A DNA stretch of 64,000 bases, taken from the NCBI GenBank assembly GCA_016722945.1, contig JAEQMT010000023.1, forward strand, positions 248,001 to 312,000, read 5' to 3'. A program made the position numbers and the translations under genes. Positions 1-64,000 of this stretch are shown here, piece by piece. The stretch comes from Desulfofustis sp. PB-SRB1. GTDB taxonomy: Bacteria > Desulfobacterota > Desulfobulbia > Desulfobulbales > Desulfocapsaceae. The notes below the pieces were generated by a model. The model was not told the origin of the DNA and did no database searches. It was given only the letters and a program-made list of their open reading frames with translations. How positions within the stretch are numbered: the stretch's first letter is position 1; each line of letters starts with the position of its first letter.

Positions 1-779
1 TTGAGGATGACCGAAGGGAGGACTGCCTCAAAGCCTTTCGTTCCAGAGGGGAGTATTGGGGAAAGGAGCGCACGGTTGTCGTAACGTATAATCCCCGAAC
101 AGCCCGCAAGAAGGCATATACCTTTGAGAACAAACTCGAGACGATCCGCCGGCAACTCCTTGAGATGCGGGCTAAGGTGCGAGAGGGGGTGCCTCATTGG
201 CGTAACGCCGAGAAAATAGAAGGGCGGTATCTCAGGCTTTGTAAAAGACTGCACATCTCATCTGATTATTTTGAGTTGCGTTTCGAGACCTCGGGCACGA
301 GCCTTTCCATGAGTTTCAGAAAGGACCCCGACAAATTGAAACAGAGACGAGCGATGTGTGGGAAGAACATCATTATCACCGACAATACGGACTGGACAAC
401 GGCGGAAATCGTGCAAGCCAGTCTGGATCGATGGCAGGTTGAGGAAACCTTCCGCTTGAGCAATGATGATGATTTGGTGGGTGCTCGTCCGTTTCGGCAC
501 TGGACCGACAGCAAGATCCGACTGCATCTGTTTACCTGCGTCGTTGCCCTGACCTATGTGCGCATCCTTGAGAATCGACTCGCACGTAACGGAGTACAAC
601 GTACGGCACATGATGTTATGACTGACATGCGGCGGCTGCATTCAGTGTTATCGGTGAAGAAGGGAGCGAGAAAGCCTGAACGTCGACTGGAAACACCTGG
701 TAAGACCCAAGCCGAAGTCCTACACGCCTTCGGATATCAAATCGACAGCAGTGGGGTCTTACGCCCTTTGCTTGCATAA
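1..779 (+). mobile_element. IS1634-like (IS4-type) transposase, C-terminal part
   Basis: The frame is open from the window edge (codons from base 3) to the stop at 777-779, so only the C-terminal part, about 258 residues, is visible and the true start lies outside. The segment RWQVEETFRL matches the tyrosine/arginine-glutamate region of IS4/IS1634-type DDE transposases, whose glutamate is the third catalytic acid. The stretch after it (HLFTCVVALTYVRILE) is also typical of this family. No terminal inverted repeat could be fixed in 780-850. The copy looks uninterrupted in the visible part. Family assignment is from motif recognition. Confidence 0.8.
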
Positions 780-851
780 ACCTATGCTGGGCAAGGCTTT
801 GGGGCAAATTTGCTGGATTAACTCTTAAACTCCTGTTTGAGTTTTGGTGCA

Positions 852-881
852 AGGCCGAACCGGTGGTAGCCGGTTCGGCCT
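852..881. terminator. Hairpin between the transposase and the fdh operon
   Basis: A perfect 12-bp stem (AGGCCGAACCGG at 852-863 with its complement at 870-881) closes a 6-nt loop. It lies between two convergent genes, 22 bases past the stop of the formate dehydrogenase gene. The T-runs are weak on both sides, so the efficiency as an intrinsic terminator is uncertain. Confidence 0.55.
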
Positions 882-902
882 CGTTTGTTTGAGGGCGAAG
901 CT

Positions 903-3581
903 CTACGCCGTCATCTTCTCCACCCGTACCGCGCATACCTTGGTCTCGGGGATCTTGGCGATGGGGTCAAGGGCCGCGTTGGTGAGCATGTTGGTGGGGC
1001 TTTCGGCGAAATGAAAGGTCATCGACACCAGGCCCGGCGGGCAGACCGCGGTAAGCTTGGTCTTGGCCGTAGTGGTACCACGCCGCGAACTTACCTGTAC
1101 CATCTCGCCGTCGACAAGGGCCAAATGGGCCGCATCGGCCGGGTTGATCTTGACGAACTCCTCGCTTACCAGTTGTTCCAAGCCTTCCACCCGGCGGGTC
1201 ATGCTGCCGGTGTGATAGTGAAAGAGGCTGCGGTCGGTGGTGAGCAGCAGGGGGAACTCGTTGTCGGGCAGTTCCGCCGATTCCCGAAAGCTCAGCGGCA
1301 TCAGCCGCGCCTTGCCGGATGCGGTGGAAAACCGTTCGGTATGTAAAATCGGCGTGCCCGGATGATCAATCGTTGGACACGGCCACTGCAGCCCGCCTTC
1401 TTCCAGCCGCTCATAGGTGATGCCGCCATAGCTTGGCGTGAGTGCCGCAATCTCCGCCATGATCTCGGCCGGTGTGTTATAATCAAAGCCGGGTGCGCCC
1501 ATGCGCCTGGCGATTTCGGTGACGATCCGCCAGTCTTCCTTGGCCTCGCCTCTGGGGGCAATGGCGGCACGAACCCGCTGGATGCGACGCTCGGTGTTGG
1601 TAAAGGTGCCGTCCTTTTCGGCAAAGGTTGCAGCGGGCAGTACGACGTCGGCCAGTTGCGCGGTTTCGGTCAAAAAGATGTCCTGTACCACCAGGAAATC
1701 GATTTTCTCCATCGCCTCGATGGCATGCGAGGCGTTGGCCTCGCTGAGATAGGGGTTTTCGCCCACCAGGTAGAGGGACTTGATTGTCCCCTCGTGGATC
1801 TTGTCGAAGATCTCCGAGTGGGTGAGCCCCGGCGTTTCTGAGAGCTTCACGCCCCAGGCGGCCTCGAATTTTTGCTGGGCATCCGGGTTGTCCACCTTCT
1901 GATAACCGGGATAGACATCGGGCAGTCCGCCCATGTCACACGAGCCCTGCACGTTGTTCTGGCCGCGCAGCGGGTTGACGCCGCCGTGTGGAATGCCCAC
2001 GTTGCCGGTGATCAACCCCAGATTGGCGATGGCCCAGACATTGTCGGTGCCGTGCGAGTGCTGGGTGATACCCATGCAGTAAAGCGTTGCCGCGGGTTGT
2101 TCGGAGCCGTAGAGCCGCGCCGCGGCGGCAATGAGCTCCTGGTCGACACCGGTGATGGCGGCTACCGCATCGAGGTTAAACTCAGCCAGTGAGGCAAGAA
2201 ACTGCTCAAAATTCTCGCACCGGGTGGCGATGTAATCAAGATCCGCCAATCCTTCATCGACGATCACCTTGATCATCCCCATTAAAAGCGCCACATCGGT
2301 GCCGGGTCGGTGCTGCAGGTGGATGGTGGCATGGCGGCAGAGATCGATCTTCTTGGGGTTGGCGACGATCAGGCCGGCGCCGTTTCTCGCCGCCTTTTTG
2401 ACCTGCAGGGCCAGTACCGGGTGGGCCTGCGTGGTGTTGGTGCCGATGGCGAGGATGGTTTTGGCGCCGCTTATTTCGGCAATGGAGTTGGTCATCGCGC
2501 CGCTTCCCAGGGCAGTGGCCAGACCGGCCACGGTGGGGGAGTGTCAGAGCCGGGCGCAATGATCAATGGTGTTGGTACCCATCACCGCCCGGGTAAACTT
2601 CTGGATGAGGTAATTGTCCTCGTTGGTGATTCGGGCCGAGGCCAGAGCGGCGAACTGTTCACCCTTATGCTGGGAGAATTTCTCGGCAATGAGATCAAGG
2701 GCCTCGTCCCACTCTGCTTCCACCAGTTCCCCGTCTTTGCGTACCAGCGGTTTTTGCAGCCGTTCGGGATGATTGATGAAGTGATAGCCGAAACGTCCCT
2801 TGACGCAGAGGCTGCCGCCATTGACCGGGTTCTCCCGATCGCCTTGTACCCCGACGATCTGGTCGCCACGCACGCCCAGCCTGATGCCGCAACCCACGCC
2901 ACAATAGGAGCAGATACTTTTCACCTCGCGCATGGGTTGCACCCGATGCCGTGGCGACAGGGCGGCGGTAGGACAGCGCACCACGCATTCACCGCACGAT
3001 TCGCAACGTGATTCGGCGATGGGCTTGTTGCCCATGGTGCCGATAAGACTGGCAACGCCACGTTTGACGAAATCGATGGCGTTGATGTTCTGGATCTCAT
3101 CACAGGTGCGTACGCAGATGCCGCAGAGGATGCATTTGGCATGATCGATCTCGAAAAACGGGTTGGAACGATCCATGGGAAGCGATCGCACCGAACGCCG
3201 GTAGCGGTTCAGATCAGTGGGTTCCAACCCCACATAGCGGGCAACCCGCTGCAGCTCACAATTGCCGTCACGCTCGCAGGTCAGACAGGTCATCGGGTGA
3301 TTGGCCACCAGCAGTTCCACTGTGTTTTTCCGCACCCGCTGCACTTCCGGGTCTTCGGTACTGACCACCATCCCCTCTTTGACCGGCTGTTTGCAGGAAA
3401 TGGCGATCTTCCAGTCATCGATCTTGACCACGCAGACCCGGCATAAGCCGGCCGGATCGAGGTCGGGATGGTTGCACAGGTTGGGGATGTAGAGGCCGTT
3501 CGCCTGGGCCGCCTGCAGGATGGTCATGCCCTCTTGCGCGGGTATGGCAAGGCCGTCAATGGTTATGGTGACGGGATTCAT
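903..3581 (-). CDS. fdhA: Selenocysteine formate dehydrogenase, catalytic subunit (UGA read as Sec at residue 346)
   Basis: Catalytic molybdenum/tungsten-bis-MGD subunit that interconverts formate and CO2. Two open frames (2544-3581 and 903-2531) are one gene of 892 residues: the UGA at 2546-2544 falls at the exact Sec site, in ARL-U-HSPTVAGL, matching the E. coli FdhF pattern CARV-U-HGPSVAGL. Domains in order: NuoG-like [2Fe-2S] (CNHPDLDPAGLCRVC, about 36-50), a Cys/His cluster (CLTCERDGNC, near 100), two [4Fe-4S] motifs (CILCGICVRTC near 150, CESCGECVVRC near 190), the molybdopterin-domain cluster (CSYCGVGCG near 225), Sec346 followed by His, and the C-terminal MGD-binding domain. The ATG abuts the TAA of the upstream gene, so translation is probably coupled. 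The long FeS-rich N-terminus marks the NAD(P)-linked soluble type rather than FdhF or FdnG. Confidence 0.93.
2515..2546 (-). promoter_or_regulatory. Bacterial SECIS element of fdhA with its UGA
   Basis: Read on the minus strand, the UGA (2546-2544) is followed after 12 nt by a perfect 6-bp stem GUGGCC/GGCCAC enclosing the loop GGUCU (2531-2515). The E. coli fdhF element has the same GGUCU in its apical loop, which is the part recognised by SelB. The hairpin is inside the coding sequence and encodes VAGLAT in frame, so RNA and protein constraints overlap. Confidence 0.88.
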
Positions 3582-5501
3582 TTAGGCCACCTCCATTACT
3601 AATTTTGGTGAGACGCATTCTACCGCGCTGAATTTTGTGGGGCATTTTTCCTTGCATACCCCGCACTGGATGCAGATGGACTGATCGATCACATGCACCT
3701 GTTTCTTTTCCCCGGTGATGGCACTCACCGGGCAGGCCCGGGCGCACAGCGTACAGCCGGCGCATTTTTCCTCATCGATACGAAATGATATGAGGTCCTT
3801 GCACACCTTTGCCGGGCACCGTTTCTCAAAGATGTGGGCCTCGTATTCATCTTTGAAATAGCGCAGGGTGGTGAGCACCGGGTTCGCCGCCGTCTGACCC
3901 AGACCGCAGACCGAGCCGCCGTGTACCGAGTGGCTGAGTTCGTAGAGTAGATCGAGATCCGCCTTGCGTCCCTTGCCCTTGCAGATATCCTTGAGAATCT
4001 CCAGCAGCTGTTTGGTGCCGAGGCGGCAGGGCACGCACTGGCCGCAGGACTCTTCCTCGGTGAACTGGAGAAAATAGCGGGCCACGTCTACCATGCAGGT
4101 GTTTTCATCCATGATTACCATGCCGCCCGAACCCATGATCGAGCCGGCCTCGTCCAGTGAATCGTAATCAATCGGGGTGTCCAGCAGCGAGGCCGGCAGG
4201 CAGCCGCCGGACGGGCCGCCGGTCTGCACCGCCTTGAAGGTGCCGCCATGGGGAATGCCGCCGCCGATATCGTAGATGATCTCGCGCAGGGTGATGCCCA
4301 TGGGTACCTCGATCAGACCGGAGTTGGCGATATGGCCGGTGAGGGCGAATACCGCCGTGCCGGAGCTCGATTCGGTGCCGATTGACTTGAACCAGTCCGC
4401 CCCCCTTCTGATGATATCAGGAATAAAGGCATAGGTCTTGACGTTGTTGAGCAACGTCGGCTTGTCCCACAGCCCCACCTCGGTGGTGCGTGGCCGCGGC
4501 GCCACCCGGGGCATGCCGCGCTTGCCTTCGATGGAGAGAGTCAGCGCCGTGGATTCGCCGCAGACGAAGGCGCCGGCGCCCTGGAAGATGTAAAGGTCAA
4601 AGTCGAAATCGACCCCCATGATATTTTCGCCCAGCAACCGGTATTGTTTTGCCTGTTCGATGGCCTTCTGCAGCCGGACCACCGCCAGGGGATACTCGGC
4701 CCGCACGTAGATATAGCCGTAACGGGCGCCGACGCTGTATGCCGCAATGGTCATCCCCTCGATGACGGCGAGCGGGTTGCCCTCCAGCACGGAACGATCC
4801 ATGAATGCGCCGGGATCGCCCTCGTCGCCGTTACACACCACGTATTTGGGCGAACCGCCGGCCTTATGACAGCCCAGCCATTTTCTGCCGGCCGGAAAAC
4901 CGGCGCCGCCGCGGCCGCGCAATCCAGACGCGGTAACGATGTCGATTACCTCCATGGGACTGAGATGTTGCAGGATCTCAGCCAGGGCCTGGTAGCCGTC
5001 AACGGCGAAATAGTCGCGGATATCTTCGGGATTGATGGTACCGCACTTATCAAGCACAATACGCTGCTGGCGATTGTAAAAAGGTACGTCATGCTCGGTT
5101 ACCGAGCGGCTGCCGTCCGGGTTTTTAAAGAGCAGCCGTTCCACCTCTGAATTTTCGTCCAGGGTGGCGGTTATAATATCCGGCACATCGGCGGCCTTGA
5201 CCCTGGTGTAAAAGGTGCCCGTGGGCTCAACCCGAACCAGCGGCCCCATCTGACAAAAGCCGTGACAGCCGCTGGTGCCGACCCCGGCATCGCTCTCTTT
5301 TCCTTCGTAGAGCAGTTCAACGTCCACGTTGATATCACGTTCACTCAGAAGCCGTTGCAACTCTTGATAGACGGCCATGGAACCACCGGCGATACAGCCG
5401 GTGCCGGCGCAGACTAGAAAACGCACTTTCTGCCGGCCAAGGGCGGCCTGACAATAATCCCGCATGGGTCCAAGGTCGGCGGGCGTGTTGATTGCATTCA
5501 T
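3582..5501 (-). CDS. NADH-binding flavoprotein subunit (NuoF/HydB/HndC-like) of the formate dehydrogenase
   Basis: A 639-residue diaphorase subunit that passes electrons between NAD(H)/FMN and the FeS chain. An N-terminal thioredoxin-like [2Fe-2S] domain ([11 protein letters not shown] near 31-41, later [13 protein letters not shown]) precedes the NuoF core, with the glycine-rich FMN/NADH site [16 protein letters not shown] (about 194-209) and [12 protein letters not shown] for the N3 [4Fe-4S] cluster (near 486). The C-terminus adds a 2x[4Fe-4S] ferredoxin domain ([12 protein letters not shown] and [12 protein letters not shown]). This three-part build is that of HydB/HndC in NAD-dependent and electron-bifurcating complexes, and is longer than respiratory NuoF. 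GGAGGGTAAGGG just before the ATG supports the start. It sits 3 bases behind the NuoE-like gene and directly abuts fdhA. Confidence 0.9.
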
Positions 5502-5504
5502 CCC

Positions 5505-5966
5505 TTACCCTCCATTGGTATTGAGACCGGCAACGATTTTGCCGACCCGGCCCGATTCCATCTGACCGTGAACTTCATCATTGACCACAACCACTGGCGC
5601 CAGCGCGCATGAACCGACGCAGGCCACTGTTTCCAGGGTATGCTCATAATCCTCGGAGGTGGTGCCGCAGGCAATCCCCAGTTCGCGTTCGAAGGTGTCA
5701 AGGATGCGGGCGGCACCTTTTACATGGCAGGCCGTGCCGGAGCAGACCTTGGTCTGGTTTTTTCCCCGGCGGGTGAAGTAGAATTGGGCATAAAACGATG
5801 CCACCGCGTAGACCCGGCTTTCCGGGATGCCGGTGGTTCCGGCGATGGCCAGCATCGCCTCGTCCGATAAGTATCCCAACTCACCCTGAACATGCTGCAA
5901 AATGGGAATCAGCGCTTCACTTTTATCCTTATACGGGGCTAACAGGTTGTGCAGAGTTTCATCCAT
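5505..5966 (-). CDS. NuoE-like thioredoxin-fold [2Fe-2S] subunit
   Basis: A 153-residue homologue of the 24-kDa subunit of complex I (NuoE/HydC/HndA), which passes electrons to the flavoprotein. An N-terminal helical region (MDETLHNLLAPYKD, then ALIPILQHVQGELGYLS) leads into the [2Fe-2S] fold, with cysteines in CSGTACHVKGA and CVGSCALAPVV. The start at 5966 is chosen because AGGGAG lies 9 bases upstream; an earlier in-frame ATG at 6077 has no such site and would add an unusual N-terminus. The gene ends 3 bases before the NuoF-like gene, so the two are almost certainly co-translated. Confidence 0.9.
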   Translation of the reverse strand: MDETLHNLLAPYKDKSEALIPILQHVQGELGYLSDEAMLAIAGTTGIPESRVYAVASFYAQFYFTRRGKNQTKVCSGTACHVKGAARILDTFERELGIACGTTSEDYEHTLETVACVGSCALAPVVVVNDEVHGQMESGRVGKIVAGLNTNGG

Positions 5967-6108
5967 AACAGGCCGCTCCCTAAAAACAAAAACAGAGGTT
6001 CTGGTGAGTGCATCGTGGACGCTATCACCGCCAAAACTCTTTTCAGATACGGGTTGCTTCCGCCATATATGGGGCAACCGGCGGAAACCACGTGTTGCGG
6101 GGTATTTG

Positions 6109-6285
6109 TCAGGTTACCTGGTTTGGTGCCGCCTCAAATGAGACGCCGCAGGCAGCACATTTGATGGTCTTACCAATTTCGTCGGAAAAGATCTCCATTT
6201 CCAGGCCGCAGGCGGGGCATTTTACCTTGACTTCACTCAGTGATTTGTTGGCCTCAAAGCCGGGGCAGTGTGGCTGGTCGCTCAT
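6109..6285 (-). CDS. Small zinc-ribbon protein (58 aa)
   Basis: A tiny gene in the fdh operon. It contains two Cys pairs (CPACG at about 23-27 and CAACG at about 43-47) about 20 residues apart, the spacing of a zinc ribbon. The ATG overlaps the TGA of the upstream 72-aa gene as ATGA, so translation is coupled. It ends about 140 bases before the NuoE-like gene. I do not recognise a named family. By position it may help assembly or regulation of the formate dehydrogenase, which is inference. Confidence 0.75.
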   Translation of the reverse strand: MSDQPHCPGFEANKSLSEVKVKCPACGLEMEIFSDEIGKTIKCAACGVSFEAAPNQVT

Positions 6286-6500
6286 GCTGATTCTCCTTTT
6301 GTGCTGGTTTCCGGTGAAGCGGCAGGGGCGTGATCAAGCGTTTCGCCTTTCTCCGCCATAAAATAGATGAGACACGAAGACCTGAATGTGCAGTACAGTT
6401 CGGGGTCATGGCAGGCAAGACACGCCTGGCAGAGATAGTACCCGTGTTTCTGACAGAGATACGGGGTTTCTACATCTGGATGGTTGCGGCAGGTTCCCAT
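6282..6500 (-). CDS. Small Cys/His-rich protein (72 aa), first gene of the fdh operon
   Basis: Begins MGTCRNHPDVETPYLCQKHGYY and continues with CQACLACHDPELYC. The ordered Cys/His residues (C-x2-H, C-x2-H, C-x2-C-x2-C-H, C) resemble a B-box-like or treble-clef zinc site. The acidic, Ser/Thr-rich tail has no cysteines. Its TGA overlaps the ATG of the next small gene (ATGA). No function is recognised. Its place at the head of the operon suggests a metal-binding accessory role for the formate dehydrogenase. Confidence 0.7.
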   Translation of the reverse strand: MGTCRNHPDVETPYLCQKHGYYLCQACLACHDPELYCTFRSSCLIYFMAEKGETLDHAPAASPETSTKGESA

Positions 6501-6914
6501 TATGGCAAGGGTCTCAAGTTAATAATAAATTCAACAATCTGAAGTATACTATATAACCGGCGGTGAGTGTAACAGAAAATAGCCCATGAATCATGGAAAA
6601 CATCTATCCGGTGCGGCTATGGTGAAAAAATTTGCAGTGGATGAGGGGATAACCTTTTCATTGGAGCAGTTCGACCTGGGTGGTTCGTATCGGTGAAACT
6701 GTTATGATATGTTGCTGTAGGAAGGATGCATTTAGAAGTATCTGTACATCACGCGGGAGCGATCACCGGGGTCCCGAGGAACAGGCCGATGCCATAGCGG
6801 CCAGGGTAGGTGAGGCCATTGCCCCGGTGGCCGGGCTGGGTGAGGTGGAGATTCGGGTGGCGCCGTTTTACTAGTATACAGGGGCGGTTTGCGAACCGCC
6901 CCCGTGTAGGCAGC
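6501..6914. other. Intergenic region holding a possible gene remnant
   Basis: This 400-base stretch must contain the fdh operon promoter (minus strand, near 6500-6560, AT-rich), but no convincing -35/-10 pair was found. On the plus strand about 6750-6874 the sequence has coding-like composition and encodes a tail ending GLGEVEIRVAPFY before a stop, while the upstream part has stops in all frames. It may be the C-terminal remnant of a decayed gene; the family is not recognised. Confidence 0.3.
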
Positions 6915-7802
6915 TCAGATGGATTTCTGGGCCGAGCGCAGGGTGTTGCGCATGAGCATACAGATGGTCATGGGGCCGACCCCGCCGGGTACCGGGGTGA
7001 TTTTGCCGGCAATTTCCTTGGCCTTGTCGAAATCGACATCGCCGCGTAAGATGGCCTTGCCGGTTTTTTCGTTGGTGCCGATGCGGTTGACGCCCACGTC
7101 GATGACCGTGGAACCGGGCTTGATCCATTCCGGCTTGACCAGATTCGGTACGCCGGCGGCGACGATGAGAATATCGGCCCGCTGGCAATGGGCGGCCAGA
7201 TCCTTGGTGCGGGTATGGACGATGGTCACCGTGCTGTTGGCGCCGACACCCTTTTGTGCCATCATCATGGCGATGGGTTTGCCGACGATATTGGAACGGC
7301 CCACCACCACCACCTCAGCACCGCTGGTTTCGGTGCCGGATCGGACGATCAGTTCCTGGATACCGGCCGGGGTGCAGGGTAAAAATCGCACCACATCGCC
7401 GCCGATCATCAGTCTGCCCACGTTGACCGGATGAAAGGCATCGACATCCTTGTCGGGATCGATGGCGTCAAGTACTTTTTTGTCATCCACGTGATCCGGC
7501 AGCGGCAGCTGCACCAGGATGCCGTGAATTTCCGGGTCGTTGTTATATTTGTCGATAAGGGCCAGTAGATCCTGCTCGGATATATCGGCGGGCTGGTTGT
7601 CCTGAATCTCCTTGAAGCCCAGATTAAGCGCGGTTTTCACCTTGAGCGTTACATAGCTTACCGAAGCGGGGTTTTCACCAACCAGAATGGTGACCAAACC
7701 GGGTACCGTGCCGGTTTTTTCCCGCATCTCATCCACCTCTTGCTTGATCTCGGCCAGGATTGCCTTGCTGATCTCGGTTCCACTAATCAGTTCAGCCGTC
7801 AT
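6915..7802 (-). CDS. folD: Bifunctional methylenetetrahydrofolate dehydrogenase/cyclohydrolase
   Basis: A 295-residue cytoplasmic one-carbon enzyme that converts 5,10-methylene-THF to 5,10-methenyl-THF (NAD(P)-linked) and then to 10-formyl-THF. Seen in the sequence: the substrate-site region SYVTLKVKTALNLGF with the catalytic Tyr and Lys, GILVQLPLP, the dinucleotide motif VVGRSNIVGKP and the C-terminal PVPGGVGPMTICML. The ATG at 7802 is chosen because GGAGG lies 8 bases upstream; a GTG five codons earlier is also open. In a sulfate reducer next to a formate dehydrogenase, FolD could serve the methyl branch of the Wood-Ljungdahl route as well as purine synthesis. Confidence 0.95.
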   Translation of the reverse strand: MTAELISGTEISKAILAEIKQEVDEMREKTGTVPGLVTILVGENPASVSYVTLKVKTALNLGFKEIQDNQPADISEQDLLALIDKYNNDPEIHGILVQLPLPDHVDDKKVLDAIDPDKDVDAFHPVNVGRLMIGGDVVRFLPCTPAGIQELIVRSGTETSGAEVVVVGRSNIVGKPIAMMMAQKGVGANSTVTIVHTRTKDLAAHCQRADILIVAAGVPNLVKPEWIKPGSTVIDVGVNRIGTNEKTGKAILRGDVDFDKAKEIAGKITPVPGGVGPMTICMLMRNTLRSAQKSI

Positions 7803-8179
7803 GAAAGCTCCCTCCACATTATGATTCGTCTGATACTGCCTGGTTTTTGTTGCGTGATCAATCCCTACTTTTACTCAGCGGGGTGCGGGGCTGTCAACTC
7901 CATTAATAGTGCTCGCATCATATTGGGTTACAATAAGCTGAGACTTCGCTTTATTTCCACTCCGTCGGCGAAAACAGAAGGAGGGAAAAGCAAGTGGCGT
8001 CGACCACTACCTCGGCAAACGCCTCTTTCAGGCGGTGGTATGGCTATCAGAATTCATAGGGGAGCCTGGCGCGAAAATTCTCATTTTTCAAGCTGCCTAA
8101 TTGAATTATATGGTGCATGTTTAGGTGTGCGCGTTACATGTGTGATGCAGTATAAGTGATACAACCAGTGGAGACGATA
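7803..8179. other. Intergenic region between divergent folD and the selenoprotein gene
   Basis: About 380 bases between two divergent genes, so both promoters should lie here. GAAGGAGGGAAAAG near 7977 looks like a Shine-Dalgarno sequence but no convincing reading frame follows it. No hairpin, riboswitch or tRNA was recognised. Confidence 0.4.
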
Positions 8180-8719
8180 ATGAATCAAAACGATCTTGAT
8201 GTGCAAAGACTCGGAGCACTCACGGTACTTGATGAGAACGGAGAATCTCACCTGCTCTCCGAAATGTGGAGCGAGCAGCCGGCGGTCCTGATCTTTATCC
8301 GTCATTTCGGCTGAGTCTTATGCCGTCAGCAGGTTGCTGAACTGGCTACCCATGAGCAGGATTTTACCAGAGCCGGGGCCCGCCTTGTGGTAATCGGTCA
8401 TGGCGAGGTCAAATATCTCAGTTCGTTTCGCCGGGCTACCGGCTATACCGGTAGCCTTTTTACCGACCCGCATCGGGAGACCTACAAGATGCTCGACTTT
8501 GGCGAGGGGCTGGATAAACTCCTTGATGTCAAGGCCATCAAACACGGTTTTTCGGCCCTGTTCGCCGGCCATCTGCCGGGATCCTTGCAGGGCAGCGCCA
8601 TGCAGCTCGGCGGTGCGCTGATTGTCGATACCCGGGGCACACTGGTGTACCGGTATCATGAAGCGGTGGCCGGTGATCATCCGAATATAGCGGCGATGCT
8701 GGCCGCGGTTTCCGGGTAA
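8180..8719 (+). CDS. Peroxiredoxin-like AhpC/TSA selenoprotein (UGA read as Sec at residue 45)
   Basis: A 179-residue thioredoxin-fold protein of the AhpC/TSA_2 (PRXL2-like) group. The frame from ATG 8180 meets a UGA at 8312-8314 and then continues uninterrupted to 8719. The local sequence FIRHFG-U-VLCRQQVAEL puts the UGA exactly where relatives have the first cysteine of a CxxC motif (FLRHFGCPFCRE type), giving a U-x2-C redox centre. A hairpin follows at SECIS distance. Conserved features further on are the LFTDPHRETYKML block and the strand GGALIVDTRGTLVY. It probably acts as a selenol peroxidase or thiol reductase; the substrate is unknown. It stands alone, divergent from folD. Confidence 0.88.
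8312..8340 (+). promoter_or_regulatory. Bacterial SECIS-like element of the peroxiredoxin gene
   Basis: The UGA at 8312-8314 is followed after 11 nt by a perfect 5-bp stem UCAGC/GCUGA (8326-8330, 8336-8340) with the loop AGGUU. The GGU in the loop and the spacing agree with SelB-recognised elements such as E. coli fdhF and with the hairpin in the fdhA gene of this same window. The stem is short, so outer pairs probably contribute. Confidence 0.72.
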
Positions 8720-8794
8720 GGGGTCCTGCTCAACAGTCGTGTCACTTGTGCTCGTTTGACGGGATACCACCTTTCAGGTGGGAAAAGGGAAAAT

Positions 8795-9721
8795 ATGGAA
8801 CATATAAAATCGTTACCGGGTGCCAAAACCGTTACCAGATATCTGGTTTCATCGAATCAGCGGTTGCGGGAAATCATCTCGATGGTGGTCGCAAATGTTA
8901 ATTCCGCGGCCTCGCGTGCTGCCCAGGCCCTGATTGCCGATCGCGACCGGGTCTCCGACGTCGGCGATCATCTTGACGGGGAGTTTATCGCTGAGCTTGG
9001 CCTTGACCAGGCCGGTGAGATTCGTGAAATCAATGCAATCAGCAGCGAGCTTGAGCACCATTTCGACAGCACGATACTTGAGGTTGCCTTTAAGAATGTG
9101 CAGTCGGAACTGGTCAAGCAGATTGATGATCTTGCGGAACGGGAAGCGGAGATTTTCGCCCGGGAGCAGGATATCGAGCGTATTATCACCCTCCGGGTTG
9201 ATGAAATCAAGGCCCAGATTGTCAAAGAGAGCACCACCGCCCGCGGCTTTCTTGAGAGTGCGCTGGCAAAAGTTGATAAGGTGCTCGATAAAAACAAGGT
9301 GACCCGGTTTGCCTATTCCACCATATCAGTTTTTCAGGAGGAATTTTTCGAGCTGCAGGGTACCCACGATCTGGAATACATAACCAAACTCTATTATGAA
9401 GTGATGTCTTCCTTCCAGGTTGCCAAAATGGTAATGGGCAAGGATGGTAAACTGCGCAAGACGGTGGCCGATCAATTCGGTGAAGGGGTGAATCAGGACC
9501 TTTTTCTCTTCTTTTTCAAATACTACAACGAGTTGCTCGATATCTATCAGGAAGAGGAAGAACTCCCCTCCACGGCTGATGAGATCGCCCGTGTTTTTGA
9601 GAAGAAAAGAAGAGATCCCCTGTCAATTGTCAGAGCTATGCGGGCGCCCAACAAAGAGGTGAAGAAGAAGAGTATATCACATATCGTATCGTCAATGCAA
9701 CGCGGTGAAGATGACTCCTGA
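8795..9721 (+). CDS. Uncharacterised helical/coiled-coil protein (308 aa)
   Basis: No family is recognised. No signal peptide or membrane segment is visible, so it is probably cytoplasmic. Residues about 85-160 are rich in heptad-like Glu/Lys/Leu/Ile patterns (for example VQSELVKQIDDLAEREAEIF), typical of a long helix or coiled coil. The C-terminal half contains an aromatic helical block (DLFLFFFKYYNELLDIYQEEEEL) and a basic stretch EVKKKSISH. The ATG at 8795 follows AAGGGA. It lies between the selenoprotein gene and a bidirectional terminator, so it is either single or co-transcribed with the selenoprotein. Codon use resembles the neighbouring genes. Confidence 0.75.
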   Translation: MEHIKSLPGAKTVTRYLVSSNQRLREIISMVVANVNSAASRAAQALIADRDRVSDVGDHLDGEFIAELGLDQAGEIREINAISSELEHHFDSTILEVAFKNVQSELVKQIDDLAEREAEIFAREQDIERIITLRVDEIKAQIVKESTTARGFLESALAKVDKVLDKNKVTRFAYSTISVFQEEFFELQGTHDLEYITKLYYEVMSSFQVAKMVMGKDGKLRKTVADQFGEGVNQDLFLFFFKYYNELLDIYQEEEELPSTADEIARVFEKKRRDPLSIVRAMRAPNKEVKKKSISHIVSSMQRGEDDS

Positions 9722-9744
9722 CGCCAAGAATCAGTATATAGAAA

Positions 9745-9780
9745 AAAATACCCGCCATCTTGTGCGATGGCGGGTATTTT
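9745..9780. terminator. Bidirectional intrinsic terminator
   Basis: A perfect 15-bp stem (9745-9759 with 9766-9780, core ACCCGCCATC) and a 6-nt loop. It is bordered by T-runs on the plus strand (TTTTATATT) and by a run of A (T on the minus strand) at its left, so it can end both the 308-aa gene and the opposing tRNA-Ala transcript. Confidence 0.88.
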
Positions 9781-9787
9781 ATATTGA

Positions 9788-9863
<76 letters not shown>

Positions 9864-9887
9864 AACTTTTACGATGTGTGGCGACAA

Positions 9888-9917
9888 CCCATACCAAAAT
9901 CGGGTAAATTGTGTCAA
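9888..9917 (-). promoter_or_regulatory. Probable promoter of tRNA-Ala
   Basis: On the minus strand a perfect -35 TTGACA (9917-9912) is followed after 18 nt by TATGGG (9893-9888), about 25 bases before the tRNA. The -10 is poor, so the exact hexamer is uncertain. Confidence 0.5.
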
Positions 9918-10059
9918 TAAAAAAGCTCGCGGCCTCATATCCCTTGCCAAGATAGTACACGAGAGGTATTCTCCAATCCCTTTAGCAAGGGGTCTTCATG
10001 AACGGCTGTCTCAGAGTCCGTTTCTCTTTTGTATCACACCAGTTTATGCGATAGGGTAG

Positions 10060-11100
<1,041 letters not shown>

Positions 11101-11126
11101 CAGTGGTATTATTGTAAAGCAGTACG

Positions 11127-12017
11127 TTGTCCCCCGCCGTGAAACAGAATAAGAAGGATACCCCCCGCCGGGCGCCGTTGCTGCGGTTTCGCACCGTCCT
11201 GTTTCTCTTTGTCTGCTTTCTGGTAGGAGTGGTGGTTATCGTCTCCACCGTTGGCGGCAGGTTCGGTCTGTTTCATCAATTCACCCTGGAAACCATCGGT
11301 AACGCCCAGTCGATCCTTACCTCGGTAAGCTCCAGCATTCAAACGGTGTGGGGAGGGTACGTGGATTTGGTTGATGTGCGCCGGGATAACGAACGGCTTC
11401 GCGCCCTGATCGATGCCAAGGATGAGGAACTGGCCCGCTACCGGGAGGCATACCGAACCTACCTGCGACTGCAGGAAGAGCTCGAGTTTCGTCAAAACAG
11501 TGAATTTCCGCCGCTCACCGCACGTGTTATCGGTAAGGATCCTTCCCTGCGGTTTCAGACCATCATAGTCGATCGCGGCGCCAATGACGGGGTCACCGAG
11601 GGAATGGTTGCCCTGACCTCGCGCGGCATTGTCGGCTCGGTCATCCATGTCTCCTTCAACTACAGTAAAATCCTGCTGGCCAACGCCCCCAGCAGCGCCA
11701 TCGATGTGATTATCCAGAAAAACCGGGTACGCGGAATTCTAAAGGGCGCCGGAGAAAACGGCTTCACCCTGGAGTATGTACTGAAAAAGGAGAATGTGGC
11801 GGCGGGAGACCGTATTGTCACTGCCGGCATTGGCGGGCTCTTTCCTCCCGGTAAACCGGTGGGTACGGTGGTCGATGTGCAGCGTGAGGAGCGCGGCATG
11901 TTCCTGATTATCCAGGTGGAACCGGCGGTGGATTTCAGCCGGCTTGAATTTGTCTTTCTCAATCTCTCCCTTGCTCAATCCCTGGAAGATCAGGCGCCAT
12001 TCGCGGTCGGGGGCTAG
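11127..12017 (+). CDS. mreC: Rod shape-determining protein MreC
   Basis: Bitopic inner-membrane protein that links MreB and PBP2/RodA to the periplasmic wall machinery. About 296 residues: a basic cytoplasmic N-terminus (KQNKKDTPRRAP), one membrane helix (about 27-46, LFLFVCFLVGVVVIVSTVG), a periplasmic coiled coil (about 85-120) and the beta-barrel domain (VIGKDPSLRFQTIIVDRG, then GDRIVTAGIGGLFPPGKPVGTV). The start is unclear: TTG at 11127 or GTG at 11139, both without a good ribosome site. It lies 26 bases behind mreB and 6 bases before mreD. Confidence 0.93.
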   Translation: MSPAVKQNKKDTPRRAPLLRFRTVLFLFVCFLVGVVVIVSTVGGRFGLFHQFTLETIGNAQSILTSVSSSIQTVWGGYVDLVDVRRDNERLRALIDAKDEELARYREAYRTYLRLQEELEFRQNSEFPPLTARVIGKDPSLRFQTIIVDRGANDGVTEGMVALTSRGIVGSVIHVSFNYSKILLANAPSSAIDVIIQKNRVRGILKGAGENGFTLEYVLKKENVAAGDRIVTAGIGGLFPPGKPVGTVVDVQREERGMFLIIQVEPAVDFSRLEFVFLNLSLAQSLEDQAPFAVGG

Positions 12018-12023
12018 AAAGAA

Positions 12024-12557
12024 ATGGGATTTATATCATTTTTCCTGGTGGGACTGCTGCTCATCGCCCTGCAGACCACGATTCTGCGTGACTGGGTGAG
12101 TTATCTCGGTATGCCGGATCTGGTTTTTGCCTATGTCGCCTTCATCGCGTTTCGGTTTTCATGGTTGCCTGGACTCCTTCTTGTTGCGATAATGGGCTGG
12201 ATCATGGACGTTGCCGTCTCCGTGGAACTGGGTGCGTATCTGATGCAGTACCTGCTGGTGTGGGCGGCGCTTACGGTGGTCACCCAACAAAAATCGATCA
12301 AAGAATCAGTTTACCAGGTGCCGCTTACGGCGGGGGCTTTTTTTATTTGCCAGATTATCGGCCATCTCTTTATTATTGTTTCCGACCCGGCCGCTGAAGC
12401 GTATTGGTCAATGGAGGCGGTTGCCCGGCAGACAATGGTGATGGCAATTGCCATTGTGCCCTGTTTCTTGTTTTTAAACTGGTTCTATGAACGGGCGCAG
12501 CGGCGGCGGCTCCCCTCGCGTCTGGTAAAAAAACCATCGGGAAACCGGTTCAGATAG
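12024..12557 (+). CDS. mreD: Rod shape-determining protein MreD
   Basis: A 177-residue polytopic inner-membrane partner of MreC. About five or six hydrophobic segments are visible, starting with GFISFFLVGLLLIALQTTIL, and include GLLLVAIMGWIMDVAVSVELGAYLMQYLLVWA, the conserved central part of MreD. The basic C-terminal tail (RAQRRRLPSRLVKKP) should be cytoplasmic. The mrdA ATG follows its TAG directly. Confidence 0.88.
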   Translation: MGFISFFLVGLLLIALQTTILRDWVSYLGMPDLVFAYVAFIAFRFSWLPGLLLVAIMGWIMDVAVSVELGAYLMQYLLVWAALTVVTQQKSIKESVYQVPLTAGAFFICQIIGHLFIIVSDPAAEAYWSMEAVARQTMVMAIAIVPCFLFLNWFYERAQRRRLPSRLVKKPSGNRFR

Positions 12558-14471
12558 ATGAAAACAAAACAAATACTGGAAGAGTTGGAAGATATCACCG
12601 AGCAGGACGAAGCGGCCTGCTCGCTGTTGCGCGGACGAACATTTCTTGCCGTCGGGGTGATTGTGCTCTTTTTTTCGATCATCGTCATGCGGTTCTGGTA
12701 CCTGCAGGTGATTCAGGGAGAGGAGTATCGACAACTGGCCGAAACCAACCGGGTGCGTATCCAGTCCATTGCAGCCCCGCGCGGCCATATTGTCGATCGC
12801 TTCAGCCGTGAAATTGTCACCAACCGGCCCTCTTTCAACGTTGCCCTGATTCGTGAGGATTCCATCGATCTGGAAGACGTTATCAAGCGGCTGGCGCCGG
12901 TGCTGGACGAGGAAATTGAGGTGCTGTGGGAGCGGATACGAGCCGGCTCGGCGGATCCTCCCCATCTTCCCATCACCCTCAAGGAAGACATCGACTGGCA
13001 GACCCTGGCGTATCTGGAAAACAATAAATACAAATTTTCCGGTATTCGGATCGAGGTGCAGCCGGTACGAACCTATCATTATGACGACTTGGCCGCCAAT
13101 ACTATCGGTTACATCGGTTCAATCAGTAGAAAAGAACTTCAGGCCGATGGCGAGCAGCGATATGAGGGCGGCGATCTGGTGGGCAAGCGGGGCCTGGAAA
13201 AGCTCTTTGAACCCTATCTGCGCGGCGAAAAGGGGAGCCGTTCCACCGAGGTCAATGCCAGAGGATTTGAGCAGCAGCAGTTGCAGGTGGTCAACCCTCT
13301 GCCGGGTAACGATATCCGGCTGACCCTGGATGCGGAACTGCAAAAGGTGGCCGAACAATTCATGGCAATCGGTGACAAGGCGGGCGCGGTGGTGGTGCTT
13401 GAGGTCAAAACCGGCAAAGTGCTGGCCGCGGTGAGCACCCCTCCAATCAATTTGGAACATTTCATCGGCGGTATTTCCCACAAAAACTGGCAGGCCCTGC
13501 TCGATAACCCGCGCCATCCCCTGATCAACAAGGTGGTACAGGCATCCTATCCACCCGGTTCCACCTATAAAGTAGTTACTGCGCTGGCCGGTCTCGATAC
13601 CCAGGTTGTCGATACCAATACCGAATTCTATTGTCCCGGCTACCACCGTTTCGGCAACCGGGTCTATCGCTGCTGGAAACGTGGCGGGCATGGAATGGTC
13701 AACCTGAAACAGGCCATCGCCCAGTCCTGTGATGTCTATTTTTACCAGGTCGGCCAGCGGGTCGGGGTCGACCGGCTGGCTCATTACGCTCGGATTCTCG
13801 GTCTTGGTGAAAAGACCGGGGTGCAGATGGAGCATGAAAAATCGGGACTGGTCCCAACCCAGGATTGGAAGAAACGGGTTAAGAACGAAAAGTGGCATGA
13901 AGGCGAGACCCTTTCCATTGCCATCGGTCAGGGGTTTAACCTGGTTACCCCTCTGCAGTTATGCGTGATGACGGCCACCGTTGCCAACGGTGGCAGACAC
14001 TTTCGGCCGCAGATCATCGAATCCATCGTAACCCCGGACGGCAGGGTGGTCAAATCCTTTTCCCCGGAGCTGGTGAACGAGTTGTCACCGAGGGAACAGG
14101 CGTATGTGGACATCATCAAGGAAGGGTTACTGGAAGTGGTTCACGGCAAGCGGGGTACGGCCCGGGGTGTCCGCATCGAGGGATTGAGGATCGCCGGTAA
14201 AACGGGTACCGCTCAGGTGGTGCGTATAGCCAGATACAAAGGGCTTGCCGATGAGGACATTCCCTATCACCTCAGAGACCATGCCTGGTTTACCTGTTAT
14301 GCGCCGGCCGATGACCCCGAAATTGCCGTTACCGTGCTGGTGGAACATGGCTTGCACGGCAGTTCGGGGGCGGGGCCGATTGCCCGGTATGTTCTTAAGA
14401 AGTACTTCTCTCACCGGCTGCAAACAGAAGGTGACAATCCCGAGAAATCACTCAGTCTGGTGAGTGAATAA
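12558..14471 (+). CDS. mrdA: Penicillin-binding protein 2 (elongation transpeptidase)
   Basis: Monofunctional class B DD-transpeptidase of the elongasome (637 aa), which crosslinks peptidoglycan with RodA. An N-terminal membrane anchor (about 31-52, VGVIVLFFSIIVMRFWYLQVI) is followed by the dimerisation/pedestal domain (RGHIVDRFSREIVTNRPSFNV), then the transpeptidase domain with the active-site motifs STYK in YPPGSTYKVV, SCD in AQSCDVYFYQVG and KTGT in IAGKTGTAQ. It starts directly after the mreD stop. Confidence 0.97.
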   Translation: MKTKQILEELEDITEQDEAACSLLRGRTFLAVGVIVLFFSIIVMRFWYLQVIQGEEYRQLAETNRVRIQSIAAPRGHIVDRFSREIVTNRPSFNVALIREDSIDLEDVIKRLAPVLDEEIEVLWERIRAGSADPPHLPITLKEDIDWQTLAYLENNKYKFSGIRIEVQPVRTYHYDDLAANTIGYIGSISRKELQADGEQRYEGGDLVGKRGLEKLFEPYLRGEKGSRSTEVNARGFEQQQLQVVNPLPGNDIRLTLDAELQKVAEQFMAIGDKAGAVVVLEVKTGKVLAAVSTPPINLEHFIGGISHKNWQALLDNPRHPLINKVVQASYPPGSTYKVVTALAGLDTQVVDTNTEFYCPGYHRFGNRVYRCWKRGGHGMVNLKQAIAQSCDVYFYQVGQRVGVDRLAHYARILGLGEKTGVQMEHEKSGLVPTQDWKKRVKNEKWHEGETLSIAIGQGFNLVTPLQLCVMTATVANGGRHFRPQIIESIVTPDGRVVKSFSPELVNELSPREQAYVDIIKEGLLEVVHGKRGTARGVRIEGLRIAGKTGTAQVVRIARYKGLADEDIPYHLRDHAWFTCYAPADDPEIAVTVLVEHGLHGSSGAGPIARYVLKKYFSHRLQTEGDNPEKSLSLVSE

Positions 14472-14524
14472 GGTTTACTGCCTGAGAAAAACGATAGAAG
14501 TGTTTCCCCGTATTGGTGTTTTCC

Positions 14525-15646
14525 ATGGTTCGATTTGACCGGAGGCTTCTGTTCCATTTCGACTGGGTCATGCTGCTGCTTCTGGTAATGGTCTGCGCCA
14601 TGTCGCTGTTTAATCTCTACAGTGCCTCGTATCCGCCCAGTCCTTATGGGATAGCGCCATATCTCAAGCAGATGTATTTCTTTGCTTTGGGCATCGTCGT
14701 GATGGTGGTTATCTGTCTGGTGGATTACAAGGAACTGCACTTCTGGAACTATTTTTTTTATGTATTCGTGGTGCTCCTGCTGGTGGCTATCCTGATTATC
14801 GGCAGGACGGCCGGCGGTGCACAGCGGTGGATCGATCTGGGCTTTTTCAATCTGCAGCCCTCCGAGCTCGCCAAGCTGATGCTGGTAATCACCCTGGCCA
14901 GTTATTTCTCCCGTAAGGAGGTGGTCGACGGCTATACCATCAGGCAACTGGTGGTGCCGCTGCTCCTTACCATGGTGCCTTTTGTCCTCATCCTGCTGCA
15001 GCCTGATCTGGGAACGGCACTGATGCTGGTAATCATCTTTGTTTCCATGGCGGTATTTGTCCGCCTGCGGTTTCATGTCTATCTGATTTTCGGGGTCAGC
15101 GGTGTCGCGTCCATCTGGCTGGCCTGGACAAAGGTGTTGAAGCCCTACCAGAAGATGCGAATTCAGACATTTTTACAGCCCGACAAGGATGTTGCCGGTC
15201 AGGGCTATCAGATCATGCAGTCAAAAATCGCGGTGGGCAGCGGCGGCAAATTCGGCAAGGGGTATCTGGAGGGCACCCAGGGCCATCTGCATTTTTTACC
15301 CGAACGCCATACCGATTTCGCTTTCGCCGTCTGGGGAGAGGAGTGGGGGTTTGTGGGGACACTTTTTTTCCTCGGCATCTACTTTCTCATGCTTATCTGG
15401 GGGCTCTACAGCAGTGTCTATGTGCGGGATCGTTTCGGCATGCTTTTGTGTTTCGGCATTGTCATGCTGATTTTCTGGCAGGCGGTGATCAATGTACTGA
15501 TGATTCTCGGCATGTTGCCGGTGGTGGGTATCCCCCTGCCCCTGGTTTCCTATGGCGGCTCCTCGCTTTTGACCACCATGATGGCCCTGGGAATTCTCTT
15601 TAACGTGCGGATGCGCCGGTTCAAAAACGGGAGAGAGGCTGACTAG
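14525..15646 (+). CDS. rodA: RodA, SEDS peptidoglycan glycosyltransferase
   Basis: Polytopic SEDS-family enzyme (373 aa from this ATG) that polymerises lipid II for cell elongation together with PBP2. About ten membrane helices are visible. Conserved SEDS segments include GGAQRWIDLGFFNLQPSELAK and LQPDLGTALM (extracellular loop region), PERHTDFAFAVWGEEWGF and the C-terminal PLVSYGGSSLL. A TTG four codons upstream (14513) is an alternative start; the ribosome site is weak for both. The stop overlaps the convergent hemH gene by 26 bases. Confidence 0.95.
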   Translation: MVRFDRRLLFHFDWVMLLLLVMVCAMSLFNLYSASYPPSPYGIAPYLKQMYFFALGIVVMVVICLVDYKELHFWNYFFYVFVVLLLVAILIIGRTAGGAQRWIDLGFFNLQPSELAKLMLVITLASYFSRKEVVDGYTIRQLVVPLLLTMVPFVLILLQPDLGTALMLVIIFVSMAVFVRLRFHVYLIFGVSGVASIWLAWTKVLKPYQKMRIQTFLQPDKDVAGQGYQIMQSKIAVGSGGKFGKGYLEGTQGHLHFLPERHTDFAFAVWGEEWGFVGTLFFLGIYFLMLIWGLYSSVYVRDRFGMLLCFGIVMLIFWQAVINVLMILGMLPVVGIPLPLVSYGGSSLLTTMMALGILFNVRMRRFKNGREAD

Positions 15647-16631
15647 AATCTTGCTGGTCAAGTTTTTCCAGAACAAGGCTTGCCAGCGCATCGATAAAAA
15701 GCGGCTCTGTGTTGAGTGACTCCATCTGTTCCAGGCGGATGTGGTGGCGTGCCGCCATCTCCCGATATAAGATCGAGATTTCATAAAGCGTTTCGATATG
15801 ATCGGAGACGAAACTGATGGGCACCATAAGGATATTTTTGCGTCCTTCATGGGCAAGGGTCGTGATCATCTCCGGCGTTGACGGTGACAGCCAGGTCACC
15901 GGGCCACTTCTGCTCTGGTAACAGAGTCGCCCGCTTATTCCGAGTTTTGTCTCGATGGCGCTGATGGTCCGCTGTACATGCTCCACATAGGGATCGCCCT
16001 GTTCAATGAATGAAACCGGCAGGCTGTGGGCGCTGTAGACAATGGTGACCGGCTCATCACCAAACCGTGCCAGCCCCCTGGTGATCTGGTGGCACAATGC
16101 GTCGATATAGCCGGGGTGATCGGGCCAGCTGTCAATTTCGATACAGTGAGTCACCCAATGGTTGCGGGCCAGGAGCCGGTTCAGTTCATTGAGCGACGAT
16201 CCGCTGGTGGCCCGGCTGTAGTGGGGGTAGAGGCTTACGGCAACAATCGTTTGTACCCCCCTGCCTTTCAGCAAATCCAGGGCCTGCTCGGTAAACGGGG
16301 GGGTGTAGCGCATGGCAACAGCAGCGACAAATGAGCCGTGTTGGCCAAGCCGTGCAACAAGCGCATCGGCCTGGGCCTGCGTGATGGTAAGCAACGGTGA
16401 GCCGCCGCCGATTTTTTGGTAGGCGGCCATACTTTTCGGCGCCCTTCTGGCGGCAATCAGCCGGGCAAGCGGTTTTTGCAGAAAAGCGGGGCCGAGTCTG
16501 ATGATCTCTCGGTCTGAAAAGAGGTTACGCAAAAAACGGGGCACCTCGGCGAGGGTACTTGGCCCACCCATATTGAGCAGCATTACCCCGATGGGCGCGG
16601 CTTCGCCATGGTCATCTATTTCTCGTGGCAT
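15621..16631 (-). CDS. hemH: Ferrochelatase
   Basis: Inserts Fe(II) into a porphyrin, the last step of protoheme synthesis in the classical route; QmoC-type heme proteins would need it. The family core starts at IGVMLLNMGGPSTLAEVPRFLRNLF and includes VAMRYTPPFTEQAL, the block YSAHSLPVSFIEQGDPY with the metal-site His, and VPISFVSDHIETLYEI with the second conserved His and Glu. The start is uncertain: the frame is open to an ATG at 16724 (367 aa), but usual family length favours MPREIDDH at 16631. It is tail-to-tail with rodA, overlapping by 26 bases. Sulfate reducers can also make heme through siroheme, so the physiological substrate (coproporphyrin or protoporphyrin) is not certain. Confidence 0.92.
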   Translation of the reverse strand: MPREIDDHGEAAPIGVMLLNMGGPSTLAEVPRFLRNLFSDREIIRLGPAFLQKPLARLIAARRAPKSMAAYQKIGGGSPLLTITQAQADALVARLGQHGSFVAAVAMRYTPPFTEQALDLLKGRGVQTIVAVSLYPHYSRATSGSSLNELNRLLARNHWVTHCIEIDSWPDHPGYIDALCHQITRGLARFGDEPVTIVYSAHSLPVSFIEQGDPYVEHVQRTISAIETKLGISGRLCYQSRSGPVTWLSPSTPEMITTLAHEGRKNILMVPISFVSDHIETLYEISILYREMAARHHIRLEQMESLNTEPLFIDALASLVLEKLDQQDSSQPLSRF

Positions 16632-16724
16632 TGTCTTGTCCATTTCGGATTTGTGTCTGTACGCGCCTGCGGATAGTGAGGAAAATAACTCGTCTGCAAT
16701 AGTGCGGCTCGTATTGTTTTGCAC

Positions 16725-17036
16725 CGGCAGGAGCCGAGTTTTGCCTTGATTACGCTGGACTGCGTCATATAAATATAGTATGGTGTAATTAAGTGCGAGT
16801 GTAAATTAAACCAAGGACTCTATCGCGTTGGTACCAACCAGAGTTCAACCAGAATTTTCGTTTTCCCCTTTCCCTCTCCAGGATGTGTTGCATCCTGATT
16901 TTACCATTTATATTCACGTTGGCGTCGCTTACTGCCGGGGCAATGGGCTGGCCCGGTGTAGTCTGGCGGCGTGTCATGGCGATATGCGTATTGGGCGCGT
17001 ATCGTCCACTACTGCCATAGATGATGGAGGAACCGC
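16725..17036. other. Intergenic region between divergent hemH and the HPF-like gene
   Basis: About 310 bases with no supported gene. A ribosome site GGAGG at 17025 belongs to the HPF-like gene. AT-rich sequence near 16765-16815 probably holds promoters, but no clear hexamer pair was found. Confidence 0.4.
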
Positions 17037-17570
17037 ATGGAATTGAAAATCGAGGCCCGAAATGTTGAGTTGAAAAAAGGCTGGCAGATGAAAATTGAGG
17101 AAGAGAAGGAGAAACTACTGCGCCATCATGCCGGTTTTGTGTTGCACCTCCGGGTTGCCATTGAAGCCACGACTCACCATAAACAGGATAATTATGAGGT
17201 CAAAATCGTTGCCTCGGTTCCCAACGATACGGTGGTTGTCTCCAAAAAAGGTGATGTGGTTCGTGCCCTGCTCGTTGAGGCCTTTGATGTTCTTGCCTTG
17301 AAGCTGAAAGAAATTACGCGTAAGAAGCGAAAACTCAAGAAAAACCTCGAACAGGGGGGTGACGGCGATGGCAAGGGCGTTGTTCATCTGGTGGTTCCCA
17401 GCGAGTCTTACGGTTTTATTACCTCAGTTGATCAGCGTGAGATCTACTTTCACGAAAATGCCCTGAAAAATGTCGCCATATCCAGCCTGACGGAAGGAGA
17501 CTTGGTGATCTTTGGTGAATCGCGTGGCGACAAAGGCCCTCAGGCGGCGTGGGTGCGGGTGGCTAAATAA
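17037..17570 (+). CDS. HPF/RaiA-like ribosome-associated protein fused to a cold-shock domain
   Basis: A 177-residue protein with two parts. Residues 1-105 fit the S30AE/HPF fold: VELKKGWQMKIEEEKEKLLRH, HLRVAIEATTHH and YEVKIVASVPNDTVVV, with a later amphipathic helix rich in lysine (ITRKKRKLKKNL). After a Gly/Asp linker (EQGGDGDGKG), residues about 112-177 form a cold-shock-like domain, with SYGFITSVDQREIYFHENAL taking the place of the RNP1/RNP2 strands and a C-terminal QAAWVRV strand. GGAGG lies 6 bases before the ATG. It probably binds ribosomes or RNA under stress. It appears monocistronic. Confidence 0.85.
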   Translation: MELKIEARNVELKKGWQMKIEEEKEKLLRHHAGFVLHLRVAIEATTHHKQDNYEVKIVASVPNDTVVVSKKGDVVRALLVEAFDVLALKLKEITRKKRKLKKNLEQGGDGDGKGVVHLVVPSESYGFITSVDQREIYFHENALKNVAISSLTEGDLVIFGESRGDKGPQAAWVRVAK

Positions 17571-17598
17571 GTAGAGTCCCCGTCAGCCCCCTTAGACC

Positions 17599-19197
17599 TT
17601 ACCCTTTTCCAGAATTATTCCGCGCAAAAGCGAAATCTTTTTTCTGATAGAGATCAGGATCTGCATCGGGGTAGCCCGCCGCTGCCCCGTTCCACGGTTT
17701 GATAAGGGTGTAGCGATTGTCCGCAAAGCCGTCGACGTTGTCGCGGTGCAGGGGAATCTTGCCGCCGGCGGTGGCGATGTAGCGGGGGATGGCATCGCCT
17801 GAGATGTTGCCGTACATGGACTCGACGATGTCCCGGCCCACCGCCAAGGGGACACGGAAGTGGGCGAATTGCGGGTTGCGGTAGCTGCAGTTGAAAATGT
17901 AGTACGGCCTGACATAGGCCTCCTGAATAGTCTCACACAATTTCCACATCTTCACCCTGGTATCGTTGATGCCTTTGAGCAGAACCGCCTGATTGAGTAC
18001 GGTAAAGCTGGCTTTGGAAAGACGGCGGAAGGCATCCTTTGAAACCGGAGTGATTTCGCGTGCCGTGTTTATCTGGGTTACCATCCGGATCGCCTTTTTG
18101 TCGTTGCTGGCGCTGATGATGTCAAGCAGTTCGTTGTCTATGCGCATGGGCGCCGTAACCGGGATGCGGGTGCCGAGTCGTTTGACCTTCACTTGATCGA
18201 TGGCGTCCAGTTCGGCGAGCAGCCATCTAAGCATGCTGTTGGGCAGTACCAGGGCATCGCCGCCGGTTACCAGGACGTCGCGGATGCGATGGTTGGCGCG
18301 GATGTAGGCGAGCGCTTCGCCATAGGCATCCTTGGCATACACCTGATCCTTGCGGCCGATATGGGCAATGCGCAGACAGTGGGTGCAGTACATGGCGCAC
18401 ATATTGGTGGCCTTGATGGTAACCACCCGCGGGTAGAATTGATCGATCAGCCGGGCCGGGGAGTGATCCGCCGCCACCGGCGGTATTTCAACGCCAGCGT
18501 TATCGATCATCTCACCGGTTGGGATGGACTGCAGCATGATTGGATCATTCACCTCGCCGGGCATGATGAGACTGGTGTAGTAAGGGGTGAGGCGCATACG
18601 ATAGGTCTTGGTGACGCGCCGCATGGTGGCCAGGGTGTCGGCCGGCAGGTCGATCAGGGCGGCCAGCTCATCGACGCTGTCAATGGCGTGCCGGATCTGG
18701 CCGCTGAACGAGTTCCATGACTTATCAGACATTGACAGTGCCCGTTTGATCCGTTCCTGGTGATCGAGGATCTGATCCCATAACTCAATTCCACTGGGCG
18801 CCTCGGTATCCTTGCGGGCCAGATACTCATCGACCCGCTCGTTGGCCTGGGCGGCGATGGGCAGGGCCTGGGTGAGACGACCGCCGGCACTGACCAGATG
18901 CTCATCGATTCTCTGATGTTTGATCGCCAGCTCGGCCAGTGTTTGCCGGGAAATGCCAAAATCGTCGGGGTTGCGCCGGTGGTCTCGTTTTTGGAAAACT
19001 AAAAACTGGAGCAATCTCAGGATCGGGCCGGTCAAATCGGTTCTGCCCGCCTCTTCCAACAGGGTTTTTGCGGTGGTTGCATCGTCCGTGGAAATAGGGG
19101 ACGAGTCAGGTGTGGCGGTATATAAGTCGTCCAGCAATGTGGTGGTGAAATCATCGAGGGTGGTGGGCTCGCCCGAACCGGAAAAGATGGTGGTCAT
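17599..19197 (-). CDS. KamA-family radical SAM aminomutase (lysine 2,3-aminomutase-like)
   Basis: A 532-residue PLP- and SAM-dependent aminomutase-like enzyme expected to move an alpha-amino group to the beta carbon. The radical SAM motif is CAMYCTHCLR (C-x3-C-x2-C, near residue 270). The LAM-like landmarks GGDALVLP, RLGTRIPVTAPMRI, QINTAREITP and the likely PLP lysine in ATAGGKIPL are present. It has an extra N-terminal region of about 130 residues compared with clostridial lysine aminomutase. Of the two aspartates that bind the lysine side-chain amine, one is kept (LLKGIND) but the second is Ser (YYIFNCS instead of YYIYQCD), so lysine may not be the substrate. It starts 4 bases behind the ATP-grasp gene; no AblB-type acetyltransferase is adjacent. 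Confidence 0.85.
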   Translation of the reverse strand: MTTIFSGSGEPTTLDDFTTTLLDDLYTATPDSSPISTDDATTAKTLLEEAGRTDLTGPILRLLQFLVFQKRDHRRNPDDFGISRQTLAELAIKHQRIDEHLVSAGGRLTQALPIAAQANERVDEYLARKDTEAPSGIELWDQILDHQERIKRALSMSDKSWNSFSGQIRHAIDSVDELAALIDLPADTLATMRRVTKTYRMRLTPYYTSLIMPGEVNDPIMLQSIPTGEMIDNAGVEIPPVAADHSPARLIDQFYPRVVTIKATNMCAMYCTHCLRIAHIGRKDQVYAKDAYGEALAYIRANHRIRDVLVTGGDALVLPNSMLRWLLAELDAIDQVKVKRLGTRIPVTAPMRIDNELLDIISASNDKKAIRMVTQINTAREITPVSKDAFRRLSKASFTVLNQAVLLKGINDTRVKMWKLCETIQEAYVRPYYIFNCSYRNPQFAHFRVPLAVGRDIVESMYGNISGDAIPRYIATAGGKIPLHRDNVDGFADNRYTLIKPWNGAAAGYPDADPDLYQKKDFAFARNNSGKG

Positions 19198-19201
19198 TGG
19201 C

Positions 19202-20620
19202 TTATGCCTCGGTTATGGTTTGTCTGATAAAGCCGACTCCCTGACAGATTCCCTCATCCACATCCTCGCGGTTTTTGGCAACTGATACAACGCGAGCGAG
19301 AAAGCTGCCCGGCATTACCAGGAAGTTGGTGCCGGGATGTTCGAGGATCACGAAATCTTTAATCAATTCGTCGTTTGCCACCTTCTGAAAGGTTTCGCGT
19401 TCGTATGGATTCTGTGGGATGTAGCCGGTGGTCAGTTTTCGCGTCTCAATCTTGTAATTATAGGTGCCCCAGTGGATGTTGCGGATATTGCCGTTCATTT
19501 CCACGGTGTGCGGAGGGAATCTGCTTTCAGTTACCGCGTAATATTCGAGTTCCGGCAGCATGGGGGAGCCCTCCGGCAGATTCTGCTCGAGGGTGAAACA
19601 GAATTCCAGGGTGGTGCCCTGCTTGCGGGCATTTATCTCCAGAAAATAGACGGATCCATCATGGGCGATGAGATAATCACAGCCGAAAATTCCCCGGTAT
19701 CCTTTGCCCCCCAGCATCCTCCCCACTCTGATGGTGTAATCGATGAGCTCAGCCCGCTGAGCTTCGCTGACGATTGAGGGGAATTTCGAGCCGATAAAGC
19801 GATTGCCGCCGACGATTATCTGATCGGCGATGCCCGCGATATACACATCGTTTTCATTTGCCACCACCGCCAGCACGGTGGGATCGATTTCGTGGGGGAT
19901 GAAGCGGGAGATCAGGTAGACGTCATTGGTTGCGCCGAATCGCTTGTGCACCTGCTCCTGGTCATGGGTTACCGCCGAATTGATTCCCGCCGCTGAATAG
20001 GCGCCGCTGATAAAAATGCCGTCCGTCCAGGTTTCGCGAAGTTTCCGCGTGGTCTCTGAGAGGCAGCTGAAATCCTCACACACCTTATGCTCGGCCAGCG
20101 GGACGATGGTCTCCAGAGACTTGTATTGGGTGATCTTATTGTTGAACTGTTTGGCGATATATTTATCCGGGCCAAGAATTGATACCCGGTCGATCTGATC
20201 CAGGGTCATTTCCAGAACACTCTCATACAGGTTGATATAGAGCTGATTCTGGCGTTTTAGGATAGTGTCGATAAGCAGACGCACGGCGGGGTTGTTGGAT
20301 ACCGCGGTCATAAACCTCGCCGTGTCGATGCGCCAGCTGCGCCGGGGATTTTTACCCGGTTGGGTAAAGGCGTGATCGGAAATAAATTCCTCTTCACCAC
20401 GCGGATTGATGACGATGATATTGGCGTAATTGTATTGAATGCAAATGTCAGGAATAATCGCGATGAAGCGCACCGGCTTGGTGGTAATGCGGTGGGACAA
20501 TGCTTCCTGGACGAAGTAGTTGAGACTGTATGTCTTTAGCTCGCCGATGTAGAGAAAATAGTAGAGATCGGGAGAGTAGGTGAAATTGGTGTAGAGTATC
20601 TCATCATCTTCGAGGATCAT
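19202..20620 (-). CDS. ATP-grasp ligase-like protein
   Basis: A 472-residue protein whose second half carries the ATP-grasp signature: GYRGIFGCDYLIAHDGSVYFLEINARKQ (about 315-342) contains the metal-binding D/E-x-N residues in FLEINAR. The central part (GPDKYIAKQFNNKITQY, then GIFISGAYSAAGINS) fits the ATP-binding lobe. ATP-grasp enzymes usually join a carboxylate to an amine through an acyl phosphate. The pair with a KamA-like aminomutase 4 bases downstream suggests that it uses a beta-amino acid, or makes a substrate for it. The exact reaction cannot be read from the sequence. No signal peptide or membrane segments are seen. Confidence 0.78.
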   Translation of the reverse strand: MILEDDEILYTNFTYSPDLYYFLYIGELKTYSLNYFVQEALSHRITTKPVRFIAIIPDICIQYNYANIIVINPRGEEEFISDHAFTQPGKNPRRSWRIDTARFMTAVSNNPAVRLLIDTILKRQNQLYINLYESVLEMTLDQIDRVSILGPDKYIAKQFNNKITQYKSLETIVPLAEHKVCEDFSCLSETTRKLRETWTDGIFISGAYSAAGINSAVTHDQEQVHKRFGATNDVYLISRFIPHEIDPTVLAVVANENDVYIAGIADQIIVGGNRFIGSKFPSIVSEAQRAELIDYTIRVGRMLGGKGYRGIFGCDYLIAHDGSVYFLEINARKQGTTLEFCFTLEQNLPEGSPMLPELEYYAVTESRFPPHTVEMNGNIRNIHWGTYNYKIETRKLTTGYIPQNPYERETFQKVANDELIKDFVILEHPGTNFLVMPGSFLARVVSVAKNREDVDEGICQGVGFIRQTITEA

Positions 20621-20881
20621 GGGTGAAACCCCAAGGTGTCATACTTTTATAGTTGATAGGATGACCTCACACAAGACCATGACCGTTACCTCTCGCCAAG
20701 AGCTTTGTCAAGAGCCGAAAAGTCGACTTTTTTCCTGCCGGGTAAATTAATCTTTGCAGCTAAGAATGAAGTGGTTATTAGTTATGGAGTTAATCGGTTG
20801 TGCATTCGGCATGACTGGCTTTCCTTACACTATGTGTGAGGGATACGAATTCCACATTTAAATACAGATGGAGGGAGAAAC
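20621..20881. promoter_or_regulatory. Divergent control region between the ATP-grasp and TAXI genes
   Basis: A 261-base region separating two divergent transcription units, AT-rich around 20735-20800. A strong ribosome site GGAGGGAGA (20869-20877) precedes the TAXI gene. Promoters for both sides must be here; no hexamer pair or operator repeat is convincing by eye. Confidence 0.45.
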
Positions 20882-21856
20882 ATGAAAAAGTTTACGGCAG
20901 TTGTAGCCGCCATGAGCATGGGTTTGGTGATGGCGGCATCCAGCGCGGTATACGCGGCGGATACCACCTTCGTGACCATCGGTACCGGCGGAGTTACCGG
21001 CGTCTACTATCCCACCGGCGGCGCCATTGCCCGACTGGTCAACAAGAATAAGGCTGAACATGGAATCCGCGCCACAGTTGAAAGTACCGGCGGATCAACA
21101 TATAACCTTGCCGCTATTGCTACCGGTGAGCTTGATATGGGGGTTGTTCAGTCCGACTGGCAGTACCATGCTTATAACGGCACTTCCATATTCGAAGAGA
21201 AAGGGCCGAACAAGGATTTGCGCGCGGTTTTTTCATTACATCCAGAACCATTCCATGTTGTTGCCAGAGCCGATTCCGGGATCAAGAATTTTCAGGACCT
21301 CAAGGGTAAGCGGGTCAATATCGGTAACCCCGGTTCAGGTCAGCGCGGCACCATGGAAGTGGTAATGGAAAAAATGGGCTGGACCAAGGACGACTTTCAA
21401 CTGGCCTCAGAATTGAAATCCGCTGAACAGTCGCAGGCACTTTGTGACAACAAGGTAGACGCGATTGTATTTACCGTAGGGATTCCCTCTGGATCAATAG
21501 AAGAGGCTACTACATCATGCGACTCAGTACTGGTGAACGTGCAGGGCCCTGAAATCGATGCCCTCGTGGAAGAGAACGACTATTACCGAGTCGCCACCAT
21601 CCCCGGCGGCATGTATCGTGGTAACGAAGAAGATGTGGTGACCTTTGGTGTCGGCGCCACCTTTGTATCGTCCAGCCAGGTTCCCGAAGAGGTCATCTAC
21701 GTGGTAACGAAGTCGGTATTTGAGAATTTTGACGACTTCAAAAGGCTTCACCCGGCCTTTGCCAACCTGAAGAAAGAGGAAATGGTAAAAGACGGCCTCT
21801 CCGCGCCGCTGCATGACGGTGCCGCTAAGTACTATAAAGAAGCCGGCCTGATGTAG
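20882..21856 (+). CDS. TAXI-family TRAP transporter solute-binding protein
   Basis: A 324-residue periplasmic binding protein with a clear Sec signal peptide (MKKFTAVVAAMSMGLVMAAS, cleavage likely after VYA-AD near residue 26). The mature part opens with the TAXI family pattern VTIGTGGVTGVYYPTGGAIARLVN. Other conserved blocks are AIATGELDMGVVQSDW, LKGKRVNIGNPGSGQRGTMEV and VDAIVFTVGIPSGSIEEAT. TAXI proteins deliver small organic anions or amino acids to a fused TRAP permease, which is encoded next. A strong terminator lies directly after the gene, so its product may be made in excess over the permease. The ligand is unknown. Confidence 0.93.
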   Translation: MKKFTAVVAAMSMGLVMAASSAVYAADTTFVTIGTGGVTGVYYPTGGAIARLVNKNKAEHGIRATVESTGGSTYNLAAIATGELDMGVVQSDWQYHAYNGTSIFEEKGPNKDLRAVFSLHPEPFHVVARADSGIKNFQDLKGKRVNIGNPGSGQRGTMEVVMEKMGWTKDDFQLASELKSAEQSQALCDNKVDAIVFTVGIPSGSIEEATTSCDSVLVNVQGPEIDALVEENDYYRVATIPGGMYRGNEEDVVTFGVGATFVSSSQVPEEVIYVVTKSVFENFDDFKRLHPAFANLKKEEMVKDGLSAPLHDGAAKYYKEAGLM

Positions 21857-21878
21857 TTGATCACTTTAACTGCAAGTT

Positions 21879-21913
21879 AAAAAACGCGGCCCCCCTGGGG
21901 GTCGCGTTTTTTA
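21879..21913 (+). terminator. Intrinsic terminator between the TAXI gene and its permease
   Basis: AAAAAACGCG pairs with CGCGTTTTTT around a GC-rich loop (GCCCCCCTGGGGGT forms further pairs), followed by T-rich sequence. Partial read-through would give the usual excess of binding protein over permease. Confidence 0.88.
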
Positions 21914-22021
21914 TTGGGTGCGGCCGCCTGAGGGTGTTGCACAAAAGGGTGGTGACAAACGCGGCGGCGGTTTGGTACACTATTTTTTTACCACAATATC
22001 ATCCCAATCAGGAGTGTGCCG

Positions 22022-24616
22022 ATGACCACGCCAACCGAGAAGCCCGCCGTCCAGACCGACGTCAATCAGTTTGTCGCCGAAGCCGATACCGGCGGACGCC
22101 GACCTGTGGGGGCGGTTTCCAAAAACATTTTGTTTTACGTGCCCTTGGCGTGGACCCTGTTTCAACTCTGGTATGCCTCACCGCTGCCATACCTGTTTAA
22201 CCTATTCGTTCTCAACTCCACCGAGGCACGGGCCATTCACCTTGCCTTTGCCATGTTTCTCGCCTATACCGCCTTTCCCACCTTCAAATCATCGCCCCGC
22301 AGCTATATCCCTATTCAGGACTGGCTGCTGGCACTGGTCGCGGCATTTTCCTCGGCCTATATTTTCTTTTTTTACGAGGCTCTTTCGGAGCGGCCGGGCG
22401 ACCCGATCGTGCTTGATCTGGTGGTTGCCGTCATCGGCCTGACCCTGCTGCTCGAGGCAACCCGGCGGGCGCTGGGACCGCCGCTCATGGTAGTGGCGCT
22501 GGTCTTTATCATGTACACCTTTGCCGGTCCTTACATGCCTGATGTTATCGCCCACAAGGGGGCAAGCCTGGTCAAGGGTATGACCCACTATTGGCTCACC
22601 ACCGAAGGGGTGTTCGGAGTGGCGCTGGGGGTGTCCACCAGCATGGTCTTCATGTTCGTGCTGTTTGGCTCGCTATTGGAGACGGCCGGGGCGGGAAACT
22701 ATTTTATCCGTACCGCTTTTGCCGGTCTGGGTCATATGCGGGGCGGGCCGGCCAAGGCGGCGGTGGTTTCCTCGGCCATGACCGGCCTGGTATCGGGTTC
22801 ATCCATTGCCAACGTGGTCACCACCGGGACCTTTACCATTCCGCTCATGAAAAAGGTCGGCTTTACCCCGGAAAAAGCGGGCGCCATCGAGGTCGCTTCA
22901 TCCACCAACGGCCAGTTGACCCCGCCGGTTATGGGGGCGGCGGCGTTTTTGATGGTGGAGTACGTGGGTATTTCCTACATCGAGGTTATCAAACACGCCT
23001 TTCTGCCAGCCGTGATTTCCTATATCGCCCTGGTCTATATCGTTCACCTGGAGGCCTGTAAGATGGGGCTGCAGGGGCTTGCAAAACGGCCGGGAAGCAC
23101 CACCATCGCCCAGCGGCTGCTGGGTATGGCAACCGGCTTTCTGGTTTTTATTGTGATCGGGGCGGCAACCTATTTCGGGTTGGGCTGGATCAAGACGGTG
23201 GCCGGCAGCGCCACCCTCTATATTGTGACGGTTCTGCTTTTTACCGCCTACGTGCTGCTGCTCTGGTATGCCTGCCGGGTGCCGGAACTGGAAATCACCA
23301 CCGAGATTACCGAACTGCCGCCGCTCAAGGAGACCGCCCAGGCCGGTTACTACTTTCTGCTGCCCATCGTGGTGCTCATGTGGTGTCTGACGGTGGAGCG
23401 GCTGTCACCCTCGCTTTCGGCCTTCTGGGCCACCGTGTTGATGATTGGTATCGTGGTAACCCAGCGCCCCCTCAAGGGATGGCTGCGCAAAGGAGTCGGT
23501 GAGCAATTCTCGGTTCGATTGGGCTTTGCCGATCTGATTAACGGGATGGTTTCCGGCGCCCGCAACATGATCGGCATCGGCGTTGCCACCGCCGCCGCCG
23601 GCATCGTGGTGGGAACGGTGACGCTCACCGGGATTGGCCTGGTGATGACCGAATTCGTGGAGTTTATCTCAGGCGGCAACCTGCCGCTGATTCTGCTGTT
23701 TACCGCGGTGATCAGTCTATTGCTGGGCATGGGGCTGCCCACCACCGCCAACTACATCGTGGTATCGACCCTGATGGCTCCGGTCATCGTCAACCTGGGC
23801 GCCCAGAACGGTCTTATCGTACCGCTTATCGCCGTACATCTCTTCGTCTTTTATTTCGGCATCCTCGCCGATGATACCCCGCCGGTGGGGCTCGCCGCCT
23901 TTGCGGCGGCGGGAATATCCGGGGGGGATCCCATTCGTACCGGTATTCAGGGGTTCACCTACGATATCAGAACGGCGATCTTGCCCTTTATTTTTATCTT
24001 CAACACCGAACTGCTGATGATCGGGATCGGCTCTCCGCTGCATTTTATCGTTGTGGTTTCCGCTTCCGTGGTGGCGATGCTGGCCTTTGCCGCTGCCACC
24101 CAGGGCTATTTCATCACCCGCAATAAAATATGGGAGACTGCCGCTCTTTTGATCGCCGCCTTTATCCTGTTCCGGCCGGGGGTGGTGTGGGATAACTTTT
24201 TTCCCGAGCTTCTGGTCAAAGAGCCTTCCCAACTGGAAGAAGTTGCCGGCACCATCGATCCCGGCGGCCAGCTCAGGCTCACCGTCTCGGGAGAAAAAAT
24301 GAGTGGTGAGCAATACACCAAAACGGTCATGATTCCAGTGGGTGAAGGGGGAGCCGGTGACGAGCGTGTCCGGGAAATGGGGATAGAGACGCTGGAGGAA
24401 GACGGCAGGATACTCGTTGATATGGTCACCTTTGCCAGTCCCGCTGAGAAGGCCGGCATTGTTTTTGATCAGGAAATTGTCAATATCCTCATTCCCAACG
24501 ATCGACCCCCGAAACAGCTTATGTTCATCCCCGCCCTGGCGCTATTGGCCCTCATCTGGTTCCTGCAGAAAGCGCGGGTGGCGCGGGCTTTGGCGGCAAG
24601 TGGCTCAGAGATTTGA
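22022..24616 (+). CDS. TRAP transporter fused permease (DctQM-type, TAXI-associated)
   Basis: An 864-residue inner-membrane protein with about 16-20 hydrophobic segments, in which the small (Q) and large (M) TRAP subunits are one chain. Family hallmarks include SSTNGQLTPPVMGAAAFLMVEYVG, GMGLPTTANYIVVSTLMAPVI and FGILADDTPPVGLAAFAAAGI. The C-terminal non-membrane stretch (about 740-835) followed by a last helix and basic tail matches the DUF3394 extension of these permeases. AGGAG lies 7 bases before the ATG at 22022; a GTG at 22016 is less likely. It would import the ligand of the TAXI protein using an ion gradient, usually Na+. Confidence 0.92.
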   Translation: MTTPTEKPAVQTDVNQFVAEADTGGRRPVGAVSKNILFYVPLAWTLFQLWYASPLPYLFNLFVLNSTEARAIHLAFAMFLAYTAFPTFKSSPRSYIPIQDWLLALVAAFSSAYIFFFYEALSERPGDPIVLDLVVAVIGLTLLLEATRRALGPPLMVVALVFIMYTFAGPYMPDVIAHKGASLVKGMTHYWLTTEGVFGVALGVSTSMVFMFVLFGSLLETAGAGNYFIRTAFAGLGHMRGGPAKAAVVSSAMTGLVSGSSIANVVTTGTFTIPLMKKVGFTPEKAGAIEVASSTNGQLTPPVMGAAAFLMVEYVGISYIEVIKHAFLPAVISYIALVYIVHLEACKMGLQGLAKRPGSTTIAQRLLGMATGFLVFIVIGAATYFGLGWIKTVAGSATLYIVTVLLFTAYVLLLWYACRVPELEITTEITELPPLKETAQAGYYFLLPIVVLMWCLTVERLSPSLSAFWATVLMIGIVVTQRPLKGWLRKGVGEQFSVRLGFADLINGMVSGARNMIGIGVATAAAGIVVGTVTLTGIGLVMTEFVEFISGGNLPLILLFTAVISLLLGMGLPTTANYIVVSTLMAPVIVNLGAQNGLIVPLIAVHLFVFYFGILADDTPPVGLAAFAAAGISGGDPIRTGIQGFTYDIRTAILPFIFIFNTELLMIGIGSPLHFIVVVSASVVAMLAFAAATQGYFITRNKIWETAALLIAAFILFRPGVVWDNFFPELLVKEPSQLEEVAGTIDPGGQLRLTVSGEKMSGEQYTKTVMIPVGEGGAGDERVREMGIETLEEDGRILVDMVTFASPAEKAGIVFDQEIVNILIPNDRPPKQLMFIPALALLALIWFLQKARVARALAASGSEI

Positions 24617-24658
24617 CAGGATTACCTTACAAAAATTTTATAAGGGCTGGCTAATACA

Positions 24659-25156
24659 ATGATCAAAAAAATTATGGTGCCCGTGGCATTTTCAAAATAT
24701 TCGCAGGGAATCTTGGAGTATGCTCAGGGTCTTGCAGCGCCGCTTGACGCCGAGTTGCTGATCGTCAATGTGATCAGTGAGCGGGATATGGAGGCGGTGA
24801 ATAAGATTTCGTCGTTTGGCTACAAGGTGGACAGCGAATCCTACGTCGCCACCATAAAAATGGAGCGGCGAAAACAGCTCGGCGAACTCACCGAAAAGCT
24901 CACTTTGCCCGATGACAAGGTGTCGTTTTCTTTTCTGATCGGTGATCCCACCGATGAGTTGCTCCGGTGTGTCATCGAGGAGCATGTCGATCTGGTGGTG
25001 ATGGGCATCAAGAACAAGGAAATAAAACATATTTTCGCCGGCTCGGTGGCCGAGCGCATGTTCCGGCGCTGTCCGGTGCCGGTATTGTCCTATCGTGGTG
25101 ACGATATTGCCCAACGGCTTCACAAACATATCGAAAAATATGTCATCGACCATTGA
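24659..25156 (+). CDS. Universal stress protein (UspA family)
   Basis: A 165-residue cytoplasmic protein. It starts MIKKIMVPVAFSKYSQGILEYA, the first USP strand and helix, and has the ATP-binding signature near its end: VVMGIKNKEIKHIFAGSVAERMFRRCPVPVLSY (G-x2-x9-G-S/T pattern). It lies 42 bases behind the TRAP permease and is probably in the same operon. A USP gene attached to a TRAP operon is known for the ectoine transporter TeaABC (TeaD), where it modulates uptake; a similar role here is inference. Confidence 0.92.
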   Translation: MIKKIMVPVAFSKYSQGILEYAQGLAAPLDAELLIVNVISERDMEAVNKISSFGYKVDSESYVATIKMERRKQLGELTEKLTLPDDKVSFSFLIGDPTDELLRCVIEEHVDLVVMGIKNKEIKHIFAGSVAERMFRRCPVPVLSYRGDDIAQRLHKHIEKYVIDH

Positions 25157-25350
25157 TATGGCTCCGTAATAATCCCTGTTTGCTGTATGCTGAAATTGAT
25201 CCGGAATCCACGTTTACCGGAAATCACTGAACTGCCGCCCAAGCCCGCCCTTAAGTGGTGTAATGCAGTTCGGAAATGAAGGGTTATGGCAATCGCAGGG
25301 TTTTATAAGTGCATCGTTGATGGCGGCAAATCATTGGGGGAGGAATAACT

Positions 25351-28017
25351 ATCAAGGAAGTATACCTTATTGACGGCTCCACCTTTATCTACCGCGCCTT
25401 TCATGCCATTGGTTCGCTGACCAACGCACAGGGCATGCAGACCAATGCGGTATTCGGCTTTGTCAGTATCGTCCGGCGGCTCTTCAATGAACGCAAGCCG
25501 GCATTCGTGGCGGTGGCCTTTGACAGTCGTGGGCCGGTGTTTCGCCATGAACTCTATGCCGACTACAAGGCCAATCGGCCGCCCATGCCGGATGAGCTTG
25601 CCGAACAGATCCCCTATATCAAGGAGGCGGTTACCGCGCTGGGCATCACCAGTTTCGAGCAGCCGGGCGTCGAGGCTGACGATCTCATCGCCTCGGCGGT
25701 GCGACGGCTCGATGCAGCTGGTCAAAAGGTTATCATTGTCTCAGGTGACAAGGACCTTCTGCAACTCGTCAATGACCGGGTCATTATGTGGGACCCCATG
25801 AACGACCGGCTCATGGATGCAGCCGCGGTTGCCGACAAATACCAGGTAGTACCGGCACGGCTGCTCGACTGTTTCGCCCTGATCGGTGACAGTTCCGATA
25901 ATGTTCCCGGTGTCCCCGGGGTGGGGGTGAAGACGGCTGCCGCCCTTATCGGCGAGTATGCCACGCTGGAAAATCTGTACGATAATCTCGATACTCTTTC
26001 CCAGAAGAAAACCCGTGAACGGTTGCGGGAATACCGGGAGCAGGCGTTTTTATCGAGAGACCTGATCAGGCTCAAAGATGATATCGAAGTTTCCAGCGAC
26101 GTAGCCGATTATGCACCAGCTTCGCCTGACCCGAAACGGTTGCGCGAGCTGTATGTGACCCTGGGGTTCAACTCGCTGCTCAAAGAGCTTGACAGTTCCC
26201 AGCCTATTCCCGATGACGGCTTTATCCTGGTTGCCGAACCCGCTGAACTGGGACGGCTCGGCGAGTTGTGGGGCAGCGCTGAGCAGCTTGCCATCGACAC
26301 GGAAACAACCTCGATTGACAGCAGAATTGCCGAGCTGGTGGGGGTGTCGGTGGCGACTTCAGCCGAGCAGTGCTGGTATCTGCCCATAGCTCACCGTGAT
26401 GCGACAGGTGCGCGGGTACCCGGCCAGCTCAGCCTGGAGCAGGTGCGCCATGCGCTAGCTCCACTTTTCAAGAATTCATCTCCGGCTCTGATCGGCCATA
26501 ATCTCAAATATGATCTGGCGGTGCTTAGAAACACCCTTAATCTTGTCCCCCACGCACCTCTGGTGGACACGATGATCGCCGCTCATCTCGCCGAACCCTC
26601 CCGGCGCTCTTTGAAGCTCGATGATATCTGTCGTGACAGGGGGTTTGAACTGACCCCCTACACTGCCGTCACCAGGGGCGATAAACGTGATGACGCCTTT
26701 GCCTATACCTCTATTGAAGAGGCCTGCGCCTATTCCTGCGAGGATGTGTACGGTGCGCTGATGCTGTGGCACCATTTTCAGCCGATACTCACCAGGCAGG
26801 GCCAGATGGAGCTTTTTGCCACGGTGGAAACCCCGCTTATCAAAGTTCTGGTGGCCATGGAGGAGGCCGGCATCGGTATCGATACCACCCGTCTGGCGGA
26901 ACTTGAGCGGGAGTTCAGCGATCAGCTTGCCATCCTTGAAAAAGAGATCTACAAGCTGGCCGGTCGCTCATTTAATATCAATTCCCCCTCCCAGCTTGCC
27001 GTGGTACTCTTTGACGAGCTGGGGCTACCGCGCGGCCGGAAGACCAAGACCGGCTACTCCACCGATGCAAGGGTTCTGGAAAAACTTGCCTTAGAGCATG
27101 AGTTGCCGGCCAGGATCATCAGATACCGGAATTTTGCCAAACTGCTCTCCACCTACGTGGAAAGCCTCGGCGCCCTCATCGACCCGCATACCGGCAGGGT
27201 GCATACCTCGTTCAACCAGACGGTGACCGCCACCGGGCGGTTATCGTCCACCAATCCAAACCTCCAGAATATTCCCATCCGTGGCGAGGACGGCCATAAA
27301 ATCCGCGAGGCCTTCGTTCCCGCACCAGGTGCACTGTTTCTTTTTGCTGACTATTCGCAGATCGATCTGCGGGTGTTGGCCCACTATTCAGGCGATGAGG
27401 CGTTGACCGACGCCTTTCGCCACGGCGAAGACATCCACACCCGCACCGCCGCACAGATTTTTGGAGTCAATCCCGCTATGGTTACCACGGATATGCGCCG
27501 GGCGGCGAAATCGATTAATTTCGGTATTGTCTACGGGATGAGCAGTTACGGGCTCTCGGTGCAACTGGGCATCAGCCGGAGTGAGGCGGCACGGTTCATT
27601 GATCGCTATTTTGAGGTGTATCGCGGGGTCCGGGAGTTTATGGAACATATCGTCCGCCAGGCCCGCGATGACGGCTATGTCTCCACCCTGCTGGGACGTA
27701 GGCGATATCTGCCCGAGATCGGCGCCAGCAATAAAACGCGACGGGAATTTGCCGAGCGGGCGGCAATCAATACCCCGATCCAGGGTACCGCCGCTGATAT
27801 TATGAAGGTGGCGATGCTTGCGGTATACGAACTGCTGGCCGATCATCCAGGTTGTAAGATGGTGCTCCAGATCCATGACGAGCTCGTTTTTGAACTGGAC
27901 GAGGCCACCCGCGCCCTTGTTCAGGAGCCGATCCAGCAGGCTATGGAGGGCGCCGTGTCGTTGACGGTGCCGCTGGTGGTGAACGTTTCCACCGGCCTAA
28001 GCCTCGCCAAAGAGTGA
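25351..28017 (+). CDS. polA: DNA polymerase I, apparently with an AUC start codon
   Basis: An 888-residue repair and Okazaki-fragment polymerase. Domains in order: 5'-nuclease (EVYLIDGSTFIYRAFHAI, GVEADDLIAS, GDSSDNVPGVPGVGVKTA), a 3'-5' exonuclease-like domain (LAIDTETTSIDSRIAELVG keeps the Asp/Glu pair, with YSCEDVYGAL later) and the polymerase domain (motif A FADYSQIDLRVLAHYS, motif B RRAAKSINFGIVYGMSSYG, motif C QIHDELVFEL). No ATG, GTG or TTG exists between the upstream stop (25318) and residue 29. A GGAGGA site 6 bases before ATC 25351 places the start on AUC, exactly where relatives have Met (M-KEVYLIDGS). The first in-frame ATG (25435) would delete the nuclease catalytic Asp. A sequencing error or mutation is the alternative. 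Confidence 0.92.
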   Translation: MKEVYLIDGSTFIYRAFHAIGSLTNAQGMQTNAVFGFVSIVRRLFNERKPAFVAVAFDSRGPVFRHELYADYKANRPPMPDELAEQIPYIKEAVTALGITSFEQPGVEADDLIASAVRRLDAAGQKVIIVSGDKDLLQLVNDRVIMWDPMNDRLMDAAAVADKYQVVPARLLDCFALIGDSSDNVPGVPGVGVKTAAALIGEYATLENLYDNLDTLSQKKTRERLREYREQAFLSRDLIRLKDDIEVSSDVADYAPASPDPKRLRELYVTLGFNSLLKELDSSQPIPDDGFILVAEPAELGRLGELWGSAEQLAIDTETTSIDSRIAELVGVSVATSAEQCWYLPIAHRDATGARVPGQLSLEQVRHALAPLFKNSSPALIGHNLKYDLAVLRNTLNLVPHAPLVDTMIAAHLAEPSRRSLKLDDICRDRGFELTPYTAVTRGDKRDDAFAYTSIEEACAYSCEDVYGALMLWHHFQPILTRQGQMELFATVETPLIKVLVAMEEAGIGIDTTRLAELEREFSDQLAILEKEIYKLAGRSFNINSPSQLAVVLFDELGLPRGRKTKTGYSTDARVLEKLALEHELPARIIRYRNFAKLLSTYVESLGALIDPHTGRVHTSFNQTVTATGRLSSTNPNLQNIPIRGEDGHKIREAFVPAPGALFLFADYSQIDLRVLAHYSGDEALTDAFRHGEDIHTRTAAQIFGVNPAMVTTDMRRAAKSINFGIVYGMSSYGLSVQLGISRSEAARFIDRYFEVYRGVREFMEHIVRQARDDGYVSTLLGRRRYLPEIGASNKTRREFAERAAINTPIQGTAADIMKVAMLAVYELLADHPGCKMVLQIHDELVFELDEATRALVQEPIQQAMEGAVSLTVPLVVNVSTGLSLAKE

Positions 28018-28054
28018 TGGCGTCATAAAAACTTCGCTCTACGGACTCAAGGGA

Positions 28055-28104
28055 TCGTTTTGACTTCTCGACGTACCAGTTGTACGCCTGCGAGGTCAAA
28101 ACGA
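28055..28104. repeat. Imperfect 50-base inverted repeat downstream of polA
   Basis: The outer arms TCGTTTTGAC and GTCAAAACGA are perfect 10-bp complements, and inner parts (CTTCTCGACGTAC against GTACGCCTGCGAG) pair partly. No T-run follows. It could be a REP/BIME-like element or a weak terminator between convergent polA and gltA. The rest of the 28018-28218 gap shows nothing else. Confidence 0.5.
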
Positions 28105-28218
28105 CCACCACTCCTAGTATACTTATTACTTAGCCATCTTAAACTGCTAGACTGAGTTTTTAAAAGAGTGATGGTTTAGTGAAAATCTTCCCCACCGTAA
28201 TTCTGTAGGGCCTCTTTA

Positions 28219-29517
28219 TCACTGTCGACGCTCCAGCGCCACATAGGGGCGATGGGCAACGCCCTGGTAGACCTGGCGAGGCCGGCCGATCCGTCTGCTC
28301 TCTTTGTTGTTGTTCATCTCCTGCCAGTGGGCGATCCAGCCCGGCAGTCGGCCCAGGGCGAACATGACGGTAAACATATTGGTGGGAATCCCCATGGCCC
28401 GGTAGATGATGCCTGAGTAAAAATCGACGTTGGGATAGAGGTTGCGTGAAATGAAGTATTCATCTTTGCTGATTTTTTCTTCGATCTCCATGGCGAGATC
28501 AAGCAGCGGATCCTGGATCTCCAGCGAACTCATGATGTCGTGGCAGATCTCCTTGACGATTGTGGCACGGGGGTCATAGGTCTTGTAGACCCGGTGACCA
28601 AAACCGGAAAAGCGAAAGGGATCGTCCGGGTTCTTGGCCCTGGCGATATATTTATCGATAGTGCCGCCATCGGCCCGAATTGTTTCCAGCAATCTGAGAA
28701 CCGCCACGTTGGCGCCGCCGTGCAACGGTCCCCAGAGGGCGTTGATTCCGGCCGAGATGGACGGGTAGAGCCCCGCTCCGGAACTGCCCACCAGCCGCAC
28801 CGCCGAGGTGGAGCAGTTCTGCTCATGATCGGCGTGCAGAATGAGAATCTTGTTGAGCGCCGATACCATGAGCGGCTCCACATTGTAGGGCATGATCGGT
28901 CGATCGAACATCATATTGAGAAAATTGCTGCAATAATTGAGATCGACGCGGGGATAGACCAGCGGGTGGCCGACGTTTTTCTTGTAGGAGAAAGCGGCGA
29001 TGGTGCGGATTTTCGAGAGAAGCCGCGCCGTGGTGGTGGTAATGCCGCCGTACGGATCCTCATCCAGATCCATCTCCGGATAGAAATCGTGCAGGGTGCC
29101 CACCATGGTGGAGAGGATCGACATGGGCGAGGAATTGGGCGGGAAATGATCAAAAAAGTGGATCATATCCTCATGGATCAGGGCGTAGCGCCGCATATCC
29201 CGCTTGAAAACCTCCAGCTCGTCGTAGGTGGGCAGTTCACCGGTGAGCAGCAGGTAGGCGACCTCGATGAAAATACAGTTTTTGGCGAGATCGGCGATAT
29301 CGTAGCCGCGATAGCGCAGGATCCCCCGTTCACCGTCAAGATAGGTAATATTGGAGATGCAGCTGCCGGTGTTCATATAACCGCTGTCCAGGGTGATACA
29401 GCCGGTCTGGTTGCGGAGCGAGCGGATATCCACCGCCTTTTCGCCGGTGCTGCTCTCAACAACCGGTAATTCGTAAACAACTCCGTCAATGGTGAGTTGT
29501 GCGGTTTCACTGGTCAT
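28219..29517 (-). CDS. gltA: Citrate synthase (Si type)
   Basis: A 432-residue enzyme that condenses oxaloacetate and acetyl-CoA to citrate. The family pattern is clear: CISNITYLDGERGILRYRGYDIADLA, HADHEQNCSTSAVRLVGSSGA (active-site His), LWGPLHGGANVAVLRLLE (second His) and FSGFGHRVYKTYDPRATIV (third His and Arg), with the catalytic Asp in PNVDFYSGII. Its length fits the Gram-negative type II (hexameric, often NADH-inhibited) group. The gene appears monocistronic and lies tail-to-tail with polA. Confidence 0.96.
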   Translation of the reverse strand: MTSETAQLTIDGVVYELPVVESSTGEKAVDIRSLRNQTGCITLDSGYMNTGSCISNITYLDGERGILRYRGYDIADLAKNCIFIEVAYLLLTGELPTYDELEVFKRDMRRYALIHEDMIHFFDHFPPNSSPMSILSTMVGTLHDFYPEMDLDEDPYGGITTTTARLLSKIRTIAAFSYKKNVGHPLVYPRVDLNYCSNFLNMMFDRPIMPYNVEPLMVSALNKILILHADHEQNCSTSAVRLVGSSGAGLYPSISAGINALWGPLHGGANVAVLRLLETIRADGGTIDKYIARAKNPDDPFRFSGFGHRVYKTYDPRATIVKEICHDIMSSLEIQDPLLDLAMEIEEKISKDEYFISRNLYPNVDFYSGIIYRAMGIPTNMFTVMFALGRLPGWIAHWQEMNNNKESRRIGRPRQVYQGVAHRPYVALERRQ

Positions 29518-29768
29518 GATCTAATCCTCCCATGAGCTGACTCGAAGCGATGCAGGCGAGTCGTTTTCCGTGTATCGAGCATGTACACGGGTATACCGAA
29601 TCAGCACAATCCGGCGGTGTCGGGGTTATTTACTTGCTGAAGCCACAGACAGACGTTAAGCTGCAACCGGTTGGTTGCCAAACGAAGGAATCGTCCTATA
29701 GGAAAAGAGCATACCTGGAAGCGTGATGAATTTCAATCTTTTGTTCTTGATGTGGCAAATATCGCCCA
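29518..29768. other. Intergenic region upstream of gltA
   Basis: About 250 bases between divergent genes. The ribosome site of gltA (GGAGGATTA on the minus strand, 29531-29523) lies at its left edge. No other element is recognised. Confidence 0.4.
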
Positions 29769-30449
29769 ATGGCTGAAGAAATGTCGGGTTTCCTGGAAGA
29801 AGAACTGGATAAGATCGATACCGAGGTGCTCATCCGCTACGCGCTTGCCGACCATCTTACGGCGGCGGCGATTGCGGTGGTGAACCGCTTCAGCACCCAC
29901 AAGGCGGCAACACGCGTGCTGCGTCACTATTACCGAGACGTGCCGGAAGGACGCGAGGAAATGGTCGAGGATCTGCGCATTGTCGCCCAACACCAGGGGC
30001 TCTATTTATTCGCCGTCAAGGCAACGCATCACAACTACCTCTATGTCGGTAGTGGTGATGACACCATGCTGGTGGGTGAGTATGAGCAGGGTCTTGCCGA
30101 CCATGAGATCCTCAATCACTTTGGCTACCGAAGCGGTGATGAGTTTCTCACCTCACTGCCGAAAAGGGTCGCTGATCTTACATCGTTGCCGGATCCCGAT
30201 ACGGCCCAGATCACCTGCGTAGCCTGCGGCGTCATGGTGGGAGAACTCCATCTGTTTGGCTGCCCGGTGGAACTCTGTCCATGGTGCGGCGGCCAGCTCA
30301 GTCAGTGCAATTGCCGCTTTGATCAGCTGGGGGTGGATGTTATCGAAGACGAGCAGACTCTTGATAGACTTGAGATAATCCTCAACAGAGTCGGTCGTAT
30401 TGCCTTTTCGCCTGAGCAGAACCCCTCATACCCTGCTTTTGATCAATAG
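29769..30449 (+). CDS. Uncharacterised protein with C-terminal zinc ribbon (226 aa)
   Basis: No family is recognised. The N-terminal 140 residues are soluble and helical (EEELDKIDTEVLIRYALADHLT, HHNYLYVGSGDDTMLVGEYEQGL). The segment about 157-187 has seven cysteines: CVACG, GCPVELCPWCGG and CNC, arranged like a zinc ribbon with an additional pair. The start may be the ATG at 29769 or the one at 29781; neither has a strong ribosome site. It stands alone between divergent gltA and a hairpin. Confidence 0.65.
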   Translation: MAEEMSGFLEEELDKIDTEVLIRYALADHLTAAAIAVVNRFSTHKAATRVLRHYYRDVPEGREEMVEDLRIVAQHQGLYLFAVKATHHNYLYVGSGDDTMLVGEYEQGLADHEILNHFGYRSGDEFLTSLPKRVADLTSLPDPDTAQITCVACGVMVGELHLFGCPVELCPWCGGQLSQCNCRFDQLGVDVIEDEQTLDRLEIILNRVGRIAFSPEQNPSYPAFDQ

Positions 30450-30452
30450 AAC

Positions 30453-30482
30453 AGGCCGTCCAGATGTGAGTCTGGACGGCCT
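30453..30482. terminator. Hairpin between the zinc-ribbon gene and hflC
   Basis: A perfect 12-bp stem AGGCCGTCCAGA/TCTGGACGGCCT with a 6-nt loop, only 4 bases after the stop of the plus-strand gene and 10 bases past the stop of minus-strand hflC. T-runs are short, but the position between two convergent genes supports a shared terminator. Confidence 0.65.
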
Positions 30483-30492
30483 GCCGTGGTGG

Positions 30493-31428
30493 TTATTGAC
30501 CAGGTGTGACGTTTCTGAGATACTTATAGAGATCTGAGTCAGATGAGATGATCAGCGAGGTGTTGCCGCCGATGATGTCATCAAAACTTTCCAATGTTTT
30601 AAGAAAGGCAAAGAACTCCGGATCCTGATTGAAGGCATCACCGTATATCTTGGTGGCCTCGGCATCCGCCTTACCCCTGATCTGCGTTGCTTCACGATTT
30701 GCCGTGGAGATGATTTCCTTGAGTTCACGATCCACCGTACCCAGGATGCGGGCTTTTTGCCCCTCACCCATGGATCGTTTTTCCGCTGCAATCCGTTTTC
30801 TCTCGGAAATCATTCGATTATATACAGTTTGGCGAACGGTTTCGATATAATTTACCCGCCTGAACAGCACGTCGCGCATCTCGATACCATACTGCGGGGT
30901 GGCCCGTGAGGCGATCTCCAGTACCTGATCGGAGATGACGTCACGCCCTCTTTCCGGTCTGCTGCCCGGTTCTTGATTGGAGGGAGTCATGGTCTCCAGG
31001 GACCAGTCGGAGCTGCGAATAATCTCGATCAGATCGTTCTTATTGATGAGGTCACGCACCGTACCGCCGATGATGTCATCGAGCAGGGTCTGGGCACGTG
31101 CTTCGGTGCGAACCGCCTGCAGGAAGAGGAGGGGATCCTCGATCCGCCAGCGTGCCGTCACGTCAAGATAGACAAAGGTCTTGTCGTTGGTGGGGATCTG
31201 GTTTGGGTCTCCGTTCCAGATAAAAATCCGCTTATCAAATTCGGTGATCTGCTGAATGAAGGGAATCTTGAAATAAAGACCCGCCTCGGTCTTTGGATCC
31301 CCGATGGGTCGGCCGAACTGGGTAACCACCGCCTGCTTACCTTCTTCGACGATGAAGATACCGTCATAGACAACGAAAATGCCCAACAGAACAAGGCCGA
31401 TGAGAAGAAAATTGGTAAATTGTTTCAT
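30493..31428 (-). CDS. hflC: HflC, SPFH-domain partner of the FtsH protease
   Basis: A 311-residue band-7/SPFH protein with a single N-terminal membrane segment (NFLLIGLVLLGIFVVYDGIFIV) followed by the SPFH domain (EEGKQAVVTQFGRPIGDPKTEAGLYFKIPF) and a long Glu/Ala/Lys/Arg-rich helix (RMISERKRIAAEKRSMGEGQ, ANREATQIRGKADAEATKIY). HflK and HflC form a large periplasmic-facing cage around FtsH and modulate membrane-protein turnover. It follows hflK by about 15 bases with its own ribosome site. Confidence 0.94.
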   Translation of the reverse strand: MKQFTNFLLIGLVLLGIFVVYDGIFIVEEGKQAVVTQFGRPIGDPKTEAGLYFKIPFIQQITEFDKRIFIWNGDPNQIPTNDKTFVYLDVTARWRIEDPLLFLQAVRTEARAQTLLDDIIGGTVRDLINKNDLIEIIRSSDWSLETMTPSNQEPGSRPERGRDVISDQVLEIASRATPQYGIEMRDVLFRRVNYIETVRQTVYNRMISERKRIAAEKRSMGEGQKARILGTVDRELKEIISTANREATQIRGKADAEATKIYGDAFNQDPEFFAFLKTLESFDDIIGGNTSLIISSDSDLYKYLRNVTPGQ

Positions 31429-31443
31429 AATTATTCTCCTCCG

Positions 31444-32568
31444 TTATTGCTGGCCCATTCCGGCCGAAACAGGTGGCTTGTTAAGGTTGAGCAGGGGAAT
31501 CGGCCCCTGATGCCCTTCATCGATAATGTAGATTTGCTCCACCTCCGGCAGCTTATCCTGCATGGCTTCCAGATAAAAACGTTGGCGGGTTACATCCGGG
31601 GCATTGCGATACTCTTCGAGAATGTCGAGAAAGCGAATCGTTTCACCTTCGGCGTTGTTGACCCGTTCCCGGGCATAACCGAAGGCTTCCTCAATAATTC
31701 TCTCGGCGCGGCCGCGGGCGGCTGGAATAACCCGATTATATTCCTGCTCCGCTTCATTAACCAGTCGCTTCATATCCTGGTCGGCCTCGTTTACCTCGTT
31801 GAAGGCGGGCTTGACCGGGTCAGGCGGGGTGATATCCTGAAACTGTACGGTTACCAGCTCTAGTCCCGCCTCCAGGTTGTTAAGCTGATCCTGAAGCTTA
31901 GTTTTTACCAGGTTGGCCAGTAGATCACGGTTACTGAGTACGAAATCAAAGTCCATATTACCGACAACTCGCCTGGTTACCGTTTCGTTGAGGTCATGTA
32001 CCGCCTGCTCGACATCCTGAATCTTGAACAGGTAATTGAATGAGTCTTTAATGCGGTATTGAACGATCCATGAGACGCTGATCACGTTTTTATCAGCGGT
32101 AAGCATGAGGGATTCCTCATTATAACCCCGGTTGTCAAACGACGTGCGCTGGCCGGTTGCACCGGCGGTGCGGAAGCCAAATTCCTGCTTCCTGATCTGG
32201 CGCACGTCCACTTTTCGCACGTCCTCGATGAAGGGTACCATGAAGTGGAGGCCTGGCTGAACGGTGCGGTTATATTCACCGAAACGTAACACAACTCCCT
32301 CTTCCTGAGGGTTTATCTTAAAAAATGTCCTTGATATTCCCGATAGGACGACGATACCAACGATAGCGATAAGAATGATTTTCCAGGTGCCGCCGAATGG
32401 GTTTTTACCGCGCGGCTGCGGGTCGTCGCCGTTGCCTCCGCCTGGTGGCGGTTTTTTCCCTTCGGAGAAATAATCCTGCACCTTCTTGATGATCTGGGCA
32501 ACAATCTCTTCCGGGGTTTGCGGTTTTTTTCGCCGACCCCAGGGCGGTTGTTGATCTTGGTTTGACAT
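31444..32568 (-). CDS. hflK: HflK, SPFH-domain partner of the FtsH protease
   Basis: A 374-residue protein. The proline- and glycine-rich cytoplasmic N-terminus (QQPPWGRRKKPQTPEEI, PPPGGGNGDDPQPRGKNPFGG) is typical of HflK. A membrane helix (WKIILIAIVGIVVLSGI) and the SPFH domain (NPQEEGVVLRFGEYNRTVQPGLHFMVPFI) follow, and then a helical stalk (AEQEYNRVIPAARGRAERIIEEA). The start at 32568 follows GAGGAG by 6 bases; the upstream in-frame ATG at 32691 would add a non-family extension. Operon order hflK-hflC as in many proteobacteria. Confidence 0.94.
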   Translation of the reverse strand: MSNQDQQPPWGRRKKPQTPEEIVAQIIKKVQDYFSEGKKPPPGGGNGDDPQPRGKNPFGGTWKIILIAIVGIVVLSGISRTFFKINPQEEGVVLRFGEYNRTVQPGLHFMVPFIEDVRKVDVRQIRKQEFGFRTAGATGQRTSFDNRGYNEESLMLTADKNVISVSWIVQYRIKDSFNYLFKIQDVEQAVHDLNETVTRRVVGNMDFDFVLSNRDLLANLVKTKLQDQLNNLEAGLELVTVQFQDITPPDPVKPAFNEVNEADQDMKRLVNEAEQEYNRVIPAARGRAERIIEEAFGYARERVNNAEGETIRFLDILEEYRNAPDVTRQRFYLEAMQDKLPEVEQIYIIDEGHQGPIPLLNLNKPPVSAGMGQQ

Positions 32569-32669
32569 AAATGTCTCCTCTAATAATGGGATTTCTGGGT
32601 TTAATCTGGTGTCGATAATGCCATGAGGGTAACACGTATACTTAACTGATAGATTAAGACGGTATCGTT

Positions 32670-33548
32670 TTAGTTCAAGGCGACAATCCAACCAATTGCA
32701 ACGATAAAGATGGTGGTCAGCAGTAGCAGAGGCTGCATCGCCGGCGCTATCCCTTTCCGGGTTGCAAAGGCAACGATGCCGCCACCGCCGATGCCTGCCA
32801 GCAGGCCGAAGAGATGGGCGCCGAGATCGGTTCGCACGCCGGAGCCGCCAAGCATGCCGAGCAGGGCAAGAGCGGCAAGTAATGGTGCCACAGCGCCCGG
32901 GCTGAGGATTTTTCGGCGATTAACTATCTGGTATGCGGCCAGGAGCCCGATGGTTGCGAAAACTGCCGTTGAAAAGCCGACAAAATAGTGATTACCACCG
33001 CGCAGGATGATATTGGCAAGGGTGGCAGCCACCGCGGATGTCAGCACCGCGAAGCTGCCCACGCCATAGCCCACCAGTCCCAGATAGTGATAGAGGACAA
33101 AACCGCCCACGATGCAGTTGCCTATCAGATGAGAAAGATCAGCGTGCAGCGTGAGCGAGGTCAGCAATCGATACCATTCACCGTCATCTAAAATGGCCTG
33201 CGCATCACCGGCCCCGCGATCAAACCAGAGAGAGTCTTGCCGCCACTCGCCGGTAATTGCATAAAGTATCAGCAGTGAGCCGATAATGAATACGGTAGGC
33301 TCCCAGGAGCCGGGTACGGTTGTTACCCGGGGGACGGCGGGCGGCCAGTTGCTGTTTTCCTGGATATAGGCGTCAAGCTCCGCCTGGGCACGCCCTAGAT
33401 CGTTGGGGGCAACCACTAGATGATACAAGCCATCATGGTTGGAGGTGATTAAGCAAGAAATGCGACGCGCTTCCAGCACCAGGCAGTAGAGCTCGATTTC
33501 TTGCCGGGATGGTGAACTGGCAACAATGGCTGATGATCTGCTATCCAC
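32670..33548 (-). CDS. Rhomboid-family intramembrane serine protease
   Basis: A 292-residue protein. The first 70 residues form a soluble domain (EIELYCLVLEARRISCLITS, then VAPNDLGRAQAELDAYIQE) like the short DUF2007-type signal domain that precedes some rhomboids. The membrane part has the HxxxN motif in DLSHLIGNCIVGG, the active-site serine in VGFSTAVFATIGLLAAY (GxSx pattern), and the catalytic His in LGAHLFGLLAGIGGG. It cleaves membrane segments of client proteins; clients are unknown. The start may be slightly downstream. It lies 100 bases before hflK on the same strand and could be co-transcribed with hflKC. Confidence 0.87.
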   Translation of the reverse strand: MDSRSSAIVASSPSRQEIELYCLVLEARRISCLITSNHDGLYHLVVAPNDLGRAQAELDAYIQENSNWPPAVPRVTTVPGSWEPTVFIIGSLLILYAITGEWRQDSLWFDRGAGDAQAILDDGEWYRLLTSLTLHADLSHLIGNCIVGGFVLYHYLGLVGYGVGSFAVLTSAVAATLANIILRGGNHYFVGFSTAVFATIGLLAAYQIVNRRKILSPGAVAPLLAALALLGMLGGSGVRTDLGAHLFGLLAGIGGGGIVAFATRKGIAPAMQPLLLLTTIFIVAIGWIVALN

Positions 33549-33637
33549 AACGTGCGGCCTCTACCATTCATGCATCACGTCGAGGAATTAAAGGCGGGCT
33601 ACCCGCGGCGTACCGGCAGCAGCCCGCAATAGATCTG

Positions 33638-35593
33638 TCAGGCTAAGCGATCAATGGCAATAATTGATCCATGTTGCTCTTTGAGCGCAAGCAACTCCTT
33701 TTTTTGGCGTTCATACACCGCAAAGAGCGCTGGCGGGGTATCTTCCTCATTGCGATACGCCTCGGCCTGCAGGTCGAGGCGGGCAACGATGTTGTCTACA
33801 TAGAGAGCGAACTGCATGTCGTAGAGCGATTTCGGATACTCTTTGTCGATCTCGCCAAACAGCATCTGCAAATCTTCGTAGTGCGGCAGATAGCCGATGG
33901 GGGTGTCGATTGCGGTAACATCGCCATGGGCAAACCGCTCCAACCAGCCCAGCCAGACCTTGACATCGCGCTTTTCGCCTAGCAGCCCGGAACCGCTCCC
34001 GCCCCTGTTTGCATGAGTCAGGAAATAGTTGAGGCCGGCTATCACCGGGCGGTCACCATCACCAATCTTGCTCGAATTAAAAAAGGTGAACTGGGCCTCC
34101 ATGTAGTCGGCAAGGGCACCGGGGATAAAGGGAGCGTTTGCCCACGGCTGGCGGCGCACGCCGCTAACTCCCACCTCGGTGGCGGTGGCGGCCGAGACGA
34201 TGGAGGCGCCGATTACTACCCCGTCATCCATGCTTTTCGCGGCCCATATCGGCGGCATGGTGTCGGCATCGCGGCCGGAATAGGTGATAACCTTGACGGG
34301 CACCCCGGCTGGGTCTTCGGCGGCGGTGGTATTATGGTTGGCGATGGCCTCGGCGAGCAGGGTGCATCGTGAATTTTTGTGAGAGATGGGAACGGGGTTG
34401 CCATTCTCATCAGTTTTACCCTGGCGCCATTCACCCTGAAAATTCAGCCCTTTGGTTGGATGTTCTTCACCGTTGCCGGACCAGTGGGGAACGCCGTGTT
34501 CATCGATGAGCACATTTGACCAGATCACCTCGGTGCCGTCGCCGCGCAGACAATCCATCAGATGGGGGTCGCCCTCGCGGTTAACGTCCTCGACGATGCC
34601 GAAGATACCTTTCTCCGGGTTGATGGCCCGCACGGTGCCGTCGGGGGCGATCCAGATCTGGGCGAGATCGTCACCGATGAAATCAGTGCCTACCATGGCC
34701 GTGGTGGTCTTGCCGCAGCCCGACGGCGCCGCGCCCGCAAAAAACGTGGTGCGCCCACCCGGGCCGGTCAGGCCGGTGATGAACATATGCTCGGAGAGCT
34801 GCTCTTCTTTCTTGAAATAGGTGGCGTAATCCACGCAGAACCGATGGTTGCCCTTTTTCATCAGCAGGGTGTTGCCGGCATAGGTGCAATAGGTGGAAAA
34901 GGTGGTGAGCCAGCTCCGATCCATTAAGATACGGGCGTTGGGCACGTCCTCGGGCCGGTTTTTGCCCTCTGAGTGGACGTTGGTGAAATAGATGCCGACC
35001 CGTTCGACCTCTGCGTCAAACTGATCGTAACAGTTGCGGTAAAGAAGCTCGGCGGAGTGCATTACATAGGCCGACGAGGAAATCTCGATGGCCGGCACCG
35101 CCGCCTCCGCTCCTACCGGACCGCGGCTGTAAAAACCGATCATCATGGCCATCCCGTTCATGATGCCGTCCATGTAGGTACGCACATACTCGGTGGCATC
35201 GGTACGCATGACGTGTTTGGCCAGCGAGCTGATCTTCTCGCCCTCGTTGATGATGTAAAAGGTCTGATTCACCAGGCGGGCCTGATCCTGGGGCAGATCA
35301 AAGTGAATGGTGTGGCCCTCTTTGGCCAGTTTTTTTTCCTCGCCCTTGGTGAGCGCCAGCTCCTTGATCCACAGGATATCTTCGGCTGAGCCGGTATTGA
35401 CAAATACCGATGACGGCTTGCAGATGCGAATGGCGTTGGCGATCTTAACAAGCGCCTCGGAAGTGGTGATGGGGGCAAGCTTGGCCAGATTGTCCTGATC
35501 CAGATGCTCCTGAATCACCGCCTGGGCCTCGGTCAGCACTGTCACGCCGCCGACGGCGGCGAGAATATCGTCACCATTTTGCAGTTCCAGCAT
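33638..35593 (-). CDS. pckG: Phosphoenolpyruvate carboxykinase (GTP)
   Basis: A 651-residue enzyme that interconverts oxaloacetate plus GTP and PEP plus CO2. Seen: the phosphate-binding loop FFAGAAPSGCGKTTTAM with the GTP-type hyper-reactive cysteine (SGCGKTT), the metal-site region VGTDFIGDDLAQIW, the substrate-binding part GYYSRGPVG-like (GFYSRGPVG), and NHNTTAAEDPAGVPV. ATG 35593 is chosen because AGGAG lies 5 bases before it; an upstream ATG at 35641 lacks this site. It appears monocistronic. Confidence 0.95.
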   Translation of the reverse strand: MLELQNGDDILAAVGGVTVLTEAQAVIQEHLDQDNLAKLAPITTSEALVKIANAIRICKPSSVFVNTGSAEDILWIKELALTKGEEKKLAKEGHTIHFDLPQDQARLVNQTFYIINEGEKISSLAKHVMRTDATEYVRTYMDGIMNGMAMMIGFYSRGPVGAEAAVPAIEISSSAYVMHSAELLYRNCYDQFDAEVERVGIYFTNVHSEGKNRPEDVPNARILMDRSWLTTFSTYCTYAGNTLLMKKGNHRFCVDYATYFKKEEQLSEHMFITGLTGPGGRTTFFAGAAPSGCGKTTTAMVGTDFIGDDLAQIWIAPDGTVRAINPEKGIFGIVEDVNREGDPHLMDCLRGDGTEVIWSNVLIDEHGVPHWSGNGEEHPTKGLNFQGEWRQGKTDENGNPVPISHKNSRCTLLAEAIANHNTTAAEDPAGVPVKVITYSGRDADTMPPIWAAKSMDDGVVIGASIVSAATATEVGVSGVRRQPWANAPFIPGALADYMEAQFTFFNSSKIGDGDRPVIAGLNYFLTHANRGGSGSGLLGEKRDVKVWLGWLERFAHGDVTAIDTPIGYLPHYEDLQMLFGEIDKEYPKSLYDMQFALYVDNIVARLDLQAEAYRNEEDTPPALFAVYERQKKELLALKEQHGSIIAIDRLA

Positions 35594-35793
35594 GGCTTCT
35601 CCTGTTTGGTATTTAAGAAAGTCGGGGCAAAGATATCGCAACAGGCTAGATTTTAAAAAACAATTCTTATCACAACCATATGTTTAGTCAATAATCAGAT
35701 ACAAAATCGACTACGCCGTGTAAAAAATGGTATCATTGAAAGGTTAATTAATGTACATAAGATAACATTCGATATTGCTAGGAAAATTTATCA
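35594..35793. other. AT-rich intergenic region upstream of pckG
   Basis: Markedly AT-rich compared with its neighbours. It should hold the pckG promoter on the minus strand. It ends at the left terminus of the IS1380-family element. No coding sequence resembling the missing half of the protease on the other side of the element was found here. Confidence 0.45.
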
Positions 35794-37457
35794 CCTAAAT
35801 CCTGCAATCCTTGATCGGGAGCAGAAGCCTGACAACTAAAACTTGTTTACTCCCTCCCTCCCGCCTTTCCCTATCTCACAAATAGCCCTTATATGGCTAC
35901 CACAAGCTGGTGGAGCGCTCAATAAATCAATTTTACGGGCAATCTACCATATACAGGGCGTACCTGCCCCTTTGTCAGTATCTTACAGCTCTGTGGGAAC
36001 AGACGAGATTCAGTGTAATCCAACATCAACCCAGGCATCCCATTGGGCTGGGAACAAATGATGGGAAGGGGTGAGCAGCGTAAATTGCCTGGAGCCTGTC
36101 AGGAGCTTGCCGGCTACTCTGACAAGCATCGTCCGAATCGTCGCCGGCTCCCAGCGGCGCAGCTCTCTGTTACCGCTACACAGTGCCATCCAACGAATGG
36201 TATTGTAGGCCATTACGGCACACTGGAACAGAGCGCTGCTTCCCCAGAAATCATCCATCTTCAGGTGGGCCAGACTCATCTGATTTTTGGCCTCATCTAT
36301 CCACGTCTCACACGTCGCCCGCCGACCATACTGGGTATGTGCCCGCCGGCAGCTCATATCTTCACTTGTCACATAACAGAAAAAGTCATACTCCTTGATC
36401 TCAAACAGGCTTTTGCAGGGGGATTTCCGCGCGCATGTCCGCTCCCGCCGCACCGCAACAAAACGACGCGAGACAGACCACGTGGAGCAGCGATGCCAAA
36501 AGCTGCACTGTTCCCACCCGGGGGTGTCCAGAACCGGCTCCCAGCTCTGGGCATAGAGAAGCTCATTGAGTCCTTTCAGCTTTACTTTGACCAGGTAGCC
36601 GTGCCCATACTGATCAAGCAGATCGAACAGGGCGCCGTTGAAAAAACCGCTGTCTCCACGAAACAGAATCGTCTGCGTGTTCGGCAGGTGAGCAAGTAAT
36701 TGTTTGGTAAATTCAACCACCCCATTGCCGGTATACGCATCACCGCTTCTCAGCCATCCCTGTAAAATCTCCTTTGTCTCGGCACAAAAAGCAAGCAGTG
36801 GATGATACGATGCTTTTCCTCTGCGAAACGGATTGTAGCCTTTTTTCACCCCTTGTTGGGTGCCATAGGCGGTTTTTTCCGTTGAATCGACATCAATGAC
36901 GCGGCACGGCCGCATGGCAATTGTGGAGGTGCCGTTTCTCAATGCTTTTCTCCAGAATCTCCCCCGCAGTCGATGATTCAACACTTCCAACTGATAGACC
37001 TGGCGCTCCGCAAATGTTCGGAAGATACGTCCTAACGTGGTTGGATCAGGAATTGACACCCACCCCGCCACTTTTCTGAGGATACCATCCGCCCATAAAG
37101 TGACCACACCGCTTACTGATCGGGCTCCTCCGATCGTACCGATAATGGTGAGAAACAGTGCATCAACGCAGTCATAGAGGGCATTGTTGCCGCGCTCATG
37201 CTCAATCGTGTCTTTGATGAGGGAAACGGCACCGTTGTGACGCAGGAATTTGACTACGGGAAGAAGCCCTGCCTGACTGGTGAGACCCTTAGCGGTGTTG
37301 GTCATGGTGACTTTTTTTGATGACACTCGGGCACTACGCCTGCTATTGTTTGCTTTCATGAAAAAGGTGATTCCTCCAGGTTGTTTTCGTCATGGTTAAC
37401 TTCCTAAGGATATTACCTTTTTCATGTTTCTATGGCTACCTTTTTGCAATATTTAGG
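35794..37457 (-). mobile_element. IS1380-family insertion sequence
   Basis: A 1664-bp element defined by imperfect 14-bp terminal inverted repeats: CCTAAATCCTGCAA at 35794-35807 and, on the opposite strand, CCTAAATATTGCAA at 37457-37444. The length and the CC ends fit the IS1380 family (about 1.66 kb). It carries one transposase gene on the minus strand. No exact 4-bp target duplication is visible (ATCA on the left, TAAT on the right), which suggests that a rearrangement followed insertion. Confidence 0.82.
36010..37359 (-). CDS. IS1380-family transposase
   Basis: A 449-residue DDE transposase that appears intact. Recognisable blocks: DVDSTEKTAYGTQQGVKKGYNPF (first catalytic Asp region), TILFRGDSGFFNGALFDLLDQYG (second Asp region) and RRATCETWIDEAKNQMSLAHL (C-terminal Glu region). 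IGTIGGARSVSG, the N-terminal family block, is also present. It fills most of the element bounded by the repeats at 35794 and 37457. Confidence 0.92.
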   Translation of the reverse strand: MKANNSRRSARVSSKKVTMTNTAKGLTSQAGLLPVVKFLRHNGAVSLIKDTIEHERGNNALYDCVDALFLTIIGTIGGARSVSGVVTLWADGILRKVAGWVSIPDPTTLGRIFRTFAERQVYQLEVLNHRLRGRFWRKALRNGTSTIAMRPCRVIDVDSTEKTAYGTQQGVKKGYNPFRRGKASYHPLLAFCAETKEILQGWLRSGDAYTGNGVVEFTKQLLAHLPNTQTILFRGDSGFFNGALFDLLDQYGHGYLVKVKLKGLNELLYAQSWEPVLDTPGWEQCSFWHRCSTWSVSRRFVAVRRERTCARKSPCKSLFEIKEYDFFCYVTSEDMSCRRAHTQYGRRATCETWIDEAKNQMSLAHLKMDDFWGSSALFQCAVMAYNTIRWMALCSGNRELRRWEPATIRTMLVRVAGKLLTGSRQFTLLTPSHHLFPAQWDAWVDVGLH

Positions 37458-37484
37458 TAATATTAAACGGTTGTGGTAAAATAG

Positions 37485-38078
37485 ACTTTTTACGACTTCA
37501 TCACCTGCAACGGAGCAACGAGAAATCCAAATTATAACAGAGTCACCGGCGGCGCCGCATTGCTGTGGACGGGCGGCATGACGAGTTCTCCGGGAGGCAA
37601 CAATATGGACACCTCATTTTTCAGACTGAACGGGACGCTTTCCGGAGGGGTCTATTTTGCCGGCTGGACCACGGCAATTCCAATTGGAAACAGAACCGGC
37701 GTGCACCATCCCAGCGGTGACTGGAAAAAGATATCCTTTGGCACCGTGGGCGCTTCTCGCGGTGATTGCTGGTGGACGGGTGAAACGTCTTTTGAATGCC
37801 AGGAGTCGGCATCTGGAAATTTTATTTTAACAGGATGGAACGACGGTGGCACCGAGGGGGGCAGTAGCGGTTCCGGCATATTTGAGAACAACGATCAACT
37901 GGCGGGCGACTTGACCGGCGGTGGCGGTGGTGATTGCGCCGATTCTTTCAGCTTTTATTCACTATTCAAAGCTGCCTATCAGACCGGCAATCTCGGCAGG
38001 TGGTTAAATGCAGAGCCTGAGCCGGTCCTGACGCCGATTTACCAGCTCCTGCTGAATAATGAACCCAGTGAACCGTAA
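37485..38078 (+). pseudogene. Secreted trypsin-like serine protease, N-terminal half lost
   Basis: The open frame begins only after a stop at 37482 and encodes NPNYNRVTGGAALLWTGG, then TGVHHPSGDWKKISFG and EGGSSGSGIFENN, followed by LAGDLTGGGGGDC. The GGSSGSG block holds the catalytic serine of trypsin/lysyl-endopeptidase-type enzymes, and GVHHPSGD is typical of this group. The part that should carry the catalytic His and Asp and the signal peptide is missing. The right end of the IS1380 element lies only 28 bases upstream, so the insertion and a linked deletion probably removed it. The conventional start at 37560 would not give a working enzyme. Confidence 0.8.
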
Positions 38079-38170
38079 TCCTTGGACGAATAATCAAACA
38101 ATCGTTGCAAGCTGGTTGTTGCGTCTGCACTTACAGCCAGAACGGAAAACATTTCCCAGAAGAGACCAAA

Positions 38171-38195
38171 GCCGGTAATGGGTGTCATTACCGGC
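38171..38195 (-). terminator. Hairpin downstream of tRNA-Leu
   Basis: A 10-bp perfect stem GCCGGTAATG/CATTACCGGC with a 5-nt loop, 10 bases past the 3' end of tRNA-Leu on the minus strand and followed there by TTTGG. A plausible but weak intrinsic terminator. Confidence 0.55.
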
Positions 38196-38204
38196 TTCTG
38201 AATT

Positions 38205-38291
38205 TGGTGCCGAAGAGAAGACTCGAACTTCCACGGGGAAACCCCCACTAGACCCTGAACCTAGCGCGTCTACCAATTCCGCCACTTCGGC
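38205..38291 (-). tRNA. tRNA-Leu (CAG)
   Basis: On the minus strand, 87 nt with an encoded CCA. The acceptor pair is GCCGAAG/CTTCGGC, the anticodon loop TTCAGGG gives CAG (Leu), and a long variable arm (TGGGGGTTTCCCCG region) marks it as class II. Confidence 0.96.
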
Positions 38292-38305
38292 ATTATCGTT
38301 GCCGA

Positions 38306-38333
38306 GTATTATTTTTGGACTCTAGTTTGTCAA
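38306..38333 (-). promoter_or_regulatory. Promoter of tRNA-Leu
   Basis: On the minus strand, TTGACA (38333-38328), a 16-nt spacer and TAATAC (38311-38306), ending 14 bases before the tRNA. Strong sigma-70-like match. Confidence 0.72.
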
Positions 38334-38374
38334 GTACTTATTGATGCGTCCATCACGCGGCGTGCGGGGTAGGC

Positions 38375-39313
38375 ATGAATATTTATCAGGACCTGTCGGA
38401 AATCGACCGGCCGTTTGCGCGGGCCTGCGTCACCATCGGCAACTTTGACGGGGTGCACCTGGGGCACCGCCAACTCTTTACCGAGGTGGTGAAACGCGCC
38501 CGTTCTCGCGGCGGGCCTAGCGTGGTGGTCACCTTTGATCCGCATCCGTTGAGGATATTGAAACCCGACGCCATCAAACTGATCTCCACCATCGACCAGA
38601 AAATCGAGCAGATTGAAGCCGCCGGTATCGATGTGCTGATCATTATACCGTTTAGCAAAGATTTTGCCGCCACCAGTGCCGAACGCTTTGTCAATGAGAT
38701 TCTGCTGGTGACCATCGGTATGGCTGAGCTGGTGGTGGGCTATGACTATGCCTTTGGCAAGGGACGCGGCGGCGACACACATTTTCTCAGACAGCAGGGG
38801 CGGCTGCACGGCTTTCCGGTAACCGTGATCGAGCCCTTTTATGTGGATGGCATGCTGGTGAGTTCCACCAGGATCCGGGAACTGGTGGCCCAGGGAAGAA
38901 TGGGTGATGCCGCCACCCTGCTGGGCAGACCTTACCAGATTCGAGGTGTCGTTCAGCAGGGCAAGAAACGAGGTGGTCAGGTCATCGGCTTTCCCACCGC
39001 TAATCTTGCCGTCAACGAAGAGGATCTGGTGCCCAAAATCGGGGTATACGTCACCGAGGTGCTTTTTGACGGCACTCGTTTCGGAGGCGTGCTCAATATC
39101 GGCTACAATCCTACCTTTGCCGAGAACAAACTGGTGGCCGAGACCCATATCTTCGATTTTGACAAAGAGATATACGGCAGGCCGATCAGGATTAACCTGC
39201 TGCAGTATCTGCGACCGGAACAAAAATATGAGTCCATTGGCGCCTTGACCCGCCAGATCCAGCGCGATGCAAACCAGGCCAGGGAGATTCTCGCTCAGCG
39301 TAAAAAGACATGA
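38375..39313 (+). CDS. ribF: Bifunctional riboflavin kinase / FAD synthetase
   Basis: A 312-residue enzyme that makes FMN from riboflavin and FAD from FMN. The N-terminal adenylyltransferase part has VTIGNFDGVHLGHRQL (HxGH-like nucleotidyl transfer motif), FDPHPLRIL and VVGYDYAFGKGRGGD, with the SSTRIRELVAQGRM signature. The C-terminal kinase part has GQVIGFPTANLAV and GVLNIGYNPTF, with the catalytic region ETHIFDFDKEIYG. The product is needed by AprA, QmoA/B and the formate dehydrogenase diaphorase. It is separated from the other rib genes here by a TPR/HEAT/TPR trio. Confidence 0.95.
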   Translation: MNIYQDLSEIDRPFARACVTIGNFDGVHLGHRQLFTEVVKRARSRGGPSVVVTFDPHPLRILKPDAIKLISTIDQKIEQIEAAGIDVLIIIPFSKDFAATSAERFVNEILLVTIGMAELVVGYDYAFGKGRGGDTHFLRQQGRLHGFPVTVIEPFYVDGMLVSSTRIRELVAQGRMGDAATLLGRPYQIRGVVQQGKKRGGQVIGFPTANLAVNEEDLVPKIGVYVTEVLFDGTRFGGVLNIGYNPTFAENKLVAETHIFDFDKEIYGRPIRINLLQYLRPEQKYESIGALTRQIQRDANQAREILAQRKKT

Positions 39314-39518
39314 ACCTCGTTTCTCCATTTCTTGACCTGTGAACGAACCATTCTGTCACCGCCTGCATGCCCTCTGATCTTATTAAGTTTTTCCAACCCT
39401 GCCGCCCTTGAAACTCGCATGCCGGTGGCTATTATTCTGAGAACATGGATATTTAGGGTCTATCTCAAGACGAATTAAAGCGATAATATAAGACGAAAAA
39501 AATATCGGAGTGTAACCT
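39314..39518. other. Intergenic region
   Basis: About 200 bases between ribF and the TPR gene. A ribosome site GGAG (39507) precedes the TPR start. No terminator or clear promoter was recognised. Confidence 0.35.
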
Positions 39519-40148
39519 ATGACCGATCAAGCAATAGAGGATCTTCCGGCGGTAATTGCCGAACTGGAAGAAAAGTGCCAGGAGTTTCCAAGCAACGTTA
39601 TGGCCCGCCATCACCTGGGGCTGGTGTATCTCAAGGCAGGACGAACCCAGGATGCCATTGAGTCTCTTGAAAAGGCCATCGCCCTCGACCCCCAATCGGT
39701 GGAAAGCCTCATCAACCTCGGCGCCATCCATTTCGGTCAGGGTGATCTGGACAAGGCTGCTGAACTCAACGAAAAGGCGGTGGCCATCAGCTCGCGGGCG
39801 GCCCAGGCATATACAAATTTGGGATTGATCGCCCAACAGCGAAACGATCTGGACAAGGCGCTGGGCTACTACCAGGCGGCGGTCGACGTGGATGCGTCAC
39901 TGGCCACGGCCTGGATCAACATGACCTCGGTGTTGACCATGCAGGGTGAGGACGCTCGCGCCCTGGAGGCGGCCCGCAAAGGTCTGGAACTGGATGGAGA
40001 CTCGGCGGTGGCACACAATAATCTGGCCGTGGCACTCTACTTCAGCGGTCAATTTCAGGAGGCCAAGCGCTACCTGGATAACGCCCGCAATCTGGGATAT
40101 CCGGTGGAGCCGCGGTTTGTCGAAAGTCTGGAAGAAAAACTTAGCTGA
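39519..40148 (+). CDS. TPR-repeat protein (209 aa)
   Basis: Made almost entirely of tetratricopeptide repeats, five or so consecutive 34-residue units: MARHHLGLVYLKAGRTQDAIES, SLINLGAIHFGQGDLDKAAEL, AYTNLGLIAQQRNDLDKALGY, AWINMTSVLTMQGEDARALEA and AHNNLAVALYFSGQFQEAKRY. There is no signal peptide, so a cytoplasmic scaffold is likely. It is followed after 11 bases by a zinc-ribbon/HEAT protein and then another TPR protein. The three look like one operon. The partner is unknown. Confidence 0.85.
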   Translation: MTDQAIEDLPAVIAELEEKCQEFPSNVMARHHLGLVYLKAGRTQDAIESLEKAIALDPQSVESLINLGAIHFGQGDLDKAAELNEKAVAISSRAAQAYTNLGLIAQQRNDLDKALGYYQAAVDVDASLATAWINMTSVLTMQGEDARALEAARKGLELDGDSAVAHNNLAVALYFSGQFQEAKRYLDNARNLGYPVEPRFVESLEEKLS

Positions 40149-40159
40149 CACCACCTCAC

Positions 40160-41281
40160 ATGCAGCGAAAAACAGCGGGAAAACCGCCGTGGTGCCCGTT
40201 CTGCGGACAGAATGTGGAACCGCCGGCAGATAATCCCGAGCGTAAATTAACCGAATTTCCTTCCGGTTCATGTGAGTGTGGCGCGGTATACAGCTGTGAT
40301 GCCACCGGTCATAATGTCGGTGCGGCCCTGGTGGAAACCCTGCTCAGGGCCTGCAACGACAACGCCGAGCTGGCCTGGGAGCTGCTGCCCGAAGATGATT
40401 ATCTTACCGGCCGCATAGAAAAATATGATGAGCAGACCCATCAGGTTATCGAGACGGGCAACATCAACGGCCGTGCGGTGCGTGGCGTTCTCTATTTTGT
40501 TCGGTTGCATACCGAGATGTCGGAGCTGGTTGCCCGACTGGCAAACAATGAACAGCCGAAAAAGCTGAGTTCGCCCACTGATATATATCGCAAAACATCG
40601 TCGCCCGTCTCGACCCCTGAACCGGGCACGCCGCGTCGCCGGGCGGACAAGAAGGTTGTTAAAAATCTTATTGCGGATGGTGATGTCGACACTTTGGCGG
40701 CACTCTGCCTCGATGATCGCAAGACCCTGCGGCTGGCTCAGCGGCTTCTCTACGATCCTGATGAGTCAAGCAGGTGGCGGGTTTCCTGGCTGCTTGGCCA
40801 GGTATGCGCCAGGGTTGCCGAACGTGATCCGGGCCAGGTTTCAGAATTGCTTCACCGGCTTTTTGAGGCGAGTCATGATTCAGCGGCGACGCCCTGGGGA
40901 ATGGTTGAGACAATTGGTGCGGTGATTGCCGCGCGGCCTGATATTTTTGGTGCATTCGCTCAGCATCTGGTGGGCTTCATGGGGGCCGAATCTACCCGTA
41001 TTCAGACAATCTGGGCCCTTGCCGAGATTGCCGGGGTGCGGTCCGAACTGGTGCGCTCATTACCGTTTTATGCGACGTTTGCGTTTCTTGGTGATCCCGA
41101 TCCACAGGTTCGCGGGCACACGGCCCGGCTGCTTGGCCGGCTTACGGCGCGTGAGGCGAGTATGCAACTTATGGGGCTGCATAATGATGATGCACCATTT
41201 ACCCTCTACGTTGAAGGTGCACCGACTGCAACCTCGGTATCGGAGCAGGCACGCATGGCGATGCAATTATTAACCACCTGA
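40160..41281 (+). CDS. Zinc-ribbon plus HEAT-like repeat protein (373 aa)
   Basis: The N-terminus has a split zinc site, CPFCG (about 12-16) and CECG (about 39-42). The C-terminal half is a helical array: LAQRLLYDPDESSRWRVSWLLGQV, GMVETIGAVIAARPD, RIQTIWALAEIAGVRSELVRSLPFY and GDPDPQVRGHTARLLGRLTA, which resemble HEAT/PBS-lyase repeats. In between lies a linker rich in Ser/Thr/Pro (about 140-170). No catalytic site is recognised. HEAT and TPR proteins usually act as binding platforms, so with the flanking TPR genes this suggests a protein-assembly role. Confidence 0.75.
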   Translation: MQRKTAGKPPWCPFCGQNVEPPADNPERKLTEFPSGSCECGAVYSCDATGHNVGAALVETLLRACNDNAELAWELLPEDDYLTGRIEKYDEQTHQVIETGNINGRAVRGVLYFVRLHTEMSELVARLANNEQPKKLSSPTDIYRKTSSPVSTPEPGTPRRRADKKVVKNLIADGDVDTLAALCLDDRKTLRLAQRLLYDPDESSRWRVSWLLGQVCARVAERDPGQVSELLHRLFEASHDSAATPWGMVETIGAVIAARPDIFGAFAQHLVGFMGAESTRIQTIWALAEIAGVRSELVRSLPFYATFAFLGDPDPQVRGHTARLLGRLTAREASMQLMGLHNDDAPFTLYVEGAPTATSVSEQARMAMQLLTT

Positions 41282-41294
41282 ATACAGGGAGCAT

Positions 41295-41903
41295 ATGAGT
41301 AACAATCTTCAAGACCTCTCGTCGATAACAAAAGCTCAGCCGGATGACGGTCAGCCGGCGCCCTTGAGCGAGGCCCAGCAGGATTATGAGAGCGGACGCG
41401 GGTATCTGGAGCGGGGTGAAACCGCTCTCGCTGCGGTTTCACTGCATAACGCCCTGCACGGCTTTGAGCAGGAAAATAACAGGGAAGGAATGGCCAACGC
41501 CGCTAACCGGCTGGGGCAGGTCTGTCTGCGGCGTGAAGAATGGGAAAAAGCCATCGCTCATTTCAAACGGGCCTGGTCCATCTGCGAGGAGCTGAACGAT
41601 CCGGTAAGCCTGATCGCCCTGACTAAACAGCTTGTTGCGGCACACCGGGGACAGAAACAATATCGGGTTGCCCTTGATCTCTGCCTGGATCTGCTCGACA
41701 ATTATCAGCGCAACAATAACCCGCGTGGTTCAGTGGAAGTGCTGGAGACGATGTCGGCGATCTACCTTGAGTCGGGCCAGCGGGAGCGGGCTGCCGATGC
41801 ACTGAGGACTGCCGCTTCCATTCATGCCAATTTCAAGCATCAGACCAGCGCTGAAGCGTTGCGCGGCAAGGCTGATGCCCTGGTTGCCGGTACCGCTTCC
41901 TGA
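41295..41903 (+). CDS. TPR-like repeat protein (202 aa)
   Basis: After an unordered N-terminal stretch (about 1-28) the protein has four or five TPR-type helix pairs: GYLERGETALAAVSLHNALHGF, MANAANRLGQVCLRREEWEKAI, SLIALTKQLVAAHRGQKQYRVAL and VLETMSAIYLESGQRERAADAL. GGGAG directly before the ATG gives a good ribosome site. It ends 7 bases before ribE and is therefore probably co-transcribed with the riboflavin genes. Confidence 0.82.
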   Translation: MSNNLQDLSSITKAQPDDGQPAPLSEAQQDYESGRGYLERGETALAAVSLHNALHGFEQENNREGMANAANRLGQVCLRREEWEKAIAHFKRAWSICEELNDPVSLIALTKQLVAAHRGQKQYRVALDLCLDLLDNYQRNNNPRGSVEVLETMSAIYLESGQRERAADALRTAASIHANFKHQTSAEALRGKADALVAGTAS

Positions 41904-41910
41904 ACAAACC

Positions 41911-42564
41911 ATGTTTACCGGACTGGTGCAGGGATCAGGCCGTGTGCTCAGGCGGCTTTCGGCTGGCAATGGCGTCGTTTTTGAAATCGGCTCCGATGTC
42001 GCCATAGAGCAGCCGGTGGAGGGCGAGTCCATCGCCATTAACGGCGTGTGTCTCACCGCCTACGAGATTGGCACTACAACATTTCGGGTGGACGTCTCCC
42101 CTGAGACCTTGTCACGTTCCACCCTGAACGGGTTGCAGGTGGGTGGGCGGGTAAATGTTGAACGGGCGCTGCGACTGTCCGACCGCCTTGGCGGGCACCT
42201 GGTGTCGGGCCATGTTGATGGGCTTGGCGTTCTTGGCAAAACGGTGCGTCAGGGGGATTTTGTCGTCCTTAATTTTAATGTGCCCGTGGAACTTGACCGC
42301 TATATCGTTGAAAAAGGCTCCATTGCCGTGGACGGCATCAGTTTGACGGTTAATGATTGCGGCCCCGGCCATTTTTCGGTATCAATCATCCCGCAGACAT
42401 GGCAGTCCACCACCCTGGCGGAGTTGCGGGTCAGCGACCAGGTCAATATAGAGGTCGACGTCATTGGTAAATATATCGAGAAACTGCTTGGCCACAAGGC
42501 CGATACACCGGGCGCAAGCCGTGGGGTGGATCGGGAATTGCTGGCAAAAAGCGGCTACCTGTAA
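41911..42564 (+). CDS. ribE: Riboflavin synthase (alpha subunit)
   Basis: A 217-residue enzyme that dismutates two 6,7-dimethyl-8-ribityllumazine molecules into riboflavin and its pyrimidine precursor. The family start [13 protein letters not shown] fixes the ATG at 41911. Two lumazine-binding repeats are visible: [14 protein letters not shown] ... [15 protein letters not shown], and [46 protein letters not shown] is also characteristic. It starts 7 bases after the TPR gene. Confidence 0.96.
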
Positions 42565-42596
42565 ATAACCGACAAACCCATATCATAAAAACAGCT

Positions 42597-43805
42597 ATGC
42601 CGTTAAGTTCAATTGAAGAGGCCATCGAGGATATCCGGGCCGGAAAAATGGTGATCCTGGTTGATGATGAGGACAGGGAAAACGAGGGCGATTTGTGCAT
42701 CGCCGCCGAGGCGGTTACCCCGGAGGCCATCAACTTCATGGCAACCTACGGTCGCGGCCTTATCTGTCTGACCCTGAGCGAAGAGATTATCGAGCAATTG
42801 CAACTGCCCATGATGGTCAATGATAACCGCTCACCCTACGGTACCGGTTTCACCATCAGTATCGAGGCACGTACCGGGGTAACCACCGGTATTTCCGCTG
42901 CCGACCGGGCCCGCACCGTGCAGGCGGCGGTGGCGCCCGGTGCGAGGCCCGACGACCTGGTCAGTCCCGGTCACATCTTTCCGCTCAAGGCCCGGACGGG
43001 TGGGGTGCTGGTGCGCACCGGTCAGACTGAGGGTTCAGTTGATCTGGCCCGACTGGCGGGGCGACGGCCGGCCGGGGTGATCTGTGAGATCATGAATGAA
43101 GACGGCACCATGGCGCGGATGGAAGATCTTGAAACCTTCAGCGAGAAGCATGGGCTGCGCATTGTCACCATCGCCGATCTCGTGGAGTATCGACTGCGGC
43201 GTGAAGCTCTCGTGCATCGTGGCGCCGAGGCGCGCATCCCCACCGATCACGCCGGCGAATTCAAGGTCATCATCTACCAGAACGATATCGACAAACTAGA
43301 ACACGTCGCTCTCATAAAGGGTGAGATCGACCCTGCTGAACCGGTGCTGGTGCGTGTCCATTCCGAGTGTCTCACCGGCGATGTATTCGGTTCATCACGC
43401 TGTGACTGTGGCGGTCAACTCTTTTCCGCCATGCGGATGATTGCCGACCGGGGTTCAGGCGTGGTGGTTTACATGCGCCAGGAAGGTCGCGGCATTGGCC
43501 TGATGAACAAGATCAAGGCCTATCACCTGCAAGATTCGGAAGGAGTGGATACGGTGGATGCCAACCTTAAACTGGGTTTCAAGGCCGATCTTCGTGATTA
43601 CGGCATCGGCGCCCAGATCCTCCGCGATCTTGGGGTTGTCAAGATGATCATGCTGACCAACAACCCGAAAAAGATTGTCGGTCTGGAGGGATACGGCATC
43701 GAGGTAGTCGATCGTATACCCATTGAGATAGCGGCCGGTGAAGAAAATAAGGGGTACCTTGTGTGCAAGCGGGACCGCATGGGCCACCTCATTCAAGTGA
43801 AATAG
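42597..43805 (+). CDS. ribBA: Bifunctional DHBP synthase / GTP cyclohydrolase II
   Basis: A 402-residue fusion that starts both arms of riboflavin synthesis. The N-terminal half makes 3,4-dihydroxy-2-butanone 4-phosphate ([17 protein letters not shown] acid loop, [22 protein letters not shown]-like [14 protein letters not shown]). The C-terminal half opens GTP: the zinc site C-x10-C-x-C is in [20 protein letters not shown], followed by [22 protein letters not shown]. No strong ribosome site precedes the ATG. It is third in the block ribE-ribBA-ribH. Confidence 0.96.
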
Positions 43806-43840
43806 AGGAATCGCGGCGTTGCCGCAACAGGGGGACAGTG

Positions 43841-44308
43841 ATGGCACGAACGGTTGAAGGACACCTAAAGGCGGATGGAAAGAGGTTTGCGGTTGTGGTT
43901 TCCCGTTTCAATTCATTTATCGCCGAAAAATTGCTTGAAGGCGCTCTGGACAGCCTGCACCGTTCTGGGGCGGATAGTGCCGACATCGTTGTCGCCCGTG
44001 TTCCCGGTGCCTTTGAAATCCCACTGGTGGCCCGTAAACTGGCGCTGTCGGGGGACTACCACGCGGTCATCTGCCTGGGCGTTATCATTCGGGGGGCAAC
44101 CCCGCATTTTGATGTGGTGGTATCGGAATGTTCCAAGGGAGTCGCCCAGGTCGGGTTGGAATCAGGTGTGCCGGTGCTCTTTGGCGTGCTTACCACGGAA
44201 ACCATAGAGCAGGCAATCGAGCGATCCGGTTCAAAGGCAGGCAATAAAGGGTCCGAGACGGCAGTGGCCGCCGTGGAGATGGCCAACCTTCTGGAACAAT
44301 TGGCTTAG
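43841..44308 (+). CDS. ribH: 6,7-dimethyl-8-ribityllumazine synthase
   Basis: A 155-residue enzyme that condenses the ribityl pyrimidine with 3,4-dihydroxy-2-butanone 4-phosphate to lumazine. Family blocks: [59 protein letters not shown] (catalytic His) and [21 protein letters not shown]. The ATG at 43841, preceded by AGGGGGA, matches usual family length. The upstream open frame overlapping ribBA is not used. Confidence 0.96.
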
Positions 44309-44383
44309 AGCCTATTTTGTCTGTGCTCACATAATGACTGATCAGTTCAGCTTCTTTCCCCGTCGGCGCCTGCCGCACTAAGC

Positions 44384-44845
44384 ATGGGCGCCCGGCGCAG
44401 GGCGCGCGAAGCGGCCCTTCAGTATCTCTATCAAGAGGACTTCGGCGATGGCACCGCGGCCGCCGACCACAATCTTGACGATCATTTCTCTTTGTTTTGC
44501 GAAATCTATCAGATCAGCCGGATGGCACGGGAGTACGCCTTTTCTCTGATCAACGGGGTGAGCAATAACAAATCCCGTATAGATAGTATTATCACATCAC
44601 ACGCCGTGAACTGGCGCCTGGACCGGCTTGCCGCCACCGATCGCAATATCCTGCGCCTTGCCGTCTATGAAATTATGTGCGGTACCGATGTCCCGTCGCA
44701 GGTGGCTATCAATGAGGCGGTGGAAATAGCCAAACGGTTCGGCGGCGATGAATCGCCTGCCTTCATCAACGGTATCCTTGACAAAGTGGCACAACTACCG
44801 CAATACTGCGCCACGCCGCCCCCGAACGACACCACAAGCAGCTAA
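44384..44845 (+). CDS. nusB: Transcription antitermination factor NusB
   Basis: A 153-residue all-helical RNA-binding protein that pairs with NusE (S10) at boxA in rRNA antitermination. Pattern: RRRAREAALQYLYQEDF at the N-terminus, then NWRLDRLAATDRNILRLAVYEIM and VAINEAVEIAKRFGGDESPAFINGILDK, the two best conserved helices. The order ribH-nusB is the common bacterial one. Confidence 0.94.
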   Translation: MGARRRAREAALQYLYQEDFGDGTAAADHNLDDHFSLFCEIYQISRMAREYAFSLINGVSNNKSRIDSIITSHAVNWRLDRLAATDRNILRLAVYEIMCGTDVPSQVAINEAVEIAKRFGGDESPAFINGILDKVAQLPQYCATPPPNDTTSS

Positions 44846-45300
44846 TACCAGGTAAAGTTAGAATTGTCGCAAGAGAGCACCGCCCTTTTGTTTTAGACGC
44901 GGATACAAGACCGAGAGAGTACAGCAGCGCTCCGTGATCAAAAGAGTTACGAGGCATACAGTACAAAAGAGCAAGCTTTGTGTGATAATTTGAGCATTTC
45001 AGGGTGGTAGAATATAGGGGAACCTTGCAAAATGACCTTTTTGCACAACCTCTTCGATAGTTAATAAATTTATCCCGGCAATAACAGGGTATGTGGTTGC
45101 GGTAAGGTGGCCCTCGCGCTTGGATCTTAAGCAAACCTTCTCGTATTTCAGGATCTATCTATTTAGTGTAGGCGGCAATGGATAGCCAGGCGAGTCACTT
45201 TGCTCAGTGTGGCTCAGCTGTTTGCTTGCAATTAGCGATGATTCCCGCTAAAACATAACAACTTTATGCTCACTGTTTCCCATGGTCACTATCAATAGGT
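44846..45300. other. Long intergenic region upstream of ftsK
   Basis: About 455 bases, AT-richer than the genes around it. No frame of useful length shows coding character, and no tRNA, hairpin terminator or riboswitch is recognised. It probably holds the ftsK promoter; a stop-rich stretch may also be decayed sequence. Confidence 0.4.
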
Positions 45301-47442
45301 ATGGCTTCATCAGAGAAAGCTGCTTCGCCAGGCTTTAAACAGGAATTCTGTGCCGTTCTCGGGCTGTTTGGCGCGGTATTTATCCTGCTGAGCCTGATTT
45401 CCTTGCAGGTTTCGCCGGAGGCCAACTGGTGTGGTCGCGTCGGCCGGGCTGCCAGCCAGTTCCTGTTCGGCTTTACCGGCTACGGCGCCTATCTGCTGGT
45501 TGTCCTGATTGGCTGGATTTCCCTGCTTTTTTTCAACCCACGCATGTCTTTTGAACGATTGCCGCAGGTAACCCTTGGTCTTTCCGGCGCGGTGATTTCC
45601 AGTTGTGTCCTGCTTTCCTCGTTGAGCCTGCACAATGAAGTACTGCTCGATGCCGGCGGTTTTCTCGGCAGAATCGGGTTCAGCGGGGTACGCACGCTTA
45701 TCGGCGGTACCGGCGCGGTGTTGCTCTTTGTTCTGGTGTTTCTTATTTCTCTCATGCTGGCCACTCAGTTTTCCCCATATCAGGCGATTCGCGCACTGTG
45801 GCGGATGCTGCTCGGTCTGCTGGCGCTGATCGTAGCCGCCGTCAAAAGTTTGATTACTAGCTCACGGGGCCCTAAAAAGGGTGATGCTCCAAAACAACCC
45901 GTTTACGTGGAGACCGCACCCGTTGTCGATGAACCACAAGTACCGCAAAGTTCTGCGCCGCCGCTGGTCAATCAGAATATCACCCAGCCGGTGGCACTAC
46001 TCGGCGATAGTGGGTTTAGGGCCAAGCCGGTGATCAAGGGTGACTGGCAACTGCCGCCGCTGTCGCTTCTGGACGGCAAGGCTGAGGTCGCTAAAGAGGT
46101 GGACCGGGACATCTATCTCAAGGTGTCCAAGCAACTTGAGCAGAAACTGAAGAATTTCGGAGTGTCCGGTAAGATTGTCGGCATTTCCCCCGGCCCGGTG
46201 GTGACCACCTATGAATATTCACCGGCCCCGGGTATCAAGATTAACAAGATCGTCGGCCTGGCGGATGATCTGGCCCTTGGCTTGCGGGCACAGTCGGTGC
46301 GGGTAGTTGGCTCGGTGCCGGGAAAATCGGCACTGGGAATCGAAATTCCCAATGAGCACCGGCAGATCGTGCGGATCAGAAATCTGCTTTCATCAGATAT
46401 GTTCCGTTCATCGCCGGCAAAACTCGGCATTGTGCTGGGGCTCGATGTCATCGGCACTCCTATCATTGCCGATCTGGCGAAAATGCCGCACCTGCTCATC
46501 GCCGGCGCCACCGGATCCGGCAAGAGTGTCGCCATCAACGCGATCATCGCCTCTATTTTATTTAACGCAACCCCGGAAGAGGTGCGGCTGCTGATGATCG
46601 ATCCGAAGCGTATCGAGCTTTCCGGCTATGAAGGTATTCCCCACCTGCTTCACCCGGTGGTGGTTGAGCCGAAGCTGGCAAGCCGGGCACTGCTCTGGGC
46701 GGTGCACGAGATGGAACGCCGCTATCGTCTGCTCGAAGAGGTCGGCGCCAAAAGCTTTGACTCATATGACCGCCAGGCATCGGAAAAGCTTCCCTATATC
46801 GTGGTAATCGTTGACGAGTTGGCCGATTTGATGATGGTTGCCTCCAAGGATGTGGAGGCTGCCATCGCCCGCCTTGCCCAGATGGCACGGGCGGCGGGCA
46901 TCCATCTGCTGCTTGCCACCCAGCGTCCCTCGGTGGATGTGCTGACCGGGTTGATCAAGGCGAATTTTCCCACCCGAATCGCCTTCAAGGTTTCTTCCAA
47001 GGTTGATTCCCGCACCATTATTGACTGTTCCGGGGCGGAGCATCTATTGGGCATGGGCGATATGCTGTTTATGCCGCCTGGCTCGGCTGCCATCAGGCGG
47101 GTGCATGGCGCCTACATTTCAGAACATGAGACCGCGGCACTGGTTGATTTTCTGCGCAAACAGGGGGCTGCCGTCTATGACGAGTCGATGCTTTCCCAGG
47201 TGGAAAACGAGGAATCCGGCGCCCAGATGAGTGATGATGACGGCTATGATGAACGATACGATGAAGCAGTGGAAATCGTCACGGAAGCCGGCCAGGCCTC
47301 GATATCACTGGTCCAGCGTCGTCTGCGCATCGGCTATAACCGGGCGGCGCGGATTATCGAGACGATGGAAAAAGAAGGGGTGGTGGGACCCGCCGACGGC
47401 GCCAAACCGCGTGAAATTCTCACCCGCCGTTCATACGATTGA
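45301..47442 (+). CDS. ftsK: DNA translocase FtsK/SpoIIIE
   Basis: A 713-residue septal DNA pump that clears chromosome termini during division. The N-terminus has four membrane helices (about 20-175: FCAVLGLFGAVFILLSLISL, FLFGFTGYGAYLLVVLIGW, GLSGAVISSCVLLSSL, GTGAVLLFVLVFLISLML). The linker is short (about 185-245), unlike the long linker of E. coli. The motor has Walker A GATGSGKSVAINAI (near 402), Walker B YIVVIVDELADLM, and LLLATQRPSVDVLTGLIKANFPTRIAF. The C-terminal gamma winged helix (YDEAVEIVTEAGQASISLVQRRLRIGYNRAARIIE) reads orienting DNA sequences. Confidence 0.96.
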   Translation: MASSEKAASPGFKQEFCAVLGLFGAVFILLSLISLQVSPEANWCGRVGRAASQFLFGFTGYGAYLLVVLIGWISLLFFNPRMSFERLPQVTLGLSGAVISSCVLLSSLSLHNEVLLDAGGFLGRIGFSGVRTLIGGTGAVLLFVLVFLISLMLATQFSPYQAIRALWRMLLGLLALIVAAVKSLITSSRGPKKGDAPKQPVYVETAPVVDEPQVPQSSAPPLVNQNITQPVALLGDSGFRAKPVIKGDWQLPPLSLLDGKAEVAKEVDRDIYLKVSKQLEQKLKNFGVSGKIVGISPGPVVTTYEYSPAPGIKINKIVGLADDLALGLRAQSVRVVGSVPGKSALGIEIPNEHRQIVRIRNLLSSDMFRSSPAKLGIVLGLDVIGTPIIADLAKMPHLLIAGATGSGKSVAINAIIASILFNATPEEVRLLMIDPKRIELSGYEGIPHLLHPVVVEPKLASRALLWAVHEMERRYRLLEEVGAKSFDSYDRQASEKLPYIVVIVDELADLMMVASKDVEAAIARLAQMARAAGIHLLLATQRPSVDVLTGLIKANFPTRIAFKVSSKVDSRTIIDCSGAEHLLGMGDMLFMPPGSAAIRRVHGAYISEHETAALVDFLRKQGAAVYDESMLSQVENEESGAQMSDDDGYDERYDEAVEIVTEAGQASISLVQRRLRIGYNRAARIIETMEKEGVVGPADGAKPREILTRRSYD

Positions 47443-47469
47443 GCCCCCGCGCCAACCGTATGAATTCTC

Positions 47470-47498
47470 TTGACAAGATATGGCACAACCATTTATAA
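47470..47498 (+). promoter_or_regulatory. Strong promoter of aprBA
   Basis: A perfect -35 TTGACA (47470-47475), a 17-nt spacer and TTATAA (47493-47498; or TATAAC shifted one base). It lies 207 bases before aprB, so the mRNA would have a long leader. The remainder of the 47443-47704 gap shows no other element except the strong ribosome site GAGGAGGT before aprB. Confidence 0.72.
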
Positions 47499-47704
47499 CA
47501 TGCCTAATGAAAATGAGTGAGCGTTCATTTATTATGACGCACAATAATAATCTTGAATTGAGCTTTTACACTGGTAGTTAGGTTGTTGTCAGGATTTTTT
47601 CAGATGTTAGCTAGGCGCCGGGTTGGCGCTATAGTTTCTTTTATTATCGGAGGCCCTGCTGGTTCAGGGTCGCCACGGTTAAATCAAACTGAGGAGGTAA
47701 GTAA

Positions 47705-48118
47705 ATGCCAACGTATGTAGATCCTTCAAAATGTGACGGATGCAAAGGCGGTGACAAAACTGCATGTATGTACATCTGTCCTAATGACCTGATGGTTCTG
47801 AACAAAGAGACCATGCTGGCCTATAACCAGGAGCCGGACGGCTGCTGGGAGTGCTATTCATGTGTTAAGATCTGTCCGCAGGGCGCGATCTTCTGCCGTC
47901 ACTATGACGATATCGTTCCCCTGGGCGGGCAGGTGCATCCCATGCGTTCAGCCGATTCCATCATGTGGACCGTTAAATTCCGCAACGGCAATATGAAGCG
48001 TTTTAAGTTCCCGGTCCGGACCACCGCCGAGGGCGCCGCCAATGCCTATGTGGGTGAGCGAGGCGCCAGCCTTGATGATGAGGCTCTGTTGCTCGAAGGC
48101 GAGCTGCCGACTCCCTAA
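47705..48118 (+). CDS. aprB: Adenylylsulfate reductase, beta subunit
   Basis: A 137-residue iron-sulfur subunit that carries electrons to the FAD of AprA. The ferredoxin part has CDGCKGGDKTACMYIC (an AprB-typical insertion between cysteines 2 and 3) and CWECYSCVKICPQGAI, for two [4Fe-4S] clusters. The C-terminal tail (RFKFPVRTTAEGAANAYVGE) wraps around AprA in known structures. GAGGAGGT precedes the ATG. It is slightly shorter than some homologues at the C-terminus. Confidence 0.97.
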   Translation: MPTYVDPSKCDGCKGGDKTACMYICPNDLMVLNKETMLAYNQEPDGCWECYSCVKICPQGAIFCRHYDDIVPLGGQVHPMRSADSIMWTVKFRNGNMKRFKFPVRTTAEGAANAYVGERGASLDDEALLLEGELPTP

Positions 48119-48178
48119 GTTTTGGGATTAATTGATTTTTAACGTCATTTAACATATTCACAACAAGGAGAGTGAACT

Positions 48179-50197
48179 ATGGCATTGCCGAATAAACCCC
48201 AAGGTGAGTTGCTTGCGGTAACGGATCCTGAAATTGTCGAAATGGAAGTTGACGCGTTGATTGTCGGCGGCGGCATGGCTGCTTGCGGCACCGCGTTCGA
48301 GATCAAGAAATGGGCTCCGGAGGATATGAAAATCCTGCTGGTGGACAAAGCCGCTCTGGAGCGCTCCGGCGCCGTTGCCCAGGGATTGTCCGCCATCAAC
48401 ACCTACGTTGGCGAGAATCCCATCAAGGATTACGTCAAGATGGTGCGCAACGACCTGATGGGCGTTGTCCGCGAGGATTTGATCTATGACTGCGGTCGCC
48501 ACGTTGACGAGTCAGTCAAGCTGTTTGAGGAGTGGGGACTGCCCATCTGGAAGCGTAACGAAGAGGGCGAGACCATGGACGGCGCCAAGCCGGCCCCGAC
48601 CCTGCGCGAAGGTGGAACCCCGGTACGGACCGGTAAATGGCAGATCATGATCAACGGTGAGTCCTACAAGTGCATCGTTGCCGAGCCCGCCAAGACCGCT
48701 CTCGGTGATGACAACATCCTCGAGCGGGTGTTTATCGTCAAGCTGCTGCTCGACAAGAACAAGCCCAACCAGATCGCCGGTGCGGCCGGATTCTCCACCC
48801 GCGAGAACAAAGTATATGTCATCAAGTGCAAGACTGCCTGTGTCGCCTGCGGCGGCGCGGTAAACATCTTCCGTCCCCGCTCTACCGGTGAGGGCAAAGG
48901 ACGCGCCTGGTATCCGATCTGGAACGCCGGTTCCACCTACACCATGTGTGCTCAGGTCGGCGCTACCCTGACCATGATGGAGAATCGTTTCACCCCGTCT
49001 CGCTTCAAGGATGGCTACGGTCCGGTGGGCGCCTGGTTTCTGTTGTTCAAGGCCAAGGTATCCAACGGTCTGGGCGAGTTCTATGCCGGCGGTGATGCGG
49101 CCAAGGAAGAACTCCAGAAGTACATGCCCTACGGCGCTTCCCCGGTTACCCCCACCTGTCTGCGTAACCACCTGATGCTCAACGAGCTCAAAGCCGGTCG
49201 CGGCCCGATCTTTATGGCCACCGATGTGGCGCTCAACGCGTTTCTCGAAGAAAAGCGTGCCGCCGGCATGGACGAGAAATCTCTGAAGAAATTCTGGAAG
49301 CATCTGGAATCAGAGGCGTGGGAAGATTTCCTGGATATGTCCGTTGGTCAGGCAGGCCTCTGGGCGGGTATGAATGTGGAGCCTGAGAAGGTTGGTTCCG
49401 AGATTATGCCCACCGAGCCCTATATGCTCGGCTCGCACTCCGGTTGCTGCGGCATCTGGTGCTCCGGCCCGGATGAGGACTGGGTACCCGATGTCCAGAA
49501 TGACTCCCGTGCTCATAAGTATAAGTGGGGCTATAACCGGATGACCACTGTTGACGGTCTGTTCACCGCCGGGGACGGCGTCGGCGCCTCCGGTCACAAG
49601 TTCTCCTCCGGTTCACACGCCGAGGGCCGTATCTGCGCCAAGCAGATGGTCAAATTCTGCCGTGACAACCCCGACTTCACTCCGGAACTCAAGCAGACTC
49701 CGCAAGAACTCGCTGATGAGATTTATGCGCCGGTCAAGCGTTTCTATGAGTTCCAGGGCGCTTCCACCGCTGTTGATATCAACCCCAACTACATCAAGCC
49801 CTCCGGTCTGATGATGCGGCTCATGAAGGCCACTGATGAGTATGGCGGCGGTGTTGCCACCTATTACATGACCTCCGGCAAGCTGCTCAACATGTGCCTC
49901 GATCTGCTGGAACTGCTGCGCGAGGACAGTGAGAAGATGGCCGCCGGCGATCTTCATGGCCTGATGCGCTGCTGGGAGAACTACCATCGCATCTGGTGTG
50001 TGGAGACCCACATCCGTCACATGGAATTCCGCAAAGAGTCCCGTTATCCGGGCTTCTACTATCGGTCTGACTTTCCGGGTATCGATGACGAAAATTGGAA
50101 GTGTTTCGTCAACTCAACCTTTGATCCGGAGACCAAGGAATGGAAGTGTGAGAAGGTCGACGTCGTCAATATGATTGAGACCGAGCCGTGGATCTAA
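48179..50197 (+). CDS. aprA: Adenylylsulfate reductase, alpha subunit
   Basis: A 672-residue cytoplasmic flavoprotein that reduces APS to sulfite and AMP, a core step of dissimilatory sulfate reduction. Seen: the FAD site ALIVGGGMAACGTAFEI near the N-terminus, SGAVAQGLSAINTY, RENKVYVIKCKTACVACGGAVNIFRPRSTGEG, QVGATLTMMENRFTPSRFKDGYGPVGAW around the substrate channel (with active-site Arg/Trp candidates), and FTAGDGVGASGHKFSSGSHAEGR. Codon use is strongly biased towards C-ending codons, as expected for a highly expressed gene. A strong terminator follows. Confidence 0.98.
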   Translation: MALPNKPQGELLAVTDPEIVEMEVDALIVGGGMAACGTAFEIKKWAPEDMKILLVDKAALERSGAVAQGLSAINTYVGENPIKDYVKMVRNDLMGVVREDLIYDCGRHVDESVKLFEEWGLPIWKRNEEGETMDGAKPAPTLREGGTPVRTGKWQIMINGESYKCIVAEPAKTALGDDNILERVFIVKLLLDKNKPNQIAGAAGFSTRENKVYVIKCKTACVACGGAVNIFRPRSTGEGKGRAWYPIWNAGSTYTMCAQVGATLTMMENRFTPSRFKDGYGPVGAWFLLFKAKVSNGLGEFYAGGDAAKEELQKYMPYGASPVTPTCLRNHLMLNELKAGRGPIFMATDVALNAFLEEKRAAGMDEKSLKKFWKHLESEAWEDFLDMSVGQAGLWAGMNVEPEKVGSEIMPTEPYMLGSHSGCCGIWCSGPDEDWVPDVQNDSRAHKYKWGYNRMTTVDGLFTAGDGVGASGHKFSSGSHAEGRICAKQMVKFCRDNPDFTPELKQTPQELADEIYAPVKRFYEFQGASTAVDINPNYIKPSGLMMRLMKATDEYGGGVATYYMTSGKLLNMCLDLLELLREDSEKMAAGDLHGLMRCWENYHRIWCVETHIRHMEFRKESRYPGFYYRSDFPGIDDENWKCFVNSTFDPETKEWKCEKVDVVNMIETEPWI

Positions 50198-50231
50198 GTT
50201 AAGTCCCACTCTAGCTGTATGTCGTAACCAC

Positions 50232-50269
50232 AAATCTCCAGGAGCTTTCGGGCTCCTGGAGATTTTTTC
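50232..50269 (+). terminator. Intrinsic terminator of aprBA
   Basis: A 14-bp stem (AAATCTCCAGGAGC with GCTCCTGGAGATTT) and a 6-nt loop, followed by a run of T. It separates aprBA from qmoABC, which therefore either relies on read-through or has its own promoter in 50270-50390. Confidence 0.92.
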
Positions 50270-50399
50270 TATCAGGTTTTTTCACTCGGGAAGGTCGCAA
50301 AGAAGTTACGGGTTTCCCGAATGAAAAAAACGGCGGTGGCAGGTCCGTGACCCACAGATCGGCCTCGTTGATCGCAACGTGAAATTATGGAGGAACGGC

Positions 50400-51656
50400 A
50401 TGACTGACGGACAAGGCACCTCGGGTGCAATTCTAGTCGTAGGCGGCGGCATCAGCGGGTTGACCGCGGCGCTGGAAGCGGCTGAGGTCGGCAAGGATGT
50501 ATTTCTGATCGACCAGAACCCTTACTTGGGCGGCCGGGTCGCCCAACTCAACCACTATTTCCCCAAAATGTGTCCGCCATCCTGCGGGCTGGAGATTAAC
50601 TTCAAGCGGATCAAGAACAACCGCCGCATTCGTACCTACACTATGGCGACGGTGGCTTCCGTCAGCGGTTCTCCCGGCAATTACGAGGTGGTGGTAGACG
50701 TGGCCCCGCGCTACGTGAACAGCAATTGTACGGCCTGCGGGGAGTGCACCGCGGCCTGTCCCGACGAGGTTGAAAACAGCTTCAACTTTGGCATGAATAC
50801 CCGCAAAGCGGCGTATCTCCCCCACGAGATGGCGTTTCCCCGTCGCTATGTGATAGAAAAAGACGCGCTTTCCGCTGAAGGTGCGGAAGCGGTGAAAAAC
50901 GCCTGCAAATATGACGCGGTGGATCTGAATATGCAGCCGCAACAGGTAACCCTGTCGGTAGGAGCAATTGTCTGGGCCACCGGCTGGACGCCGTATGACC
51001 CCGAGAAAATTGAAAATCTCAGGTTCGGTCAGTCGCCGGCAATCGTCACCAATATGATGATTGAGCGGATGGCCGCCCCGAGCGGCCCCACCGGCGGCAA
51101 GATAGTGGTGCCGGGCAGTAACAAGGAACCGCAATCGGTGGCCTTTGTTCAGTGCGCCGGTTCACGCGATGAGAATCATCTCGAGTATTGTTCATATATC
51201 TGCTGCACCGCAACCATCAAACAGATGGGCTATGTTCGGGAACGCTACCCGGATGCCCATATGTACGTGTTTTATATTGATATGCGAACTCCTGGAAAAT
51301 ACGAGCAGCTTCGCGATGTGTATCTGACTGATGAAAAGGCCACTTTTATCAAAGGCAAGGTCGCCGATATCGAACTGGCCGATGAGGGGGTCACGGTTAT
51401 TGCCGAAAACGCACTTACCGGAGAGAAGATACACCAGACGGTGGATCTGGTGGTGCTGGCCACCGGTATGCAGCCGTCACTTTATGAAGGAGGGGCGCCG
51501 GCCGGGTTGAGCCTGGATGATAACGGATTTGTGTTGTCCGCTTATGATCAGGGGATAATCGGCGCCGGTTGTGCCAAGAAGGCGGCCGATGTGGTCACCT
51601 CCGCCCAATCGTCAACCGCTGCCGCATTGAAGGCAATTCAGATTTCCGGGAGGTAG
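50400..51656 (+). CDS. qmoA: Quinone-interacting membrane-bound oxidoreductase, subunit QmoA
   Basis: A 418-residue HdrA-like flavoprotein. The N-terminal FAD fold is VVGGGISGLTAALEAAEVGKDVFLID, followed by the HdrA-type region QLNHYFPKMCPPSCGLEI and a CTACGECTAACPDE ferredoxin-like motif. It belongs to the QmoABC complex that links menaquinol oxidation to AprBA. The ATG at 50400 follows GGAGGAA; an in-frame ATG seven codons earlier lacks this site. It ends 5 bases before qmoB. Confidence 0.95.
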   Translation: MTDGQGTSGAILVVGGGISGLTAALEAAEVGKDVFLIDQNPYLGGRVAQLNHYFPKMCPPSCGLEINFKRIKNNRRIRTYTMATVASVSGSPGNYEVVVDVAPRYVNSNCTACGECTAACPDEVENSFNFGMNTRKAAYLPHEMAFPRRYVIEKDALSAEGAEAVKNACKYDAVDLNMQPQQVTLSVGAIVWATGWTPYDPEKIENLRFGQSPAIVTNMMIERMAAPSGPTGGKIVVPGSNKEPQSVAFVQCAGSRDENHLEYCSYICCTATIKQMGYVRERYPDAHMYVFYIDMRTPGKYEQLRDVYLTDEKATFIKGKVADIELADEGVTVIAENALTGEKIHQTVDLVVLATGMQPSLYEGGAPAGLSLDDNGFVLSAYDQGIIGAGCAKKAADVVTSAQSSTAAALKAIQISGR

Positions 51657-51661
51657 AGATA

Positions 51662-53926
51662 ATGGATAAAAAGACTTGTGCCTATTTGTGTTCCGGTTGC
51701 GGCATCGGTGAAGCGCTTGATATGGAAGCACTGGCCGAGGTTGTCACCGGTGAGATGTCCATGGATTGCAAGAGCGGTGATTACCTGTGCGGTGAGGCCG
51801 GTCGCGCCATGATCCTGAAAGATATCGAAGATGAAGGGGTCAATACCATCGTTATCGGCGCCTGCTCACCACGCGTGATGGAGCAGGAATTCAATTTCGG
51901 TGAAGACAAGATCACCGTCCGGGCAAACCTGCGTGAACAGGTGGTCTGGTCCGAGGTCAAACCGGCTGAGGGTGAGGAGCCCCATGCTGAGGCGGCTGAA
52001 TTTCTACAGGAAACCGCCGCTGACTATATGCGGATGGCCTGTACCCGGGCGAAGAAGACCAAACTGCCGGAACCCTTCACCCTTGAGGAGATCAACAAAA
52101 AGATTCTCGTCATGGGTGGCGGCATTGCCGGTCTTACCGCGGCCAAAGAGGCCGCCGCGGCGGGCTATGAGGTCACCGTGGTGGAAAAAAGCGACAGCCT
52201 CGGCGGCATGGCGCTGAACTGGCGGAAGTCCTTTCCCACCAAGGCACCCTGGACCGCTCTTGAGGACAATCCAGTAGCCGATCTGATTGCCGCGGTTGAG
52301 GGCGATTCCCGCATTTCCATCAAGACCGGTACCGAAGTTGCCCGGATCGCCGGGGCGCCCGGCGCCTTTCGGGTCTCCATGAAAGCCGCCGGCACCAGGA
52401 CCGAATGGGATGCACCCTTTAAGGTCACCTCGGAAGAGCGCGACCTGATTGACAAGGGTGAAATGGAAGATCCCAATGTCGGTTTCAAGAATTATATGGA
52501 CGAAGACAAGGCCGCCGAGATGCACGGCGCCGTGGTTCTGGCCACCGGCTGGAAACCAGCCGACGTATCGGAGTACGAGCACCTTGGCTACGGCACCCTG
52601 AAAAACGTGGTCACCAATGCCGAGTTCGAAGAGCTTGCCAAACAGGGTACGGTACCGGCCAATGTCGCCTTTATCCAGAGTCCCGGTGGTGCCAAAAGCG
52701 ACAACGATTTTCCCTACTGCAATTCAGTCACCTCCATGGTGGCCCTGAAACAGGCGCAATACGTCTGCGAGGACAACCCCGATGGCCGCGCCTATGTGCT
52801 CTATCAGCACATGCGTACCCCCGGTTCCATGGAGTTGTACTACAAGAATGTTCAGGATACCGATAATATCTTTCTGACCAAGGCAAGCGTCACCAAGGTG
52901 GAGCAGAACGGCGATAAACTTACCGTATCCGCCGATGATACCCTGCTTGGCGAGAATTTGAATCTGGACGTTGACATGGTGGTACTGGCAGCCGGCATGG
53001 TACCCACCACCAAGGATGCGGCCACCGTCAATCTGGCTTATCGTCAGGGTCCGGCGTTTGCCGATCTCGATCTGTTTGGCGGGTATGCCGATTCTCACTT
53101 TATCTGCTTTCCCTACGAAACCAGACGAACCGGCATCTATACCTGCGGTGGCGTGCGCAAGGCGGAAACCATCGAGGAAACCATCGATGACGCCACCGGC
53201 GCCGCACTCAAGGCCATTCAATGTCTGGAGTCAACCGATCGCGGTGTATCGGTGCATCCCCGATCAGGCGATATGACCTATCCCGACTTCTTCATGCAGC
53301 GCTGCACCCAGTGCAAACGGTGCACCGAGGAATGCCCGTTCGGGGCCCTGGACGATGACGCCAAAGGCACTCCGCTGCCCAATAATACGCGCTGCCGGCG
53401 TTGCGGCACCTGCATGGGCTCATGTCCGGAGCGCATTATCGGTTTCAGCGATTACAACATCGACCTGATCGGCTCCATGATCAAGGCGGTAGAGGTACCC
53501 GAAGATGATGACGACCGGCTGCGGATCCTCGTTTTTGCCTGCGAGAACGATGCCTACCCGGCTCTTGATATGGCCGGTATGAAGCGTCTGGGGATCAACC
53601 ATATGGTGCGCTTTATTCCGGTGCGCTGTCTTGGCTCGGTCAATATGGCATGGATTCGTGATGCTCTGTCCGCCGGTATGGATGGCGCCATGCTGCTGGG
53701 CTGCACCTACGGTGACAACTATCAGTGTCACTTTGTCAAGGGATCGGAAATCGCCAACAAGCGGATGGATAATATCGGTGATACCCTGTCGACCCTTGGC
53801 CTTGAATCGGAGCGGTGCGCCACCGAGCAGGTTGCCATTACCGATTACGACAAGATTCCGCGGATCATCAATGACTTTGTGGACGAAATCGTTGAAATGG
53901 GTCCGAACCCATTCAAGGGTTTCTAG
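51662..53926 (+). CDS. qmoB: Quinone-interacting membrane-bound oxidoreductase, subunit QmoB
   Basis: A 754-residue HdrA-like flavoprotein fused to an MvhD-like tail. N-terminal cysteines CAYLCSGCGIGEAL, an FAD fold VMGGGIAGLTAAKEAAAAGYEVTVVE (about 143-168), two ferredoxin motifs CTQCKRCTEECP and CRRCGTCMGSCP (about 545-590), and a C-terminal MvhD-type domain (FACENDAYPALDMAG, IPVRCLGSVNMAWI, GAMLLGCTYGDNYQCHF). The MvhD part suggests electron exchange with further partners, and bifurcation or confurcation has been proposed for Qmo. The start at 51662 follows GGGAGG. Confidence 0.95.
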   Translation: MDKKTCAYLCSGCGIGEALDMEALAEVVTGEMSMDCKSGDYLCGEAGRAMILKDIEDEGVNTIVIGACSPRVMEQEFNFGEDKITVRANLREQVVWSEVKPAEGEEPHAEAAEFLQETAADYMRMACTRAKKTKLPEPFTLEEINKKILVMGGGIAGLTAAKEAAAAGYEVTVVEKSDSLGGMALNWRKSFPTKAPWTALEDNPVADLIAAVEGDSRISIKTGTEVARIAGAPGAFRVSMKAAGTRTEWDAPFKVTSEERDLIDKGEMEDPNVGFKNYMDEDKAAEMHGAVVLATGWKPADVSEYEHLGYGTLKNVVTNAEFEELAKQGTVPANVAFIQSPGGAKSDNDFPYCNSVTSMVALKQAQYVCEDNPDGRAYVLYQHMRTPGSMELYYKNVQDTDNIFLTKASVTKVEQNGDKLTVSADDTLLGENLNLDVDMVVLAAGMVPTTKDAATVNLAYRQGPAFADLDLFGGYADSHFICFPYETRRTGIYTCGGVRKAETIEETIDDATGAALKAIQCLESTDRGVSVHPRSGDMTYPDFFMQRCTQCKRCTEECPFGALDDDAKGTPLPNNTRCRRCGTCMGSCPERIIGFSDYNIDLIGSMIKAVEVPEDDDDRLRILVFACENDAYPALDMAGMKRLGINHMVRFIPVRCLGSVNMAWIRDALSAGMDGAMLLGCTYGDNYQCHFVKGSEIANKRMDNIGDTLSTLGLESERCATEQVAITDYDKIPRIINDFVDEIVEMGPNPFKGF

Positions 53927-54028
53927 CAACGGATACTTTTCCGGGTCGCCCCTGTCGGCGACCCGGCCAACCATATTGAACGTGCCGGCGCAACCGGCAC
54001 CATCTCTGGCTTTTGTAGGAGGCTTTGT

Positions 54029-55240
54029 ATGAATGTCCAACCCGATGTATCATTTATTAACTATCTCAAAGGAGCGGGCGGGGACACCCTGAAGAAGTGT
54101 TACCAATGCGCTACCTGTTCGGTGCGCTGTCCACTCTCCTCGGATGAGAAACCGTTTCCGCGCAAGGAGATGATCTGGGCCGGGTGGGGGGTTAAGGAAA
54201 ACCTTCTGGCCGATCCCGATGTCTTTCTCTGCCATAACTGCGGTGACTGTTCAACCTATTGTCCGCGCGGCGCCAAGCCGGCCGAGACGCTGGGGGCCAT
54301 CCGCGCCTATGCCTACACCCATTACGGTTGGCCGGCGGGACTGGCAAAGCTCGCCACCTCGGCGAAAAACCTGCCGATGCTGATCGGCATCCCGGCGCTG
54401 CTCACCTTTGTCTTCTGGCTGCTCTCCGGCGCCATGGGGTTTCCCACCAAGGAAGAATTCGCGACCTACGGCTATACCCATTTCTTCGGTCACTGGGAGT
54501 TTAAATGGTATGCCAAGAACATCTTTTTCATAGTGCTGCTCACCTTACCGCCCCTGGCCCTGGCCCTCTTTTCGCTGTATAAGGGATTGACCAACCTGTG
54601 GAAGGCGATGGCCGCGGAGGCAAACATTGCTTCAACCTACCGTCCTTCGGTCATTCAGTTCACAACCCAATTCCTGTGGCCGGCCACGGTGGAAATATTC
54701 AAGCATAACCGGTTCAAGGAATGTACCACCAACACCGACCGGGTGCGCGGCCACCTGCCGCTGATGCTTGCCTTTGTCGGGCTGTTCATCGTGACCTCAT
54801 GGTCATTGGTGAAGCAGGATATACTCGGTCTGATCTGGCCGTCTTTGCATGGGCCACTGCCGCTGACCGACCCGTTCAAGATTCTTGCCAACATCTCGGC
54901 GATTGCCCTGATCTTCGGTACCTGGGTATTGTGGAGCAGCCGCAGCAAGTCAGAGAGTGAGGGGAAGACCAGCCGCACCTTCTATGACTGGTTTCTGCTC
55001 TGGATGATCATGGCGGTGGGAGTTACCGGCCTCGGCGCCCAGGTGCTGCGCTGGATCAACCTGGTGGAGGTAGGTTATATCACCTACTTCGCCCACCTCG
55101 TCACGGTAGTCATGCTCTTTCTCTACCTGCCGTATACCAAACTCGCCCATATCGCGTATCGGACCACGGCCATGGCCTTTGAGCGCTTTCGGGAGAGCAG
55201 CTTTGCCAAGCCGGCTATTGAACAGCCGCTGAAAATGTAG
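54029..55240 (+). CDS. qmoC: Quinone-interacting membrane-bound oxidoreductase, subunit QmoC
   Basis: A 403-residue fusion of an HdrC-like ferredoxin domain (CYQCATCSVRCP and CHNCGDCSTYCP, about 25-80) and an HdrE/NarI-like cytochrome b membrane part with about six helices (for example ALLTFVFWLLSGAMGF, NIFFIVLLTLPPLALALFSLY, LMLAFVGLFIVTSWSLV and YITYFAHLVTVVMLFLYLPYTKLAH). The histidines in the membrane segments should bind heme b for menaquinol oxidation. TAGGAGGCTTTGT precedes the ATG. A 102-base gap separates it from qmoB. Confidence 0.96.
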   Translation: MNVQPDVSFINYLKGAGGDTLKKCYQCATCSVRCPLSSDEKPFPRKEMIWAGWGVKENLLADPDVFLCHNCGDCSTYCPRGAKPAETLGAIRAYAYTHYGWPAGLAKLATSAKNLPMLIGIPALLTFVFWLLSGAMGFPTKEEFATYGYTHFFGHWEFKWYAKNIFFIVLLTLPPLALALFSLYKGLTNLWKAMAAEANIASTYRPSVIQFTTQFLWPATVEIFKHNRFKECTTNTDRVRGHLPLMLAFVGLFIVTSWSLVKQDILGLIWPSLHGPLPLTDPFKILANISAIALIFGTWVLWSSRSKSESEGKTSRTFYDWFLLWMIMAVGVTGLGAQVLRWINLVEVGYITYFAHLVTVVMLFLYLPYTKLAHIAYRTTAMAFERFRESSFAKPAIEQPLKM

Positions 55241-55263
55241 TATTTTCACCTCTCACTGGTCAC

Positions 55264-55298
55264 AAAGCCGGTTCGCCCTGTGGGCGGACCGGCTTTTT
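55264..55298 (+). terminator. Intrinsic terminator of qmoABC, target of the group II intron
   Basis: AAAGCCGGT pairs with ACCGGCTTT, and the inner TCGCCC/GGGCGG pairs around TGT; T's follow. The proposed group II intron starts at the end of its T-run. Confidence 0.9.
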
Positions 55299-56028
55299 GT
55301 TTGCCCGTCATGGCGGGCAAACCCAGCCTGCGTTCTGCAGGCGTCACCCCGACCAGGGGGAAGACAATCTGAATCGCAAGGGCGTTGCTGGTAACGGCAG
55401 GGTCTGAAGGAAGCGATAAGAAGTGAGCGGTACATAGCGTAAGCGAACCTGATTCGGCGTTACGGAAGGGTAAGCGTGCGAAATAGCGCAAAGCCCGATA
55501 CCTGGTCAATTCCGTAACGTGATTGAGGATGCGATTGCTCACAGGGAGTTCGCCTTAACCGGGGAAGCCTTGCATCGTTCCCTGCTTGAATTACAGGAGG
55601 GTCAGGCGAGTACAAGAGGAGACTCAAGGCTTGTCGATGAGGTGTAAGGTGGCAGATGATCCCGCAGTAGTGTTGAAGTTCCGGCCTGTGAAAGCTGGTA
55701 ACAGTGTGGAGGGGAAAACCGGAACGATCTGGCGCGATGTTGTCAGAGACAGTCATGAGCCAAAAGCCATGTCTGTTGCGAAGGGGTGAAGTTTATTCAA
55801 AGAGTTTCAACCACCTGTGAAGGTTGAACGGTGGAGGACGAATCGCCCGACGTGGTGAGGCTCATTATCAGCGGTAGGCCATGACAGGCCGTCTGCCGAT
55901 GTTGGCTGCTCGCAGGAGTAGCGAGACAAACAGTCGTACATTGCCTGAGTGCTAGAAGGCGGCCGTCCCTCGTGAAGCATCCTGCATCGTTGAACTGAAA
56001 CAGGCCGTTGAGACCGCGGGACAGGGGA

Positions 56029-57513
56029 ATGACAAGGATTTGGTACAGTCTATACGGGAGAATGCTGAACCGCAGAGCCTTGGGTCAGGCATTCTGGAAG
56101 GTGAAGTCGGCGAAAGGAGCTGCCGGTATAGACGGTCAGTCCGTCAAAGACTTTGCTGAATCCCTGGATAGCAATCTGAACAGTCTCCTGGCAGAACTGC
56201 AGGACAAGAGCTACCACCCACTGGCAGTTCGGCGGGTAGAGATACCCAAAGCGAATGGTGGTGTGCGTCTGCTTGGCATTCCTGCAGTCCGCGACCGTGT
56301 AGTACAGCAGGCTTTGCTGGATATTCTGCAACCGATATTTGATCCGGGTTTTCACCCATCAAGTTATGGCTATCGACCAGGACGTAGCTGTCATCAGGCG
56401 ATAACCAAGGCGACGATGTTTATTCGTCAGTATGGTCGGAAATGGGTCGTGGATATGGATTTGTCGAAGTGTTTCGACACCCTTGACCACAACCTGATAC
56501 TGTCTTCTCTGGCAAAACGTATCAAAGACGGCAGTATACTGGAGTTGGTGCGGAACTTCCTCAAGAGTGGAGTTCTGACGGATGATGGGTGGCAAGCAAG
56601 CGAAGTTGGCAGTCCACAGGGAGGTGTTATCAGCCCGTTACTTGCCAATATCTACCTGGATGCGTTCGATCAGTTTATGAAAGAGCGTGGTCACAGGATA
56701 GTTCGTTATGCGGATGATATCCTCATCCTATGCAGCTCAAAGAGTGCGGCATACAATGCACTCAAGCAAGCAGGCCGTTATCTCGAAGAGGAGCTCCTGC
56801 TTACGGTCAATCGCGAGAAAACCCATGTATGCCGTAGCTGGCAAGGAGTGAAGTTTCTCGGGGTGTCGATTTACTCCGGCTACACTCAGATTCAGCAGGT
56901 GAAACTAAACGGTTTCAAAGCGAAGGTCCGGACATTGACACGGCGGAGCAGCCCAAATCTCATTGATGTAATTGATGAGCTTAATCCTGTGCTTGCAGGT
57001 TTTGCGATGTACTATAGAATTGCAAACTGCAAAGGAGTATTGGCTGATCTGGCAAGGTGGGTACGTCGACGTATCCGTGCAATCCAGATGAAGTTGTGGA
57101 AAAAGCCAACTCGGCTTCACCGCAGGCTGAGACAGCTTGGTTACACAGGAGAATTCAAGGCCATCAAAATGAATTCCTGGGCTAATGCCGCTAGTCCTCT
57201 TGCTCATTATGCACTACCGAACAACCATCTCCACAAGGAATTATGGTTGTTTGATCTGTCGGCTGTAACTACCGGAATCCTCGTTCCGGATGAGAATAAG
57301 AATAGACAGGAGCCGTATACGAGGCCCGTACGTACGGTTGATCAACGACAATTATTCTTCCCACTCAACGACAATTATATTTCCCGACATTCCTCACCAT
57401 TACTATCTCTTTATACCATGTTGGATAATCCATCGTGTTACGATGTCATTCTTTTCCATCCGCCCGGTCGGAGGGAGCCCGTAGGGCGACCGGAGACCGG
57501 GCGGACACCGTGA
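56029..57513 (+). CDS. Group II intron reverse transcriptase/maturase, C-terminus altered by an IS insertion
   Basis: Reverse transcriptase with the seven RT blocks: FWKVKSAKGAAGIDGQSV, GGVRLLGIPAVRDRVVQQALL, GYRPGRSCHQAI, VVDMDLSKCFDTLDH, GSPQGGVISPLLANIYLDAFD and the catalytic YADDILIL (about 234-241). The maturase X domain follows (VLAGFAMYYRIANCKG, then WANAASPLAHYALPN). The start MTRIWYSLYGR follows AGGGGA. The native protein ended inside intron domain V, with Val-Leu and a TGA now found at 60707-60709. The IS21-family insertion at 57339 replaces this with about 57 unrelated codons up to 57513. Catalytic parts are complete, but the cut domain V should block splicing. Confidence 0.87.
   Translation: MTRIWYSLYGRMLNRRALGQAFWKVKSAKGAAGIDGQSVKDFAESLDSNLNSLLAELQDKSYHPLAVRRVEIPKANGGVRLLGIPAVRDRVVQQALLDILQPIFDPGFHPSSYGYRPGRSCHQAITKATMFIRQYGRKWVVDMDLSKCFDTLDHNLILSSLAKRIKDGSILELVRNFLKSGVLTDDGWQASEVGSPQGGVISPLLANIYLDAFDQFMKERGHRIVRYADDILILCSSKSAAYNALKQAGRYLEEELLLTVNREKTHVCRSWQGVKFLGVSIYSGYTQIQQVKLNGFKAKVRTLTRRSSPNLIDVIDELNPVLAGFAMYYRIANCKGVLADLARWVRRRIRAIQMKLWKKPTRLHRRLRQLGYTGEFKAIKMNSWANAASPLAHYALPNNHLHKELWLFDLSAVTTGILVPDENKNRQEPYTRPVRTVDQRQLFFPLNDNYISRHSSPLLSLYTMLDNPSCYDVILFHPPGRREPVGRPETGRTP
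57310..57338 (+). ncRNA. Group II intron domain V, 5' part
   Basis: GAGCCGTATACGAGGCC and the following CGTACGTACGGT form the domain V hairpin (AGCCGTA-type catalytic triad region paired with TACGGTT). The last base pairs are displaced to 60703 by the insertion. Joining 57338 to 60703 restores the normal TACGGTTC end. Confidence 0.82.
57342..57378 (+). repeat. IS21 left-end repeats, two copies 23 bases apart
   Basis: TCAACGACAATTAT occurs at 57342-57355 and 57365-57378. These are probable transposase-binding sites matching the inverted pair at the right end. Confidence 0.8.
57460..57504. repeat. GC-rich inverted repeat
   Basis: CCGCCCGGTC (57460-57469) is a perfect complement of GACCGGGCGG (57495-57504), and the inner part (GGGAGCCCGTAGGGCGACC) can also pair. 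It lies between the IS21 left end and the IS3 remnant. Its role is unknown. Confidence 0.6.
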
Positions 57514-57582
57514 GGTGGCCCCACCATAGTCAAGGACAATTTTCCCTGAATTTAAGGGTTCCTCGTCTTTATTCGCAGCTGA

Positions 57583-58062
57583 TTAGCGCTGCCCCAGTTC
57601 CTCTTTCCGGTACCATTTCGGTGGAGCGAAGCGGAGCCGAAATGGTACCGGAGTACCCGTGTTGAAATGGTTATTTATTTCCGCACCCCCGCCAGTGCCC
57701 GCTCGATAGACTGATGCGGGCGTAAGATAGCCCAACGCCTGATGGGCACGCTCGTCGGCCAAGACCCGACGCGAGTACCAGTCCATGATCGCCACCAGAT
57801 AGGCAAACCCGTAGGCTAACCGGATAGAGGTGATATCGGCGCTTCACACCTGGTCTAGTCGAGTAATGGCCCCACGCAGCAGGTATGGAGAGACCCGATG
57901 GGTGGGATACGGTGTACTGTTCTCCTGCTGCCGTAAAAGGGGCGGTGGGTGTACCCCATATGCCTGGGCAACTTCGTTCGTCGTCTGCACCTTGCGGCTC
58001 GCCTCGAGGCCAACCTTCGCCTTGAATGGTGCGGTGTACGTCCTGCGCCTTGTTTCTGTCAT
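57583..58062 (-). pseudogene. Degenerate IS3-family transposase (orfA/orfB remnants joined)
   Basis: From 58062 the orfA start MTETRRRTYTAPFKAKVGLEA is clear and runs to about YGVHP. It is then joined to a middle part of orfB (SPYLLRGAITRLDQV), where a TGA at about 57849 replaces the usual Trp before SADITSIRL. The sequence AIMDWYSRRVL follows and is joined directly to the C-terminal block ERAHQALGYLTPASVY, with the intervening catalytic region deleted. At least two internal deletions and one nonsense codon make it non-functional. Confidence 0.8.
57606..57652. repeat. 16-bp perfect inverted repeat
   Basis: TCCGGTACCATTTCGG (57606-57621) and its exact complement (57637-57652) flank 15 bases, themselves partly palindromic. 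It lies at the orfB end of the IS3 remnant and could be a terminator-like or attC-like hairpin, or part of the IS end. Confidence 0.65.
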
Positions 58063-58285
58063 TTTTCAGTATCCCCGTTATGGTGAGAAAAACACCTTAC
58101 ATTGCTGTCCCCTGTTTGGGGTCCACTATCCCGAGCCGCCGCCGGGCATAATCCGGTATGTGCACACGTAGACGCTGCTCTCACACCTGCCACCGAACTG
58201 AGCGCACCACTGGTTATGACTCCCCTCACACACCACACGGCATCATTACTCACGAGTGGCGCCGCGATGTATGGGCATGCCTTGC

Positions 58286-59113
58286 TCATGGTGTCTTGTG
58301 ATCCGGCGCCTTTTCTTCACCGGCGCCCGGTTCCGGGGGTGTATCGCTCTGATCAGAAGTTTTTCCCCGCGCCGCGGTTAATCGATAACTCTCAACATTG
58401 AGCTCAAGGATAATGCTATGGTGCACCAGCCGGTCGATGGCCGCGGCCGTCGTCATCGGATCTTTAAAAATCTTTTCCCACTGCGAGAACGGCAGATTGC
58501 TGGTAAGCATCACCGAGGCCCGCTCGTACCGATCGGCAAGCAGGGTAAACAATACTTCCATCTCGTCTCTGCTGTGCTGGATATAGCCGATATCATCAAT
58601 CACTATGGCATCGTAACAGCCAAGCTTGTTGATCAGCTTATGCAACTCCAGATCCCGCTTGGCCACCAGCAGCCGCTGCACCAGCAGACTGCAGGGGATA
58701 AAGAGAATCCGTCTGCCCTGTTCAATGAGCTCCCGGGCAATGGCACACAGCAGGTGGGTCTTGCCGCTGCCGGGATTGCCGAAGGCAAGCACATTCTCAT
58801 GACGCGCTAAAAATGATCCTTCCAGAAGCACCGGCACCACCGCGTTGACTTTGGCCGGCAGGCGTGAGCGGTCAAACGAGGTGAGATTCTTTTCCGCCGG
58901 CAGTTTCGACTCCCGCAGATATCTGGCGATACGGTTGTGCCGACGGTGCTCACATTCGCGGTGTATCAATTCGTTGAGATAGCTCTCATAACTCAATGAT
59001 TCCCGGCGGGCAAGCGCGGCTTCATCCCGGTAGCACGACTTGACCATGCTCAGGTGCAATTGTTTGAGCGAGCGATCGAGCTGTTTGTCTACCGCCTCAG
59101 TACCTGGTTTCAT
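58286..59113 (-). CDS. istB: IS21-family ATPase IstB
   Basis: A 275-residue AAA+/DnaA-like helper that guides target choice by the IstA transposase. Walker A is GNPGSGKTHLLCAI (near 110) and Walker B IVIDDIGYI (near 170), followed by sensor 1 VMLTSNLPF and the C-terminal block AIDRLVHHSIILELNVESYRL. The ATG overlaps the istA TGA as ATGA. The C-terminal tail (about 250-275) is rich in Pro/Glu/Lys. This gene looks intact. Confidence 0.92.
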   Translation of the reverse strand: MKPGTEAVDKQLDRSLKQLHLSMVKSCYRDEAALARRESLSYESYLNELIHRECEHRRHNRIARYLRESKLPAEKNLTSFDRSRLPAKVNAVVPVLLEGSFLARHENVLAFGNPGSGKTHLLCAIARELIEQGRRILFIPCSLLVQRLLVAKRDLELHKLINKLGCYDAIVIDDIGYIQHSRDEMEVLFTLLADRYERASVMLTSNLPFSQWEKIFKDPMTTAAAIDRLVHHSIILELNVESYRLTAARGKTSDQSDTPPEPGAGEEKAPDHKTP

Positions 59114-60603
59114 GTGCGCGCCTCCCGGGTATGTGCAAGCAATTGATCGTAGCCGTGCAACGACACGGCGGCGACTTCCACGGAGGGCATCGGAGCTGGG
59201 GCGGTACGCTCCTGAAGATGCTTTGCAACAACCGGTGCACTGATCGTGGTGAGGTCATCGAGCAGCGTTTGCAGAACGTCATCCACGGCGGCCTCGTTTT
59301 CTCTGGCCGCAAGGTGCAGGATCTGTAAATACTCTCGCGACGCTTTGGTCGGTGCATGCTGCGTACCAAGTGCATCATAGACCATCCGGAAACGGCTGGT
59401 GGGAAACAGGTCGTCGCGAAAACGATACGCCGCAAACGCACCAGGCTTACGGATCAGCCAGTCGATCATATGTCGGTAGTCGATACGGTGCCGATCAGAG
59501 CCACGCAGGCGGGGCGATAGTCTCTATGTGACGTTGGCCGTACCACACTTCGAGCCGTTCGGCATACAGCCGTATGCATACCTGCTCACCCACCAGACGG
59601 CTGGGTACCGAGTACACTTTGTGCTTTACCCGGATGGTGCTGCTCGGACCAACCCTGACCATGAGCTTCGTACATGAATCCATGCGGGTCGGCGGCAGTG
59701 CTTTGAGCACTTTCACTTCTTGCCTGAAGCGCTCGGTGCGGCCACTGTTGAGCTGGGAAAACAGCTTCGTGAGAAACTCCTCATAGGCTGCACGGGTGGC
59801 AAAGTCGCGGCTCCCCGGAGCATCAACGCTTGATCCACCGCATCCTTAAACCGGTAGTGGCGCTGCTCGACATCGCCGTTCTCATGGGCACACCTACTAT
59901 TGATGCGCCGTCCGATGAGCCCGTAATGATCTAATAATCCTTGATACATCCGAGTGAATTCCTCGGGATTATCCGGCTTATTGACCGCCGCCGTAAGACG
60001 ATCAGTTTGATGCGCCTGGGGAACGCCCCCCAGCGTCCACAAAGCATGTTGCAATCCTTCACTGAGGCTCTCGAAGCTCTCGGAAAAACAGATCGTGCCC
60101 GTTTCCCAGTTCGAGTAACTCAACACGTAATGATAGATCAGATGGTTGAACGGCTGGCCGGCGATCGTCACACCCAGTGAATTCATGCAGGTGAAATCGG
60201 ATTGGCTCAAAAGGCCGGGATGGTGCGTCTGGGGAAAATAGATCTCTTTGCTGGGGCCTTTGGTTGCCCGCCAGAACTTCATCTTACGTTGAAAGGTGCG
60301 TAACTGGCCGTCACTGAATCTGCCGGGATCACTTCTTTGCAAATGATCAAACAGCGTCTTTGCCTTCAGGCCGGGATTAATCTCCAGAAATCCTTCGACC
60401 GTACCCCATACCTCTTCAAAGGGGTCATCCCTGGTGCGCCACTCACGTACCCGCGCCGCCTTGATTTCACTGGGCAGTGTGTCCAGGGCACGGTATTTCC
60501 GTGCCGTTTTAGGATCCATACCTGCTTGTGCCGCCGCTGTCTCCAGACTGGCATCTTGGTGTAATTCCCTTTTCAATTTCTTCACCTGGTTGTCTGTGAT
60601 CAT
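59110..60603 (-). pseudogene. istA: IS21-family transposase IstA, two frameshifts
   Basis: From ATG 60603 the frame gives the N-terminal HTH (LETAAAQAGMDPKTARKYRAL) and the DDE core (LSQSDFTCMNSLGVTIAG, LWTLGGVPQAHQTDRL, HYGLIGRRINSRCAHENGDVEQRHYRFKD). Near 59810 a missing base shifts RGSRDFATRAAYEEF into another frame (seen as RGAATLPPVQ). The second frame carries TRMDSCTKLMVRVGP and VYSVPSRLVG, and breaks again near 59500, where RLRGSDRHRIDYRH moves to a third frame ending at 59110. The catalytic residues lie before the first break, but the full protein should not be made. Sequencing error at two places is the alternative. Confidence 0.85.
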
Positions 60604-60648
60604 TCAAATCCTCCTTCCGTGGATTTGAATAATCTAACCTCGTTTAAC

Positions 60649-60694
60649 CGGGAATTTTAATTGTCGTTACTCGGGAATTATAATCGTCGCTCAT
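60649..60694. repeat. IS21 right-end tandem repeats (2 x 23 bp)
   Basis: CGGGAATTTTAATTGTCG... at 60649-60671 and CGGGAATTATAATCGTCG... at 60672-60694 are two adjacent copies of one 23-bp unit. They are inverted relative to the repeats at the left end. Confidence 0.82.
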
Positions 60695-60871
60695 CATACG
60701 GTTCTGTGAGAGGGATGAGGAGAGGTTGATCGCCTCGCCTCACCCTACTCGATTGTTACCTAAGGCCGGCACTGTACTTTTTCGGGGCGGGGTATCCGCT
60801 ATTGGGGAAATATGTTTGTACGGATCTACCCTGATGAGAGGCCGTTTGCAAAAAACGGTATAAAAAATCAC

Positions 60872-60900
60872 TTGCCCAGACTAATAATATAGTTTATTCT
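60872..60900 (+). promoter_or_regulatory. Promoter of the tRNA-tuf cluster
   Basis: TTGCCC (60872-60877), a 17-nt AT-rich spacer and TATTCT (60895-60900), ending 14 bases before tRNA-Thr. The spacing is ideal, the hexamers moderate. Confidence 0.6.
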
Positions 60901-60914
60901 AAGAAGCTTTGTAA

Positions 60915-60990
60915 GCTGGCGTAGCTCAATTGGCAGAGCAGCTGATTTGTAATCAGCAGGTTGCGGGTTCAAGTCCCATCGCCAGCTCCA
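60915..60990 (+). tRNA. tRNA-Thr (TGT)
   Basis: 76 nt with encoded CCA; acceptor GCTGGCG/CGCCAGC; anticodon stem GCTGA/TCAGC with loop TTTGTAA, giving TGT (Thr). Confidence 0.96.
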
Positions 60991-61177
60991 TGACATTGAA
61001 ACGTAAGCAATTTTAGGGAGATACTTGATACCCCGGGTCACCGCGCGGTTCATGGTGACGGTAAGTGCGTTGCCGTCAGTGAGCAGATAAAGCCGTTGCC
61101 GCGCTGAAACGACAGGCAGCGGGTTGAAGCTTATTGCCGAGCAAAAAGGGGTATGCAGCTACCGTCAGCACAATGAT

Positions 61178-61262
61178 GGAGGGGTTCCCGAGCGGTCAAA
61201 GGGAACAGACTGTAAATCTGTCGGCGAAGCCTTCGGAGGTTCGAATCCTCCCCCCTCCACCA
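61178..61262 (+). tRNA. tRNA-Tyr (GTA)
   Basis: 85 nt, class II with a long variable arm; acceptor GGAGGGG/CCCCTCC and encoded CCA; anticodon loop CTGTAAA gives GTA (Tyr). The 187 bases between it and the preceding tRNA-Thr hold no recognised gene. Confidence 0.96.
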
Positions 61263-61278
61263 CCTGGCTTGCACAACG

Positions 61279-61354
61279 GCGGGAATAGCTCAATTGGTAG
61301 AGCATCAGCCTTCCAAGCTGAGGGTTGCGAGTTCGAGTCTCGTTTCCCGCTCCA
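61279..61354 (+). tRNA. tRNA-Gly (TCC)
   Basis: 76 nt with encoded CCA; acceptor GCGGGAA/TTCCCGC; anticodon loop CTTCCAA gives TCC (Gly). It is 16 bases behind tRNA-Tyr. Confidence 0.96.
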
Positions 61355-61375
61355 TTGCGTTGGGTTGAGAAGCGT

Positions 61376-61451
<76 letters not shown>

Positions 61452-61498
61452 GATAAACATGACAACTTACAAACTAACCGGCCTGAGGAGACAGCACC

Positions 61499-62689
<1,191 letters not shown>

Positions 62690-62706
62690 CCCAAGCGCGC
62701 ATTAAG

Positions 62707-62741
62707 GCGCTCCGTCCCCCTTTGGGCCGGGGCGTTTTTTT
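62707..62741 (+). terminator. Possible terminator or attenuator after tuf
   Basis: An imperfect GC-rich stem (GCGCTCCGTCCCCC with GGCCGGGGCG) followed by seven T's, 18 bases past the tuf stop. It would lower transcription into rpmG/secE; the stem has mismatches. Confidence 0.55.
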
Positions 62742-62759
62742 CTGCACGGGAACGAGAAC

Positions 62760-62909
62760 ATGAGAGATATTATCACCCTGGCATGCGGGGTTTGCTCACG
62801 GCGCAACTATACTACCACCAAGAACAAGAAAAATACGCCGGGTAAACTCGAGTTTAAAAAATACTGCCCGTTTTGCAGGTATCACACCCCGCACAAAGAG
62901 ACTAAGTAG
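62760..62909 (+). CDS. rpmG: 50S ribosomal protein L33
   Basis: A 49-residue ribosomal protein. Pattern [39 protein letters not shown] and [10 protein letters not shown]. The four cysteines (CGVC and CPFC) identify the zinc-binding (C+) form. It lies between tuf and tRNA-Trp/secE, a common bacterial arrangement. Confidence 0.95.
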
Positions 62910-62917
62910 GCTTGTGC

Positions 62918-62994
62918 AGGCCAGTAGCTCGAATTGGTAGAGCATCGGACTCCAAATCCGAGGGCTGGGGGTTCGAATCCCTCCTGGCCTGCCA
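62918..62994 (+). tRNA. tRNA-Trp (CCA)
   Basis: 77 nt with encoded CCA; acceptor AGGCCAG/CTGGCCT; anticodon loop CTCCAAA gives CCA (Trp). It is located between rpmG and secE as in many bacteria. Confidence 0.95.
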
Positions 62995-63034
62995 CGATTG
63001 TGCCTCATAAACGTCGATCACAGGACGCATAGCA

Positions 63035-63280
63035 ATGGCTCAGAAGAGTAAGGATAAGAAACAGAGTGGTGAAGGCCGGAACCAGCCGGCGTGGTGGACC
63101 GTTGCTGGTATAAAGCTGTTTGTGGGTGAGGTACAGGCTGAATTCAGCAAAATTGTCTGGCCCGACAAAAAGGTGACGCTCGGTCTTACCGGTATGGTGG
63201 TGCTCTTTGCCATCCTGATGTCCGCGTATCTGGGGACGATTGATCTGCTGCTGGGTAATTTAATCGGCATGATTCTGTAA
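63035..63280 (+). CDS. secE: Preprotein translocase subunit SecE
   Basis: An 81-residue inner-membrane protein that clamps SecY in the translocon. A charged N-terminus (KSKDKKQSGEG) precedes the conserved amphipathic region FVGEVQAEFSKIVWPDKKVTL and a single membrane helix (GLTGMVVLFAILMSAYLGTIDLLL). It precedes nusG by 39 bases. Confidence 0.94.
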   Translation: MAQKSKDKKQSGEGRNQPAWWTVAGIKLFVGEVQAEFSKIVWPDKKVTLGLTGMVVLFAILMSAYLGTIDLLLGNLIGMIL

Positions 63281-63319
63281 AAAAAACGCATGTTAACAGC
63301 GCCATTAAACGGATAAATC

Positions 63320-63880
63320 ATGACTGTAGCTGACAATATCGAGCCCAGCGCCCAAAAATGGTACATCCTGCAGGTCCACTCTGGACACGAAGAGCGGGTA
63401 AAGACCATCCTGCTCGAGCGGATAACCAAGGAGGGTCTTGAAGATTCTTTTGGTGAGATTCTGGTCCCCACCGAACAGGTGGTGGAGATGATCAAGGGAA
63501 CCCGGAAAACATCGTCACGGCGGTTTTTCCCCGGTTATATGCTGGTCAGCATGGATCTCAACGATCAGACCTGGCATTTGATCCACGATAACATGCCTCG
63601 GGTTATCGGCTTTGTCGGCGATGATCTCAACCCGGAACCGCTGCCTGATGAGGATGCCGGCAAGATTATTGGGCGGATTCAGGATGGCTCGGAACGTCCC
63701 CGGCCCAAGGTTGTCTTTGACGTGGGCGAGGTGGTGCGCGTGGTTGATGGCCCGTTCGCTAACTTTCAGGGGGTCGTCGACGAGGTCTTCCCGGAAAAGG
63801 GAAGGGTTCGGGTTATGGTTTCTATTTTCGGGCGGGAAACACCGGTGGAATTGGAATTCGTCCAGGTATCCAATACCTGA
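63320..63880 (+). CDS. nusG: Transcription termination/antitermination factor NusG
   Basis: A 186-residue factor that binds RNA polymerase and couples it to Rho or the ribosome. NGN domain: KWYILQVHSGHEERVKTILLERI, RFFPGYMLVSMDLNDQTWHLI. C-terminal KOW domain: GEVVRVVDGPFANFQGVVDEV and RVRVMVSIFGRETPVELEF. It is followed by rplK. Confidence 0.97.
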   Translation: MTVADNIEPSAQKWYILQVHSGHEERVKTILLERITKEGLEDSFGEILVPTEQVVEMIKGTRKTSSRRFFPGYMLVSMDLNDQTWHLIHDNMPRVIGFVGDDLNPEPLPDEDAGKIIGRIQDGSERPRPKVVFDVGEVVRVVDGPFANFQGVVDEVFPEKGRVRVMVSIFGRETPVELEFVQVSNT

Positions 63881-63932
63881 TCGTGCCGAATACATGGTTT
63901 ATATTAAACAGTGATGATCGTGGGGTAGCAAG

Positions 63933-64000
63933 ATGGCCAAAAAAGTAATGGCGTATATCAAACTTCAGATTCCGGCAGGTAAGGCTAACCCATCTCCTCC
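63933..64000 (+). CDS. rplK: 50S ribosomal protein L11, N-terminal part (cut by window end)
   Basis: The first 22 codons, [22 protein letters not shown], match the start of L11 (the usual [21 protein letters not shown]). The gene continues past the window. The order secE-nusG-rplK is the conserved one. Confidence 0.94.
   Translation, partial: [22 protein letters not shown]

Follow-up and report, generated by a model that had tools for sequence, protein, structure and literature searches.

What does an operon that couples a KamA-type aminomutase to an ATP-grasp enzyme make, and what does the TRAP transporter divergent from it bring in? The locus lies in the window, a 64,000-nucleotide stretch of Desulfofustis sp. 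PB-SRB1 DNA, and a preliminary description had read it as a module for the synthesis and uptake of a compatible solute derived from a beta-amino acid. The osmolytes of this class described so far are chiefly products of the lysine/acetyltransferase route and the beta-glutamate and beta-glutamine of methanogens, and an aminomutase operon with an amide ligase as its constant partner would add a different chemistry to them.

Open reading frames and family profiles confirmed the gene set and layout given in that description, namely KamA, an ATP-grasp enzyme, and a divergent TAXI-TRAP transporter with a universal stress protein (USP) (Table 1). The ATP-grasp gene is upstream of kamA, with a gap of 4 nt (19198-19201). 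The permease matched DctM and DUF3394 (TRAP_fused 660.8 bits; cut-off 320.65) and the last gene matched Usp (78.8 bits; cut-off 24). A regulatory RNA between the two operons was rejected, with no Rfam match in 20621-20881. No promoter-like consensus site was listed in the same interval, and over 17400-25400 there were three such matches against a shuffle mean of 6.5, that is, fewer than in shuffled sequence.

Table 1 Features of the aminomutase and transporter operons (positions in the window)
Feature	Positions	Strand	Details
KamA-type radical-SAM/PLP aminomutase	17599..19197	-	532 aa; ORF, family profile and residue alignment
ATP-grasp enzyme, remote kin of BesA, first operon gene	19202..20620	-	472 aa
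Divergent intergenic region between synthesis and transporter operons	20621..20881	.	261 nt
TAXI-type TRAP solute-binding protein (SBP), VcGluP (L-glutamate) kind	20882..21856	+	324 aa
Terminator-like hairpin between SBP and permease genes	21879..21913	+	-27.4 kcal/mol, z -4.96; absent from consensus scan listing
Fused TRAP permease (DctM), C-terminal DUF3394	22016..24616	+	866 aa
Universal stress protein (USP), last gene of TRAP operon	24659..25156	+	165 aa

The KamA aminomutase

The aminomutase matched Radical_SAM and the subfamily profile TIGR00238 (232.1 bits; cut-off 199.2), and its model superposed on lysine aminomutase (LAM, 2a5h) with Z 37.1 and 2.3 Å over 332 residues. Its best curated match was glutamate 2,3-aminomutase (EAM, TIGR04368) at 330.1 bits, under the cut-off of 650; the scores for lysine 2,3-aminomutase AblA (TIGR03820; 281.6 bits, cut-off 525.4) and for the arginine aminomutase profile (228 bits) were also under their cut-offs. 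Of 90 kamA loci (10 + 80), 78 gave a full-length frame for residue alignment, a set that holds some species twice, with identical pairs in the kamA tree, and that excludes the divergent kamA of one genome (G309; 45% identity), for which no partner gene was found on its 4.9-kb contig. The window protein has CxxxCxxC at C267/C271/C274, R276 at the position of LAM Arg134, the carboxylate-binding arginine, and K480 at that of LAM Lys337, the PLP lysine, and all three elements were invariant in the 78 sequences. The residues that bind lysine in LAM, Asp293 and Asp330, are replaced by Ser438 and Thr476, with Ser/Thr at these positions in all 78, whereas the other KamA of the same genome retains both aspartates. 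An inserted Arg440 and the adjacent Asn441 were also present throughout (78/78), and the window protein carries an extra N-terminal region of about 110 residues.

EAM is known from C. difficile and methanogens, and the new proteins share with it the KamA fold and cofactors, the nearest curated match and, by eye, an N-terminal stretch of the YLxxKDxxPSGxE type. In an unrooted tree in which the subfamily sits on a long branch, a 99/99 branch set the subfamily (12 rows) together with EAM (3 rows) apart from 17 others. However, EAM is characterised by Lys at LAM position 293 and Asn at 330, as seen in L141, the sole EAM found above the cut-off, whereas all 78 subfamily members have Ser/Thr there; an EAM-like pair also carries Thr at 330. 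The subfamily further differs from EAM in a one-residue insertion with the invariant Arg, in the loss of three residues, in an N-terminal part some 85-90 residues longer than that of EAM rows L141 and L142, and in the ATP-grasp partner. By these sequence features KamA is a distinct subfamily and a probable sister group of EAM, and its grouping on the EAM branch together with the loss of both lysine-binding aspartates points to glutamate, not lysine, as the substrate family.

The ATP-grasp partner

Superfamily assignment of the second enzyme was supported by profile (Pfam ATP-grasp_3, 31.8 bits; cut-off 23.2) and by model (pLDDT 91.1; Z 25.5 and rmsd 4.1 over 364 against PurT 1kj8). BesA, an L-propargylglycine--L-glutamate ligase, was both its best curated match (NF042917), at 38.8 bits far under the equivalog cut-off of 750, and its best solved match (8yi6, E 8.6e-10), with a shared EINxRKxG stretch, but the likeness of the window enzyme to it is confined to some 90-100 residues in the catalytic part. 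Fold searches placed it in the general PurT/PurK/biotin-carboxylase group, with BesA not among the 50 matches listed, and a plasmid search gave no more than 91 BesA-like residues, in 2 records from one organism.

We surveyed the neighbourhoods of kamA, as the preliminary description had proposed. An ATP-grasp gene was present at 57 of the 67 loci for which 1.6 kb or more of upstream sequence was available, and in 54 of those 57 it immediately preceded kamA, on the same strand and no more than 700 nt away. Within a kin set of 38 genomes, 11 had strong matches to either gene and 9 of these had both; in the other two (G016 and G008) the locus is cut by contig ends, and G009 and G022, whose weak ATP-grasp matches reach 25-29 bits, were not counted as having the family. 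Homologous ATP-grasp genes are also paired with an EAM-like KamA in two distant lineages. In one (G094) the order is ATP-grasp (42% identity to the window's), EAM-like KamA and an M20 peptidase (35%), with a TAXI SBP (48%) nearby; in the other (G171) ATP-grasp and EAM-like KamA form a single 922-aa ORF, followed by M20. The absence of a conserved pairing, which had been named as grounds for giving up the module, thus did not occur, given its presence at most loci, the distant fusion and the recurring TAXI link described below.

The pair occurs, mostly in sulfate reducers, across Desulfobulbia, Desulfobacteria and Desulfovibrionia, and also in a few records that bear the names of other phyla. 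Among the record titles are marine, soda-lake and saline-groundwater names. A search run without a positive control found the ATP-grasp family in none of 296 genomes of the spirochaete phylum. Distances between KamA sequences correlated with those between ATP-grasp sequences (r 0.79, 59 loci) and TAXI sequences (r 0.65, 20 loci), with none of 2000 permutations as high in either case; these correlations carry little weight, as common species descent explains them too. In the literature, of which coverage was partial, we found nothing linking aminomutase, ATP-grasp and KamA.

The TAXI-TRAP transporter

The SBP matched NMT1_3 / TRAP_TAXI at 378.8 bits (cut-off 84.35) and VcGluP (8s4j) at 443.8 bits. 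VcGluP (VC0430 of Vibrio cholerae) binds L-glutamate, and its key site residues include Tyr45 and Gln93 (PMC11574862). Their equivalents in the window SBP are Tyr42 and Gln90, and those of Tyr46, Ser75, His123, Glu125, Gly156 and Gly203 are also kept. In contrast, Asp157, Tyr200 and Met201 are changed to Gln, Phe and Thr, of which the last is shared with TtGluBP, a TAXI protein for glutamate/glutamine (same source), and the window gene, unlike that of VcGluP, adjoins an aminomutase operon. The full site pattern occurred in 24 of 26 kamA-linked TAXI rows, including the window SBP, and the equivalents of Tyr45, Gln93 and Glu125 in 25 of 26; the pattern was absent from all three further TAXI proteins above the cut-off in the window's genome.

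Of the 24 kamA loci with both 10-kb flanks, 13 had TAXI/TRAP within the fetched stretch, where chance would give about 0.3, calculated from the 26 TAXI genes above the cut-off in 10 genomes (~44.7 Mb), the loci not being phylogenetically independent. The side of kamA on which TAXI lies, and its orientation, vary among the loci. The locus of Desulfofustis glycolicus (L027) likewise combines ATP-grasp, KamA and TAXI. The TAXI protein is predicted from its binding site to take L-glutamate, so import of a precursor is more likely than import of the finished solute; the uptake of a beta-amino-acid solute that the description had assigned to the TRAP system is disfavoured by the same VcGluP-like site.

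Of 32 kamA loci with 5 kb of sequence each way, 7 had a linked USP gene, which is thus found more rarely than TAXI and is not borne out as a constant part of the module. In the ectoine TRAP system TeaABCD a universal stress protein gene follows the transporter, which consists of the DctP-type TeaA and separate permease subunits. The earlier comparison with this system holds for the general arrangement of a TRAP transporter followed by USP, but not for the components, as the window has a TAXI-type SBP and a fused permease.

Proposed function

Taken together, gene content, the conserved and once-fused pair, the lost lysine-binding residues and the glutamate-type TAXI site suggest a module that imports glutamate, converts it to a beta-amino form and ligates it, most likely to produce an inert compatible solute; we give this reading an even chance. 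Here the TAXI-TRAP system would import L-glutamate, and KamA would shift the alpha-amino group of a glutamate-type substrate to the beta carbon, acting either on free glutamate or on the glutamyl part of a gamma-glutamyl amide. The BesA-like ATP-grasp enzyme would join the glutamate unit to an amine, before or after the amino shift, to yield a beta-glutamyl (3-aminoglutaryl) amide or dipeptide, which in most relatives could be cleaved again by an M20 peptidase resembling carboxypeptidase G2. The product might serve as a metabolically inert compatible solute, like the beta-glutamate made by EAM in methanogens. Such synthesis was reportedly described by Tunckanat in 2022 (cited in PMC12429584). 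Beta-glutamate and beta-glutamine are known osmolytes, and early NMR results spoke against the presence of a glutamate aminomutase in methanogens (PMC1224877).

The joining of a beta-amino acid by ligation, as first proposed for this locus, gains support from the conserved pair and the fusion, whereas a lysine substrate and uptake of the finished solute do not. The pair would offer two genes for asking whether sulfate reducers make beta-glutamate compounds, and a glutamate-type TAXI transporter is tied to a pathway. We tentatively suggest, although we doubt it more than the general scheme, a new class of compatible solute: a beta-glutamyl (3-aminoglutaryl) dipeptide such as beta-glutamyl-glutamate, which radical aminomutase and ATP-grasp ligase would make in sulfate reducers and which M20, or gamma-glutamyltransferase (GGT) with peptide import, would degrade elsewhere. 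Geochemists report beta-aminoglutaric acid from anoxic marine porewaters, and such a dipeptide, if real, would be a bacterial source for it.

Several observations run against the module reading. KamA scores 330 of the 650 bits set for EAM and lacks the EAM Lys at LAM 293, and the likeness to BesA is short. Three kamA loci (L075, L081 and L093) have neither ATP-grasp nor GGT, and in 3 of the 8 phylum genomes with an ATP-grasp homologue (the three from one genus, ~33% identity) no KamA was found in 16-17 kb. M20 and GGT would cleave such a product, not build it, and the GGT loci with peptide importers look catabolic.

Alternative explanations

These last enzymes underlie a different reading, in which glutamate or a gamma- or beta-glutamyl peptide would be taken up and cleaved by GGT or M20, and KamA would work in the beta-to-alpha direction to deliver glutamate to central metabolism, with the ATP-grasp enzyme as a side activity or for recycling. 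A glutamate-carboxypeptidase-like M20 gene, with carboxypeptidase G2 as its best solved match, follows kamA at 51 of 68 loci, and seven kamA loci without ATP-grasp carry GGT instead, five of them with ORF clusters that include a peptide-type SBP. Over 67 kamA loci the counts for ATP-grasp, GGT, neither and both were 57/7/3/0 (Fisher p 1.4e-7, uncorrected for kinship), with at least three changes of state on the kamA tree, which suggests that GGT marks a replacement or a catabolic variant. Moreover, GntR/FCD regulators occur in seven kamA loci, and in 10 searched genomes without ATP-grasp at the locus the family was not found elsewhere, except for one 31.9-bit partial match. M20 in most operons and the GGT variants thus make a catabolic or salvage role possible, though on balance unlikely: no other partner is as constant as the ATP-consuming ligase, which in G171 shares one ORF with the mutase; the window's lineage, among the 17 of 68 loci lacking M20, has no close M20 yet keeps ATP-grasp, KamA and TAXI; and one genome (G012) has two kamA loci, one of the ATP-grasp type and one of the GGT/peptide-SBP type, so that their roles appear to differ.

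By analogy with BesA-type pathways, the ATP-grasp enzyme might instead put glutamate on an amine as a gamma-glutamyl handle, the mutase act on the adduct and a peptidase free the product, making the dipeptide an intermediate for another metabolite. The weak but specific BesA match fits this scheme, as does the mutual exclusion of ATP-grasp and GGT, both gamma-glutamyl transfer enzymes, and Ser in place of Asp/Lys at LAM 293, together with the 3-residue deletion, might accommodate a longer side chain. We nevertheless think it improbable, as M20 is missing from 17 of 68 loci, with nothing obvious to free the product in the window's lineage, and no further biosynthetic enzyme recurs beside the pair among the top neighbour clusters.

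More doubtful still is simple synthesis of beta-glutamate, in which KamA, as a variant EAM, would use free glutamate, the solute would be beta-glutamate itself and the ATP-grasp enzyme would make a minor derivative or a beta-glutamine-like amide. EAM is the nearest characterised kin, a glutamate-type importer is linked and both products are the osmolytes cited above; however, the EAM cut-off and Lys293 are missed, and the near-obligate ATP-grasp partner and the fusion suggest that ligation is central, as in the ligase module that we prefer.

A lysine route, towards an osmolyte of the N-epsilon-acetyl-beta-lysine type or lysine fermentation, agrees with KamA family membership and fold but is scarcely credible and was rejected on the missing lysine-binding residues and an empty search of the window's genome for the AblB acetyltransferase (TIGR03827; 0 matches, with controls matched in 5 of 14 genomes and over the cut-off in 3). 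The window operon resembles AblA/AblB in its two genes, one for a KamA aminomutase and one for an enzyme that would modify the beta-amino acid; it differs in its mutase, which is of the glutamate branch, and in having an ATP-grasp enzyme in place of the acetyltransferase, the contrast already drawn in the earlier description.

Conserved pairing of kamA with an ATP-grasp gene

The gene arrangement in the window is as the preliminary description gave it, with a 4-nt gap between the ATP-grasp gene and kamA and a divergent region of 261 nt, and family searches confirmed the products as a radical-SAM enzyme of the KamA subfamily, an ATP-grasp enzyme, a solute-binding protein (SBP) of the TAXI type, a Usp protein and a TRAP permease of the fused kind that carries DUF3394. 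By scanning genome contigs, we retained 80 loci with KamA relatives, at which partner genes were located by tblastn with the window proteins and then counted. Where at least 1.6 kb of upstream sequence was available, ATP-grasp was found at 57 of 67 kamA loci, lying immediately 5′ of kamA on the same strand in 54 and nearby with different spacing or orientation in the remaining three (L031, L056 and L079). Within a kin set of 38 genomes, that of the window included, strong matches to the KamA subfamily and to the ATP-grasp protein occurred in 10 genomes each, with both in 9 and neither in 27. The pairing is thus conserved, and the two genomes with a single partner are explained by contig ends: the contig of G016 is cut close to kamA, which starts at its base 15, and in G008 the ATP-grasp gene extends past the contig end, with a divergent TAXI-TRAP-USP on the same contig.

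Across a phylum sample of 395 genomes, eight encode the ATP-grasp protein, which adjoins the KamA subfamily in three (the window genome, G049 and G359) and adjoins or is fused to a KamA resembling glutamate 2,3-aminomutase (EAM) in two (G094 and G171). The other three, from one genus, have a homologue about 33% identical to the window protein, with no KamA, M20 or TAXI match within 16–17 kb (L156, L157 and L158). In G094 an EAM-like KamA stands with an ATP-grasp protein that shares 42% identity with that of the window; the M20 peptidase there shares 35% identity with its counterpart at subfamily loci, and some 4–6 kb off lies a TAXI SBP 48% identical to the window's. G171 encodes the ATP-grasp and EAM-like KamA in a single 922-aa frame followed by an M20 homologue. 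Of all the observations, this fusion speaks most strongly for a ligase and a mutase that serve one pathway. ATP-grasp was absent from the 11-kb contig of G261, site of the phylum's only EAM found above the curated cut-off.

Glutamate as the likely substrate

Among curated aminomutase models, the window KamA scored highest with EAM (330 bits), followed by lysine (282) and arginine (228), none reaching its cut-off. Aligning the 78 full-length subfamily rows to lysine 2,3-aminomutase (LAM; 2a5h) showed that the Fe-S cysteines and the equivalents of Arg134 and Lys337 are invariant, whereas LAM Asp293 is replaced by Ser and Asp330 by Thr in all 78; all rows also have a one-residue Arg insertion followed by Asn, and the subfamily has a three-residue deletion ahead of the PLP lysine. 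Both EAM-like proteins (G094 and G171) have Lys at position 293. An unrooted tree separated the subfamily and EAM rows from 17 lysine- or arginine-type rows (support 99/99), the long subfamily branch making its exact place unsure. The AlphaFold model (pLDDT 85.1, low in the cluster loop region) superposed on LAM with a Z of 37.1 (2.3 Å over 332 residues). From sequence and model, we read the subfamily as mutases of the glutamate type whose side-chain pocket is altered and perhaps roomier; free glutamate or a gamma-glutamyl amide would be candidate substrates. The earlier proposal of a beta-amino-acid aminomutase is in part borne out, and is sharpened from beta-amino acid to glutamate.

Two further KamA proteins were noted. 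One, in G309 (L160), is a divergent relative (45% identity) whose substrate site retains a Ser..Arg pattern, on a contig too short to reveal partners. The other, in the window genome (contig C45; L101/L130), is lysine-type with both Asp present (AblA 487 bits versus a cut-off of 525). The ATP-grasp that it overlaps or abuts resembles D-Ala-D-Ala ligase (135 bits versus a cut-off of 243), so that a KamA/ATP-grasp pairing recurs with another ATP-grasp family.

The window's TAXI SBP matched VcGluP, the glutamate TAXI-TRAP of Vibrio cholerae (8s4j), with 443.8 bits; the VcGluP study describes preferential binding of L-glutamate, for which Tyr45 and Gln93 are key (PMC11574862). The full VcGluP site pattern is present in 24 of 26 rows (the window protein and 25 linked TAXI proteins), some just 43% identical to the window's. 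Of the exceptions, L075 retains Tyr45, Ser75, Gln93 and Glu125, and for L040 the aligned row represents an unrelated TAXI protein, the second at that locus. The window genome encodes three more TAXI proteins above the cut-off; none has the pattern, though one retains Tyr, Ser and Gln. The linked transporter is therefore predicted to carry L-glutamate. TAXI/TRAP genes lay within the stretch at 13 of 24 kamA loci having full flanks.

The fold of the ATP-grasp protein, modelled with a pLDDT of 91.1, is that of ATP-grasp enzymes in general, and the protein's only meaningful curated match was BesA, the L-propargylglycine–L-glutamate ligase (38.8 bits versus a cut-off of 750), also its best solved-structure match (8yi6; E = 8.6e-10 over ~100 residues; profile E = 2.5e-8). 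By family it is fair to call it a putative amide ligase; the BesA match is only a hint of a glutamate ligase.

Peptidase and transferase genes at kamA loci

Of 68 loci with enough sequence to show it, 51 have an M20 peptidase gene immediately 3′ of kamA; the best solved-structure match of its product is carboxypeptidase G2. Strong M20 matches were found in 5 of 10 genomes searched; in the window's lineage M20 is absent, with weak matches only (G000, G005, G011 and G021).

Seven kamA loci carry a gamma-glutamyltransferase (GGT)-family gene, and none of these has ATP-grasp; genome-wide, a search of 10 genomes found no ATP-grasp family member for the GGT loci, apart from one partial match of 31.9 bits. 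Two scored GGT proteins fell slightly below the curated cut-off (348 and 302 versus 357.85). A peptide-type SBP is present at five of the seven by ORF clusters and at three by a stricter tblastn threshold. Mapping the ATP-grasp/GGT label onto the kamA tree took at least three changes, several forks being weak, and G012 has both locus types (GntR-ATP-grasp-KamA-M20, and GGT, SBP and KamA). Either GGT substitutes for the ligase in making gamma-glutamyl bonds, or GGT loci degrade the product of the others.

A putative beta-glutamyl solute pathway

Glutamate is the common thread of the importer, the mutase's branch, the hint from the ligase, the peptidase and GGT. From sequence, our best reading is that the module makes a beta-glutamyl amide or dipeptide: L-glutamate would enter through TAXI-TRAP, and the KamA-type mutase and ATP-grasp enzyme would convert it. 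In the window's lineage, where ligase and mutase are kept without M20, a ligated compound is a likelier end point than a released product; the resemblance of M20 to carboxypeptidase G2 leads us to guess at beta-glutamyl-glutamate. The product would probably serve as a compatible solute. Methanogen EAM has reportedly been linked to salt tolerance (Tunckanat in 2022, later than early NMR work). As a precedent, one source names beta-glutamate as an osmolyte; it also gives early NMR evidence counter to glutamate aminomutase in methanogens (PMC1224877). The genes first described as a module for synthesis and uptake of a beta-amino-acid solute stand as observed, and that interpretation is supported in part. 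Not all tested defining features of EAM, AblA, BesA or TeaABCD were found, and we file the module as a variant of known aminomutase-plus-modifier solute operons rather than in any of these.

A strong terminator-like hairpin (−27.4 kcal/mol, z −4.96) separates the gene for the TAXI SBP from that for the permease and could yield more binding protein than permease. The S30AE/cold-shock ORF, 3′ of the kamA operon, is retained close to kamA at 8 of the 80 loci (ORF clusters). The group II intron domain scored 77.7 bits against a gathering score of 32.

Coordinates of the module and of other features (window positions unless stated)
Feature	Position	Strand
ORF with ribosomal S30AE (hibernation-factor-like) and cold-shock domains	17037-17570	opposite to kamA
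KamA	17599-19197	-
ATP-grasp	19202-20620	-
TAXI SBP	20882-21856	+
Terminator-like hairpin	21879-21913	
TRAP permease	22016-24616	+
Usp	24659-25156	+
Group II intron domain RF02001	55385-55553	
Above-cut-off EAM, then ORF OsmC-like by eye (L144, G261)	764-2561 of L144
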